In this document: positions 1 through 34,371 of the stretch, piece after piece
Layout of the letters: every line of letters starts with the position of its first letter
Position numbering within the stretch: position 1 is the first letter of the stretch
IMG/VR virus record: IMGVR_UViG_3300037336_000295
Span: 1-34,371 of that record
DNA: 34,371 bases
Strand: one strand, 5' to 3'
DNA from: a virus
Notes under the pieces: generated by a model
The model's database searches: none
What the model saw: only the letters and a program-made list of their open reading frames with translations
Told to the model about the DNA's origin: nothing
Program-made: the position numbers and the translations under genes

Positions 1-82
1 GGGTTTCATTAACCAAATGGGAAACTAGTTCTTCTTGTTCAATTTTGGGGGTTGTATAATCGGAAAAACGAAAAATAAACAT
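1..82 (-). CDS. 5' end of a gene cut by the window edge, probably host
   Basis: An ATG at 80-82 (complement) opens a frame that reads without a stop to the window edge, 27 codons. The N-terminus reads MFIFRFSDYTTPK followed by a charged helix-like stretch (KIEQEELVSHLV). I do not recognise the family. It points away from the phage and lies outside the left hairpin, so it is probably chromosomal flank, with its promoter region next to or disrupted by the insertion. A chance open frame of this length is possible, so confidence is moderate. Confidence 0.45.
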   Translation of the reverse strand, partial: MFIFRFSDYTTPKIEQEELVSHLVNET

Positions 83-131
83 TTTCAGGGCGAAAAGTAT
101 CATCCTTTACAACAAACACAGGTATAATTTA

Positions 132-162
132 AAAGCCATTTAAACCTAATTTAAACGGCTTT
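132..162. repeat. Left-end TTTAAACGG hairpin
   Basis: Two 13-nt arms, AAAGCCATTTAAA (132-144) and TTTAAACGGCTTT (150-162), are complementary except at one position and are separated by the 5-nt loop cctaa. The same layout (TTTAAA, 5 nt, TTTAAACGG) occurs near the right end at 34063-34095. It begins just after the stop of the 72-aa gene, so read leftward it could be its terminator (a T-rich stretch follows). It may equally be a paired binding site for the transposase. Confidence 0.6.
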
Positions 163-164
163 GT

Positions 165-383
165 TTATGTGCTTGGTGATGCGAATTGCTCTAGCATCAA
201 CAAATCGGGTTTAAACACGTCCTTTGCGTCTGTATTTGGCTCAAACGTGCTAAATTCTTTCTTCTGTGGGTTCTTGATGATAACACCTTTACTAATATCG
301 GTTAACGCTTTCTCTATTAGTCGCAGTCCCATTGCTTGGAGTTCATGCTCCCATAATAATTTAGCCGCTTTTCGTGGCTCCAT
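165..383 (-). CDS. Small hypothetical protein at the left end of the prophage
   Basis: A 72-aa protein I do not recognise. It starts MEPRKAAKLLWEHELQAMG, has a helical, charged N-terminal half (to about residue 35) and a Lys/Asn-rich C-terminal half with the stretch FEPNTDAKDVFKPDL. No signal peptide, membrane segment or metal motif is seen. It is the last leftward gene before the left hairpin. That is the place where phage Mu carries its accessory mom operon, but nothing here resembles Com or Mom. The long structured leader at 423-557 lies upstream, so expression may be controlled at RNA level (inference). Confidence 0.6.
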   Translation of the reverse strand: MEPRKAAKLLWEHELQAMGLRLIEKALTDISKGVIIKNPQKKEFSTFEPNTDAKDVFKPDLLMLEQFASPST

Positions 384-422
384 ACCGTTACTACTTTAAG
401 GGTTAAACCTTTCTTTTGCACC

Positions 423-557
423 TCTCACGATAATTATTAAACACACGAAAGCCACAGCGTAGAAGACTTTGAGTCCTCCAACGCTGTGGCTATATGCTTA
501 ATTAAATTACCGTGAGAAGTTTTTAATTGTTGGAGGGCTTTTTTTTACTCTCCCTCC
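423..557. other. Nested long stem-loop region with a possible pseudoknot
   Basis: An inner hairpin spans 450-491: a 10-bp perfect stem (AGCCACAGCG with CGCTGTGGCT), a small internal loop, then a 7-bp stem (GAAGACT with AGTCCTC, one wobble) closed by three bases. It sits inside an outer 13-bp stem with one mismatch, TCTCACGATAATT (423-435) with AATTACCGTGAGA (505-517). In addition GTTGGAGGGCT (529-539) can pair over 11 bases with AGTCCTCCAAC (472-482), part of the inner hairpin, and GGAGGG (532-537) can pair with CCCTCC (552-557). On the + strand a run of eight Ts follows 539. No frame is open through it. It separates the tail-fibre gene from the last small gene. Confidence 0.7.
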
Positions 558-581
558 TAGAGTTAATTAATTTTTTTAGAT

Positions 582-1721
582 TTAAGTCGTTACCGCTAAG
601 GCAATAACGTTACTTTTTACACTATTATTACCTGCTTCATCAACTGCTACAATTGAAAAATTATACGTAAATCTATAAACTGCTGGAATGTTTACAATCG
701 TTACAGTTGTATCTGAAATAGAAATGTTTGGGTCAACTGAAACTTTACCTGTCGTGCTATAAACAGGAAAACCGCAATAAAATTTGAACCATAAATCACT
801 ATTTGAAGTAACTGCATCGCCACCGTTAATGTTTGCAACGACCGTTAAAGTTGCGCCAACTTGCGTAACTGAATTTAACGTCATTGTTGCTGGTCGAGTT
901 GTGTCTGTCGGAACTGCTAATGGTGTTAATATTTCAAGCGGAGTGATAAATTTATTTACATCATAATATCTATTAATTATCGTCTTTAAGGACGCATAAG
1001 AATAATGAATGCCATCATTTGTTGTTAAATTACTTGCTGATATTACTTTAACTAGCGAACTCGCTTTGCTTGCGAAAATTTGATTGATTGTAGTTGTTCT
1101 TGCGTTTCTTTGATAAATTTCAACTAATGAAATAGGTAAATTAGCACCTAAATTGGTGCGCCATAAATTCATCCATACATCTAATTGACTGCTGTAAGCA
1201 TTTGTTCTATCCTGAAAGTCGCTATCGCCTTCGCCTTGCATAAAAATTATATCGACAAAAACTCTTTTACCACTTGCTAATAGATTATTAACGGCTTTTA
1301 TAACAAAATTATTATACAAATCCTGGTAAGTCGTGCCACCTTTTAACATTTCAATAATTTCCTTACCACCTTCGCCACGTTTGGCTAAATAGAGAGGATA
1401 ATCTAGTGTTTCATAAATATTAGATAATTGAAGTTCAAAGCCATGTTTAGCCGTATTGTTTGGATAATTATTACCTGATGCTATGTTTAAGTCTGCAAAA
1501 TTATTATTATTGCTTCTCCAAATTTTAACTTTAGAAGTTACATCAATTTCAGTCGAAAGTGCTTCACTATTCAATCCTTCGCCACTTGCATTAGATTGAC
1601 CTGTAATAATAGTCAATCTAGCGGAATTAACAGGAAGTTGCCAAATAGCAGGATTAGGCGGTGTTACTATCACACCGCCATTACCTGAATTGCTTCTTAA
1701 AGATGATAAAAACAATCTCAT
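582..1721 (-). CDS. SGNH/GDSL esterase-like tail protein (sialate O-acetylesterase type)
   Basis: This 379-aa protein is probably a virion-borne carbohydrate esterase that removes acetyl groups from surface polysaccharide. GQSN (residues 41-44, Ser43 the likely nucleophile), MQGEGD (161-166) and DGIHY (236-240, Asp236 and His239) are blocks I, III-like and V of the SGNH fold as found in DUF303/SASA enzymes. The C-terminal third (about 270-379) is a beta-rich Ig/fibronectin-like domain ending near VDEAGN, which is shared with the neighbouring gene. Its ATG directly follows the stop of 1722-2507. Last gene of the tail operon and likely host-range determinant; the substrate is unknown. Confidence 0.75.
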   Translation of the reverse strand: MRLFLSSLRSNSGNGGVIVTPPNPAIWQLPVNSARLTIITGQSNASGEGLNSEALSTEIDVTSKVKIWRSNNNNFADLNIASGNNYPNNTAKHGFELQLSNIYETLDYPLYLAKRGEGGKEIIEMLKGGTTYQDLYNNFVIKAVNNLLASGKRVFVDIIFMQGEGDSDFQDRTNAYSSQLDVWMNLWRTNLGANLPISLVEIYQRNARTTTINQIFASKASSLVKVISASNLTTNDGIHYSYASLKTIINRYYDVNKFITPLEILTPLAVPTDTTRPATMTLNSVTQVGATLTVVANINGGDAVTSNSDLWFKFYCGFPVYSTTGKVSVDPNISISDTTVTIVNIPAVYRFTYNFSIVAVDEAGNNSVKSNVIALAVTT

Positions 1722-2507
1722 TTATGTAGTTTGAATATCGTAGATTTTTCTGTTTGCAGAAACTATATTTGCTTTTAAAACTGTTGCTCCTGATGCAGCA
1801 GCAAAAGTGTGTACTAATATTTCACTTGTGCCATCAAAATAATGTAGCAATATAGAACTACCACTTGCCGTTCTACTCAATCTAACATAACGTCCTGCAC
1901 CAGCGGTTATAGTTGTTGGAACTGTCGGGTCAACTAAAGCTCCTCCTATTTTAATTGCATAACTTTCGGCTACTTGCACATATACGTTCCAATTAGCAAC
2001 TGGATCTGTATTATTGTCAGCATCATCTAACCCAAAACCGATTGATTTTGTGAAAATATCTGTAATAAACATACGCATAGAAAAAGCACCTGATTTCAAT
2101 GTATTATGTTTTAAAAATTGAGCTGTAGCCGAAGATTCAAATTTGTTAGGTGTTCCAGCTACAAAAGCAGTTCCTGCGCTGATTGTTGTATTGGCGGTTG
2201 TAAACATTACTGAAGGTGCTGGTGCATCTGCTGGCACTATATGCACTGTGACTGGGCTAAAATTAGCTGATAAATTACCCGCTTCATCTACTGCTTTTGC
2301 ACTAAAATTGTAGGTAGTAGAAGCATCTACCACTATACCTGTAATTTCGATATTAGCACCTACGATAGACTTTCTAACATCGTTTTTTAGAATTGTAGCA
2401 AATAAATTTTGACTACCCGATAATCCATTGTATAATAAAATATCTAAATTAGAGCTTGAAGTCACGTTGTCTGTTGGTGTCGGGAATGTTATTTTAATTG
2501 TTGGCAT
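1722..2507 (-). CDS. Tail fibre or adhesin-like protein, Ig-like plus beta-sandwich
   Basis: A 261-aa beta-rich protein. Residues 1 to about 95 form an Ig/fibronectin-like module with the hallmark AVDEAGNLS, closely similar to the end of the SGNH protein encoded next. Residues from about 100 on look like a carbohydrate-binding or LamG-like beta-sandwich (repeated aromatic-flanked strands such as WNVYVQV and ILLHYFDG). No signal peptide, as expected of a virion protein. It lies between two other fibre genes with almost no spacing. Function as a receptor-binding fibre component is inferred from position. Confidence 0.6.
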   Translation of the reverse strand: MPTIKITFPTPTDNVTSSSNLDILLYNGLSGSQNLFATILKNDVRKSIVGANIEITGIVVDASTTYNFSAKAVDEAGNLSANFSPVTVHIVPADAPAPSVMFTTANTTISAGTAFVAGTPNKFESSATAQFLKHNTLKSGAFSMRMFITDIFTKSIGFGLDDADNNTDPVANWNVYVQVAESYAIKIGGALVDPTVPTTITAGAGRYVRLSRTASGSSILLHYFDGTSEILVHTFAAASGATVLKANIVSANRKIYDIQTT

Positions 2508-2513
2508 AATTAA

Positions 2514-3347
2514 TTAATTATTTGTTATTGTTAAAGTTCCGATAGTTGAAGGTGGTGTTGTGTCGGCGGGTATAACACCTTCATTTATTATTGTTAATGT
2601 TCCGATATTACTTGGTGGTGTAGTGTCGGCTGGTGGCACAACTACTTCATTTATTATATTAGCCGTGATAAAGCCTTCACTATCTCGTTCTAAATAAATT
2701 TTATTTAAAACATTCGGCGCAAAAGTTCCAGAATTAATAGTAAAAGTAGGAAAGCTTAATGTGGCATTGATATAATATACTACTGCTATGCCGCCAGCAA
2801 CTCCTAGTATCAAATCGCCGTTTCTAGTAAAAAGAATTTGACCAGTTCTAGGTGCAGTAACCGTGCCGTAATAGTCGCCTATTACATTGTCAAAAGTTAC
2901 TTCATTAGTAAAAAATTGTCGTGAAATATTTGTGCCGACATTAACCACATCACTCTGCCAAATCAAATAAAAATCATCAGCGGTCAGCAATGTTAATCCA
3001 ATGCCATACGTGCCAGTCTGCCCAGTAAAAGCTTGTATATAATCGATGGTTCCAACTCTGTATTTTACAAAAAATGGTGACCTGTAATTATCGACAGTGG
3101 CGTTTAGTGGTGTTAAAAAGCTACCCGTAATCGTGCCTAAATCAACTGAATTAGATCCGTCTACAATTTGAGCAACGTCAAAGTTAACAGCTTTTAATAG
3201 CTGCCACAACAGGTTGATTTTATCCGGAATTTGATTGAACTCATCAGCAAAAAGAAAATTACGAGTTGGCTGTCCTGCGATAGCCGCCAATCGTTCGGGC
3301 GTGTCTTGCTTCACTTCTAGCGCAATAAGCGGTGTAGTATCTGCCAT
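2514..3347 (-). CDS. Tail fibre protein with C-terminal Thr/Pro repeats
   Basis: A 277-aa protein. The N-terminal part (FLFADEFNQIPDKINLLWQLL) resembles the start of Bacteroidota tail fibre proteins, a middle beta-rich region follows, and the end consists of two copies of a roughly 21-residue unit, (I/P)PADTTPPS(N/T)IGTLTI. The repeat is visible in the DNA at about 2520-2645. DTTPPS is typical of linkers before bacterial Ig-like domains, and the next gene begins with such a domain. The start codon overlaps the previous stop (TAATG), pointing to translational coupling. Receptor-binding role inferred. Confidence 0.6.
   Translation of the reverse strand: MADTTPLIALEVKQDTPERLAAIAGQPTRNFLFADEFNQIPDKINLLWQLLKAVNFDVAQIVDGSNSVDLGTITGSFLTPLNATVDNYRSPFFVKYRVGTIDYIQAFTGQTGTYGIGLTLLTADDFYLIWQSDVVNVGTNISRQFFTNEVTFDNVIGDYYGTVTAPRTGQILFTRNGDLILGVAGGIAVVYYINATLSFPTFTINSGTFAPNVLNKIYLERDSEGFITANIINEVVVPPADTTPPSNIGTLTIINEGVIPADTTPPSTIGTLTITNN
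2520..2645 (-). repeat. Two tandem copies of a ~63-bp coding repeat
   Basis: Two imperfect direct copies, each with GTTCCGATA, GGTGGTGT and GTGTCGGC in the same order on the + strand, encode the two DTTPPS units at the C-terminus of the fibre protein. Copy number could change by slippage or recombination. Confidence 0.7.
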
Positions 3348-3841
3348 TATAGTGTATGTTTAGATATTAGTAATAATTTAGTGCGATAGGCAGTAATGAA
3401 TGCCGGTACATCAACATCGGCTAGCGTGTAAGCTTCATTAGTCATGGTTCTAATTTTAGAAACTGCAGGAATTACAACTGCAAGTGTGTCGTAGAAAATT
3501 CTACTTACTGCATCCATAGGAAAGTCTTTTCCATCATAAGTGAATGAACTTGCGTTAATGCTATCTATTCTAGCCGCTTCGCTTTTAACTCCTATTATGA
3601 TATTGTACTCAGTTTCAAAAACTGCCATTTCACCTGCAGTTCTATTCACTAACTCGCCAGCTACAATCTTTGCGGTGCAAACACCAAAGGCATAGTCTGG
3701 CACATCGCTTTCCTTGATTACTAACGGATCAGAACTATAAGGCGAAGCTGCAAACTCTGCAGGTGTGAAGTACCCAATTGAATTGAACGTTACAAATGGT
3801 TTTTCAACCAGTGCAATCGCACTAAAATAAGTTTCTTTCAT
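3347..3841 (-). CDS. Tail-fibre-associated protein with a DUF4376-like C-terminus
   Basis: A 164-aa protein in the tail fibre cluster. The C-terminal half (SFTYDGKDFPMDAVSRIFYD, then a long helix and LADVDVPAFITAYRTKLL) resembles the DUF4376 domain of many phage fibre-assembly proteins; that assignment is from memory of the pattern. The N-terminal part is mixed alpha/beta without a recognised motif. Its stop overlaps the start of the next fibre gene by one base. Likely a small structural or assembly protein of the distal tail. Confidence 0.5.
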   Translation of the reverse strand: MKETYFSAIALVEKPFVTFNSIGYFTPAEFAASPYSSDPLVIKESDVPDYAFGVCTAKIVAGELVNRTAGEMAVFETEYNIIIGVKSEAARIDSINASSFTYDGKDFPMDAVSRIFYDTLAVVIPAVSKIRTMTNEAYTLADVDVPAFITAYRTKLLLISKHTL

Positions 3842-3844
3842 AAT

Positions 3845-4645
3845 TTATGAGTTATCGTCTGGTATTAAGACATATTCAAATCGCAAATTCTGATTACCAG
3901 AATTGGTATAGTCGTTCATCGCCAATTGAAAAGAAGTCGCAGTTTTATTTCTTATAATATAGTTTACCCTAGATTCATTTGTTCCGTTGGATCCTGAACC
4001 GATAATATTTCCTAAAACTTTATACTGATCAGTTCCAACATCGCCAAAAGCAATAGTTACTAACTGTGATGACGACAGTAGATCGCCGTGAATGTATACG
4101 CCCTGTTTTAAATAAGTAAGTAATTTGCCTAGCGGCTTGTTTTTTATAAAATCATCAGCTGCAGCATTAGTTTGTGACCAGTCCGATTGCACGTTAACTT
4201 CCGCGCCTGCTTCAATTCCGTTGAGTTTGTCTTTTTCTTCAGTAGAATAATTGTTGTAGTTGGCATCAAATACCGGTGCAATTCTAGTAAATGCACTTAA
4301 AGTAGTTCCAGCAGGATCAATAACAGCATCCACAAATCGAAAAACGTTCTCATTATTTCCATTCTTAAATCCTAGCGACTGAATGACAACGTTCTTTTTT
4401 ATTTTTGATGCTGCCGTTCCTTCTGCTTGAGTAAACTTGCAAAGCTCGCCGTCTATGTACAAATAACCATCGGTGATGTTAACACCAACAACTTTACAGC
4501 CGCTAATAATATAGTTGCCAGTTTCAGGAATATTGCAGAACGAAACAAACATTTTCAACAATTGAAAATAGGCTTCTTGCATTTTACGAAGTGTAAATTG
4601 CTTGAAGCGATACCCGCCGTTTTTTGTAAAATCAATTAAGTTCAT
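3845..4645 (-). CDS. Tail fibre protein
   Basis: A 266-aa protein. Residues 130-175 carry the common phage-fibre linker pattern EEKDKLNGIEAGAEVNVQ, then SDW, then IKNKP. The C-terminal about 80 residues (VYIHGDLLSS to FEYVLIPDD) look like a compact beta-rich fibre tip seen in Bacteroidota prophages. The N-terminus (about 1-80) has a helix then strands and probably attaches to the baseplate. It lies directly downstream of the baseplate J and tail protein I-like genes, as fibres do in Mu. Confidence 0.7.
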   Translation of the reverse strand: MNLIDFTKNGGYRFKQFTLRKMQEAYFQLLKMFVSFCNIPETGNYIISGCKVVGVNITDGYLYIDGELCKFTQAEGTAASKIKKNVVIQSLGFKNGNNENVFRFVDAVIDPAGTTLSAFTRIAPVFDANYNNYSTEEKDKLNGIEAGAEVNVQSDWSQTNAAADDFIKNKPLGKLLTYLKQGVYIHGDLLSSSQLVTIAFGDVGTDQYKVLGNIIGSGSNGTNESRVNYIIRNKTATSFQLAMNDYTNSGNQNLRFEYVLIPDDNS

Positions 4646-4647
4646 AA

Positions 4648-5145
4648 CTATGGTGTATAAATTTCTACTGTATATTTTTTCCCTATGTATCGATAGCTGT
4701 CCACTAAAGCACGTAGCGTTATTTCATTAAAAGTAATCGTGTCTGGCATGAAAATTATCCAACTCGTGGCAACATTTGTTTCGGTATCGCCTTGTAAAAA
4801 AACATCGTCTTCATTATCATCGCCGTCGTCTTCTAAAAATGAAGTGTCAATTTCTTCATCTTGCCAGATGTATAGCTTTTCATCTTCTGGCAAATCGTCG
4901 ATGTAAATCAACTTTGTGCCTTCGTGGTCTTGCGTGTCATAACCTGCAACAGCATAAGCTTCATTCAACATCTTTTCAAGATAAATCTTGGTGCCGTTGT
5001 GTTGCATTTTATACAAAGTATCGTCTGCAATAGTTTGCAACGGGTTCAAGAAGGCTACACTTGGCGCAATGGCATCTCGCTTGCGCAATGCTATTGGCAA
5101 AAACAGTTTGGCCAGTCGTTCTATGTTAATTGTTGACCAAAACAT
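4648..5145 (-). CDS. Tail protein in the Gp48 / tail protein I position
   Basis: A 165-aa protein overlapping the end of the baseplate J gene by 20 bases. The N-terminal half is helical (LAKLFLPIALRK, LYKMQHNG, YLEKMLNEAY), as in small proteins that link the baseplate to fibres. The middle contains a very acidic run (DTSFLEDDGDDNEDD). No family recognised by sequence; the role is taken from gene order, matching Mu gp48 or P2 gpI. Confidence 0.5.
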   Translation of the reverse strand: MFWSTINIERLAKLFLPIALRKRDAIAPSVAFLNPLQTIADDTLYKMQHNGTKIYLEKMLNEAYAVAGYDTQDHEGTKLIYIDDLPEDEKLYIWQDEEIDTSFLEDDGDDNEDDVFLQGDTETNVATSWIIFMPDTITFNEITLRALVDSYRYIGKKYTVEIYTP

Positions 5146-5983
5146 CTGGTAAATAGTTTATGGTTAAATCAATGTCTTCTATTTTAAAGTAACCCGCTTG
5201 TGGCACTTTAAAAGTGGTGAAATCAGTAAAAGCAAAGGCAGCAAATTTATGTTGCAGTACAAGCACTTCACAAAGTTCAATGCCTTCTTTGTCTTCAATA
5301 GTTCGTTCAAATTTATTGGTAACAAATGCACCATTAAATTCCAATTTTGTCAAATAGTCGTTAATGGCTTCTTTAACCGGGAAAAACTCTTCCTCTAAAT
5401 TTAATTGTCTTCCAGTAGTCAAATTAATAAGCAATGGATCAACATATACATTAAGCGTTACTTTTAATAAATCAGCTTCTTGATTAATTAATCGAATGCG
5501 AACGCCTGGTACTTTCAGTTGGTTTAAATAGAAAAGTAATCGTTCGGCTTCATCAACTGCCAATGGTTCTAACGTTCCGTCATTATCATGCGCTACTTTC
5601 ACCACCAGTTCGCCATCTTCACTCTCAAGAACTGCCACGCGATTAACGATTTGTCTTTCTTCAGCATCGGTGACATCGGTCAAGTCATACATAAATTGAC
5701 CGTCTTTCCAAACCAATGGCAAACCATCGTGAAAATTGTAAACCGTAGCAATGAAATTTGGTAAATTCTGCGGACGAGAATTGGCAGCGTTGGCACTTAC
5801 AATCAACTCGTGGTTGTAAATCATGTCAACAAATTGCTCTAACCAAATCATTTCTATCGATGCTGTCGAAAATTGCTCGTCAAATGTTTGTCCTGGTGTC
5901 AAAACATACATAGCAATCAAAGCTTCGTTGTTAATGAAACTGGTTTTTATCTCTTCTCGAATCTGTGCTTTAGTTCTTGCCAT
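5126..5983 (-). CDS. Baseplate J-like protein (Mu gp47 type)
   Basis: A 285-aa baseplate wedge protein. The N-terminus (ARTKAQIREEIKTSFI, then a helical segment with FDEQFST and WLEQFVDMIYNHE) and the central beta-rich part (VRIRLINQEADLLKVTLNVYVDP) match the layout of baseplate_J family proteins, which join the hub to the periphery of contractile-tail baseplates. Order LysM-like, J, tail protein, fibres agrees with Mu and P2. It is preceded by the LysM-like gene with 2 bases between. Confidence 0.75.
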   Translation of the reverse strand: MARTKAQIREEIKTSFINNEALIAMYVLTPGQTFDEQFSTASIEMIWLEQFVDMIYNHELIVSANAANSRPQNLPNFIATVYNFHDGLPLVWKDGQFMYDLTDVTDAEERQIVNRVAVLESEDGELVVKVAHDNDGTLEPLAVDEAERLLFYLNQLKVPGVRIRLINQEADLLKVTLNVYVDPLLINLTTGRQLNLEEEFFPVKEAINDYLTKLEFNGAFVTNKFERTIEDKEGIELCEVLVLQHKFAAFAFTDFTTFKVPQAGYFKIEDIDLTINYLPDVLVNN

Positions 5984-5985
5984 TT

Positions 5986-6270
5986 TTAAAATGATATTGC
6001 AAATTCTCCTTGTGGAAATTCATAATTAACAATCGGTGCTTCTGGTAGATTACTCAATCCAGTTGCCGGTATAATGTTGCGCGCTTTATAATATTGTAGG
6101 GTTTTTGGCTCGGTTGATAAAGTTGGTAATAGTAAAGCTTCGCCAATTGCCAAACTGTCTGAAACGCTTTTCTGATTTGCAAAAGCAATGGCAAACGCAT
6201 AGTCAGCCGTTCCATAATATTGGATGCTGATGTCGTAAAACGTTTGTTTTGATAATGCTTTAATTGTCAT
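5986..6270 (-). CDS. LysM-like tail/baseplate protein
   Basis: A 94-aa protein. Residues 8-50 (QTFYDISIQYYGTADYAFAIAFAN, then GEALLLP) fit a LysM fold as used by tail protein X family members at the hub of contractile tails, where the domain binds tail protein rather than peptidoglycan. The C-terminal 40 residues are Pro-rich and probably extended. Start overlaps the gp25-like gene by 11 bases. Confidence 0.65.
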   Translation of the reverse strand: MTIKALSKQTFYDISIQYYGTADYAFAIAFANQKSVSDSLAIGEALLLPTLSTEPKTLQYYKARNIIPATGLSNLPEAPIVNYEFPQGEFAISF

Positions 6271-6550
6271 AGGTTGCGTCGATTTGCAATTGTCCGTTTT
6301 TTGGAATGTTGATTGTTTTTACGGTCATTCCATCCGTTATGAATTCGGTTCTAATTTCACGTGCTAATTCGTCTGGGTTTTCGGTTTCTAAAAAACGTCT
6401 GGTTCCCACACCGCGCATTGGTCGGTTTTTAAATTCGCCTTTTTCTGCCAATAGCAATAGCTTTTGGTTCTGGTAGGTGTTGTCGTTAATTACCATTGAA
6501 CCGTTGACTATTTTTAACGTCATGTTTTCATTTAAAATAATGCCTTTCAT
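6260..6550 (-). CDS. gp25/gpW-like baseplate wedge protein (Mu gp46 position)
   Basis: A 96-aa protein of the usual length for T4 gp25-like wedge subunits. The segment GEFKNRPMRGVGTRRFLE followed by a helix (PDELAREIRTEFITDG) and a final strand is the family pattern. It helps anchor the sheath to the baseplate. It overlaps the spike gene by 4 bases (ATGA) and lies between spike and J, as expected. Confidence 0.7.
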   Translation of the reverse strand: MKGIILNENMTLKIVNGSMVINDNTYQNQKLLLLAEKGEFKNRPMRGVGTRRFLETENPDELAREIRTEFITDGMTVKTINIPKNGQLQIDATYDN

Positions 6551-7041
6551 GATTCTAATAAATTTGTGAAACGTTCTTTTAAAGCTTCAAATTGTGGCGC
6601 ATTCACTAACGATGTTGTTGGTCCATTTGGTGTTGTAAAAACCATATTCCCGATGGCGGAAAAAAGGTCGTCCATTAAAGTTGCCAATTTTTCACCGTTA
6701 GCGTTGAACTTTAATTTCTCTTTAAACTCTATTTCAACACCGTTTAAATAGTAGCCTACTTTTTCAATTTCGTCACACGCAATCACCATCCAATCGTCGT
6801 CATCTTCTACACGAACCGCAAGAACTTGACTTCCTACTTTTGGCAACAGGATAAAACTTTTGTTGCCGGTTAGAACCGGGCGAAGTCGTACTTCAAATAT
6901 TTCCTGTCCATCTTCGTCAATTAATACGCAAGTAGCTTTTTTTTCGTCAACGCTTTTAACCGTAGCAATATTAGAAACAGCTGGTCCTTGGCTTTTTGCC
7001 ATTTTTTGTAAACCTTCTCTAATTTGATCTGCTGTTGCCAT
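6547..7041 (-). CDS. Baseplate spike/assembly protein (Mu gp45-like)
   Basis: A 164-aa protein. The N-terminal half (about residues 20-95: ATVKSVDEKKATCVLI through VRVEDDDDWMVIACDEIEK) reads as an OB-fold of the gpV/gp45 spike family, which forms the membrane-piercing tip. The C-terminal half has a beta stretch then a helix and does not show the usual His-x-His iron site. It starts next to the hub gene stop. Role assigned from fold pattern and order. Confidence 0.6.
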   Translation of the reverse strand: MATADQIREGLQKMAKSQGPAVSNIATVKSVDEKKATCVLIDEDGQEIFEVRLRPVLTGNKSFILLPKVGSQVLAVRVEDDDDWMVIACDEIEKVGYYLNGVEIEFKEKLKFNANGEKLATLMDDLFSAIGNMVFTTPNGPTTSLVNAPQFEALKERFTNLLES

Positions 7042-8031
7042 TTATAATTGTTGTAAAAAACTTAATGTCAATATTTGTCTTCCGCCACTTTTGCCAAAGC
7101 TACCTTTGAGAGCTTCAACAAAATAGTTGCCGCTTTTCTCTGGAAACTTATAACCGTCAATCGAAGCCACAAATCCTTTCGTAAACGTTGGTTCAAGGAA
7201 AATTTCAATGTCGCCTTGATAGCCGTTGTAATTTGATGTTGTTTGCAAACGGTTGGCAATTTGTTTTAATAAATCAGCCGGAATACCTGCGCGGACTTTT
7301 ACGTCCTTTTCATTACTGTATTTCTTGATGTCGCTTGGCGTTCTTTTTACTTCGCCTTTGACGTTCTTTTCTCTAATGTTAATCTTAATGTTTTTGTCAA
7401 CTTCACGTTGTTTAAAATCGTCGTCTTTAATGGTGTTCCAACCTATCTTCAACTTTACGGTTCGTTGCACTTTGCCAAACAATGTGCCTACATATAACTC
7501 ATTGAAATTAAAATACACCGCGAGCTTGCACTCATTTTTTAACCATTCTAAAACCTGAATTCCTGTAGCGTTTTTAAATCTTACGTTTTGCAATGGAATT
7601 TCTGGTATTTCGTTTGAAATAACTATTGCACTTCCGGCACATAAATCGGTTACAATTTGCTTTGCCGTTGTAGAGCTGTAGCTTTTATTAAATATGATAT
7701 CATATAACAAATAAGCGTAACCTTCGCATTCCACCTTTACCGGAACGCCTTGGACAACTCGTTTAACATAGCCCACAAATCGGCGGGTGTTTCTGCCATC
7801 ATAACCAAGTAGCACATCTACTTTATCATTTTCCTTGATGATGTATTCTTTTCGCTCGTTGGCTTCGTTTTTGTCTTCAGTACTCGTTTTTGTAGTTACC
7901 AAATATTTAATTCTTGGTAGCTCAATAGTACACGTATCGATAAAACTATTTACATCAGTTTTCCATGTAACTTTGGCCGCTTTGACTTCCTTCAAATTGC
8001 CTATCGATATGTCGGATGTCATTATAAACAT
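7042..8031 (-). CDS. Baseplate hub protein (gpD / Mu gp44-like)
   Basis: A 329-aa protein with the typical hub composition: an N-terminal beta domain (FIDTCTIELPR, VDVLLGYDGRNTRRFVGYV), a central domain (TGIQVLEWLKNECKLAVYFN, where ligand-like Ile-Gln-Val starts the helix) and a basic C-terminal beta domain. This is the pattern of late control gene D and T4 gp27-like hubs. Start overlaps the upstream stop by one base. Placed between the tape measure/DUF gene and the spike, as in Mu. Confidence 0.7.
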   Translation of the reverse strand: MFIMTSDISIGNLKEVKAAKVTWKTDVNSFIDTCTIELPRIKYLVTTKTSTEDKNEANERKEYIIKENDKVDVLLGYDGRNTRRFVGYVKRVVQGVPVKVECEGYAYLLYDIIFNKSYSSTTAKQIVTDLCAGSAIVISNEIPEIPLQNVRFKNATGIQVLEWLKNECKLAVYFNFNELYVGTLFGKVQRTVKLKIGWNTIKDDDFKQREVDKNIKINIREKNVKGEVKRTPSDIKKYSNEKDVKVRAGIPADLLKQIANRLQTTSNYNGYQGDIEIFLEPTFTKGFVASIDGYKFPEKSGNYFVEALKGSFGKSGGRQILTLSFLQQL

Positions 8032-8633
8032 TACTCGAGTATTAAATCTTCTATATAATCGCTTTCACACATCAAGCTAAATGGTCTGATGTAAGGACTT
8101 TTGCCTTCAACCTCTGGAAAGTCAAGCGATGTGATAACCACTTGTGCATTGTCTTCCAAGAATATCTCAGGATAACCGCCTTTTAAAAAAACAGGTTCAT
8201 TCTGCTCAAAAATGCTTTTTAATGCCGCGATTTGATCCTCAGGAAACAACCTGTTTTTGCCAATGAGCATTCCTTTTATTGTAAATCGGTAATCGTCAAT
8301 ATTAAACTGCTCTTTTACCGTTCCTTTGCGTTCGCTTACTGCAGTTCTAACAATTGTTTTCGATAAATTAACACCAACAGTGCACGCTTCAATTTCAATG
8401 TTTAAACTATCGCTTACCCAAAAAGTCACTGGAAACCAAATGTCTTTTCCCAGCATCGATTTTTTATTGAAAGCAATTTGCTTTAACGAATAGTCTAAAC
8501 TGTATTTATTTCGGTCACTATCTGGAATATCAAACTTTATAACTTCGGGTTGACCGATAGTTTCCTTAACAAAATAAGGCGAGCTACCAAACACACTTTT
8601 GTATAAATTGAATATGTCGAAATTATTTGCCAT
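8031..8633 (-). CDS. Tail protein of unknown family (Mu gp43 position; DUF6046-like)
   Basis: A 200-aa protein without signal or membrane segments. It sits between tape measure and hub and overlaps both by one base. It contains ELTVxK-type strands (EVIKFDIPDSDRNKYSLDYS) and ends in FSLMCESDYIEDLILE. In Bacteroidota phages this slot usually holds a DUF6046 protein; I give that from memory. Probably a baseplate or tail-tip subunit taking the place of the Mu gp43 DNA circularisation protein homologue. Confidence 0.5.
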   Translation of the reverse strand: MANNFDIFNLYKSVFGSSPYFVKETIGQPEVIKFDIPDSDRNKYSLDYSLKQIAFNKKSMLGKDIWFPVTFWVSDSLNIEIEACTVGVNLSKTIVRTAVSERKGTVKEQFNIDDYRFTIKGMLIGKNRLFPEDQIAALKSIFEQNEPVFLKGGYPEIFLEDNAQVVITSLDFPEVEGKSPYIRPFSLMCESDYIEDLILE

Positions 8634-10312
8634 TACACTAATTTTGAACCGTTATAGATTACTCTAGCCAAACTCTCTAAAACTATTTTTTCAAGTTCTG
8701 CTGCGCTTTCCTGTCCGTTCATTGTCGTGAACTGGATGTTATCAAAGAACTTCCCAACGGAGATATTAATTACTTTTGGTCCGCCACCAACAACGCTTTC
8801 ACCTGCCGATTTTCCTGCAGTAGAATTGTCAGCTGCCATTTTCGTTGTTTCAAAAATCGAGCTTTCGCTTTTCTTTGGTAAACCAACTATTTTTTTATTG
8901 GCCGTGATGGAAACTGCTTTTCCATCGTCGCCTTTGATCCATTTATAGACAGCATCAACTGCTGTTAAAATTGGTTTAATTACATTTTCCCAAAGCCAAA
9001 CAATGCCCGAAAGTAAACCGCTAACAATGCCGTACACTTTCTCAAATATCCAACCTATAAATCGAAAAACATCTTTCAAAATTTCAGAATTTTTCACAAA
9101 TTCAATGATAGAACTCACCAAGTTCCAGAACTTAATTGCCATGTTTTTGACAAACGTCCAAAGGTTGGCGACATAATCTTGTGCAATTGCTAAGTAATCA
9201 GACCAACCACCCGTTGCTGTTGATGTTCCGGTAATCATGTCTAAAATTATACTGAAACTATCAGCAAATGCAGTTATATAAGGTTGCACCATTTGCAACG
9301 CTGGACCAATAGAGTTGGCAAATTTCACACCTACATCAAGTAGCATATCAATAACCGGTAGAAAAGCATTAAAAATTTCTGCACCACCATCTATAAACTT
9401 ATCTTTTATTGAGCCGATTTTTCCCTCTCTTGTATTTTCTTTAGAGGCCATTGCACCTTCATAAATTCCACCTTTACCGCTAGACATCGCTAATGACTTT
9501 TGTAACAATTCATATGTAATGTCCATTTCTTTCAATTGAGAAATGTTTTTACCGGTACTTCTGGAAAGCATTTCGTAAACATTAATTCCAGCCATTCCAA
9601 ACTGTTTAATATCCATTAATGATGCTCTTCCGTTTATCTTAATTTGCTGAAGATTTGAAGCCATTCTAACTAGTTTTTCATTGCCACCACCAACCGCAGA
9701 AACTGCGTTGGCTAAACTTAATGTATCTAGTCTAGCATCTTTTGCCTCAACACCAGATGAAATTAAAGACTTATTAACTTCTAATATAGCATCAAGTTCA
9801 AATGGAGTTTTATCTTTACTAATGTTCTTGTAGGCTTCAGTTGCGCCTTTTGCTCCTAAAAATGTGGTTAATCCAGAAATTGCACTTTCTTTCTTCATTG
9901 ACTTTTCCATCATCGCACCCGCGCCTTCAGATATTAAACTCAAAGCTTGGGTATAAATTCCACCAATCATAGAACCAATGGCAATGCCACCAATTCCAAT
10001 TCCAGAACCGCCGCTTTTACCAGGACTAATTGACGCCCCTTTTCCGCGTTCGGTTTTATAAAGTTCTGCTAGCTCTTTTCGAGCTTGTGACAGTTTACCC
10101 GGAATGGTTGAGTTTTTTATGGAGTCTTCAATCTTGTTATACTGGCGACCAAGTTCACCAAATGTAGATCCTAAAACTTTATTTCTTTGGCTCACGTTGT
10201 CCACGTTTTTAGCCATTTTAGAAAACGTTGATTGAGAGGTCGAACCTACTTTTGTAAGCTCGCCTCCCATCAGGTTTTTAAGTTTTAGTATAAATTCAAT
10301 TTGATTGTTCAT
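8633..10312 (-). CDS. Tail tape measure protein
   Basis: A 559-aa protein that sets tail length and passes into the host envelope. An N-terminal helical region with Ala/Gly/Ser-rich hydrophobic stretch (GGSGIGIGGIAIGSMIGG, about residues 100-130) is followed by the tape-measure core (MDIKQFGMAGINVYEML) and several amphipathic/hydrophobic helices (400-450: FWNLVSSIIEFV, YGIVSGLLSGIVWLW). I chose the ATG at 10312 and not the TTG nine codons upstream, because it overlaps the TGA of the frameshifted chaperone reading frame (TGATG). At about 1.5 angstrom per residue this predicts a short tail, near 80 nm. Confidence 0.8.
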   Translation of the reverse strand: MNNQIEFILKLKNLMGGELTKVGSTSQSTFSKMAKNVDNVSQRNKVLGSTFGELGRQYNKIEDSIKNSTIPGKLSQARKELAELYKTERGKGASISPGKSGGSGIGIGGIAIGSMIGGIYTQALSLISEGAGAMMEKSMKKESAISGLTTFLGAKGATEAYKNISKDKTPFELDAILEVNKSLISSGVEAKDARLDTLSLANAVSAVGGGNEKLVRMASNLQQIKINGRASLMDIKQFGMAGINVYEMLSRSTGKNISQLKEMDITYELLQKSLAMSSGKGGIYEGAMASKENTREGKIGSIKDKFIDGGAEIFNAFLPVIDMLLDVGVKFANSIGPALQMVQPYITAFADSFSIILDMITGTSTATGGWSDYLAIAQDYVANLWTFVKNMAIKFWNLVSSIIEFVKNSEILKDVFRFIGWIFEKVYGIVSGLLSGIVWLWENVIKPILTAVDAVYKWIKGDDGKAVSITANKKIVGLPKKSESSIFETTKMAADNSTAGKSAGESVVGGGPKVINISVGKFFDNIQFTTMNGQESAAELEKIVLESLARVIYNGSKLV

Positions 10313-10511
10313 CAGACTTGACCGTTTTTCTTTTCCCAAATATCGAGTGCAACACCAGTTCTATAATAAAAGAGTTCGTCGCCCCATTCTTTTAAAGCTG
10401 TCGCTCCAAATTGCATCATGCCAAAGACCGTGAGATATTCTAAACCTGCCTTTTTATCTTGGCAGTCTTTTTTTCCTCGTTCACTAGCCGCGAAAGAATT
10501 CGCCTTTTTTG
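10312..10511 (-). CDS. -1 frame extension of the tail assembly chaperone
   Basis: After the chaperone gene, the -1 frame is open from just upstream of the A6 run at 10505-10510 to a TGA at 10312-10314. It reads KANSFAASERGKKDC and on through YLTVFGMMQFGATALKEWG, to VALDIWEKKNGQV. It has no good start of its own and ends overlapping the tape measure ATG, exactly like the T part of lambda G/GT and Mu 41/42. A -1 slip at GGCAAAAAAGGC would give a fusion of about 190 aa. Its composition looks protein-like (aromatic, helical), so it is very likely translated. Confidence 0.75.
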
Positions 10512-10888
10512 CCCTCCAGCAACGAACTTAATTTTAAGAAAACAGAAAGCCACTTGTCTTCGTCATTGATAAGGTCTAAGTCGCAATCAAGGACTAATTC
10601 GTCAAAAATGTAAGCAGCAGCTTTCCCCATTCCATTTTCAGCAATTTGCATCATGTAACCTCCTAAATCTTCTGCAGTTGGTGGACGAAGCACTGCCAAA
10701 CTTTCATCTACTTTAATGAAAATCAATTGACGTCCTTTGAATTGTGCCTCAAACTCTTCCATTTTTGGTTTCGTAAAACGCTTTTCAAATAGCGCACGAA
10801 CTTCTGCAGTAAGTGTTGGCGTAGCCACTTCTTTTTTCTCTTCTTTGTGAGAACGTGCCGCAATGGCAGCTTTAATTTTTGTGTTCAT
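10484..10888 (-). CDS. Tail assembly chaperone, zero-frame product
   Basis: A 134-aa protein between tube and tape measure, the standard place for the G-type tail chaperone (Mu gp41). Mixed charged helices and a central beta part (KGRQLIFIKVDESLAVLRPP) end in LLEGKKGEFFRG. Near the end the sequence runs through GGCAAAAAAGGC, where a -1 slip would bypass the stop and produce the long form. Preceded by a strong terminator hairpin at 10913-10939, so it is likely expressed less than the tube. Confidence 0.7.
   Translation of the reverse strand: MNTKIKAAIAARSHKEEKKEVATPTLTAEVRALFEKRFTKPKMEEFEAQFKGRQLIFIKVDESLAVLRPPTAEDLGGYMMQIAENGMGKAAAYIFDELVLDCDLDLINDEDKWLSVFLKLSSLLEGKKGEFFRG
10505..10512 (-). 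other. Candidate -1 ribosomal slippery site
   Basis: On the coding strand the zero frame reads GGC AAA AAA GGC; the run of six A, followed by G, is the only slippery-looking sequence upstream of the zero-frame stop at 10484-10486 within the overlap of the two open frames. The -1 frame continues as AAG GCG AAT. It is not a perfect X XXY YYZ heptamer in register (C AAA AAA), so TTC TTT C slightly downstream is a weaker alternative. Confidence 0.55.
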
Positions 10889-10912
10889 TTTGTGTGTTTG
10901 TTTAATTTAAGT

Positions 10913-10939
10913 TTAAAAACTTCCCGCCGAAGCGGGAAG
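10913..10939 (-). terminator. Intrinsic terminator between tail tube and chaperone genes
   Basis: Read leftward: CTTCCCGC, loop TTCG, GCGGGAAG, then TTTTT. An 8-bp GC-rich stem with a UUCG tetraloop followed by T residues is a textbook intrinsic terminator. It is inside the tail operon, just after the tube stop, so it probably trims downstream expression relative to sheath and tube. Confidence 0.8.
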
Positions 10940-10942
10940 GTA

Positions 10943-11371
10943 TTAGTATATACTCATTGCTTTAAATGGCAATGTAGTTTCTCTATGCTTTGCACCTTGG
11001 TCCATAGCCAATGAAAATTCGGTTACTTTAACACCACGAACGGTGTAAGTGGTTAGCGGATCGGTTGCCTTTTTCTTAAAGGATAAGCTCAAGACAGAAG
11101 CTTCGTGTGGAACTTCGGTTAAATCATCATAACCAGCGGCTTTTGCTGTTTTGTTCATGGCGTCCACTTCAAAGCCTAATACTTTGATGTTACCGGAATA
11201 TTTATTATTTCCTTCGTTCAAGTCTAAAGGTTCATTTCCTGCGCCATACACTTCTTCGATGTCTTTTTCTTTTTTCAACTCAAAGCCACGAAGTCCTTTG
11301 ATGGTACGACCAAGAAATTGTATTTCAAATTGAGCGAATGCACACTCAGACGATGTTACATTTACATCCAT
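10943..11371 (-). CDS. Tail tube protein (Mu gpM-like)
   Basis: A 142-aa protein of the expected size for a contractile-tail inner tube subunit. Pattern: beta strands with FEIQFLGRTIKGLRGFELKK, a charged loop (EVYGAGNEPLDLNEG), KYSGNIKVLGFEVDAM and a final strand set (TYTVRGVKVTEFSLAMDQG). It follows the sheath gene after 2 bases, the usual sheath-tube pair. A strong terminator follows. Confidence 0.75.
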   Translation of the reverse strand: MDVNVTSSECAFAQFEIQFLGRTIKGLRGFELKKEKDIEEVYGAGNEPLDLNEGNNKYSGNIKVLGFEVDAMNKTAKAAGYDDLTEVPHEASVLSLSFKKKATDPLTTYTVRGVKVTEFSLAMDQGAKHRETTLPFKAMSIY

Positions 11372-11373
11372 AT

Positions 11374-12522
11374 TTACGTTAAATTAGAGGTTAATCCCAT
11401 TTCAAGAGTTATCCAGGTTAAATAACCAAGTGGTAATATTTTTACCGTTTCTCTCAAGTTTGGAGTTTCAATTAAGTTTTGATCTGTTCGTACAATTACT
11501 TCTACATCGCTAATTTGTCCAGCCATTTGCGCTAGGATAGCCTGTGTAGTAACTGCCTCAAGATATTTTGCATCGGCATCATTAATAGTGCCGTCGATGT
11601 TAATTCTAACCGAATTTTCAAGAAATGGCGTGTTTACTGCAGTAGCAATTCGTTGCGCTTTATCAATTAAACTTCCGTGAACTAATATTCTGAAATCGTC
11701 AGAACCAGCCATATTATCACGTCCAAAATAATAACCTGCAGAACCTTCACGTTGGTGAACGACGCAGTAACCAGCATCGGCAAAAATGTCTAGTTGCTCT
11801 GGGTAAAATGCTTCAATGGCTTTGCCGCCAATGAAAGCTTCACTTACAGTCAATGGTCCATTTTGTCCATTACCAATTTTTACGTGTGCGCCAAACTTCA
11901 TTGTTCGTGCTAGAACCAATGCGGCAAATGAAATACCACTTGCAGCATTTGCAAGTACAACCATTGCACCAGTATTGTTTGCCGTGTTTGGCTCATAAAC
12001 TGGCTCTTCAATATCCACTACCTTTCCAGCAATGATTAAACGAAATGGACGATTGATACCTCTTTGGTACGAAATTAATGCTGGTGCTGCTAATATTGCT
12101 GCAGGAACATCTTCGTCTAAGAAATCCGTTCCAGGATCATAAGCAACATCTGGAGCTCTATCTATTACAACGTGTGTAATGTCTTTTCCTGCTAACAACA
12201 GTTTTTTGATACCATTTTCATTGGTAGCCGTTACCATTTGTGTCATAGTCATGGTGTCTTCAACACCCATAACATACACTTTTTGGCTTCCACCAAGTTC
12301 GTTGTAAAACAATGTTAAAGTGGCATGAATTAAAGGTGCAGCAATTGCTGTATACCCTTTGTCTTCGGCATCTTTAAGATTGAATACTGTTTTTACCTCG
12401 CCAATTAAAACTGCCGATGTAAGTACAAATGCTGCAACGCCGTCAATTTTCTTAACTTCGCGTTGCAAGTTGTTTGAGTTAACGTTAACGCTAACCGCTG
12501 GCGTTCCAGTTCCTTGTCCCAT
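11374..12522 (-). CDS. Tail sheath protein (DUF2586-like, Mu gpL position)
   Basis: A 382-aa protein that forms the contractile outer sheath. It opens with VSVNVNSNNLQREVKKIDG, continues with an alternating alpha/beta domain (VYVMGVEDTMTMT, ITHVVIDRAPDVAYD) and ends with LRETVKILPLGYLTWITLEMG, resembling the DUF2586 sheath family. It is smaller than Mu gpL (about 495 aa), as is common in this group. Start overlaps the upstream stop (TAATG) and the tube gene follows at once. Confidence 0.75.
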   Translation of the reverse strand: MGQGTGTPAVSVNVNSNNLQREVKKIDGVAAFVLTSAVLIGEVKTVFNLKDAEDKGYTAIAAPLIHATLTLFYNELGGSQKVYVMGVEDTMTMTQMVTATNENGIKKLLLAGKDITHVVIDRAPDVAYDPGTDFLDEDVPAAILAAPALISYQRGINRPFRLIIAGKVVDIEEPVYEPNTANNTGAMVVLANAASGISFAALVLARTMKFGAHVKIGNGQNGPLTVSEAFIGGKAIEAFYPEQLDIFADAGYCVVHQREGSAGYYFGRDNMAGSDDFRILVHGSLIDKAQRIATAVNTPFLENSVRINIDGTINDADAKYLEAVTTQAILAQMAGQISDVEVIVRTDQNLIETPNLRETVKILPLGYLTWITLEMGLTSNLT

Positions 12523-12926
12523 TACTCAGTAATTTTAGATTGTGCTTCCAATAATGTTGCATTGATGTCTTCGCCTTTTTGACTTGGTGAAGTCAATCCT
12601 AATGCTTTTACTAATGCTTTTGCATCTGCATAAGGTGTAGTTTCTGGATTGAATGCTTTTAAGGCTTCATTGTTTGCCTCAGCTGCTGCTTGTTCAGCCG
12701 CTGCAATTTCTTCTTCCGTAAGTTCTGATACAACTTTAGCATCTTTTACTTCAATGTTTTTCACATCTTTTGTAAATTTTTCCACCGTATCATCTTTCAA
12801 TGATGCAGCATAACCTTGTGCAGTTCCAAGTTGGTGAAATACTCTTCCATCACTTGTGATGTGACATTCTGTGCTTGCTGGATGACGATCAAAATAATCG
12901 TTAGCTAATTCTTTATTTTTTGACAT
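12522..12926 (-). CDS. Hypothetical protein upstream of the sheath
   Basis: A 134-aa acidic protein. An N-terminal conserved-looking part (NDYFDRHPASTECHITSDGRVFHQLGTAQG) is followed by an Ala/Glu-rich helix (EEEIAAAEQAAAEANNEA) and a C-terminal segment with LVKALGLTSPSQKGEDINA. No known domain. One-base overlap with the sheath gene indicates coupled translation. Probably a minor head-tail or assembly protein of this phage group. Confidence 0.6.
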   Translation of the reverse strand: MSKNKELANDYFDRHPASTECHITSDGRVFHQLGTAQGYAASLKDDTVEKFTKDVKNIEVKDAKVVSELTEEEIAAAEQAAAEANNEALKAFNPETTPYADAKALVKALGLTSPSQKGEDINATLLEAQSKITE

Positions 12927-12949
12927 TTTAAACTGTTTTTAAATGGTTA

Positions 12950-13444
12950 TTAAATTATTTTCTTAAACCGCAAATAGACGGCTACTAGGAATGCGAGAAA
13001 CAAAAAAAGAAACAAACGTCCGCACCATATTTGTGTGGTTTGCCACCAACTTAACGGTGTTGTAACTGCATAAGGAATTCTAATTGTTTCGCTTTTATTT
13101 TCAGTGATGTATTTTTCCTTCCATTGGTAAAATAACTCCTGTGCTTCGGCAATGCAATCAACCTTCAGCTCGTTACCTGTTAAGTCAACTTTTGGAGCTT
13201 TGAGGTTTTTACCTGGTGTTGCTTTTGGTTTGGTCAAAACTGGTTTGCCATTTACACATTCGATATACGCATTGTAATAGCTGCTGTCTTTTTCGGTTTT
13301 AAAAATCGTGTCACGAATTGTGATCGTTTCTTTTATAGAGGTTGTCGTTTCCTTTGATGGTTCTGGAAGCGCAGCAGTCGAACTTTTACAGCCGACTAGC
13401 AACGCAACCAAACAACACAACAAAAACATGTATCTTAATTTCAT
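12950..13444 (-). CDS. Lipoprotein with a C-terminal membrane segment, candidate unimolecular spanin
   Basis: A 164-aa protein if started at the ATG that overlaps the amidase stop (ATGA) rather than 15 codons upstream. Residues 1-19 (MKLRYMFLLCCLVALLVGC) are a lipoprotein signal with lipobox LVGC and Cys19. Residues about 134-157 (IWCGRLFLFLFLAFLVAVYL) form one membrane segment followed by RFKKII. A lipidated N-terminus in the outer membrane and a C-terminal inner-membrane anchor is the layout of u-spanins such as T1 gp11, which fuse the two membranes at the last step of lysis. It directly follows the endolysin and holin candidate. Function is inferred from topology and context. Confidence 0.7.
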   Translation of the reverse strand: MKLRYMFLLCCLVALLVGCKSSTAALPEPSKETTTSIKETITIRDTIFKTEKDSSYYNAYIECVNGKPVLTKPKATPGKNLKAPKVDLTGNELKVDCIAEAQELFYQWKEKYITENKSETIRIPYAVTTPLSWWQTTQIWCGRLFLFLFLAFLVAVYLRFKKII

Positions 13445-13923
13445 TTTGTTAGGTATTTGTATTCGGGAATTGCATCGAATGACGGGCATTCTTTGATACG
13501 TTCCCAGCTAGAAATCACACCGTCGCCATTTTGATCTGGTGACGCATCGCGATGTCCTTTGATTTGTAATTGTGTTTTGGTTCCACCAGTGCTCACTATC
13601 CAATCCGTTGCTAATTTGATAGCTTTGATTAGTCCTGCTTTTTGTTCTGGTGTTCTGCTATCAACTGCTTTGTTGACGTTTTTTTTGTCTACGCCACCGA
13701 TGTAACTAATATGAATTGAATTTGCATTCATTCCTTTTACACCATTTGTTGGAAGTGAAAATGGTTGTACTATTTCAATATCGCCGCAAATTTTAACCAC
13801 CAAGTGATAACCTGGTGAACGCCAACCCAGCGATTTCCAAAAACGTTTCATAGCTGCCACATTGCCATAACCAGCGGTGCAGTGAATGAAAATAGTCTTA
13901 ATGTCTTTTCCTGTGCGTGGCAT
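13441..13923 (-). CDS. Endolysin: zinc N-acetylmuramoyl-L-alanine amidase
   Basis: A 160-aa protein of the amidase_2/PGRP fold, similar in size to T7 lysozyme. It cuts the bond between MurNAc and L-Ala in peptidoglycan. Expected zinc ligands are His14 (FIHCTAG), His124 (KGHRD) and Cys146 (KECPSFD); Tyr39 of GYHLV is at the catalytic tyrosine position. Between the last two ligands, residues 130-141 (DQNGDGVISSWE) match an EF-hand calcium loop. No signal peptide, so release needs the holin. Start overlaps the holin-candidate stop (TAATG). Confidence 0.85.
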   Translation of the reverse strand: MPRTGKDIKTIFIHCTAGYGNVAAMKRFWKSLGWRSPGYHLVVKICGDIEIVQPFSLPTNGVKGMNANSIHISYIGGVDKKNVNKAVDSRTPEQKAGLIKAIKLATDWIVSTGGTKTQLQIKGHRDASPDQNGDGVISSWERIKECPSFDAIPEYKYLTK

Positions 13924-14300
13924 TATATTTTACCGTTTAGTTGTTTGTAACGACCCAGCTCTATTAAAACGTGGTCCATTTTGTCGGTGAGCTCGTCAAA
14001 CTTTTGATTTCGTTCTTTTAGCTTGGAATTTAAATCTTGAATTTGAAAATCCTGTGCGGTAATCACTGCATCTCTTTTTTTGATTTGCTCTACCGCTTTA
14101 TCAATTTCAGACTTTGCAAATTCGAGTAAATTTCTAGTCAGATCTAGCTTTGCCTTATCGTTTTCAATTTCTTTTGCGTTAGCATCAGCTTCGTCAATTT
14201 TGCTTTGACTTGGTGTTTTAAAACGTTCTAGGATTTTTTGTCCTAAAAGCATCAAAAACGCACCAATGGCAGGAAACAATACTACTTCGTAAAATGACAT
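13923..14300 (-). CDS. Holin candidate, one membrane segment plus coiled coil
   Basis: A 125-aa protein. Residues 4-24 (YEVVLFPAIGAFLMLLGQKIL) form one membrane segment; from about 35 to 120 the protein is a long charged coiled coil (Lys/Glu/Asp/Gln-rich, hydrophobic heptads). It overlaps the amidase start by one base and opens a three-gene lysis cassette (membrane protein, amidase, lipoprotein). Single-segment holins exist, but no family match is claimed, and an accessory or antiholin role is possible. Confidence 0.55.
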   Translation of the reverse strand: MSFYEVVLFPAIGAFLMLLGQKILERFKTPSQSKIDEADANAKEIENDKAKLDLTRNLLEFAKSEIDKAVEQIKKRDAVITAQDFQIQDLNSKLKERNQKFDELTDKMDHVLIELGRYKQLNGKI

Positions 14301-14310
14301 ATAAAAAAGT

Positions 14311-14347
14311 ATAAAAAAAAGCTGCCATCGTATCGGTGACAGCTTTT
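14311..14347 (-). terminator. Intrinsic terminator after the major capsid gene
   Basis: Read leftward: AAAAGCTGTCA pairs with TGGCAGCTTTT (11 bp including one G-U), with CCGATACGA between, then a run of eight T. It lies 20 bases after the capsid stop and before the holin candidate, so it probably separates high capsid expression from lysis and tail expression. Confidence 0.8.
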
Positions 14348-14368
14348 GTTACTATTATTTTTTTGCGG

Positions 14369-15331
14369 TTACGCTGTTGGAGCTTGAACAATAAGTCCAA
14401 GACCTTTCCAGTCTTCGCGCTTGCAACGTCCACCCATTTTTACCAAACCAGAGTGAATGTCACCATAGTACAATGGATTTCCGAAATCTTGGAACAATTC
14501 TGTTGAACCAACAGCTTTTGTTACCGATTGCTTTTGCCAGAAGATTGATGCCAAGTTATCAGTTGCAGCCAAAGCTTCACCTGGTAATCTGAACACACCG
14601 CCTGCAGTCAACGCTAATACTGCGCTTCTTTCAAGGATTGTAAATCCTGCAAACTTTCCAACAATTCCGTTAGCTAAATCTGCTGACGCTTGGAAAGCTG
14701 CCATTTGATTGCCTGATAAACTGTCAAGGAATTCTTGTTGCATGTAGCTTTCTAACATGGCATAACGGTCAGTTTTTGGCACATTATCTTTGTTAAACTT
14801 GGCTTGCATTGCTTGGAATTCTTTGTAAGTTGTAGCCTTACGTGTTCCAGTTTGTCCATCTTCAGCATTTACAGCTGTTGCTGCGCCAGAAGTTGGAATA
14901 TGTCTTCCTACTGGTAAAAATTCAGTAGTGGTTGCACCACCAGCTGCAGGTTTCACACCTTTAATCCACGAGTACGTTAACTCGTCACCGATAGTTTCAG
15001 CTAAAGTGTCTGTATGATCACCTAAGATGCTATCTGTTTTTTCGTAACTAATTTCCATTGCTTCAGTGTAAGTGATAGCTGTTGGATCAGTTGTGAACAC
15101 ATCTAGTGCATACACTACAGCAGTATCACCACGTTGTACTGCAGTTGCAGCACCAAAGGCTCTGTTTTTTGTTACGCTTGGTTTTGCACCAGCTTGTGGA
15201 ATATATACCACACTTCCACCTTTTACGAATTGACTTTCGTCATTACATAACATGATATGTGGATTAGTTCTACGTAATTTCTCTACGATGTAGGAAACCC
15301 ATAATTCTTGAGGAACTTTTAAACCTGCCAT
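14369..15331 (-). CDS. Major capsid protein
   Basis: A 320-aa protein right after the protease-scaffold gene and followed by a strong terminator, as expected for the most abundant head protein. Features of an HK97-fold capsid are seen: N-terminal helix (PQELWVSYIVEKLRR), a long E-loop-like segment (VVYIPQAGAKPSVTKN), helical spine (YKEFQAMQAKFNKDN) and a C-terminal region ending GGRCKREDWKGLGLIVQAP. Position equals Mu gpT. The family is inferred from context and general pattern. Confidence 0.75.
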   Translation of the reverse strand: MAGLKVPQELWVSYIVEKLRRTNPHIMLCNDESQFVKGGSVVYIPQAGAKPSVTKNRAFGAATAVQRGDTAVVYALDVFTTDPTAITYTEAMEISYEKTDSILGDHTDTLAETIGDELTYSWIKGVKPAAGGATTTEFLPVGRHIPTSGAATAVNAEDGQTGTRKATTYKEFQAMQAKFNKDNVPKTDRYAMLESYMQQEFLDSLSGNQMAAFQASADLANGIVGKFAGFTILERSAVLALTAGGVFRLPGEALAATDNLASIFWQKQSVTKAVGSTELFQDFGNPLYYGDIHSGLVKMGGRCKREDWKGLGLIVQAPTA

Positions 15332-15337
15332 AATTAT

Positions 15338-15850
15338 TTAGTCTTTTTGATTAGGGAATTTTTCATTTTTCAATTTTTCGTACAAGTCAGGAAACTTGGT
15401 TTTAACTAATTCAAGCTTGCCGCTTAAATACAAGTCATCCCACTTTTTACCTTCAAAGTCTGCTAAGTCTTTAGCATCACCTTTACCTGTTTCATCTGCA
15501 ACACTAATTTGTGCTGGCATTGCATCGATAAGGTCTTTCAACCCTTCTGGATTTGTAGCATACGCTATTTCCAATTTTTTAGCCACTTCGTTAGTAAGCT
15601 TTTTGTCGGTTTGACCTTTTGCAATCAAGTTGGCTACTTCCGCAGTAACTGTTGATGCTTTTAAGTTATCCAACTCCGTTTGCTTTACAGTCAATGCTGC
15701 TGACTTATCAGATAAGTCTTTTTCTAGTCCTGGAACTTTAGCCGCTAAATCTGCCAAGTCTTGAAGCTTCGTTGCCGCTTCTTGCTCGGTAGCTTTTTCG
15801 GTCAAATCCATCAAATTCAGCATTGCTGCTGTTAAGATTATTTGTTTCAT
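15338..15850 (-). CDS. Possible nested scaffold protein (internal start)
   Basis: An in-frame ATG at 15848-15850 (MKQIILTAAMLNLMDL) lies exactly at the protease-scaffold boundary and follows an A-rich stretch (GTAAAAAAAACCCGAAT), the kind of leader that initiates well in Bacteroidota. Mu (I/Z) and lambda (C/Nu3) make a separate scaffold from such nested starts. The product would have 170 aa, all coiled coil. This is an inference. Confidence 0.4.
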   Translation of the reverse strand: MKQIILTAAMLNLMDLTEKATEQEAATKLQDLADLAAKVPGLEKDLSDKSAALTVKQTELDNLKASTVTAEVANLIAKGQTDKKLTNEVAKKLEIAYATNPEGLKDLIDAMPAQISVADETGKGDAKDLADFEGKKWDDLYLSGKLELVKTKFPDLYEKLKNEKFPNQKD

Positions 15851-16354
15851 ATTCGGGTTTTTTTTACTTTCTATTTTATCTGCCAAATCGGCTAATTCAA
15901 TTACGTTGTCATTTTCATCATACAAGTTGGCAAGTGCATTGTAATTTCCCGGAATGTCTACCAATGAAATTTCACGAGGAAACCACTCTGTAATTGTCAA
16001 TCCAGTTTGTCCTGGCAACATCAAATTTTTATCGTCGCTGGCATCAAGGCAAACTATCTTACCAACAGAAGCTGCGTTCAAAAATCCATTCTCGATGTCG
16101 TTTACTGTTTTCTCACCTTCTGGATGTGAAAGATTGATCACTGGTTTTGCAAAAACTTTGTCGCCATCGGTTCTGAAATCTTCCCAACGGATCACAACGC
16201 CTTTGTCTCTATTGTGCATCAAAAAGCCAATTGGATTTTTCTTAAACTCGTCAACGAGAAATCCTTCAGTTAACAAACGATATTTATACACATTTACTGA
16301 TCCATCAGTAATGCAATATTCTTTGTCTATTTTTTTGACTTTATCGTTCGCCAT
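15338..16354 (-). CDS. Prohead protease fused to scaffold (Mu gpI/Z-like)
   Basis: A 338-aa protein. Residues 1 to about 150 fit a phage prohead serine protease: FLMHNRD (His47) and NAASVGK (Ser96) are the expected catalytic residues, followed by the conserved REISLVDIPGNYNALA. Residues about 165-338 are a coiled-coil scaffold rich in Leu, Lys, Asp and Ala. The protease would digest the scaffold during maturation. An internal ATG at 15850 may start a scaffold-only product. It opens the leftward capsid operon from a divergent promoter region. Confidence 0.75.
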   Translation of the reverse strand: MANDKVKKIDKEYCITDGSVNVYKYRLLTEGFLVDEFKKNPIGFLMHNRDKGVVIRWEDFRTDGDKVFAKPVINLSHPEGEKTVNDIENGFLNAASVGKIVCLDASDDKNLMLPGQTGLTITEWFPREISLVDIPGNYNALANLYDENDNVIELADLADKIESKKNPNMKQIILTAAMLNLMDLTEKATEQEAATKLQDLADLAAKVPGLEKDLSDKSAALTVKQTELDNLKASTVTAEVANLIAKGQTDKKLTNEVAKKLEIAYATNPEGLKDLIDAMPAQISVADETGKGDAKDLADFEGKKWDDLYLSGKLELVKTKFPDLYEKLKNEKFPNQKD

Positions 16355-16377
16355 TTTTTTTTATCGATTTGATGGTA

Positions 16378-16385
16378 CAAACTTA
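16378..16385 (-). promoter_or_regulatory. Candidate promoter -7 box of the capsid operon
   Basis: Read leftward the sequence is TAAGTTTG, a perfect match to the Bacteroidota -7 consensus TAnnTTTG, about 25 bases before the protease-scaffold ATG. A T-rich element (TTTTC) lies near the -33 position. The interval 16355-16486 is divergent, so the rightward terminase promoter must also be here; only an imperfect candidate (CAATTTTG near 16468) was seen. Confidence 0.55.
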
Positions 16386-16486
16386 TATAGTTCGTCAATG
16401 TCTTGAAAATAAGTGCGCAATCCTTGCGTGACTTTTTTATTTAGGGGCTTTTCTGGTGCAATTTTGCCCTATTAATTAAGATAAAA

Positions 16487-16930
16487 ATGGGTTTATCAAA
16501 AGACAGCGAAAGAGAGTTTGCACGAATGCTTTATGTAAACGAGCGCATTACTTTCAAGGAAATAGCAGAGCGCGTTAAAGTAACTGAGAAAACAGTTAGT
16601 AAATGGTGCGAGGTAAATGGCTGGGATAAACTTCGCAAAAGTTTATTGACGACTCGCCAGAACCAGTTGGTGCATTGGTACAATCAACTGGATGCATTGA
16701 ATGAAGAAATTGACCAACGTGACCGCAAAATTCCAACTAGCACCGAAGCCGACATTATGTCGAAAATTACAAGCAACATTCAGAAATTGGAAACTGAGGT
16801 TGGGCTTGGTGAATATGTAGAAGTTTCAAAAAAGCTTTTAACATTTATTCAAAGCGCAAACCTTCCGGATGCGGTTTTGTTCAAAAATTATATCGATGAA
16901 TTTATCAATGGCAAAATAAAGAATGGCTAA
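16487..16930 (+). CDS. Terminase small subunit (DUF1804-like, Mu gp27 position)
   Basis: A 147-aa DNA-binding protein. Residues 6-50 hold a helix-turn-helix (EFARMLYVNERITFKEIAER, then EKTVSKWCEVNGWDKLRKSL), the DUF1804/terminase small subunit pattern, followed by helices for oligomerisation. It recognises phage DNA for headful packaging. It overlaps the large subunit gene by 8 bases and is the first gene of the rightward packaging block. Confidence 0.75.
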   Translation: MGLSKDSEREFARMLYVNERITFKEIAERVKVTEKTVSKWCEVNGWDKLRKSLLTTRQNQLVHWYNQLDALNEEIDQRDRKIPTSTEADIMSKITSNIQKLETEVGLGEYVEVSKKLLTFIQSANLPDAVLFKNYIDEFINGKIKNG

Positions 16931-18455
16931 AAAAGTTACCGATAAAGAATACGAATTACAATGGCGTGAGTTCTGCCAGAACCTCGACAATGCCACACCT
17001 ATTGACTTAACCGAAAGTGCTGCCGAACGGATCAAAAGAGTGCAGCATCTTGAAGCCAATCCAGAGGAATGGTTCAAGTATTACTTTCCAAATTATTATA
17101 CCAGCGAACCCGCTGAATTTCATTTAAAAGCAACGCGCCGTGTTTTAAAAAAAGACGAATGGTACGAAGTGCGCTCATGGGCTAGAGAACTCTCAAAGTC
17201 AGGTAGAACCATGATGGAAGTACTGTACCTAACAATGACCGGCAAAAAAAGCAACATTTTGTTAGTATCAAACAGTGCCGACAATGCGGAGCGTTTGCTT
17301 TTACCTTATAAAGCCAACCTAGAACGGAACAATCGTTTAATTAACGATTACGGCACGCAACGCCGCATTGGTTCATGGGAAGCTGCTGAGTTTAAAACTC
17401 GTAAAAATGTGGCATTTCGTGCCATTGGTGTAGGTCAATCACCTCGTGGAACTCGTAACGATGCTAAACGACCAGATGTAATATTGGTAGACGATATTGA
17501 TACTGACGAAATTTGTAGAAATGAAGATCGGGTTAAAGAGAATGTGAAATGGATTGAACAAGCGTTAATTCCAACACGTTCTATTAGCACAGGACTTTTG
17601 ATGATTGCTTGCGGTAATATCATTGCCAAATATTGTTGCATTACTGAAATGGGCAAAAAAGCCGATAAACACGATATTATAAACATTCGTGACAAAGAAG
17701 GCAAAAGCACTTGGCCACAAAAAAACAGTGAGCAAGATATTGATAGAGTTTTATCAACAATTTCCACAGCCAGTGCCGAAAAGGAATATTTTAATAATCC
17801 GGAAGACGATGGCGACATCTTTAAAGACATCATTCACGATAGTTTGCCACAGCTTCGCCATTGCGACTATGTGGTTGTGTATGCCGATCCTGCGCCAAGT
17901 AATAAAGACCGAACCAATTCGTCTGCAAAGTGTGTGGTTATCATTGGGCGAAAAGGCATCAAGTATGGCGTTTACAAAGTTTGGTTAAACCAAATGACCA
18001 ACGCTGTATTTGTAGATTATATGTTTGAAGCGTACCAATTTTTAAAAGATGCAGCTGTTGATCCTATCAATATTTTTATTGAAAACAATTCGCTCCAGGA
18101 TCCATTTTATGAACAGGTCTTATTGCCATTAATTTTCAAAACTGGCGAAGCAAAAAACATCGCTTTACCTATTACTCCAGACGAACGGAAAAAACCAGAC
18201 AAACACGTTAGAGTTGAAGGAACGCTGGAACCAAAGAACCGACTAGGACAATTGATTTTTAACAAAGCTGAAGAAAGCAATCCACACATGCAACGATTGG
18301 TTTCGCAGTTTACAAGCTTTTCCATGAAAGCCAAAAAATTTGATGGTGCCGATGCTGTAGAAGGTGGCGTTGTAGTTATTGAAAATAAAGCCATCGCTCG
18401 TGGAACTAGCGGTATTGAAATGATAAAACGTTCGCGTAACAAATATAAAATGTAA
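16923..18455 (+). CDS. Terminase large subunit (Mu gp28-like)
   Basis: A 510-aa packaging motor with ATPase and nuclease parts. A deviant Walker A lies near residues 88-98 (RELSKSGRTMM), Walker B is VILVDDID (186-193), and the RNase H-like nuclease begins at VVVYADPAPSNK, Asp322 being the expected first metal ligand. Length and motif spacing fit Mu-type large terminases. It follows the small subunit with an 8-base overlap and precedes the portal region. Confidence 0.8.
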   Translation: MAKKVTDKEYELQWREFCQNLDNATPIDLTESAAERIKRVQHLEANPEEWFKYYFPNYYTSEPAEFHLKATRRVLKKDEWYEVRSWARELSKSGRTMMEVLYLTMTGKKSNILLVSNSADNAERLLLPYKANLERNNRLINDYGTQRRIGSWEAAEFKTRKNVAFRAIGVGQSPRGTRNDAKRPDVILVDDIDTDEICRNEDRVKENVKWIEQALIPTRSISTGLLMIACGNIIAKYCCITEMGKKADKHDIINIRDKEGKSTWPQKNSEQDIDRVLSTISTASAEKEYFNNPEDDGDIFKDIIHDSLPQLRHCDYVVVYADPAPSNKDRTNSSAKCVVIIGRKGIKYGVYKVWLNQMTNAVFVDYMFEAYQFLKDAAVDPINIFIENNSLQDPFYEQVLLPLIFKTGEAKNIALPITPDERKKPDKHVRVEGTLEPKNRLGQLIFNKAEESNPHMQRLVSQFTSFSMKAKKFDGADAVEGGVVVIENKAIARGTSGIEMIKRSRNKYKM

Positions 18456-18458
18456 CTC

Positions 18459-18929
18459 ATGTTAGTACAACCAGAAGAATTAAAAACCGAATTATACGAC
18501 GAAATTGTTGACGAAATTAGTCGTGGCGATAGTGACGAAGTGGTTACACAAATTAAAGCTGCAGAGGATTTTGTAAAATCATACCTGTTTAAATACAATT
18601 TAAAAGCCCTTTTTGGCGACGATACCGTTGATCCAGTTGTTGCTCCAACTTATGTAGATGAGAACTTAAAAAAGTGCGTCAAAATCATTGCTAGTTATTG
18701 GATAGTTCGGAAAGTTAATCCTAGTGTAAACGTGGATTTATTTCGAGACGATTACGAAATGATGATCGGTACCAAATCAGAACCGGGATGGCTGACGCAA
18801 GTCAAAGAAGGTTATCTAGTTCCATCTTGGCCATACGCTATCGACAATCCTGATACTCCAGATACTGATGAAAGCGAAAACTCGCAAGTAAATTGGAGCA
18901 GTAACACTAAAAGAAAAAACCATTTTTAA
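18459..18929 (+). CDS. Gp36-like head-tail protein (DUF1320-like)
   Basis: A 156-aa protein. The helical core (ELYDEIVDEISRGD, AAEDFVKSYLFKYNL, LKKCVKIIASYWIVRKVNPSV) and the segment GWLTQVKEGYLVP match the Mu gp36/DUF1320 pattern, a small connector protein. The C-terminus is a hydrophilic Asp/Ser/Asn tail. It sits between terminase and portal, 3 and 2 bases from its neighbours. Unlike in Mu it is not next to the capsid gene, because the packaging block is inverted here. Confidence 0.6.
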   Translation: MLVQPEELKTELYDEIVDEISRGDSDEVVTQIKAAEDFVKSYLFKYNLKALFGDDTVDPVVAPTYVDENLKKCVKIIASYWIVRKVNPSVNVDLFRDDYEMMIGTKSEPGWLTQVKEGYLVPSWPYAIDNPDTPDTDESENSQVNWSSNTKRKNHF

Positions 18930-18931
18930 TT

Positions 18932-20239
18932 ATGGCAAAAGATATTAAAAAAGAAAAAGAAACTATTATTATTCACGACTTAACGCTCGTTGCGGCTGAT
19001 AGATCGCCAAAAGACATTGGCAAACTTAAAAACGCCATCGTTAATGCAGAAGCAATCTATGCCCCAAATCGTGCTGCCTTGTATGATTTGTACCATGATG
19101 TTGTTTCTTTAGACGGCCATTTGCAAGGAATTATTGAAAAACGCATCGATAGTGTTTTAAACAAAGAACTAAAATTCGTTGATAAAAGTGGTAAAGAAAA
19201 CGATGCTATCAATGACGTAATGGACAGCAATGCTGGTCGTGATTTGATAAAAAAAATCATTGAAAGTAAACTTTGGGGGATTTCGGGAGTTGAATTCATT
19301 GTTGGTCAAGAGTTTAAGCACGAAGAAATAGAGCGCAAGCACATCAAACCCGAAAAAGGATTAATTACCAAGTCGCAATATTCAACTGCGGAAGCCAATG
19401 CTTTCAAAATTGATGAGTTGCCATTTGTTTGGGTAATTGGTGGTAAAAAAGACCTAGGAAAGCTTTTAGCATGTTCGATGTACGCCATTTTCAAACGTGG
19501 GAACTTTGGCGACTGGGCGCAATATGTGGAGATATTTGGTCAACCCGTTCGTGTGATTAAGTATGATGCTTATGATACCAAAACGCGTCAAGAATTAAAA
19601 CAAATACTAGACGAAAGTGGCACATCATTAGCTATGATGATTCCTAAAACTGCCGAGTTTGAAATGCTTGACGGCAAAATGTCAAACGGTGACGGACAAC
19701 TGCAGGAACGATTTAAAGAAGCGTGTAATACTGAAATGTCTATTGCTATATTGGGCAATACCGAAACAACTTCGAGCTCTAAGAGTTCTGGTTATGCACA
19801 AAGCAAAGAACACGGCGAACAACAGGATGAAATTACCAAAAGTGATATGAAGTTTGTGGCTAATATGCTGAACTCTAAAAAGTTTTTGGACATATTGAAA
19901 AGCTACGGTTTTGATGTTAACGGTAAGTTCTATTATGAAAGTGAAACCGATGTTGCAGTTCTTAAAACTAGAATGGAAATTGATACTGTTATTGCTGCCA
20001 AAGTTCCTGTTAGTGATGAATATTGGTACGACACTTATGGCATTCCAAAACCTGACAACTACGATGAGTTGAAGTTGAAAATGGAAGAGAAAGCCAAAGA
20101 ACCTGCTGCAGAACCGGAAGTTAAACCAGAACAAAAAAAGCCAGCCAAAAAAGGTGATTTAACCGAAACCAAAAAGGAAAACTTAATGGCGAGGATTTCA
20201 AATACTATTGCCGATTTTTTCGACCACGCCCAACGATAG
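18932..20239 (+). CDS. Portal protein (DUF935, Mu gp29-like)
   Basis: A 435-aa portal, forming the ring through which DNA enters the head. Diagnostic stretches are LYDLYHDVVSLDGHLQGIIE, the central FGDWAQYVEIFGQPVRVIKYD and the region ILGNTETTSSSKSSGYAQSK, as in DUF935 proteins. The last 60 residues are Lys/Glu/Pro-rich and unstructured. The stop lies in a GC-rich hairpin (20228-20245) just ahead of the MuF-like gene. Confidence 0.85.
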   Translation: MAKDIKKEKETIIIHDLTLVAADRSPKDIGKLKNAIVNAEAIYAPNRAALYDLYHDVVSLDGHLQGIIEKRIDSVLNKELKFVDKSGKENDAINDVMDSNAGRDLIKKIIESKLWGISGVEFIVGQEFKHEEIERKHIKPEKGLITKSQYSTAEANAFKIDELPFVWVIGGKKDLGKLLACSMYAIFKRGNFGDWAQYVEIFGQPVRVIKYDAYDTKTRQELKQILDESGTSLAMMIPKTAEFEMLDGKMSNGDGQLQERFKEACNTEMSIAILGNTETTSSSKSSGYAQSKEHGEQQDEITKSDMKFVANMLNSKKFLDILKSYGFDVNGKFYYESETDVAVLKTRMEIDTVIAAKVPVSDEYWYDTYGIPKPDNYDELKLKMEEKAKEPAAEPEVKPEQKKPAKKGDLTETKKENLMARISNTIADFFDHAQR

Positions 20240-20245
20240 TTGGGC
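20228..20245 (+). promoter_or_regulatory. Hairpin over the portal stop and before a TTG start
   Basis: GCCCAAC, loop gata, GTTGGGC: a perfect 7-bp stem containing the portal stop codon (20237-20239), ending 3 bases before the likely TTG start of the MuF-like gene. No T run follows, so it is not a terminator. It could reduce initiation on the next gene. Confidence 0.5.
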
Positions 20246-20247
20246 AA

Positions 20248-21009
20248 TTGAATGACTTGTATAACTCGCCACTTTGTTGTGGTATTGTACCAGTTGACGA
20301 CCTAGCCGACAATCCTATTGATTGGGATGCCATCTATGATGCTATCACCAAACAATTGCTTGAAACAGACGAGAATTTCAACTTTGATTTATACGAACAA
20401 ACGGCAACGGAATTAGTTCGTGCCATGGAATCGGGTTTGAAATTTTCATCAACTGCCAGTGAAGATGATATGATGAAGCTGCAACGTGCTTTGCGTGTCA
20501 ACTTGTTTGAGTTTAGTTCGGCAAAAGCGCAAACGATGATGTTGCATTATCGGGAATTAATGATGAACCAAAAAAGGGAAATCATCTCTTTTGAAAGCTT
20601 GCGTAAAATTGTTGCCAATGAAGGTGAAATTTTCAATAACAACTATTTAAAAACCGAGTACAACCTGACCAAACAAGCCGCAATCATGGCGGTGAAATGG
20701 CAGGAACTTGATGCAGAATATTTGCAGTTTTCAACGGTTGGCGATGACCGTGTTCGACCAGAACACAAGTTGTTTGACAAATTCACGGCATTAAAAACGG
20801 ATGCTATTTGGAAACGATTGTACACACCATTGGATTGGGGTTGTCGTTGTACCATCATACCAGGAAAAGAAACTGGTTTGAATAAAACCTACAACTCAGA
20901 CTGGGCTAATAAAATGGTTGATCCATTGGTTAAGAATACCATGTTTGATAACAATGTTGGGATTACGTTAGAGATTTTCAATAAAAAGCATCCTTATTAT
21001 TCAAAGTAA
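20248..21009 (+). CDS. Head morphogenesis protein (MuF / gp30-like)
   Basis: A 253-aa minor head protein, needed in few copies for DNA ejection and head assembly. The MuF domain lies near residues 130-206, with VGDDRVRPEHKLFD, then TPLDWGCRCTIIPG, the classic Mu F/SPP1 gp7 signature. No ATG is available at the start; TTG at 20248 is used here, directly after a hairpin, which suggests deliberately weak translation. A slightly different start cannot be excluded. Stop overlaps the next ATG (TAATG). Confidence 0.8.
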   Translation: MNDLYNSPLCCGIVPVDDLADNPIDWDAIYDAITKQLLETDENFNFDLYEQTATELVRAMESGLKFSSTASEDDMMKLQRALRVNLFEFSSAKAQTMMLHYRELMMNQKREIISFESLRKIVANEGEIFNNNYLKTEYNLTKQAAIMAVKWQELDAEYLQFSTVGDDRVRPEHKLFDKFTALKTDAIWKRLYTPLDWGCRCTIIPGKETGLNKTYNSDWANKMVDPLVKNTMFDNNVGITLEIFNKKHPYYSK

Positions 21010-21569
21010 TGACCCCAGAGCAATTCCATATACTACTAAAAACAAAGTCTAAGGAATTAGAAAGCTATGCTGTGAACCAATTTCCAACCAAAGCGGCCAA
21101 CATTGCTTTGCGATTTATAGATGGTAATTTTAGAGCGCAAGGTTATCAAGGAACGAGCTTTAACCGGTGGAAGAAAAATAAAAAAGGAACTACGACTTTA
21201 GTTAGCTCGGGTGCGTTGCGTGCAGCGACATCTTATAGTGTGCAACCAGGACAGGCGACGATATTTAATCGAATGCAATATGCCAAAGTACACAACGAAG
21301 GTTTTAAAGGAACTGTAACCGTAAAAGCGCACACCCGAAATAGATATAGTAAAACTAGAGTTGGCACCGGAAAGCTAACCAAAAGTGGCAAAGAACGCAT
21401 GCAAACGGTAACGGCAAAAAGTGGCGAAAGCAAAGTGAAGTCACACAGCCGAATGATGGACATGCCACAACGACAATTTATGCCAATAACCAGCAGTGAT
21501 AGTCCTGTTTTGAACAAAGCGTTGGAGCGCGATATTACTAAAGATTTATATAAAATATTACAATCATGA
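21009..21569 (+). CDS. Virion morphogenesis protein (MuG / gp31-like)
   Basis: A 186-aa basic protein. The pattern LVSSGALRAATSY, then YAKVHNEGFKGTV, and near the end MPQRQFMPI is that of Mu gpG/HK97 gp10-like tail completion proteins, which work at the head-tail joint. It overlaps both neighbours by 1-4 bases in a compact operon after the MuF-like gene. Confidence 0.75.
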   Translation: MTPEQFHILLKTKSKELESYAVNQFPTKAANIALRFIDGNFRAQGYQGTSFNRWKKNKKGTTTLVSSGALRAATSYSVQPGQATIFNRMQYAKVHNEGFKGTVTVKAHTRNRYSKTRVGTGKLTKSGKERMQTVTAKSGESKVKSHSRMMDMPQRQFMPITSSDSPVLNKALERDITKDLYKILQS

Positions 21570-22087
21570 CATTTTACCAACAATTTATTTTAGACCTGCA
21601 GGAACTTATTGATAGCAAAGTGCCAGAGTTTCGATTTGTGGACCAGAATTTAGGACAATGGGGCAACGATAATTTTAGAGCTGCAGTTTCTTTTCCTGGT
21701 ATCTTGGTTGATTTTCCAACGACAACGTATAGCGAAATTGCTAGTGGTTCTGACTTGGCGTTGAATGAAATTAAGTTGACTTTGTTTTTTGATGTAAATA
21801 GTCAGAGTTACAATCTTGCACCACAGACGGTGAAAGTAAAAGCACTTCAATATTATGAACTGGAGCAAAAGCTTGTAGCAGTTTTAAAATCGTGGCAAAC
21901 TGATTATTTCACACCACTAGTTAGAACTACAGCTGTGAGTAGAAATCAGAACGAATTAGGAATGCGAATTCGTGAACTCACCTTTTTAAGCGAGCACGAG
22001 GAATATTTAGAAGATTGCAATGTTACCGATAAGGTTTTTGTAATTGACTTTACCGGGCAAATTCAAACAGGTTCATCTGAAGTGTAG
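21566..22087 (+). CDS. Gp37/tail terminator-like protein
   Basis: A 173-aa protein in the place of Mu gp37 (tail terminator). Beta-rich core (RAAVSFPGILVDFPTTTYSEI, NEIKLTLFFDVNSQ) followed by a helix (YYELEQKLVAVLKSWQ) and further strands fits the small tail-terminator fold. Overlaps the MuG-like gene by 4 bases and converges with the 73-aa leftward gene, overlapping it by 38 bases. Confidence 0.55.
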   Translation: MTFYQQFILDLQELIDSKVPEFRFVDQNLGQWGNDNFRAAVSFPGILVDFPTTTYSEIASGSDLALNEIKLTLFFDVNSQSYNLAPQTVKVKALQYYELEQKLVAVLKSWQTDYFTPLVRTTAVSRNQNELGMRIRELTFLSEHEEYLEDCNVTDKVFVIDFTGQIQTGSSEV

Positions 22088-22271
22088 GTTGCATTTTTGG
22101 AATAGGCCGACCTTTTATGTTCATCCATTGTCGGTAGCTTAAAAAAATATTGTGTTTTGGAAACTCACGGCGAATGATTTCAGTATCGGGAATATCAGGC
22201 GTTTTACAGGCGTTGTAAATCTTGACTACTTCTGTAGCCCATTTGTTGTAGTTATTACTATTATACGCCAT
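22050..22271 (-). CDS. Small hypothetical protein with its own promoter
   Basis: A 73-aa protein, antisense to the end of the packaging block by 38 bases. Sequence such as YNKWATEVVKIYNAC, IRREFPKHNIFLSYRQWMNIKG suggests a compact helical domain, possibly DNA-binding; I do not recognise the family. It is isolated from the genes to its right by a strong bidirectional terminator, and a near-consensus promoter with an inverted repeat lies directly upstream. Position between early and late genes is where Mu has its middle/late activators, but no homology to Mor or C is seen. Confidence 0.6.
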   Translation of the reverse strand: MAYNSNNYNKWATEVVKIYNACKTPDIPDTEIIRREFPKHNIFLSYRQWMNIKGRPIPKMQPTLQMNLFEFAR

Positions 22272-22275
22272 AAAG

Positions 22276-22307
22276 CAAAACTAAATAGATTTTATCTATT
22301 GTGCAAG
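22276..22307 (-). promoter_or_regulatory. Promoter with operator-like inverted repeat for the 73-aa gene
   Basis: Read leftward: CTTG, 20 bases, TAGTTTTG (a full match to TAnnTTTG), then the ATG only 4 bases after the -7 box. Between the two boxes sits AATAGAT ttt ATCTATT (22284-22300), a perfect 7-bp inverted repeat that could bind a regulator. The short distance implies a nearly leaderless transcript. Confidence 0.6.
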
Positions 22308-22325
22308 GCGAGTTTATAGACAAAG

Positions 22326-22351
22326 AAAAACCCGCTAATTAGCGGGTTTTT
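22326..22351. terminator. Bidirectional intrinsic terminator
   Basis: Perfect 26-bp palindrome: AAAAACCCGCT, aatt, AGCGGGTTTTT. T runs follow on both strands. It ends leftward transcription after the signal-peptide gene and rightward transcription from the packaging block. Confidence 0.85.
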
Positions 22352-22356
22352 GTTTT

Positions 22357-22926
22357 TTATTCATTTATTCGATGGGTATAATTTTGTATATACCAATTTT
22401 CACCATTTGATTTTCTTGAGAAATTAATCCAATAACCGTCTTCGTTTTTTCTTATTGCAGAAATTCCCTTTTGAGATATTTTTTCTTTGTCAGCAGTTGG
22501 GTCAACATTGTTTTTCCAAAAGTCAAAGAGATCTAAAAATTTAGCTTCAACGTTTTCAAAACGGTAAATAGGTATTCCTTTTATTTCTAGGTCTTTATTT
22601 TCGCCGTCATACTGAATTGAAAAGTGTACGCTTAAGTTTCCGGTACTTTCAAAATTATTCGTGTTTAGTGAAGTGTCCATGTGAGCTCGTAAGCTCTTCT
22701 TTTGCTCTTCTGTGCTATTTTCAGGTATAAAAACCATTGTGGACGCCTTTCCTCTTTGAGAAATTAGTTCATCAAAAAATACATATTTTATTCTTAAACT
22801 TTTAGCTATTTCTTCTGAAAATTTCTTTGCAAATAATGCATCGCATTTTGTAGCTTGTTTTAAAAGTTCAATATTTTGAGAAAATGCAAAGTTTGTAAAT
22901 ACTAATAGTAATAGTAATTTTTTCAT
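22357..22926 (-). CDS. Exported protein of unknown function (probable accessory gene)
   Basis: A 189-aa protein with a clear Sec signal peptide (MKKLLLLLVFTNFAFSQ, cleavage likely after Ser16). The mature part is mixed alpha/beta without a recognised domain (stretches KYVFFDELISQRG, FSIQYDG, GYWINFSRKSNGENW). It is separated from the phage genes by a terminator on one side and by the attC-like repeat at 22978-23040 on the other, and no phage role is apparent. Probably a passenger or lysogenic-conversion gene acting in the periplasm or outside the cell. Confidence 0.7.
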   Translation of the reverse strand: MKKLLLLLVFTNFAFSQNIELLKQATKCDALFAKKFSEEIAKSLRIKYVFFDELISQRGKASTMVFIPENSTEEQKKSLRAHMDTSLNTNNFESTGNLSVHFSIQYDGENKDLEIKGIPIYRFENVEAKFLDLFDFWKNNVDPTADKEKISQKGISAIRKNEDGYWINFSRKSNGENWYIQNYTHRINE

Positions 22927-22977
22927 TGTTGTTTGTGTTTTAAGTTATACGAAAGTAAGAAATTTAATTTTATAAAA

Positions 22978-23040
22978 AAATAACGTTGGTTTGGCGCAAT
23001 ACTCCTGCGTCGTACTGACGCCAAGCCATGTTGTTATAAC
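22978..23040 (-). repeat. attC-like site A
   Basis: A 63-bp imperfect inverted repeat. Read on the + strand: AAATAAC, TGGTTTGGCG, 22 bases, CGCCAAGCCA, GTTATAAC. The inner arms match in 9 of 10 positions. The outer boxes (AAC and GTT cores) frame it as in integron attC sites, with orientation leftward (GTTATAAC first, GTTATTT last). It lies between the 93-aa gene and the signal-peptide gene. Confidence 0.6.
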
Positions 23041-23043
23041 TCA

Positions 23044-23325
23044 TTATACCACCTGACGAATATTTTCTTCATCGACAATTTTTATAATTGGAGTTTCATA
23101 AACGTGTAATCCAGTAATAGTATTTCCATCATCTAAAAATGTGATATTTGTAACTACTTGAGTTTTATTTTTGCTCTTCTGAACAACTCCAATCCATTTA
23201 TGATTTTCGCCATCAAAACTTCCATTATCCATTTCAAATTTTGCAGTTTTTAAAGCGTTTGATAAAATTTGTTTTAAATTAGTTTCTTGTAACTGACCTT
23301 CTGAATTTTTAAAATATAATTCCAT
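23044..23325 (-). CDS. Cassette gene, 93-aa hypothetical protein
   Basis: A 93-aa protein unlike any I know: short strands and a helix (LQETNLKQILSNALKTAKFEMDNG), then HKWIGVVQKSKNKTQ and a hydrophobic end (TGLHVYETPIIKIVDEEN). It is the only gene between attC-like sites B and A. The cassette begins with GTTATAACTCG and ends with GAGTTATAAC, that is, its two outer boxes are complementary. No own promoter was found. Confidence 0.6.
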   Translation of the reverse strand: MELYFKNSEGQLQETNLKQILSNALKTAKFEMDNGSFDGENHKWIGVVQKSKNKTQVVTNITFLDDGNTITGLHVYETPIIKIVDEENIRQVV

Positions 23326-23336
23326 AATAATAACGA

Positions 23337-23473
23337 GTTATAACAGCAATTACACGCTATTGCTACATTGTGATTAATTTAATGTTTGTTTTGTACCTTT
23401 CAAATCCGTGTTAAATCGAAAGATGTTTTTGTGTTTTTACGCAACAGACGTGTAGTTGCGAAACGTTAGTGGC
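23337..23473 (-). repeat. attC-like site B
   Basis: A 137-bp site. On the + strand: GTTATAAC, GCAATTACACGCTATTGC, a long loop, then GCAACAGACGTGTAGTTGC, AAAC, GTTAGTGGC. The arms pair over about 17 positions with one unpaired base and few mismatches. The outer boxes differ (GTTATAAC versus GTTAGTGGC), as expected when two different cassettes are joined. Confidence 0.6.
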
Positions 23474-23667
23474 TATTTTACAGAACCACCACGTTCCAAT
23501 TCACCTTTAAAGATTTTAAATCTTTCATTTTCAAACTTTATTTCTTTTTTTCTGCTGAAATGATATTCCAAACTTGACTTGTCTAAACCAAATTTTTCGA
23601 CCATTACAGGCAAAGAACCGAAGAAGCCAAACTCTTTCGATTCTTTATCTATGATGAAATATGGCAT
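23473..23667 (-). CDS. Cassette gene, 64-aa hypothetical protein
   Basis: A 64-aa protein. MPYFIIDKESKEFGFFGSLP, then VEKFGLDKSSLEYHFSRKK resembles a short helix-turn-helix-like unit followed by a basic tail, as in small phage-associated proteins; no family claimed. Last of three genes sharing one cassette between sites C and B; its start overlaps the previous stop by one base. Its stop codon TAG overlaps the first core box of site B. Confidence 0.55.
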   Translation of the reverse strand: MPYFIIDKESKEFGFFGSLPVMVEKFGLDKSSLEYHFSRKKEIKFENERFKIFKGELERGGSVK

Positions 23668-23906
23668 TATTGAAAAAAATTAAATTGTTCTAATTCATCA
23701 ATATCAATAGGCTGAACGTTGTATCTATGATCGTTTTCGTCATAATTAGAATAATCATATTTGTTTATGATATCTTCTCTTAAATCCAAATCATTAAACA
23801 CAATTACATCTTTTGATGATTCAAAAGTCATTAGAAAGCTAAAACCTTCTGATAATGCTAATTCAAAGTTTTCTTTACTTGGTACGATAGTTTTAAAAGT
23901 TTTCAT
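23667..23906 (-). CDS. Cassette gene, 79-aa hypothetical protein
   Basis: A 79-aa acidic protein (many Asp/Glu/Asn, ending in DIDELEQFNFFQ). An N-terminal strand-helix pattern (MKTFKTIVPSKENFELALSEG, SFLMTF) is followed by a disordered-looking acidic part. Middle gene of the three-gene cassette. The acidic character and coupling to a basic HTH-like small protein recall antitoxin-like or DNA-mimic partners, but this is speculation. Confidence 0.55.
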   Translation of the reverse strand: MKTFKTIVPSKENFELALSEGFSFLMTFESSKDVIVFNDLDLREDIINKYDYSNYDENDHRYNVQPIDIDELEQFNFFQ

Positions 23907-23916
23907 AATTTTAAGT

Positions 23917-24189
23917 TTAAAAATTTATTGATAATAATGTTAATTCTTCTGAAATAATTTCTAATTGTTTGTCGCTTATTTTTTTTGAAACACCTACTGT
24001 TTTCACAACGTTTTTTACAAAGTTATTAGATGTTTTTACCCATAAAGTTCTTAGTAAATTAACTACATCTTCATCTATAATATTAAAAGTGTATTGCATA
24101 CCATATTTTGATTTAACAGCAGTTAATTTGCATTTTCTTTCAATTTTTTCTGAAATTTCTATACTTTGTTTTATTTGTAAATCAGTCAT
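23917..24189 (-). CDS. Cassette gene, 90-aa hypothetical protein
   Basis: A 90-aa basic protein with helices (LQIKQSIEISEKIERKCKL, VVNLLRTLWVKTSNNFVKNVV) and a short central beta part (AVKSKYGMQYTFNIIDED). No family recognised. First gene of the three-gene cassette, downstream of a strong Bacteroidota-type promoter inside the cassette. Confidence 0.55.
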   Translation of the reverse strand: MTDLQIKQSIEISEKIERKCKLTAVKSKYGMQYTFNIIDEDVVNLLRTLWVKTSNNFVKNVVKTVGVSKKISDKQLEIISEELTLLSINF

Positions 24190-24236
24190 AATTTCTATTT
24201 TTTAGCGATAATAACTTTGTTGTTGTTATCTGAGTA

Positions 24237-24267
24237 CAAATATATAACTTATTTTGTAATTACAAAA
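24237..24267 (-). promoter_or_regulatory. Cassette-internal promoter with palindrome
   Basis: Read leftward: TTTTG, 18 bases, TATATTTG, a near-perfect match to TTTG-N19-TAnnTTTG. The -33 box is part of a perfect 16-bp palindrome TTTTGTAATTACAAAA (24252-24267), a possible operator. It would drive the three-gene cassette 24189-23473. Confidence 0.65.
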
Positions 24268-24324
24268 CAAAAAAGCAATATATTTTTATTATTTTGTAAA
24301 CTTTAACATTTTAGAAAAAAAACA

Positions 24325-24460
24325 GCCACTAACATCGGTTTGAAAGCAATGGCAAAATATATGGTTAATTCGTGTTTATCTTTCGCTTGAAATTCAGTAG
24401 TAACGGCAAATTTACGTTTACGAAATTTGCCACTGCTTCAAGCCGAATCCCGTTAGTGGC
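24325..24460 (-). repeat. attC-like site C
   Basis: A 136-bp site, the clearest of the four. On the + strand: GCCACTAAC, CGGTTTGAAAGCAATGGC, long loop, GCCACTGCTTCAAGCCG, AATCCC, GTTAGTGGC. The 9-base outer boxes are perfectly complementary. The inner arms pair over about 17 bp with two substitutions and one extra A that would be extrahelical. Unpaired spacers (AT and AATCCC) separate outer and inner arms, as in attC. Confidence 0.65.
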
Positions 24461-24464
24461 AAGG

Positions 24465-24758
24465 CTAAAGAAACTCCTCAATCTTATGAGTATCTAAACC
24501 AGTATAAGTGTGTATCAACTTTCTCAAAGCCAAACCACAACTTTCTGCCATTTTTAAGCGTTCATCTATATTCATATCATCATACTCTTGATTGTCATAC
24601 ATTTTATCCATCAAAGCCGTTTGAAATATAATTATACAATTCATAAAATCTCTTTTTGAATAGTTCGGTTTGTTTTCATTTCCATTTGCATCAGCATCAG
24701 CATTTTGATTTAACAAGTCATCAGCAATTGTTTCTAATTCTTTTTTGTATGCTCTCAT
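24465..24758 (-). CDS. Cassette gene, 97-aa hypothetical protein
   Basis: I use the ATG at 24758 (MRAYKKELETIADDLL) and not the GTG 8 codons upstream, which falls inside the core box of site D. The protein is helical: an Asn/Asp-rich linker (NADADANGNENK), then RDFMNCIIIFQTALMDKMYD and MAESCGLALRKLIHTYTG. Family unknown. Only gene between sites D and C; both cassette ends carry GTTAGTGGC/GCCACTAAC boxes. Confidence 0.6.
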   Translation of the reverse strand: MRAYKKELETIADDLLNQNADADANGNENKPNYSKRDFMNCIIIFQTALMDKMYDNQEYDDMNIDERLKMAESCGLALRKLIHTYTGLDTHKIEEFL

Positions 24759-24777
24759 TTTATTTGTTAAAAGCCCA

Positions 24778-24910
24778 GCCACTAACAGCGTGTATAAAAA
24801 ATGGCTGGTTCTCGGTTAATTTAAAGTTTTGTAATTCTAATTATGGTTTGTGCTTGCTGAAAGTTTTAGAGTTCTAATCCGCCACTTCTTATGCACGCAA
24901 AACGTTATTT
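24778..24910 (-). repeat. attC-like site D
   Basis: A 133-bp site. On the + strand: GCCACTAAC, GCGTGTATAAAAAATGGC, long loop, GCCACTTCTTATGCACGC, then ACGTTATTT. The arms pair over about 18 positions with three transitions, extended by GG/CC after one extra T. The outer box AAATAAC (leftward sense) does not match GTTAGTGGC next to it, but is complementary over about 12 bases to the GTTATTTTTT at site A, three cassettes away. Confidence 0.6.
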
Positions 24911-24911
24911 T

Positions 24912-25403
24912 TTAATACCGTTTATCCGTCCAATGAATTAGTTTTCCTTCAAAGTCATCATTGAAGTATTCAAAGAAAGCTTCAACGGTATCAAAGCCGT
25001 CGTTTTGTGCTAGTTCTAGCCACTTATCTTCGGGCAAACGTTTTTCATTTATAGCAATTGCCTTTTTAAGAGGCAAATCGTTCATTAAAGTTTCCCGATC
25101 GTTGTAATATACAATCTCAAATTTTTGAACACTCACCACTGGCAGAACCGGTGCAAACTGAAACATGTCTTTTTGACGTGCATTTATAAAGAAATGAATC
25201 TTTGTGCCAACTTGCCAGCGGTTGTTTTTGTCTTCGCGAATGGTATGTATTTTAGGACGACTGCCAATGGACTTATTAATATCACTTTTTTCAAGAAATA
25301 TACCATCAATACCAACATCAAGATGTTCTATTATTCCGGAATGAATTTTCTCGACGAAATACGTTGGTTTGCCGTTTAATTTTGTGCTAAATGGTAATAT
25401 CAT
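24912..25403 (-). CDS. ASCH-like protein
   Basis: A 163-aa early protein. PKIHTIREDKNNRWQVGTK, IHFFINARQKDM and VVSVQKFEIVYY match the pattern of ASCH/YqfB-like domains (a PUA-related fold that binds nucleic acid), with HTIR at the usual conserved position. The C-terminus has a conserved-looking DGFDTVEAFFEYFND then LIHWTDKRY. Common in Bacteroidota phages, role unknown. Start overlaps the previous stop by one base. It is the last early gene before the cassette array. Confidence 0.55.
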   Translation of the reverse strand: MILPFSTKLNGKPTYFVEKIHSGIIEHLDVGIDGIFLEKSDINKSIGSRPKIHTIREDKNNRWQVGTKIHFFINARQKDMFQFAPVLPVVSVQKFEIVYYNDRETLMNDLPLKKAIAINEKRLPEDKWLELAQNDGFDTVEAFFEYFNDDFEGKLIHWTDKRY

Positions 25404-25921
25404 TATTTCTCTGTTTTTTTATTAGCTAAGTCAATTAATTGTCTGTTGTACACTTTTCCCACTTTTACCACTCGTTCATCATCAAAGCGGCGTTTGTTGA
25501 TGTAGGTTGATAAATGTAGCTTACCAACGCCGCTATTTTTCTCCAGGTACTTTTTGTAAAATGGAATTTCAATGAAGCATTTGATAATATCCGTTTGCTT
25601 TAGTTTGTTGAATGCTTTTTGTGATTCAAACTTTGAAACTTTATGATCATACAATTCCCAAAGTGCCTCGAATGAAATATCGGCTGGAGAAACGGAAACT
25701 TCAAAAATGTTTAGGTATTTTGATTCGGTCATCCATCCTCGAATTATTATACTTTCATTTGCTGGGAAATTTCCAGATGCAAATAGCCAGTTATATTGTT
25801 TTCCATCAAGTTCACCTTCTACAATTTGAAACTCCTTTAAATTGCCGTTTAAATCATATTTAAATAGAAATTCAAGACCGATGGTTTTGCCTTTGGCTCT
25901 ATAGGTGGTTAGTTGCTCCAT
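25403..25921 (-). CDS. Hypothetical early protein, 172 aa
   Basis: An alpha/beta protein without recognised family. The N-terminal half is beta-rich (LEFLFKYDLNGNLKEFQIVEG, KQYNWLFASGNFPANES), the C-terminal half helical and basic (ALWELYDHKVSK, CFIEIPFYKKYLEK, LSTYINKRRFDDERVV). Coupled to the ASCH-like gene downstream and overlapping the 32-aa gene upstream by 23 bases, so part of the early operon. Confidence 0.6.
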   Translation of the reverse strand: MEQLTTYRAKGKTIGLEFLFKYDLNGNLKEFQIVEGELDGKQYNWLFASGNFPANESIIIRGWMTESKYLNIFEVSVSPADISFEALWELYDHKVSKFESQKAFNKLKQTDIIKCFIEIPFYKKYLEKNSGVGKLHLSTYINKRRFDDERVVKVGKVYNRQLIDLANKKTEK

Positions 25922-25997
25922 TAGCTTCTACATTTTCAAGTTCATAATATATTTTTATATTTTTTTCGACTGCGATGTGGATTTTTTTTGTATTCAT
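25899..25997 (-). CDS. Very small early protein, 32 aa
   Basis: A 32-codon frame beginning MNTKKIHIAVEKNIKIYYEL. Its ATG overlaps the TGA of the upstream gene (ATGA) and its end overlaps the start of the 172-aa gene, the same coupling seen throughout this operon; without it there would be an unusual 72-base gap. Lys/Ile-rich, possibly a beta-hairpin plus helix. Function unknown. Confidence 0.5.
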   Translation of the reverse strand: MNTKKIHIAVEKNIKIYYELENVEANGATNHL

Positions 25998-26329
25998 GCG
26001 AGTTGTTGGTTTAGTTTATTAATGATTAATCGAACGCAGTTGCGGTCGTAGTCGTTTAGTGGTTCACTTTCAATACTAAGAAGGTATTGCTCTATTGCAT
26101 CGGCTTCATATAGTTTTAGTGTGAATTTTGCTTCCTTTTTTTTGGAAAACAAATCGGCGTTTGCCTTTTTTAGGTCAAGTAGCTTTTTTTCCATGCGAAG
26201 GGAAACTTCATCAAGGATTGATTTTAAAACTCGTTGCTGGCGTTCTTTGCTATACACCAAACCGATCTGATTGAAACAATAGACTAGCGTGTTTAGCTGG
26301 CGTTCGGAAAGTTTAAGTTCTGGTTTCAT
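25994..26329 (-). CDS. Hypothetical early helical protein, 111 aa
   Basis: Strongly helical and charged (LSERQLNTLVYCFNQIGLVY, RQQRVLKSILDEVSLRMEKK, LEDKK-type repeats), ending DRNCVRLIINKLNQQLA. No domain recognised. Overlaps the Cys-rich gene upstream by 17 bases and the 32-aa gene downstream by 3. Confidence 0.55.
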   Translation of the reverse strand: MKPELKLSERQLNTLVYCFNQIGLVYSKERQQRVLKSILDEVSLRMEKKLLDLKKANADLFSKKKEAKFTLKLYEADAIEQYLLSIESEPLNDYDRNCVRLIINKLNQQLA

Positions 26330-26555
26330 TTTCTGAATAAGTTTCTAGTGGACAATTGTCTGGAATATCTAAACAGTAGTTTTTAGAACTATCTGTAGAT
26401 GTATGTAAAACCATTGGTGGAACTTCTTTTTCTTCATCAAATTCACTTTGATAATTACAAATTGCTGCGTAAAATGAATTAGATTTTTCAGAAACCATTG
26501 CTTTACAGTGTTTGCATTGATTACAACTATCAATTATGTTTTCTATTTTTTTCAT
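26313..26555 (-). CDS. Cys-rich small early protein
   Basis: An 80-aa protein with C-x2-C-x2-C at residues 11-17 (SCNQCKHCKAM), then Cys33, Cys61 and Cys68. The spacing suggests a small metal-binding (zinc or Fe-S) knuckle. Otherwise acidic. No family claimed. Start and stop overlap neighbouring genes of the early operon. Confidence 0.55.
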   Translation of the reverse strand: MKKIENIIDSCNQCKHCKAMVSEKSNSFYAAICNYQSEFDEEKEVPPMVLHTSTDSSKNYCLDIPDNCPLETYSENETRT

Positions 26556-26806
26556 TACATTATTTCAATTAACATTTGAATGTCTTCTTTTGTCAATTCT
26601 CTTCCGCTTAACTTTTCACAGTTAAAATCGACGTAGCCTGTTGTGAAATTAAATTTTGCGTCAAACTCATAGGTTATATGTAGTTCGCTTTCGTTCTTTT
26701 CTAATTTCCACCAGCGATAAAAATCGCCATTTTCTAAATATTCTTTTCCTTGATATTTAAAGCCAAAACTATAAAATTGGTCTATTGTTAATATTGGTTT
26801 TTTCAT
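26555..26806 (-). CDS. Hypothetical early protein, 83 aa
   Basis: Mostly beta: FGFKYQGKEYLENGDFYRWW, ELHITYEFDAKFNFTTGYV, then a helix (TKEDIQMLIEIM). Unknown family, with aromatic residues typical of small phage regulators. ATGA overlap with the zinc-ribbon-like gene upstream and one-base overlap downstream. Confidence 0.55.
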   Translation of the reverse strand: MKKPILTIDQFYSFGFKYQGKEYLENGDFYRWWKLEKNESELHITYEFDAKFNFTTGYVDFNCEKLSGRELTKEDIQMLIEIM

Positions 26807-26958
26807 CTGCAGTCGGTTTTTGGTTCTGTTAGTAATTTGCCACAGTAATCACATTGTATGGCGGTTTTTTCGCAGTTGGCAACTATTTCTAGTACAACTG
26901 TAGAAACATCGCTGTGTGGACACGTTTCTTGATTTATTGGATAGGTTATTACTTCCAT
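26803..26958 (-). CDS. Small zinc-ribbon-like early protein, 51 aa
   Basis: The ATG at 26958 is preferred to a start 54 codons upstream, because the upstream part of that frame is antisense-like filler lying over the GemA-like gene. The 51-aa product has CPH (13-15), Cys29 and CDYCGK (36-41), a probable zinc ribbon. It overlaps the GemA-like stop by 10 bases. Confidence 0.55.
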   Translation of the reverse strand: MEVITYPINQETCPHSDVSTVVLEIVANCEKTAIQCDYCGKLLTEPKTDCR

Positions 26959-27281
26959 CGTGAACCTGTTATGCCTTTGAAGGCTTTGATTAGTTTTTCC
27001 ATTTCTAGGTCGTCCATTGCGGTGAGTTTCTTTTGTACTGGTGATTTCTCGCTTTGTAAAAAGTTGCTCAATCGGTTTAAGTCTGGCACTTCGGTTTGGT
27101 CGTCTTTTTTGGTTGTCCATTGTGCTTGGTGCAGTAATGAAAAAAGTACTTTTCTTTTTTTTGGGTTGGGTTTGTAAGCCGTGAAGCTTGCCCAGTTGCC
27201 TTGTGTTGGCTTTTCTGAAAAGTAGTTATCAACGGCAGATGTACTGCCGCTGAATGCTATTGGTTGTTTAGTTGTTGTCAT
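26949..27281 (-). CDS. GemA/gp16-like early regulatory protein (tentative)
   Basis: A 110-aa protein. The C-terminal part, PDLNRLSNFLQSEKSPV, then LTAMDDLEMEKLIKAFKGI, fits the second half of DUF1018 (Mu GemA), which ends in a similar helix pair. The N-terminal part (SEKPTQGNWASFTAYKPN) is unlike GemA. GemA is an early Mu protein affecting host gyrase and gene expression. Assignment is by pattern and place in the early operon only. Confidence 0.4.
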   Translation of the reverse strand: MTTTKQPIAFSGSTSAVDNYFSEKPTQGNWASFTAYKPNPKKRKVLFSLLHQAQWTTKKDDQTEVPDLNRLSNFLQSEKSPVQKKLTAMDDLEMEKLIKAFKGITGSRWK

Positions 27282-27347
27282 AGGTTTTAATTATTATTCC
27301 TGATTTATGTAATAGTTGCGATTATTACCGATAATGGTAATAGTTTA

Positions 27348-27500
27348 CTAATCGTCATCCCAATGGCGGTATTTCAATCTTTCTTTATCGTCTTCAAGAT
27401 TTTGATCTGTGAGGTCTATTTGAGTGTAGCATATTAATAATAATAAAACTACGACAAAGAATACTCCTCCAAGTAGTATAAATGCGATTAGTTCTTTCAT
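27348..27500 (-). CDS. Small single-span membrane protein, 50 aa
   Basis: Open frame from ATG at 27498-27500 to TAG at 27348-27350. Residues 4-24 (LIAFILLGGVFFVVVLLLLIC) form one clear membrane segment, followed by an acidic C-terminus (LTDQNLEDDKERL, HWDDD). It starts 2 bases after the DUF3164-like stop, so it belongs to the early operon. Possible roles are superinfection exclusion or membrane regulation, but nothing specific is visible. Confidence 0.65.
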   Translation of the reverse strand: MKELIAFILLGGVFFVVVLLLLICYTQIDLTDQNLEDDKERLKYRHWDDD

Positions 27501-27502
27501 AA

Positions 27503-28156
27503 TTAAAGGCTTGAAAAATTGAGGTATAAATTATCCCATTTGCCGTCTGCATTTTTGGTTTTAAACTCATAACCAAAGCCTTTCAAATGGTTAGAAAAAC
27601 TTTCTTTTATAAGTCGTAAACCTTCTTTCCAACGCGCATCGTCGAACTCAGCTTCATGTTTGTACAAATCCATGACGCGTGCAAATTCTAAATCGCCTTT
27701 TTCGTTACGTTCTAAAAAACCAATTAAAATGTTATACAACTTCATGTCACGCTTTTTAATGGTGTCGCCTAAGAAGTCTTTTATTAAGTCAACCGCTTTT
27801 GTAGAGCGTTCGTCCCAAACTGGCTCAGTGTCTCGACGACGTGTTACTCTTAATGTGTCTTCTGAGTTTGTTACCGAAAAACCACCTTTAGATTTTTTGT
27901 TTATTTTTCCATAGGCGTCAAGCTTCGCCTGTTGTTCGCCCATGGTGATGTGGCAAAAAGTTTTAAACTCGCCCAATTCACGCGCTAAGGCATTGGCGGT
28001 GTTCATAATTTTCAAAATCTTTTCATCGCGGTCTGCTTCGTAGGCTATTTTCTCTTTTTCTAATTTTGCTACTTCTGATGCTTTGCGTTTTTTTAGCAAT
28101 GATTCCAGTTCTGCGGTGCTTAATTTTGTGATGTCGATTGTTTCTTCAGTATTCAT
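27503..28156 (-). CDS. DUF3164 family early protein
   Basis: A 217-aa protein. An N-terminal coiled coil (STAELESLLKKRKASEVAKL) is followed by the DUF3164 pattern: LGEFKTFCHITMGEQQAKLD, then GKINKKSKGGFSVTNSEDTLRVTRR and a helical C-terminus ending FSNHLKGFGYEFKTK. DUF3164 proteins are typical of the early region of Mu-like phages; their function is not known. Confidence 0.75.
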   Translation of the reverse strand: MNTEETIDITKLSTAELESLLKKRKASEVAKLEKEKIAYEADRDEKILKIMNTANALARELGEFKTFCHITMGEQQAKLDAYGKINKKSKGGFSVTNSEDTLRVTRRRDTEPVWDERSTKAVDLIKDFLGDTIKKRDMKLYNILIGFLERNEKGDLEFARVMDLYKHEAEFDDARWKEGLRLIKESFSNHLKGFGYEFKTKNADGKWDNLYLNFSSL

Positions 28157-28161
28157 TTTTT

Positions 28162-28437
28162 TTATTTTTTTGAGTTTATAAATTGTATTTTTTCTTCAAT
28201 TATTGTTGGTACTTGAAAGTTGCGCACTTCGTCAATTGTTAGTTCACCAAGTAGGCAATCCTGTTGCGTGAATATGGCAGCGCGCTCTTGGTTTATCAAA
28301 ATTCTTTGAAACGGCGTGAAGATGTAGCCACGACCAACTTCTTGGTATTGGCTACAATGCCATAGCGCGTCATATAAATCTTCTTGTCGGCTTTGTAGTT
28401 CTTGATATTCATGGCTACTGGTTACGTTTGTATACAT
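28162..28437 (-). CDS. Hypothetical early protein, 91 aa
   Basis: Helical N-terminus (EYQELQSRQEDLYDALWHCSQ) then a beta part (GRGYIFTPFQRILINQ). No recognised domain or signal. Lies 1 base from the gene before it and 5 from the DUF3164-like gene after it, within the early operon. Confidence 0.6.
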   Translation of the reverse strand: MYTNVTSSHEYQELQSRQEDLYDALWHCSQYQEVGRGYIFTPFQRILINQERAAIFTQQDCLLGELTIDEVRNFQVPTIIEEKIQFINSKK

Positions 28438-28438
28438 A

Positions 28439-28780
28439 TTAATTCCAAATTGGTGGGTTTTCTATTCTTAATTTTTTTGCTTCCTCTATCAGTGCGGATG
28501 GGTGCGATAGGTATAACTGTGTCATGATCTCAACATACATATTGCGAATAATTGTGTGCCCTACTTTTTTATAAATCAATTCTGCGGACATGGCAAACTC
28601 ATGTTCGAGCTCTCGGAACTGAAAGAAGTAATAATTTGCAATTGCCGAATTTGCCATCACAGATTGCAACGAAATGTGGTGTTTAGCTGCGATATTCTCG
28701 CACCAACGCATGTAACGCTGAATGATGTCTTCTTGGTAATCATTTTCTGTTAGGTCTAAAAGTGTGTGTGTGTTTTTCAT
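28439..28780 (-). CDS. Hypothetical early helical protein, 113 aa
   Basis: Helical throughout (YMRWCENIAAKHHISLQSVM, YFFQFRELEHEFAMSAELIY, NMYVEIMTQLYLSHPSALIE). No family recognised. Its leader is an unusual run of CAA/AAC triplets (28781-28793), A-rich on the coding strand, probably aiding initiation. Confidence 0.6.
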   Translation of the reverse strand: MKNTHTLLDLTENDYQEDIIQRYMRWCENIAAKHHISLQSVMANSAIANYYFFQFRELEHEFAMSAELIYKKVGHTIIRNMYVEIMTQLYLSHPSALIEEAKKLRIENPPIWN

Positions 28781-28795
28781 GTTGTTGTTGTTGTT

Positions 28796-29434
28796 TTAAA
28801 TTATATCGTTCCAATATTTTGCTGCTCGTTCTGGATAAATTATTAGTGGTTGTCCTCCACCGTTTAAACGTCCATCAGGAAATAACTTGAACCCTTCTAC
28901 CCAGTTTTTAATGTCAACATCAAAAAGGATGTCGTCTGCTAATGCTCCTTTTGGGTTTTTGCCTTTAGCCTGGCTAATCCAAATAATTCCTTTTCCTTTT
29001 AATAACATCAACTCCTTTAGCTGATAGTATTGGTTTTTTGTTATTCTCAAATATTGAATTGAGTCGATAAACAAAAAATCGGGTGACTTGGTTTTGCTAA
29101 ATCTTTTTATCAAATCATCAAATGGTTCACGGTCTAAAAGCAAGAATGATTTTTCGCAGGCTTCCATATTGTTTCTTCTCATAACATCTTGCATTGTAGC
29201 TGAAACTCCTTGCTCTAAACTGTCATAAGCTACTTTTCCAAAATTGGTCAAGTACTTTGCAAATTGAATGGCGGCTTCTGTTTTACCGTTGGTTGAATTG
29301 CCATATATAATTGACGAAAATGCTTTATCTGGTTGACCAAAGCTATCTTTCCATTTGCCTGAAAAGTCTAAAGGATTAAATTTTTTAGTAAGAACGTTTG
29401 ATACTGAATAGGCTCTATTTATTTTTTTGCTCAT
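28796..29434 (-). CDS. RecA-fold P-loop ATPase (Sak4-like)
   Basis: A 212-aa protein. Walker A GNSTNGKT (45-52) and Walker B FLFIDSIQY (120-128) sit in a RecA/DnaB-type core, followed by IIWISQAKGKNPKG. Length and motif spacing resemble Sak4 single-strand annealing-type ATPases that assist phage recombination or replication. Such a gene is not part of the classical Mu set. It overlaps the HNH-like gene upstream by 20 bases. Confidence 0.65.
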   Translation of the reverse strand: MSKKINRAYSVSNVLTKKFNPLDFSGKWKDSFGQPDKAFSSIIYGNSTNGKTEAAIQFAKYLTNFGKVAYDSLEQGVSATMQDVMRRNNMEACEKSFLLLDREPFDDLIKRFSKTKSPDFLFIDSIQYLRITKNQYYQLKELMLLKGKGIIWISQAKGKNPKGALADDILFDVDIKNWVEGFKLFPDGRLNGGGQPLIIYPERAAKYWNDII

Positions 29435-29879
29435 ATCGTTTTTTGGCTGAGTAATATGCTTTTGTGCTTACTTTTTTACGTTTTAAAAACTTTGTGATAT
29501 CTTCTTTTGGCTTTAATTCGCTCATTAATTCTATGAATTGTGCTTCTGTAAACTTTGGTAGCACATTGAAAATTGATTTAGAATTGTGACTAACGCCAAC
29601 ACCGTGTTTTGACCAGCATAAATTGCTGTAATGTTCGCCCTTTTGTTGATCTATTTTCTTCACAACCAATTCTGGGTTTTCTGGCATTCCGTGCCAACAT
29701 TCGCAAACCAGTCGCATTGTGGTGAGCGTTTTGTGATTGATATTAACTATTTTCATTAGAACGCTTTTGTTTGCTCGGGCATAGATTTTAATGTCTAAAC
29801 TTTTGGTTTTGTAAACAATGTCGGTTCCATCTTCATTGACCTTTAAATCTTCTAAAATTGGGTGGTATCTATATTTCAT
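29415..29879 (-). CDS. HNH-like protein with an altered active site
   Basis: A 154-aa protein. The central part, VNINHKTLTTMRLVCECWHG, then ELVVKKIDQQKGEHYSNLCW, copies the layout of phage HNH endonucleases (TMRLV..W, V-x-H-x-D, N-L-x-W), but the position of the catalytic His before Ile-Asp is Lys-Lys. It is therefore probably a DNA-binding protein derived from an HNH enzyme. The C-terminus is Lys-rich helical. TAATG coupling with the MuB-like gene upstream. Confidence 0.5.
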   Translation of the reverse strand: MKYRYHPILEDLKVNEDGTDIVYKTKSLDIKIYARANKSVLMKIVNINHKTLTTMRLVCECWHGMPENPELVVKKIDQQKGEHYSNLCWSKHGVGVSHNSKSIFNVLPKFTEAQFIELMSELKPKEDITKFLKRKKVSTKAYYSAKKRYEQKNK

Positions 29880-30724
29880 TATATTGCTCTTTTGTGGGCG
29901 AAAATCAATCGTCTTACTCTTCTTAAATCACCTTCGCAATCTTTAGAGATTGAGCGAATGACTGCGCTGTCTTCAATTCCGTTAACTTTGCAAACACATT
30001 CTACATCAGCGTAGGTTATTGGCTCTAGTTCGATAAAACGAAGACCAACGCGGCTGTAAATTTCTCGGTATCCTTTTTTTTCCATTGCAGCACCTCGTTT
30101 AATTCTTTTTTCAAGAAAGTGCGTAGCCATTAATATGATGCCGCAATGATTTTCCAATTCATTGTAAAGTGTGATGAAAAACAACAACACCTGATCGGCT
30201 AGTTTATCGGCTTCGTCCATAATTATCAAAGGGCTTTCAGTTGATTTTAATAATTGTGTGGTTTTGTACATCATTTCTGGAAGCGTTAAACCGGCATGAT
30301 CTTTACCCATTTTTGCCAATAATTCACGCAAAAACCAACGTTTGTCCCAATATTCATTGCAGGATAAGACAAACACATTTTTGTTTTCGCTTTCATATCC
30401 TTTAGCTAGGTGCGATTTTCCGGTGCCTGCTTTTGCAGTGATCGCCATTACTAATGAATTGGCTTGACTGTCTGTAAAAAACTGTGCTAATTCTTTTGAT
30501 GGTCCAGTTGGTGCGTTATTCCAACCGGTAGAACTTGAACCTGTATAGGCTGCAACTTTGCGCCACATATCTGGGGCAATTAGTTCCCAATTGTGGTTTC
30601 GCATTTGTGAAATTGTAGCCGATGAAACTCCCGGCATTTCTGCAGCCACTTTATTAGCCGATCCTTTGATAGTGATCATTCGCTCTAATGCTTCTACGGT
30701 TTGTATTTTGTCTGTGTGTGTCAT
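29879..30724 (-). CDS. MuB-like transposition ATPase with N-terminal HTH
   Basis: A 281-aa protein that would bind target DNA and activate the transposase. Residues 5-60 form a lambda-type helix-turn-helix (GSANKVAAEMPGVSSATISQ), as in Mu B. The AAA core follows: Walker A AKAGTGKS (97-104), Walker B LIIMDEAD (166-173) and sensor-like LMATHF (about 200). The C-terminal domain (DCEGDLRRVRRLIFAH) is short. It follows the transposase gene across the TTTTAAACGG array. Confidence 0.85.
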   Translation of the reverse strand: MTHTDKIQTVEALERMITIKGSANKVAAEMPGVSSATISQMRNHNWELIAPDMWRKVAAYTGSSSTGWNNAPTGPSKELAQFFTDSQANSLVMAITAKAGTGKSHLAKGYESENKNVFVLSCNEYWDKRWFLRELLAKMGKDHAGLTLPEMMYKTTQLLKSTESPLIIMDEADKLADQVLLFFITLYNELENHCGIILMATHFLEKRIKRGAAMEKKGYREIYSRVGLRFIELEPITYADVECVCKVNGIEDSAVIRSISKDCEGDLRRVRRLIFAHKRAI

Positions 30725-30741
30725 TGTCTTATTTAATTGGG

Positions 30742-30792
30742 GTTTAAACGGTTTTTAAATAGTTTTAAACGGTTTTAAACGGTTTTAAACGG
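30742..30792. repeat. Tandem TTTTAAACGG array between transposase and MuB-like genes
   Basis: On the + strand: GTTTAAACGG (30742-30751), a divergent TTTTTAAATAG, then three perfect TTTTAAACGG copies at 30763-30772, 30773-30782 and 30783-30792. A period of 10 bp places all copies on one face of the helix, as for a cooperatively bound protein. The same core TTTAAACGG makes up the hairpins at both phage ends. The array touches the transposase stop codon (30793-30795). Confidence 0.8.
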
Positions 30793-32739
30793 TTAGTATT
30801 TTAAGTGAAATGCGTTTTTATCGGTTTCCATTTGTGCTTCTTTTGGCAGATGTCCTTGAAACTTAATCATAAGTTCCTGCTCTTCAATCAGGCTTTCGCG
30901 AGTGATGCCTGTTCGCTTGATTAAATTGTCGTAAGCTTCTTGGTCACGTTGTAATTCCTGGTCCCGAATTGCAATGTCTTCGAGTAGCAATGCTTTGGAG
31001 TTTTCGACCATTAAAACAGGAATGCTTTCGTGCGCTCGTTTCTTTTGGGCATAATTGATAAATCGTTTTTCGCCAGAGGATGTCAGCTCATAGAGTGCGA
31101 CATAATCGTTTAAGTATTCTGGATCATAACGTACAATCAACTTCTCGTTTACCCATTTTCGTCTGAAATCAATATCGATTTTGCCATTTGCATCATATAC
31201 TTCAAATAGATAATCTTGACCTTGAACGGTAAGTGGCAAACCGTGACCGTAGTATTTTTTAGGTTTGGTTTCGTCAATCCAGAACAAACTAAGTTGGTCC
31301 ATCATGTCTATTTCTTCACGGTGCTCAGTTGGTTCTGCATAGCGTTCGGTTCTTGTTAAATTCCAGTCTTTTTGTTTGCTTCCATTCCATCTATTTACAA
31401 GCGCACTGACTACTTTATGAAGTTCCTCTAATGTTGGTAATGCCTCTTTATATTCGATTATAAAATCAGTATTTGGCTGATTGGTTGTTGTTTTTACTTT
31501 TATTCCTTGTTTGTCAGAAAACCACATTTTTGAAATTTGTTCCTGCTGAAATCGATTAATAATTCCCTCTGCTGGCGATGATTTCCTACCTACTTTGTGA
31601 GCGTAATGTGTGCCGCCTTTTGCAGGTAATCGGTTGTATAAATCTTGCATTCTAGCCGATTTGTGACCAGATTGATTGTCATAAGTGAAAAGAAAAGGTC
31701 TACAGCCTGAATGATTGACCGCTTGTTTGACCGCTCTAAAATGCGAGGCGTGATTTTCTGATAAATCCAGATCAAAAGCAATTACTTTTTCGCTGTGAAC
31801 GTCGAAAATGAAGTTAATTTTTAACTGGGCTGCCATTTTTTGTTTGTTATCAGCAAAGTGTACCAAATCTAGTTTTGTACCATCAATTGCCCACCAAGCA
31901 TTTGGGAACCATTGTGAACGGTTACGAGTAACGGTGTGACCAAATGTTTTCATATATTCATCTTTACCGTCACGAGCCAACATCCAAATGCGTTTTTGTT
32001 CTGTTTTGTCTAACCATTCGCCAATGCCTCGCCCGGTTAATGATTTCCATCCTTTGGCTTCGCGAATGCTGTCGTATAAACTAGTCACTTCACTAATTGT
32101 GTACTTGATCGGTAGGGAGTATTGCGAAAGTATCCAATCGGCAACATCGTCAACAATTTTGGTTGAGTTGGTGTTTAGCCATTTGCCAGACACGATAGAA
32201 CCGTAGCCTTCGTCTTGGTACTTTTTGATGGCACGTTTGAAACTGATGACATTTTTGTATCTTGTATGTAACCACGTTTCTGGCAATGATTGAACTGCAG
32301 CAAGCATGCGGTTCCACATTTCTTTTTTACCACCAAAACGCTTTTGTACTACTACATTGGTAGCGATGTGTTTTACCGTGTTGAAAACAATTGCTTGGTG
32401 TGTGTACTCTTGCTGTTTTTCTTCAGGTAAATTTGAGTTGTCTGCCAAAAGGTATGCTTTGAAAAAGGTTTCGGCATCGGCATCCCAATTCATGTAGTCT
32501 GCAAAAATTATTTTTTTGGCAGTTGCATACGGATCACCAACTTTGGCGCGGATCAGTTTTTTAAACCGTTCGGGAATGGACTCGTAAGATATCAGAGCTT
32601 TACGACCATTGCCACCAATAGTTAGCTTTTTGATTTCGCCTTCCGAACAAAGTTTTTTTAAATTTCCCTCGGTCAAAATTTGGTTATCCCAAAGCCATGT
32701 TGAGGCAATACAAAGTGTATTTTGATGGTATTTAAACAT
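30793..32739 (-). CDS. MuA-like DDE transposase
   Basis: A 648-aa transposase/integrase for replicative transposition. Winged-helix N-terminal part (about 10-70: TEGNLKKLCSEGEIKKLTIG, RKALISYESIPERF). The RNase H core has WWAIDGTKLD (Asp286), FTYDNQSGHK (Asp354) and SSPAEGIINRFQQEQ (Glu391): D, 67, D, 36, E. A Mu-type C-terminal beta-barrel and helical tail follow (450-648). Length matches Mu A (663 aa). Second gene of the early operon, after the Ner-like gene. Confidence 0.9.
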   Translation of the reverse strand: MFKYHQNTLCIASTWLWDNQILTEGNLKKLCSEGEIKKLTIGGNGRKALISYESIPERFKKLIRAKVGDPYATAKKIIFADYMNWDADAETFFKAYLLADNSNLPEEKQQEYTHQAIVFNTVKHIATNVVVQKRFGGKKEMWNRMLAAVQSLPETWLHTRYKNVISFKRAIKKYQDEGYGSIVSGKWLNTNSTKIVDDVADWILSQYSLPIKYTISEVTSLYDSIREAKGWKSLTGRGIGEWLDKTEQKRIWMLARDGKDEYMKTFGHTVTRNRSQWFPNAWWAIDGTKLDLVHFADNKQKMAAQLKINFIFDVHSEKVIAFDLDLSENHASHFRAVKQAVNHSGCRPFLFTYDNQSGHKSARMQDLYNRLPAKGGTHYAHKVGRKSSPAEGIINRFQQEQISKMWFSDKQGIKVKTTTNQPNTDFIIEYKEALPTLEELHKVVSALVNRWNGSKQKDWNLTRTERYAEPTEHREEIDMMDQLSLFWIDETKPKKYYGHGLPLTVQGQDYLFEVYDANGKIDIDFRRKWVNEKLIVRYDPEYLNDYVALYELTSSGEKRFINYAQKKRAHESIPVLMVENSKALLLEDIAIRDQELQRDQEAYDNLIKRTGITRESLIEEQELMIKFQGHLPKEAQMETDKNAFHLKY

Positions 32740-32745
32740 AGTTTA

Positions 32746-32958
32746 TTATTTGGTTGGATTAGCTTTAAAATCTGCAACTGCTTTTAAAGTTGCGCTTACT
32801 AGTTCTTTATATTTTTTTTCAATAGTTTGTGCCGTAAGGCTGTGCTTGTCTTTTCTAATGCTTTGACGTACAAATGTTGTTGATACTCCAAACTCATCTG
32901 ATAATGCTTTTATAGCTTCTTGGTTGTAGTTCATTCTTTTTTTTATAGATTTACACAT
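32746..32958 (-). CDS. Ner/Cro-like HTH regulator
   Basis: A 70-aa protein, or 62 aa if started at the ATG at 32934. A helix-turn-helix spans EAIKALSDEFGVSTTFVRQS, followed by a basic helix (IEKKYKELVSATLKAVADFK). First gene of the leftward early operon, divergent from the repressor, so it likely plays the part of Mu Ner, damping repressor and early transcription. A consensus -7 box (TATATTTG) lies 25 bases upstream. Confidence 0.7.
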   Translation of the reverse strand: MCKSIKKRMNYNQEAIKALSDEFGVSTTFVRQSIRKDKHSLTAQTIEKKYKELVSATLKAVADFKANPTK

Positions 32959-32983
32959 TGTTATTTTTGTTTTTTATTTGAAA

Positions 32984-33046
32984 CAAATATAGTACACAAT
33001 TTGAAAACTTTGATGCTTTTTTTAAAAAAAGTTCACAAATTTAAAA
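32984..33046. promoter_or_regulatory. Early promoter and repressor operator region
   Basis: Leftward -7 box TATATTTG (complement of 32984-32991) matches TAnnTTTG exactly. Next to it lie two direct repeats, GTACACAATTTGAAAA (32992-33007) and GTTCACAAATTTAAAA (33031-33046), identical at 13 of 16 positions and 39 bp apart. A weaker TTTACACATT copy is at 32950. They are the best candidates for operator sites between repressor and Ner-like genes. Confidence 0.55.
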
Positions 33047-33051
33047 ATATT

Positions 33052-33816
33052 ATGGATAAAACTTTGATTTTAAATAGATTGAAAAAGCTAATGAAATTTG
33101 AAACTGATAAGGAATTAGCCGATTTCTTAGGGATAAGTAAGTCCACATTGTCAAATTGGCACGCAAGAAACTCCATAGATTACGATCTTTTGTTTTCAAA
33201 ATGTGAACACATGGACAAAAATTTGTTGCTCTCAAGTGAAAATTTGAGTATTTTTTCGGAACACGATGAACACTATATAAAAATGAGTGAAGCTGATGAT
33301 GAAATTATATTTGATGATGTTAGAGAGCCAGAAATATTTTTTAATGAGCGAACTGGTAATAAATACTTAATATATCCAGATGGAAATATTCGAATAGAAG
33401 TTTTGAAAGTTCCTTTTGCCGCTTACGCCTCGTATGTTGATGCTTTTGATGATGAAATAAAATTGAACCAGGAGTTTTCAACGATTACTTTTAAAGTTGA
33501 CCATATTGGAAGAGGTAAATATTTAGGTTTTGAAAGTAAAGGCGATTCAATGTGGAATAATGGTGGCTATGACACGCCTTCTGGTGCGGACATTCTTGGT
33601 CGATCTATTGGTCGCCATTTGTGGCTACTTGGTTTTAACAAGTCAAAGTATGGATTTATAATAATTACTAAAACGGGAATGTATCATAAAGACATTACAG
33701 GATTAGATGAAAAAGGCAATTTGCTGCTTGAAAGTAGAAACCCAAATGTTGATCCTTTTGGTTATTCTATAAATGATGTTCACGAAATATATCATGTAAT
33801 CAAGAGGTCATTTTAA
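33052..33816 (+). CDS. Phage repressor, CI-type HTH with S24 peptidase-like domain
   Basis: Started at the ATG at 33052 (MDKTLILNRLKKLMKF), because the 44 codons upstream in the same frame cross the operator region and look non-coding. The 254-aa protein has an HTH (DKELADFLGISKSTLSNWHAR, about 18-40) and a C-terminal LexA/CI-like domain with GFESKGDSMWN; the Ser of GDSM is the expected catalytic residue for self-cleavage after DNA damage. The catalytic Lys is less certain (ITKTGMYHK). It keeps the lysogen silent; sole early gene on the + strand. Confidence 0.85.
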   Translation: MDKTLILNRLKKLMKFETDKELADFLGISKSTLSNWHARNSIDYDLLFSKCEHMDKNLLLSSENLSIFSEHDEHYIKMSEADDEIIFDDVREPEIFFNERTGNKYLIYPDGNIRIEVLKVPFAAYASYVDAFDDEIKLNQEFSTITFKVDHIGRGKYLGFESKGDSMWNNGGYDTPSGADILGRSIGRHLWLLGFNKSKYGFIIITKTGMYHKDITGLDEKGNLLLESRNPNVDPFGYSINDVHEIYHVIKRSF

Positions 33817-33973
33817 TCCTTTAATGCCTTAAATTAATGTTTTTCAATTGATTGCGTTTTTTTAATTTTGTTTCTGTTGGTATTATCCCCCTTTGTATTG
33901 ACAAATTATTTATATATTATGTATTATTTTAAGATTTATCTATAGTCTTACAGTATAAAAATATTACCTTTAA

Positions 33974-34008
33974 GTAACCCCAACCGTAACCCCAACTGTA
34001 ACCCCAAA
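33974..34008. repeat. Three 12-bp direct repeats, GTAACCCCAACC type
   Basis: Copies at 33974, 33986 and 33998: GTAACCCCAACC, GTAACCCCAACT, GTAACCCCAAAA. They lie between the repressor and the right-end hairpin in otherwise very AT-rich DNA. Their period differs from that of the TTTAAACGG array. Purpose unknown; a protein binding array near the phage end is possible. Confidence 0.7.
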
Positions 34009-34062
34009 ATATTATTTTAATATTTATTTATTACTTTCATTATTGATATAATGATGTATAAA

Positions 34063-34095
34063 AAAGACCGTTTAAACATATTTTAAACGGTCTTT
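34063..34095. repeat. Right-end TTTAAACGG hairpin
   Basis: Perfect 14-bp inverted repeat AAAGACCGTTTAAA (34063-34076) and TTTAAACGGTCTTT (34082-34095) with loop catat. Related in sequence, arm length and loop length to the left-end hairpin. It could end repressor transcription, but it lies 247 bases after that gene and no T run follows directly, so a binding-site role is at least as likely. Confidence 0.65.
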
Positions 34096-34371
34096 AAATT
34101 GTTGTATAGTGTTGTTTTTGTTGGCTTAATAGTAGTTTCAAGTGGCTGCACACATAGAAGTGGTAGTAATGGTGTTTAAATCGTTTAAATCAGCTCTATA
34201 AACGGTAGTAAAATGGTAGTGAATGTACTTTTCGCTAATTTCATAAAAAGAGGATCTATTGCTCTAATGACCTTATTTTTAAGGGTTTTTAAGGCTTTTT
34301 TGTTTATTAGATTAATACTTTTGGTTTCTCCCCCCTTATAAAAGCGGTTCGAACCCAGAGAACAAACCATT

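Follow-up and report, generated by a model that had tools for sequence, protein, structure and literature searches.

A Mu-like phage genome carries an array of three gene cassettes that very probably grew as a CALIN (at least two close attC sites without an integrase) at a resident hairpin of the phage, with cassettes drawn from a phage pool in which the genes are inverted and with a recombinase supplied in trans by the host. The array lies in the virus contig IMGVR_UViG_3300037336_000295, 34371 bp long, and "the window" denotes this whole stretch of DNA. The window encodes a Mu portal (Portal_Mu), an F-like protein (Phage_Mu_F), a DDE (rve) transposase and a MuB-like ATPase (AAA), which confirms the Mu-like identity assigned in an earlier, sequence-only reading. 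The position given there for the array is also correct, with early genes (minus strand) on one side and head genes (plus strand) on the other. The host is probably a bacterium in Flavobacteriales. As that reading had stated, the window encodes no integrase: the tyrosine recombinase profiles TIGR02249 and PF00589 gave no match. With no such match beside the array it is not a complete integron, and its four sites in 2 kb place it among CALINs, a classification that presupposes that the sites are attC. An Rfam search of the array region returned nothing relevant. Where the early and head gene blocks meet lies a 73-aa gene (22050–22271, minus strand), 52–61% conserved in most Mu-like relatives and without a PHROG match.

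Sites were identified by scanning the whole window for TAAC...GTTA pairs with complementary inner arms, with 20 shuffles of the window as the null. The array and its flanks contain the following features.

22357–22926, minus strand: gene beyond site A, a flank and not a cassette; weak relatives follow the phrog_8581 gene in site-free Mu-like phages
22981–23036, minus strand: site A, a short hairpin (score 23), weak alone
23037–23468, minus strand: putative cassette 1, site B plus gene 1; ends GTTATAACTCG / GTTATAACTCA, with the position-11 G/A mark; limits within the TAACG core
23044–23325, minus strand: cassette 1 gene, 93 aa, phrog_31941 (no assigned function; E 1.2e-24)
23341–23468, minus strand: site B, attC-like (score 27)
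23469–24455, minus strand: putative cassette 2, site C plus three small genes; ends GTTAGTGGCTG / GTTAGTGGCTA
23473–24189, minus strand: cassette 2 genes, open reading frames at 23917–24189 (90 aa), 23667–23906 (79 aa) and 23473–23667 (64 aa)
24330–24455, minus strand: site C, attC-like (score 33)
24456–24907, minus strand: putative cassette 3, site D plus gene 3; a related contig (L043) shares exactly this stretch
24465–24758, minus strand: cassette 3 gene, 97 aa (ATG start), no assigned function; relatives in 46 viral contigs
24783–24907, minus strand: site D, attC-like (score 27)
24912–25403, minus strand: phrog_8581 gene upstream of the array, a flank and not a cassette; it occurs without the array in related Mu-like phages

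The stem scores of sites A, B, C and D were 23, 27, 33 and 27, and the maxima of the 20 shuffled windows ranged from 18 to 24. When spacer filters were added, 38 of 40 shuffles had zero sites and the other two had one. As B, C and D scored above every one of the 20 shuffle maxima and the shuffles were almost free of sites, these three are beyond chance; the scan thus recovered all four of the imperfect inverted repeats proposed earlier. Site A was not significant by itself (5 of 20 shuffles reached 23). Despite this weak score its outer ends agree with the array: GTTATTTTTTTATA right of A and TATTAAAAAATAAC left of D are complementary, which is what a resident hairpin that receives cassettes would give.

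All four sites follow the attC plan, an imperfect palindrome (R''-L''...L'-R') with AAC/GTT cores and unpaired spacers. The spacers are indeed unpaired, as first described, and unequal: 5–6 nt on one side and 1–2 nt on the other (3 nt in A). Within the R' consensus GTTRRRY the GTTA was set by the scan itself, and the next bases (GTTAGTG, GTTATAA) agree only partly. A single unpaired stem base had been claimed for B, C and D; judged by eye, B and C have one bulged base each, but the arms of D differ mainly by mismatches. Site C folded with z = −5.4 on the gene strand. As placed in the array, B and D folded weakly as DNA, which was resolved by folding each site with its own cassette ends, that is, in the form of the excised circle. 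Full hairpins were then obtained for D, B and C, the energies going from −8.7 for the bare core to −21.9 kcal/mol for the circle form in D, from −13.4 to −22.0 in B and from −18.2 to −30.5 in C. Strand asymmetry was found in D, C and B of the window, and the cut strand was the stabler one in 117 of 121 viral and 102 of 105 chromosomal circle forms. Across 50 sites, stem covariation was seen in 282 of 400 pairs against 169 ± 10 with shuffled partners; these were counted at fixed offsets because RNAalifold found no structure on a MAFFT alignment of whole sites, in which the left arm is misaligned. Neither resident site A nor an empty-site sister of the window phage was found among other viral contigs, and no match to the site family came from plasmids, searched with a single 135-nt query.

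The intervening genes are all encoded on the minus strand and belong to no common family, in agreement with the original description of small unrelated genes in one orientation. Protein-family searches gave no confident family for the cassette 2 genes, and by eye the interval from site C to the first of them contains a promoter-like TATATTTG. Within each cassette of the window the two ends are complementary (GTTATAACTC/GAGTTATAAC, GTTAGTGGCT/AGCCACTAAC and GTTAGTGGC/GCCACTAAC), so that excision as a circle would restore a complete attC-like hairpin. The own-end match was 6.5 of 10 variable positions in 119 viral units, compared with 3.4 when shuffled (best shuffle 3.85), and 7.7 of 10 in 48 chromosomal units, compared with 3.9. 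At position 11 the ends have a conserved mismatch, the own-site side carrying G and the cut side A; this held for 95 of 119 viral units, 43 of 48 chromosomal units and all three cassettes of the window.

Since complementarity alone cannot assign a site to a gene, polarity was taken from relatives. L043 shares only site D and gene 3 with the window (94%, window 24451–24909), up to the TAAC of site C, and nothing beyond. DNA like site B is present in two further contigs (L030 and L031), which backs cassette 1. Phage units with a common gene share the upstream site and often differ in the downstream site, never the reverse, and the identity between such units begins and ends at the TAAC|G core. 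Cassettes that are near-identical between flavobacterial phages likewise have TAAC|G as their exact limits, a sign of site-specific recombination, and exact cassette duplicates within one Flavobacterium array have the same boundaries. The own (cut-end) site was the shared one by 10:0 among 142 viral units and by 11:0 among 113 chromosomal units. A by-eye reading in which each gene moves with its downstream site was ruled out by L043 and the gene-sharing phage units. Judged from these sequence comparisons, the mobile unit in the window is a site with its downstream gene. The window thus has the crossover at the R core and the mutually complementary cassette ends of attC cassettes, but its genes do not lie upstream of their own attC (D goes with gene 3 downstream), as those of chromosomal units do. 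On the evidence of L043, the phage relatives and the unit counts, the architecture is not the classical one invoked in the earlier reading, as a site here moves with its downstream gene and not with its upstream one.

Comparison with related phages revealed the cassette turnover that had been looked for. Two Mu-like relatives, L029 and L006, have different cassettes at nearby positions, adjoining the same small hairpin. The cassette gene of the former (L029:9065-9598) encodes 177 aa (MGCDIHSF...), and the ends of that cassette match over ~14 nt. Siphophages of Flavobacterium sp. LMO9 match the window at site B (89–90%) and at the cassette 3 gene (76%), and their early regions contain about 8–14 sites of the same family each. 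A single site pattern matched at least 120 viral contigs, and phage CALINs have been published (PMC9892861), so the array is not the unusual find it was taken for; such cassettes are common in phages of flavobacteria. We found no recombinase in the phage records tested, and the INPHARED collection held no phage with the array-linked recombinase described below at E ≤ 1e-40.

Chromosomes of Flavobacterium and Weeksellaceae have sites of the same family next to a XerA/IntI-like tyrosine recombinase; the recombinase of Chryseobacterium sp. Leaf404 adjoins four such sites. In 41 recombinase neighbourhoods (554 kb) there were 68 sites, compared with 0 in control loci (227 kb) and ~1 in shuffles, and at least one site was detected in only 18 of the 41. 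One Flavobacterium genome has ~52 sites in ~35 kb, all in one direction, beside the recombinase (L197 and L322; G227:C1:2935500-2973400). This array, a flavobacterial superintegron, has exact cassette duplicates at different positions, signs of past or recent shuffling. Homologs of the recombinase were present in 54 of 100 sampled Weeksellaceae genomes (E ≤ 1e-50) and 63 of 121 genomes of the genus Flavobacterium (E ≤ 1e-45), counts that may include non-integron enzymes.

Array-linked recombinases scored 181–215 bits on TIGR02249 (cut-off 265); on NF040815 (XerA / integron integrase, cut-off 220) one of them, L091, scored 240 bits and three others 202–211. Aligned to VchIntIA (2a3v), they match in two blocks; the stretch between these has 19 residues and its IntI counterpart 62, so that ~43 residues of the IntI-specific insertion between the catalytic blocks are missing. 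The chromosomal recombinase therefore lies outside the IntI family as defined by the TIGR02249 cut-off and the insertion. The PDB entries nearest to its predicted structure by E-value were XerA and IntI, for a model with a pTM of only 0.54. Many of these enzymes have an N-terminal extension of ~70–90 residues that matches nothing in Pfam and contains a conserved RWS...W(H/Y)LPD motif; in L109, L121, L163 and others, of ~345–370 aa, it spans approximately residues 1–70 and is predicted to form strands and a helix. Further homologs, in several Flavobacterium genomes (G124, G131, G175, G190, G205 and G221), lie in open frames of ~590–614 aa, perhaps as fusions with another domain. Going by these alignments, the likely integrase of the arrays is not a canonical IntI, and standard integron searches would be expected to miss it.

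We propose that site A served as the resident phage site for cassette insertion, with the cut end at its left in gene orientation, and that three cassettes, each of one hairpin site and its downstream gene or genes, were inserted in register at the TAAC|G core. They would have been drawn from a phage pool whose genes are inverted relative to attC. The recombinase would be supplied in trans by the host, would act on a folded single strand beginning with TAAC at the cut end, and would be the XerA/IntI-like enzyme found with chromosomal arrays. The earlier suggestion that a host integrase moves the cassettes holds in part: an array without an integrase is probably host-served, given the breakpoints, the complementary ends, the turnover and the host arrays beside a recombinase, but the likely enzyme is not a canonical IntI.

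It is improbable that a canonical host IntI moves these sites as ordinary attC sites and that the XerA/IntI-like enzyme is not the one that serves phage arrays. Chromosomal arrays with these very sites adjoin the XerA/IntI-like enzyme, and the IntegronFinder 2.0 survey recorded one complete integron in Bacteroidetes, in Salinibacter (PMC9024848). That reading does accord with an R core and hairpin plan similar to those of ordinary attC, and with the integration by IntI1 in E. coli of one of two tested sites of the flavobacterial phage P12002L, attC2, in a study in which five of six phage sites were active with IntI1 (PMC9892861).

Somewhat less probable again is that the repeats act between early genes as terminators of phage transcription or as structured RNA elements, with genes swapped through homologous recombination across the repeats. 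The sites are intergenic, T-rich stretches occur in site A and in some resident hairpins, and the sites are alike enough to recombine with each other. However, the breakpoints fall at the 4–6 bp TAACG core and are not scattered over the repeat, end complementarity lies within a cassette and not between neighbours, the DNA-strand asymmetry is consistent, and long arrays of the same sites, all in one direction, adjoin a recombinase.

With polarity set by breakpoints and position 11, the sites have the same polarity in phage and chromosomal cassettes and the genes have opposite orientations. The end of the longest open reading frame that lay at the unit's own site was the 5' end in 102 of 103 viral units and the 3' end in 102 of 103 chromosomal units (Fisher p = 4e-57, for units that are not fully independent). 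A per-site census gave inverted to classical ratios of 96:8 and 32:2 in two viral sets, the larger of which was selected by site sequence alone, and 4:51 in chromosomes. That this difference is an artefact of sequence-based polarity calls or of sampling related phages, several of which come from one host strain, is highly improbable, since the breakpoints fix polarity in both groups (10:0 and 11:0), the position-11 mark agrees and the set chosen by site sequence still stands at 96:8.

Among 149 phage cassette proteins there was one weak match only to chromosomal arrays, so the two pools look separate. Phage cassette genes are probably read through by phage transcription. We rejected the possibility that phage-site loops supply the gene with a Bacteroidetes −7 promoter motif (TAnnTTTG), as it occurred in 1 of 157 phage sites on the gene strand. 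The motif was directed towards the next gene in 14 of 43 chromosomal sites (2.9 expected; L099, L131-L150, L181-L200), so attC-borne promoters may drive the next cassette there. One idea, which is speculative, is that inversion would put the recombining strand on the coding strand, exposed by transcription. We give an even chance to a broader proposal, that Flavobacteriales possess an integron lineage of their own, in which the XerA/IntI-like recombinase is without the IntI insertion, that their phages have a separate inverted pool, and that the inversion is selected, for instance because the coding strand of phage operons is then the recombining one, and isolates the phage pool from the chromosomal one.

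The window is one member of a common group; the surprise lies in the recombinase, which is non-canonical, and in the inversion rule. Our data suggest that Flavobacteriales and their phages widely shuffle genes in the manner of integrons, and that tools keyed to canonical IntI have likely missed this. Phages would gain a defined route for swapping small early genes, including methyltransferases. The near-perfect inversion of genes with unchanged site polarity is an unexpected rule, which bears on the links among strand choice, transcription and cassette flow.

We found no paper on such flavobacterial integrons or inverted phage cassettes in the open literature, subscription papers and preprints lying outside that search. 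Phage CALINs, IntI1 activity of phage attC sites and methyltransferase cargo have already been published (Qi et al. 2023, PMC9892861); the main text of that paper makes no mention of Flavobacterium or Bacteroidota and reports no inversion rule. Those CALINs, especially that of Polaribacter phage P12002L, resemble the window in having attC-type sites without an integrase in phage genomes. Divergent site directions were noted in P12002L (PMC9892861), and by eye its sites, like those of the window, lie 5' of genes. The LMO9 phages (Lillamyvirus, Muminvirus and Hattifnattvirus; PMC7077304) have arrays of the same site family but are siphophages and not Mu-like; a term search of the paper describing them found no mention of cassettes or hairpins. 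With Vibrio-type sedentary chromosomal integrons or superintegrons the flavobacterial arrays share long one-direction arrays of genes and hairpins, strand-asymmetric hairpins, the AAC/GTT crossover and complementary cassette ends. They differ in that the flavobacterial enzyme is without the IntI insertion and the site spacers are unequal (about 5 and 1 nt), and the phage cassettes further differ in being inverted, with no integrase in cis. The array-linked recombinase itself is like XerA/Xer recombinases (NF040815; PDB 5hxy, 4a8e) in length, domain plan and sequence, but unlike them the flavobacterial enzymes adjoin cassette arrays, and many have an extra N-terminal domain.
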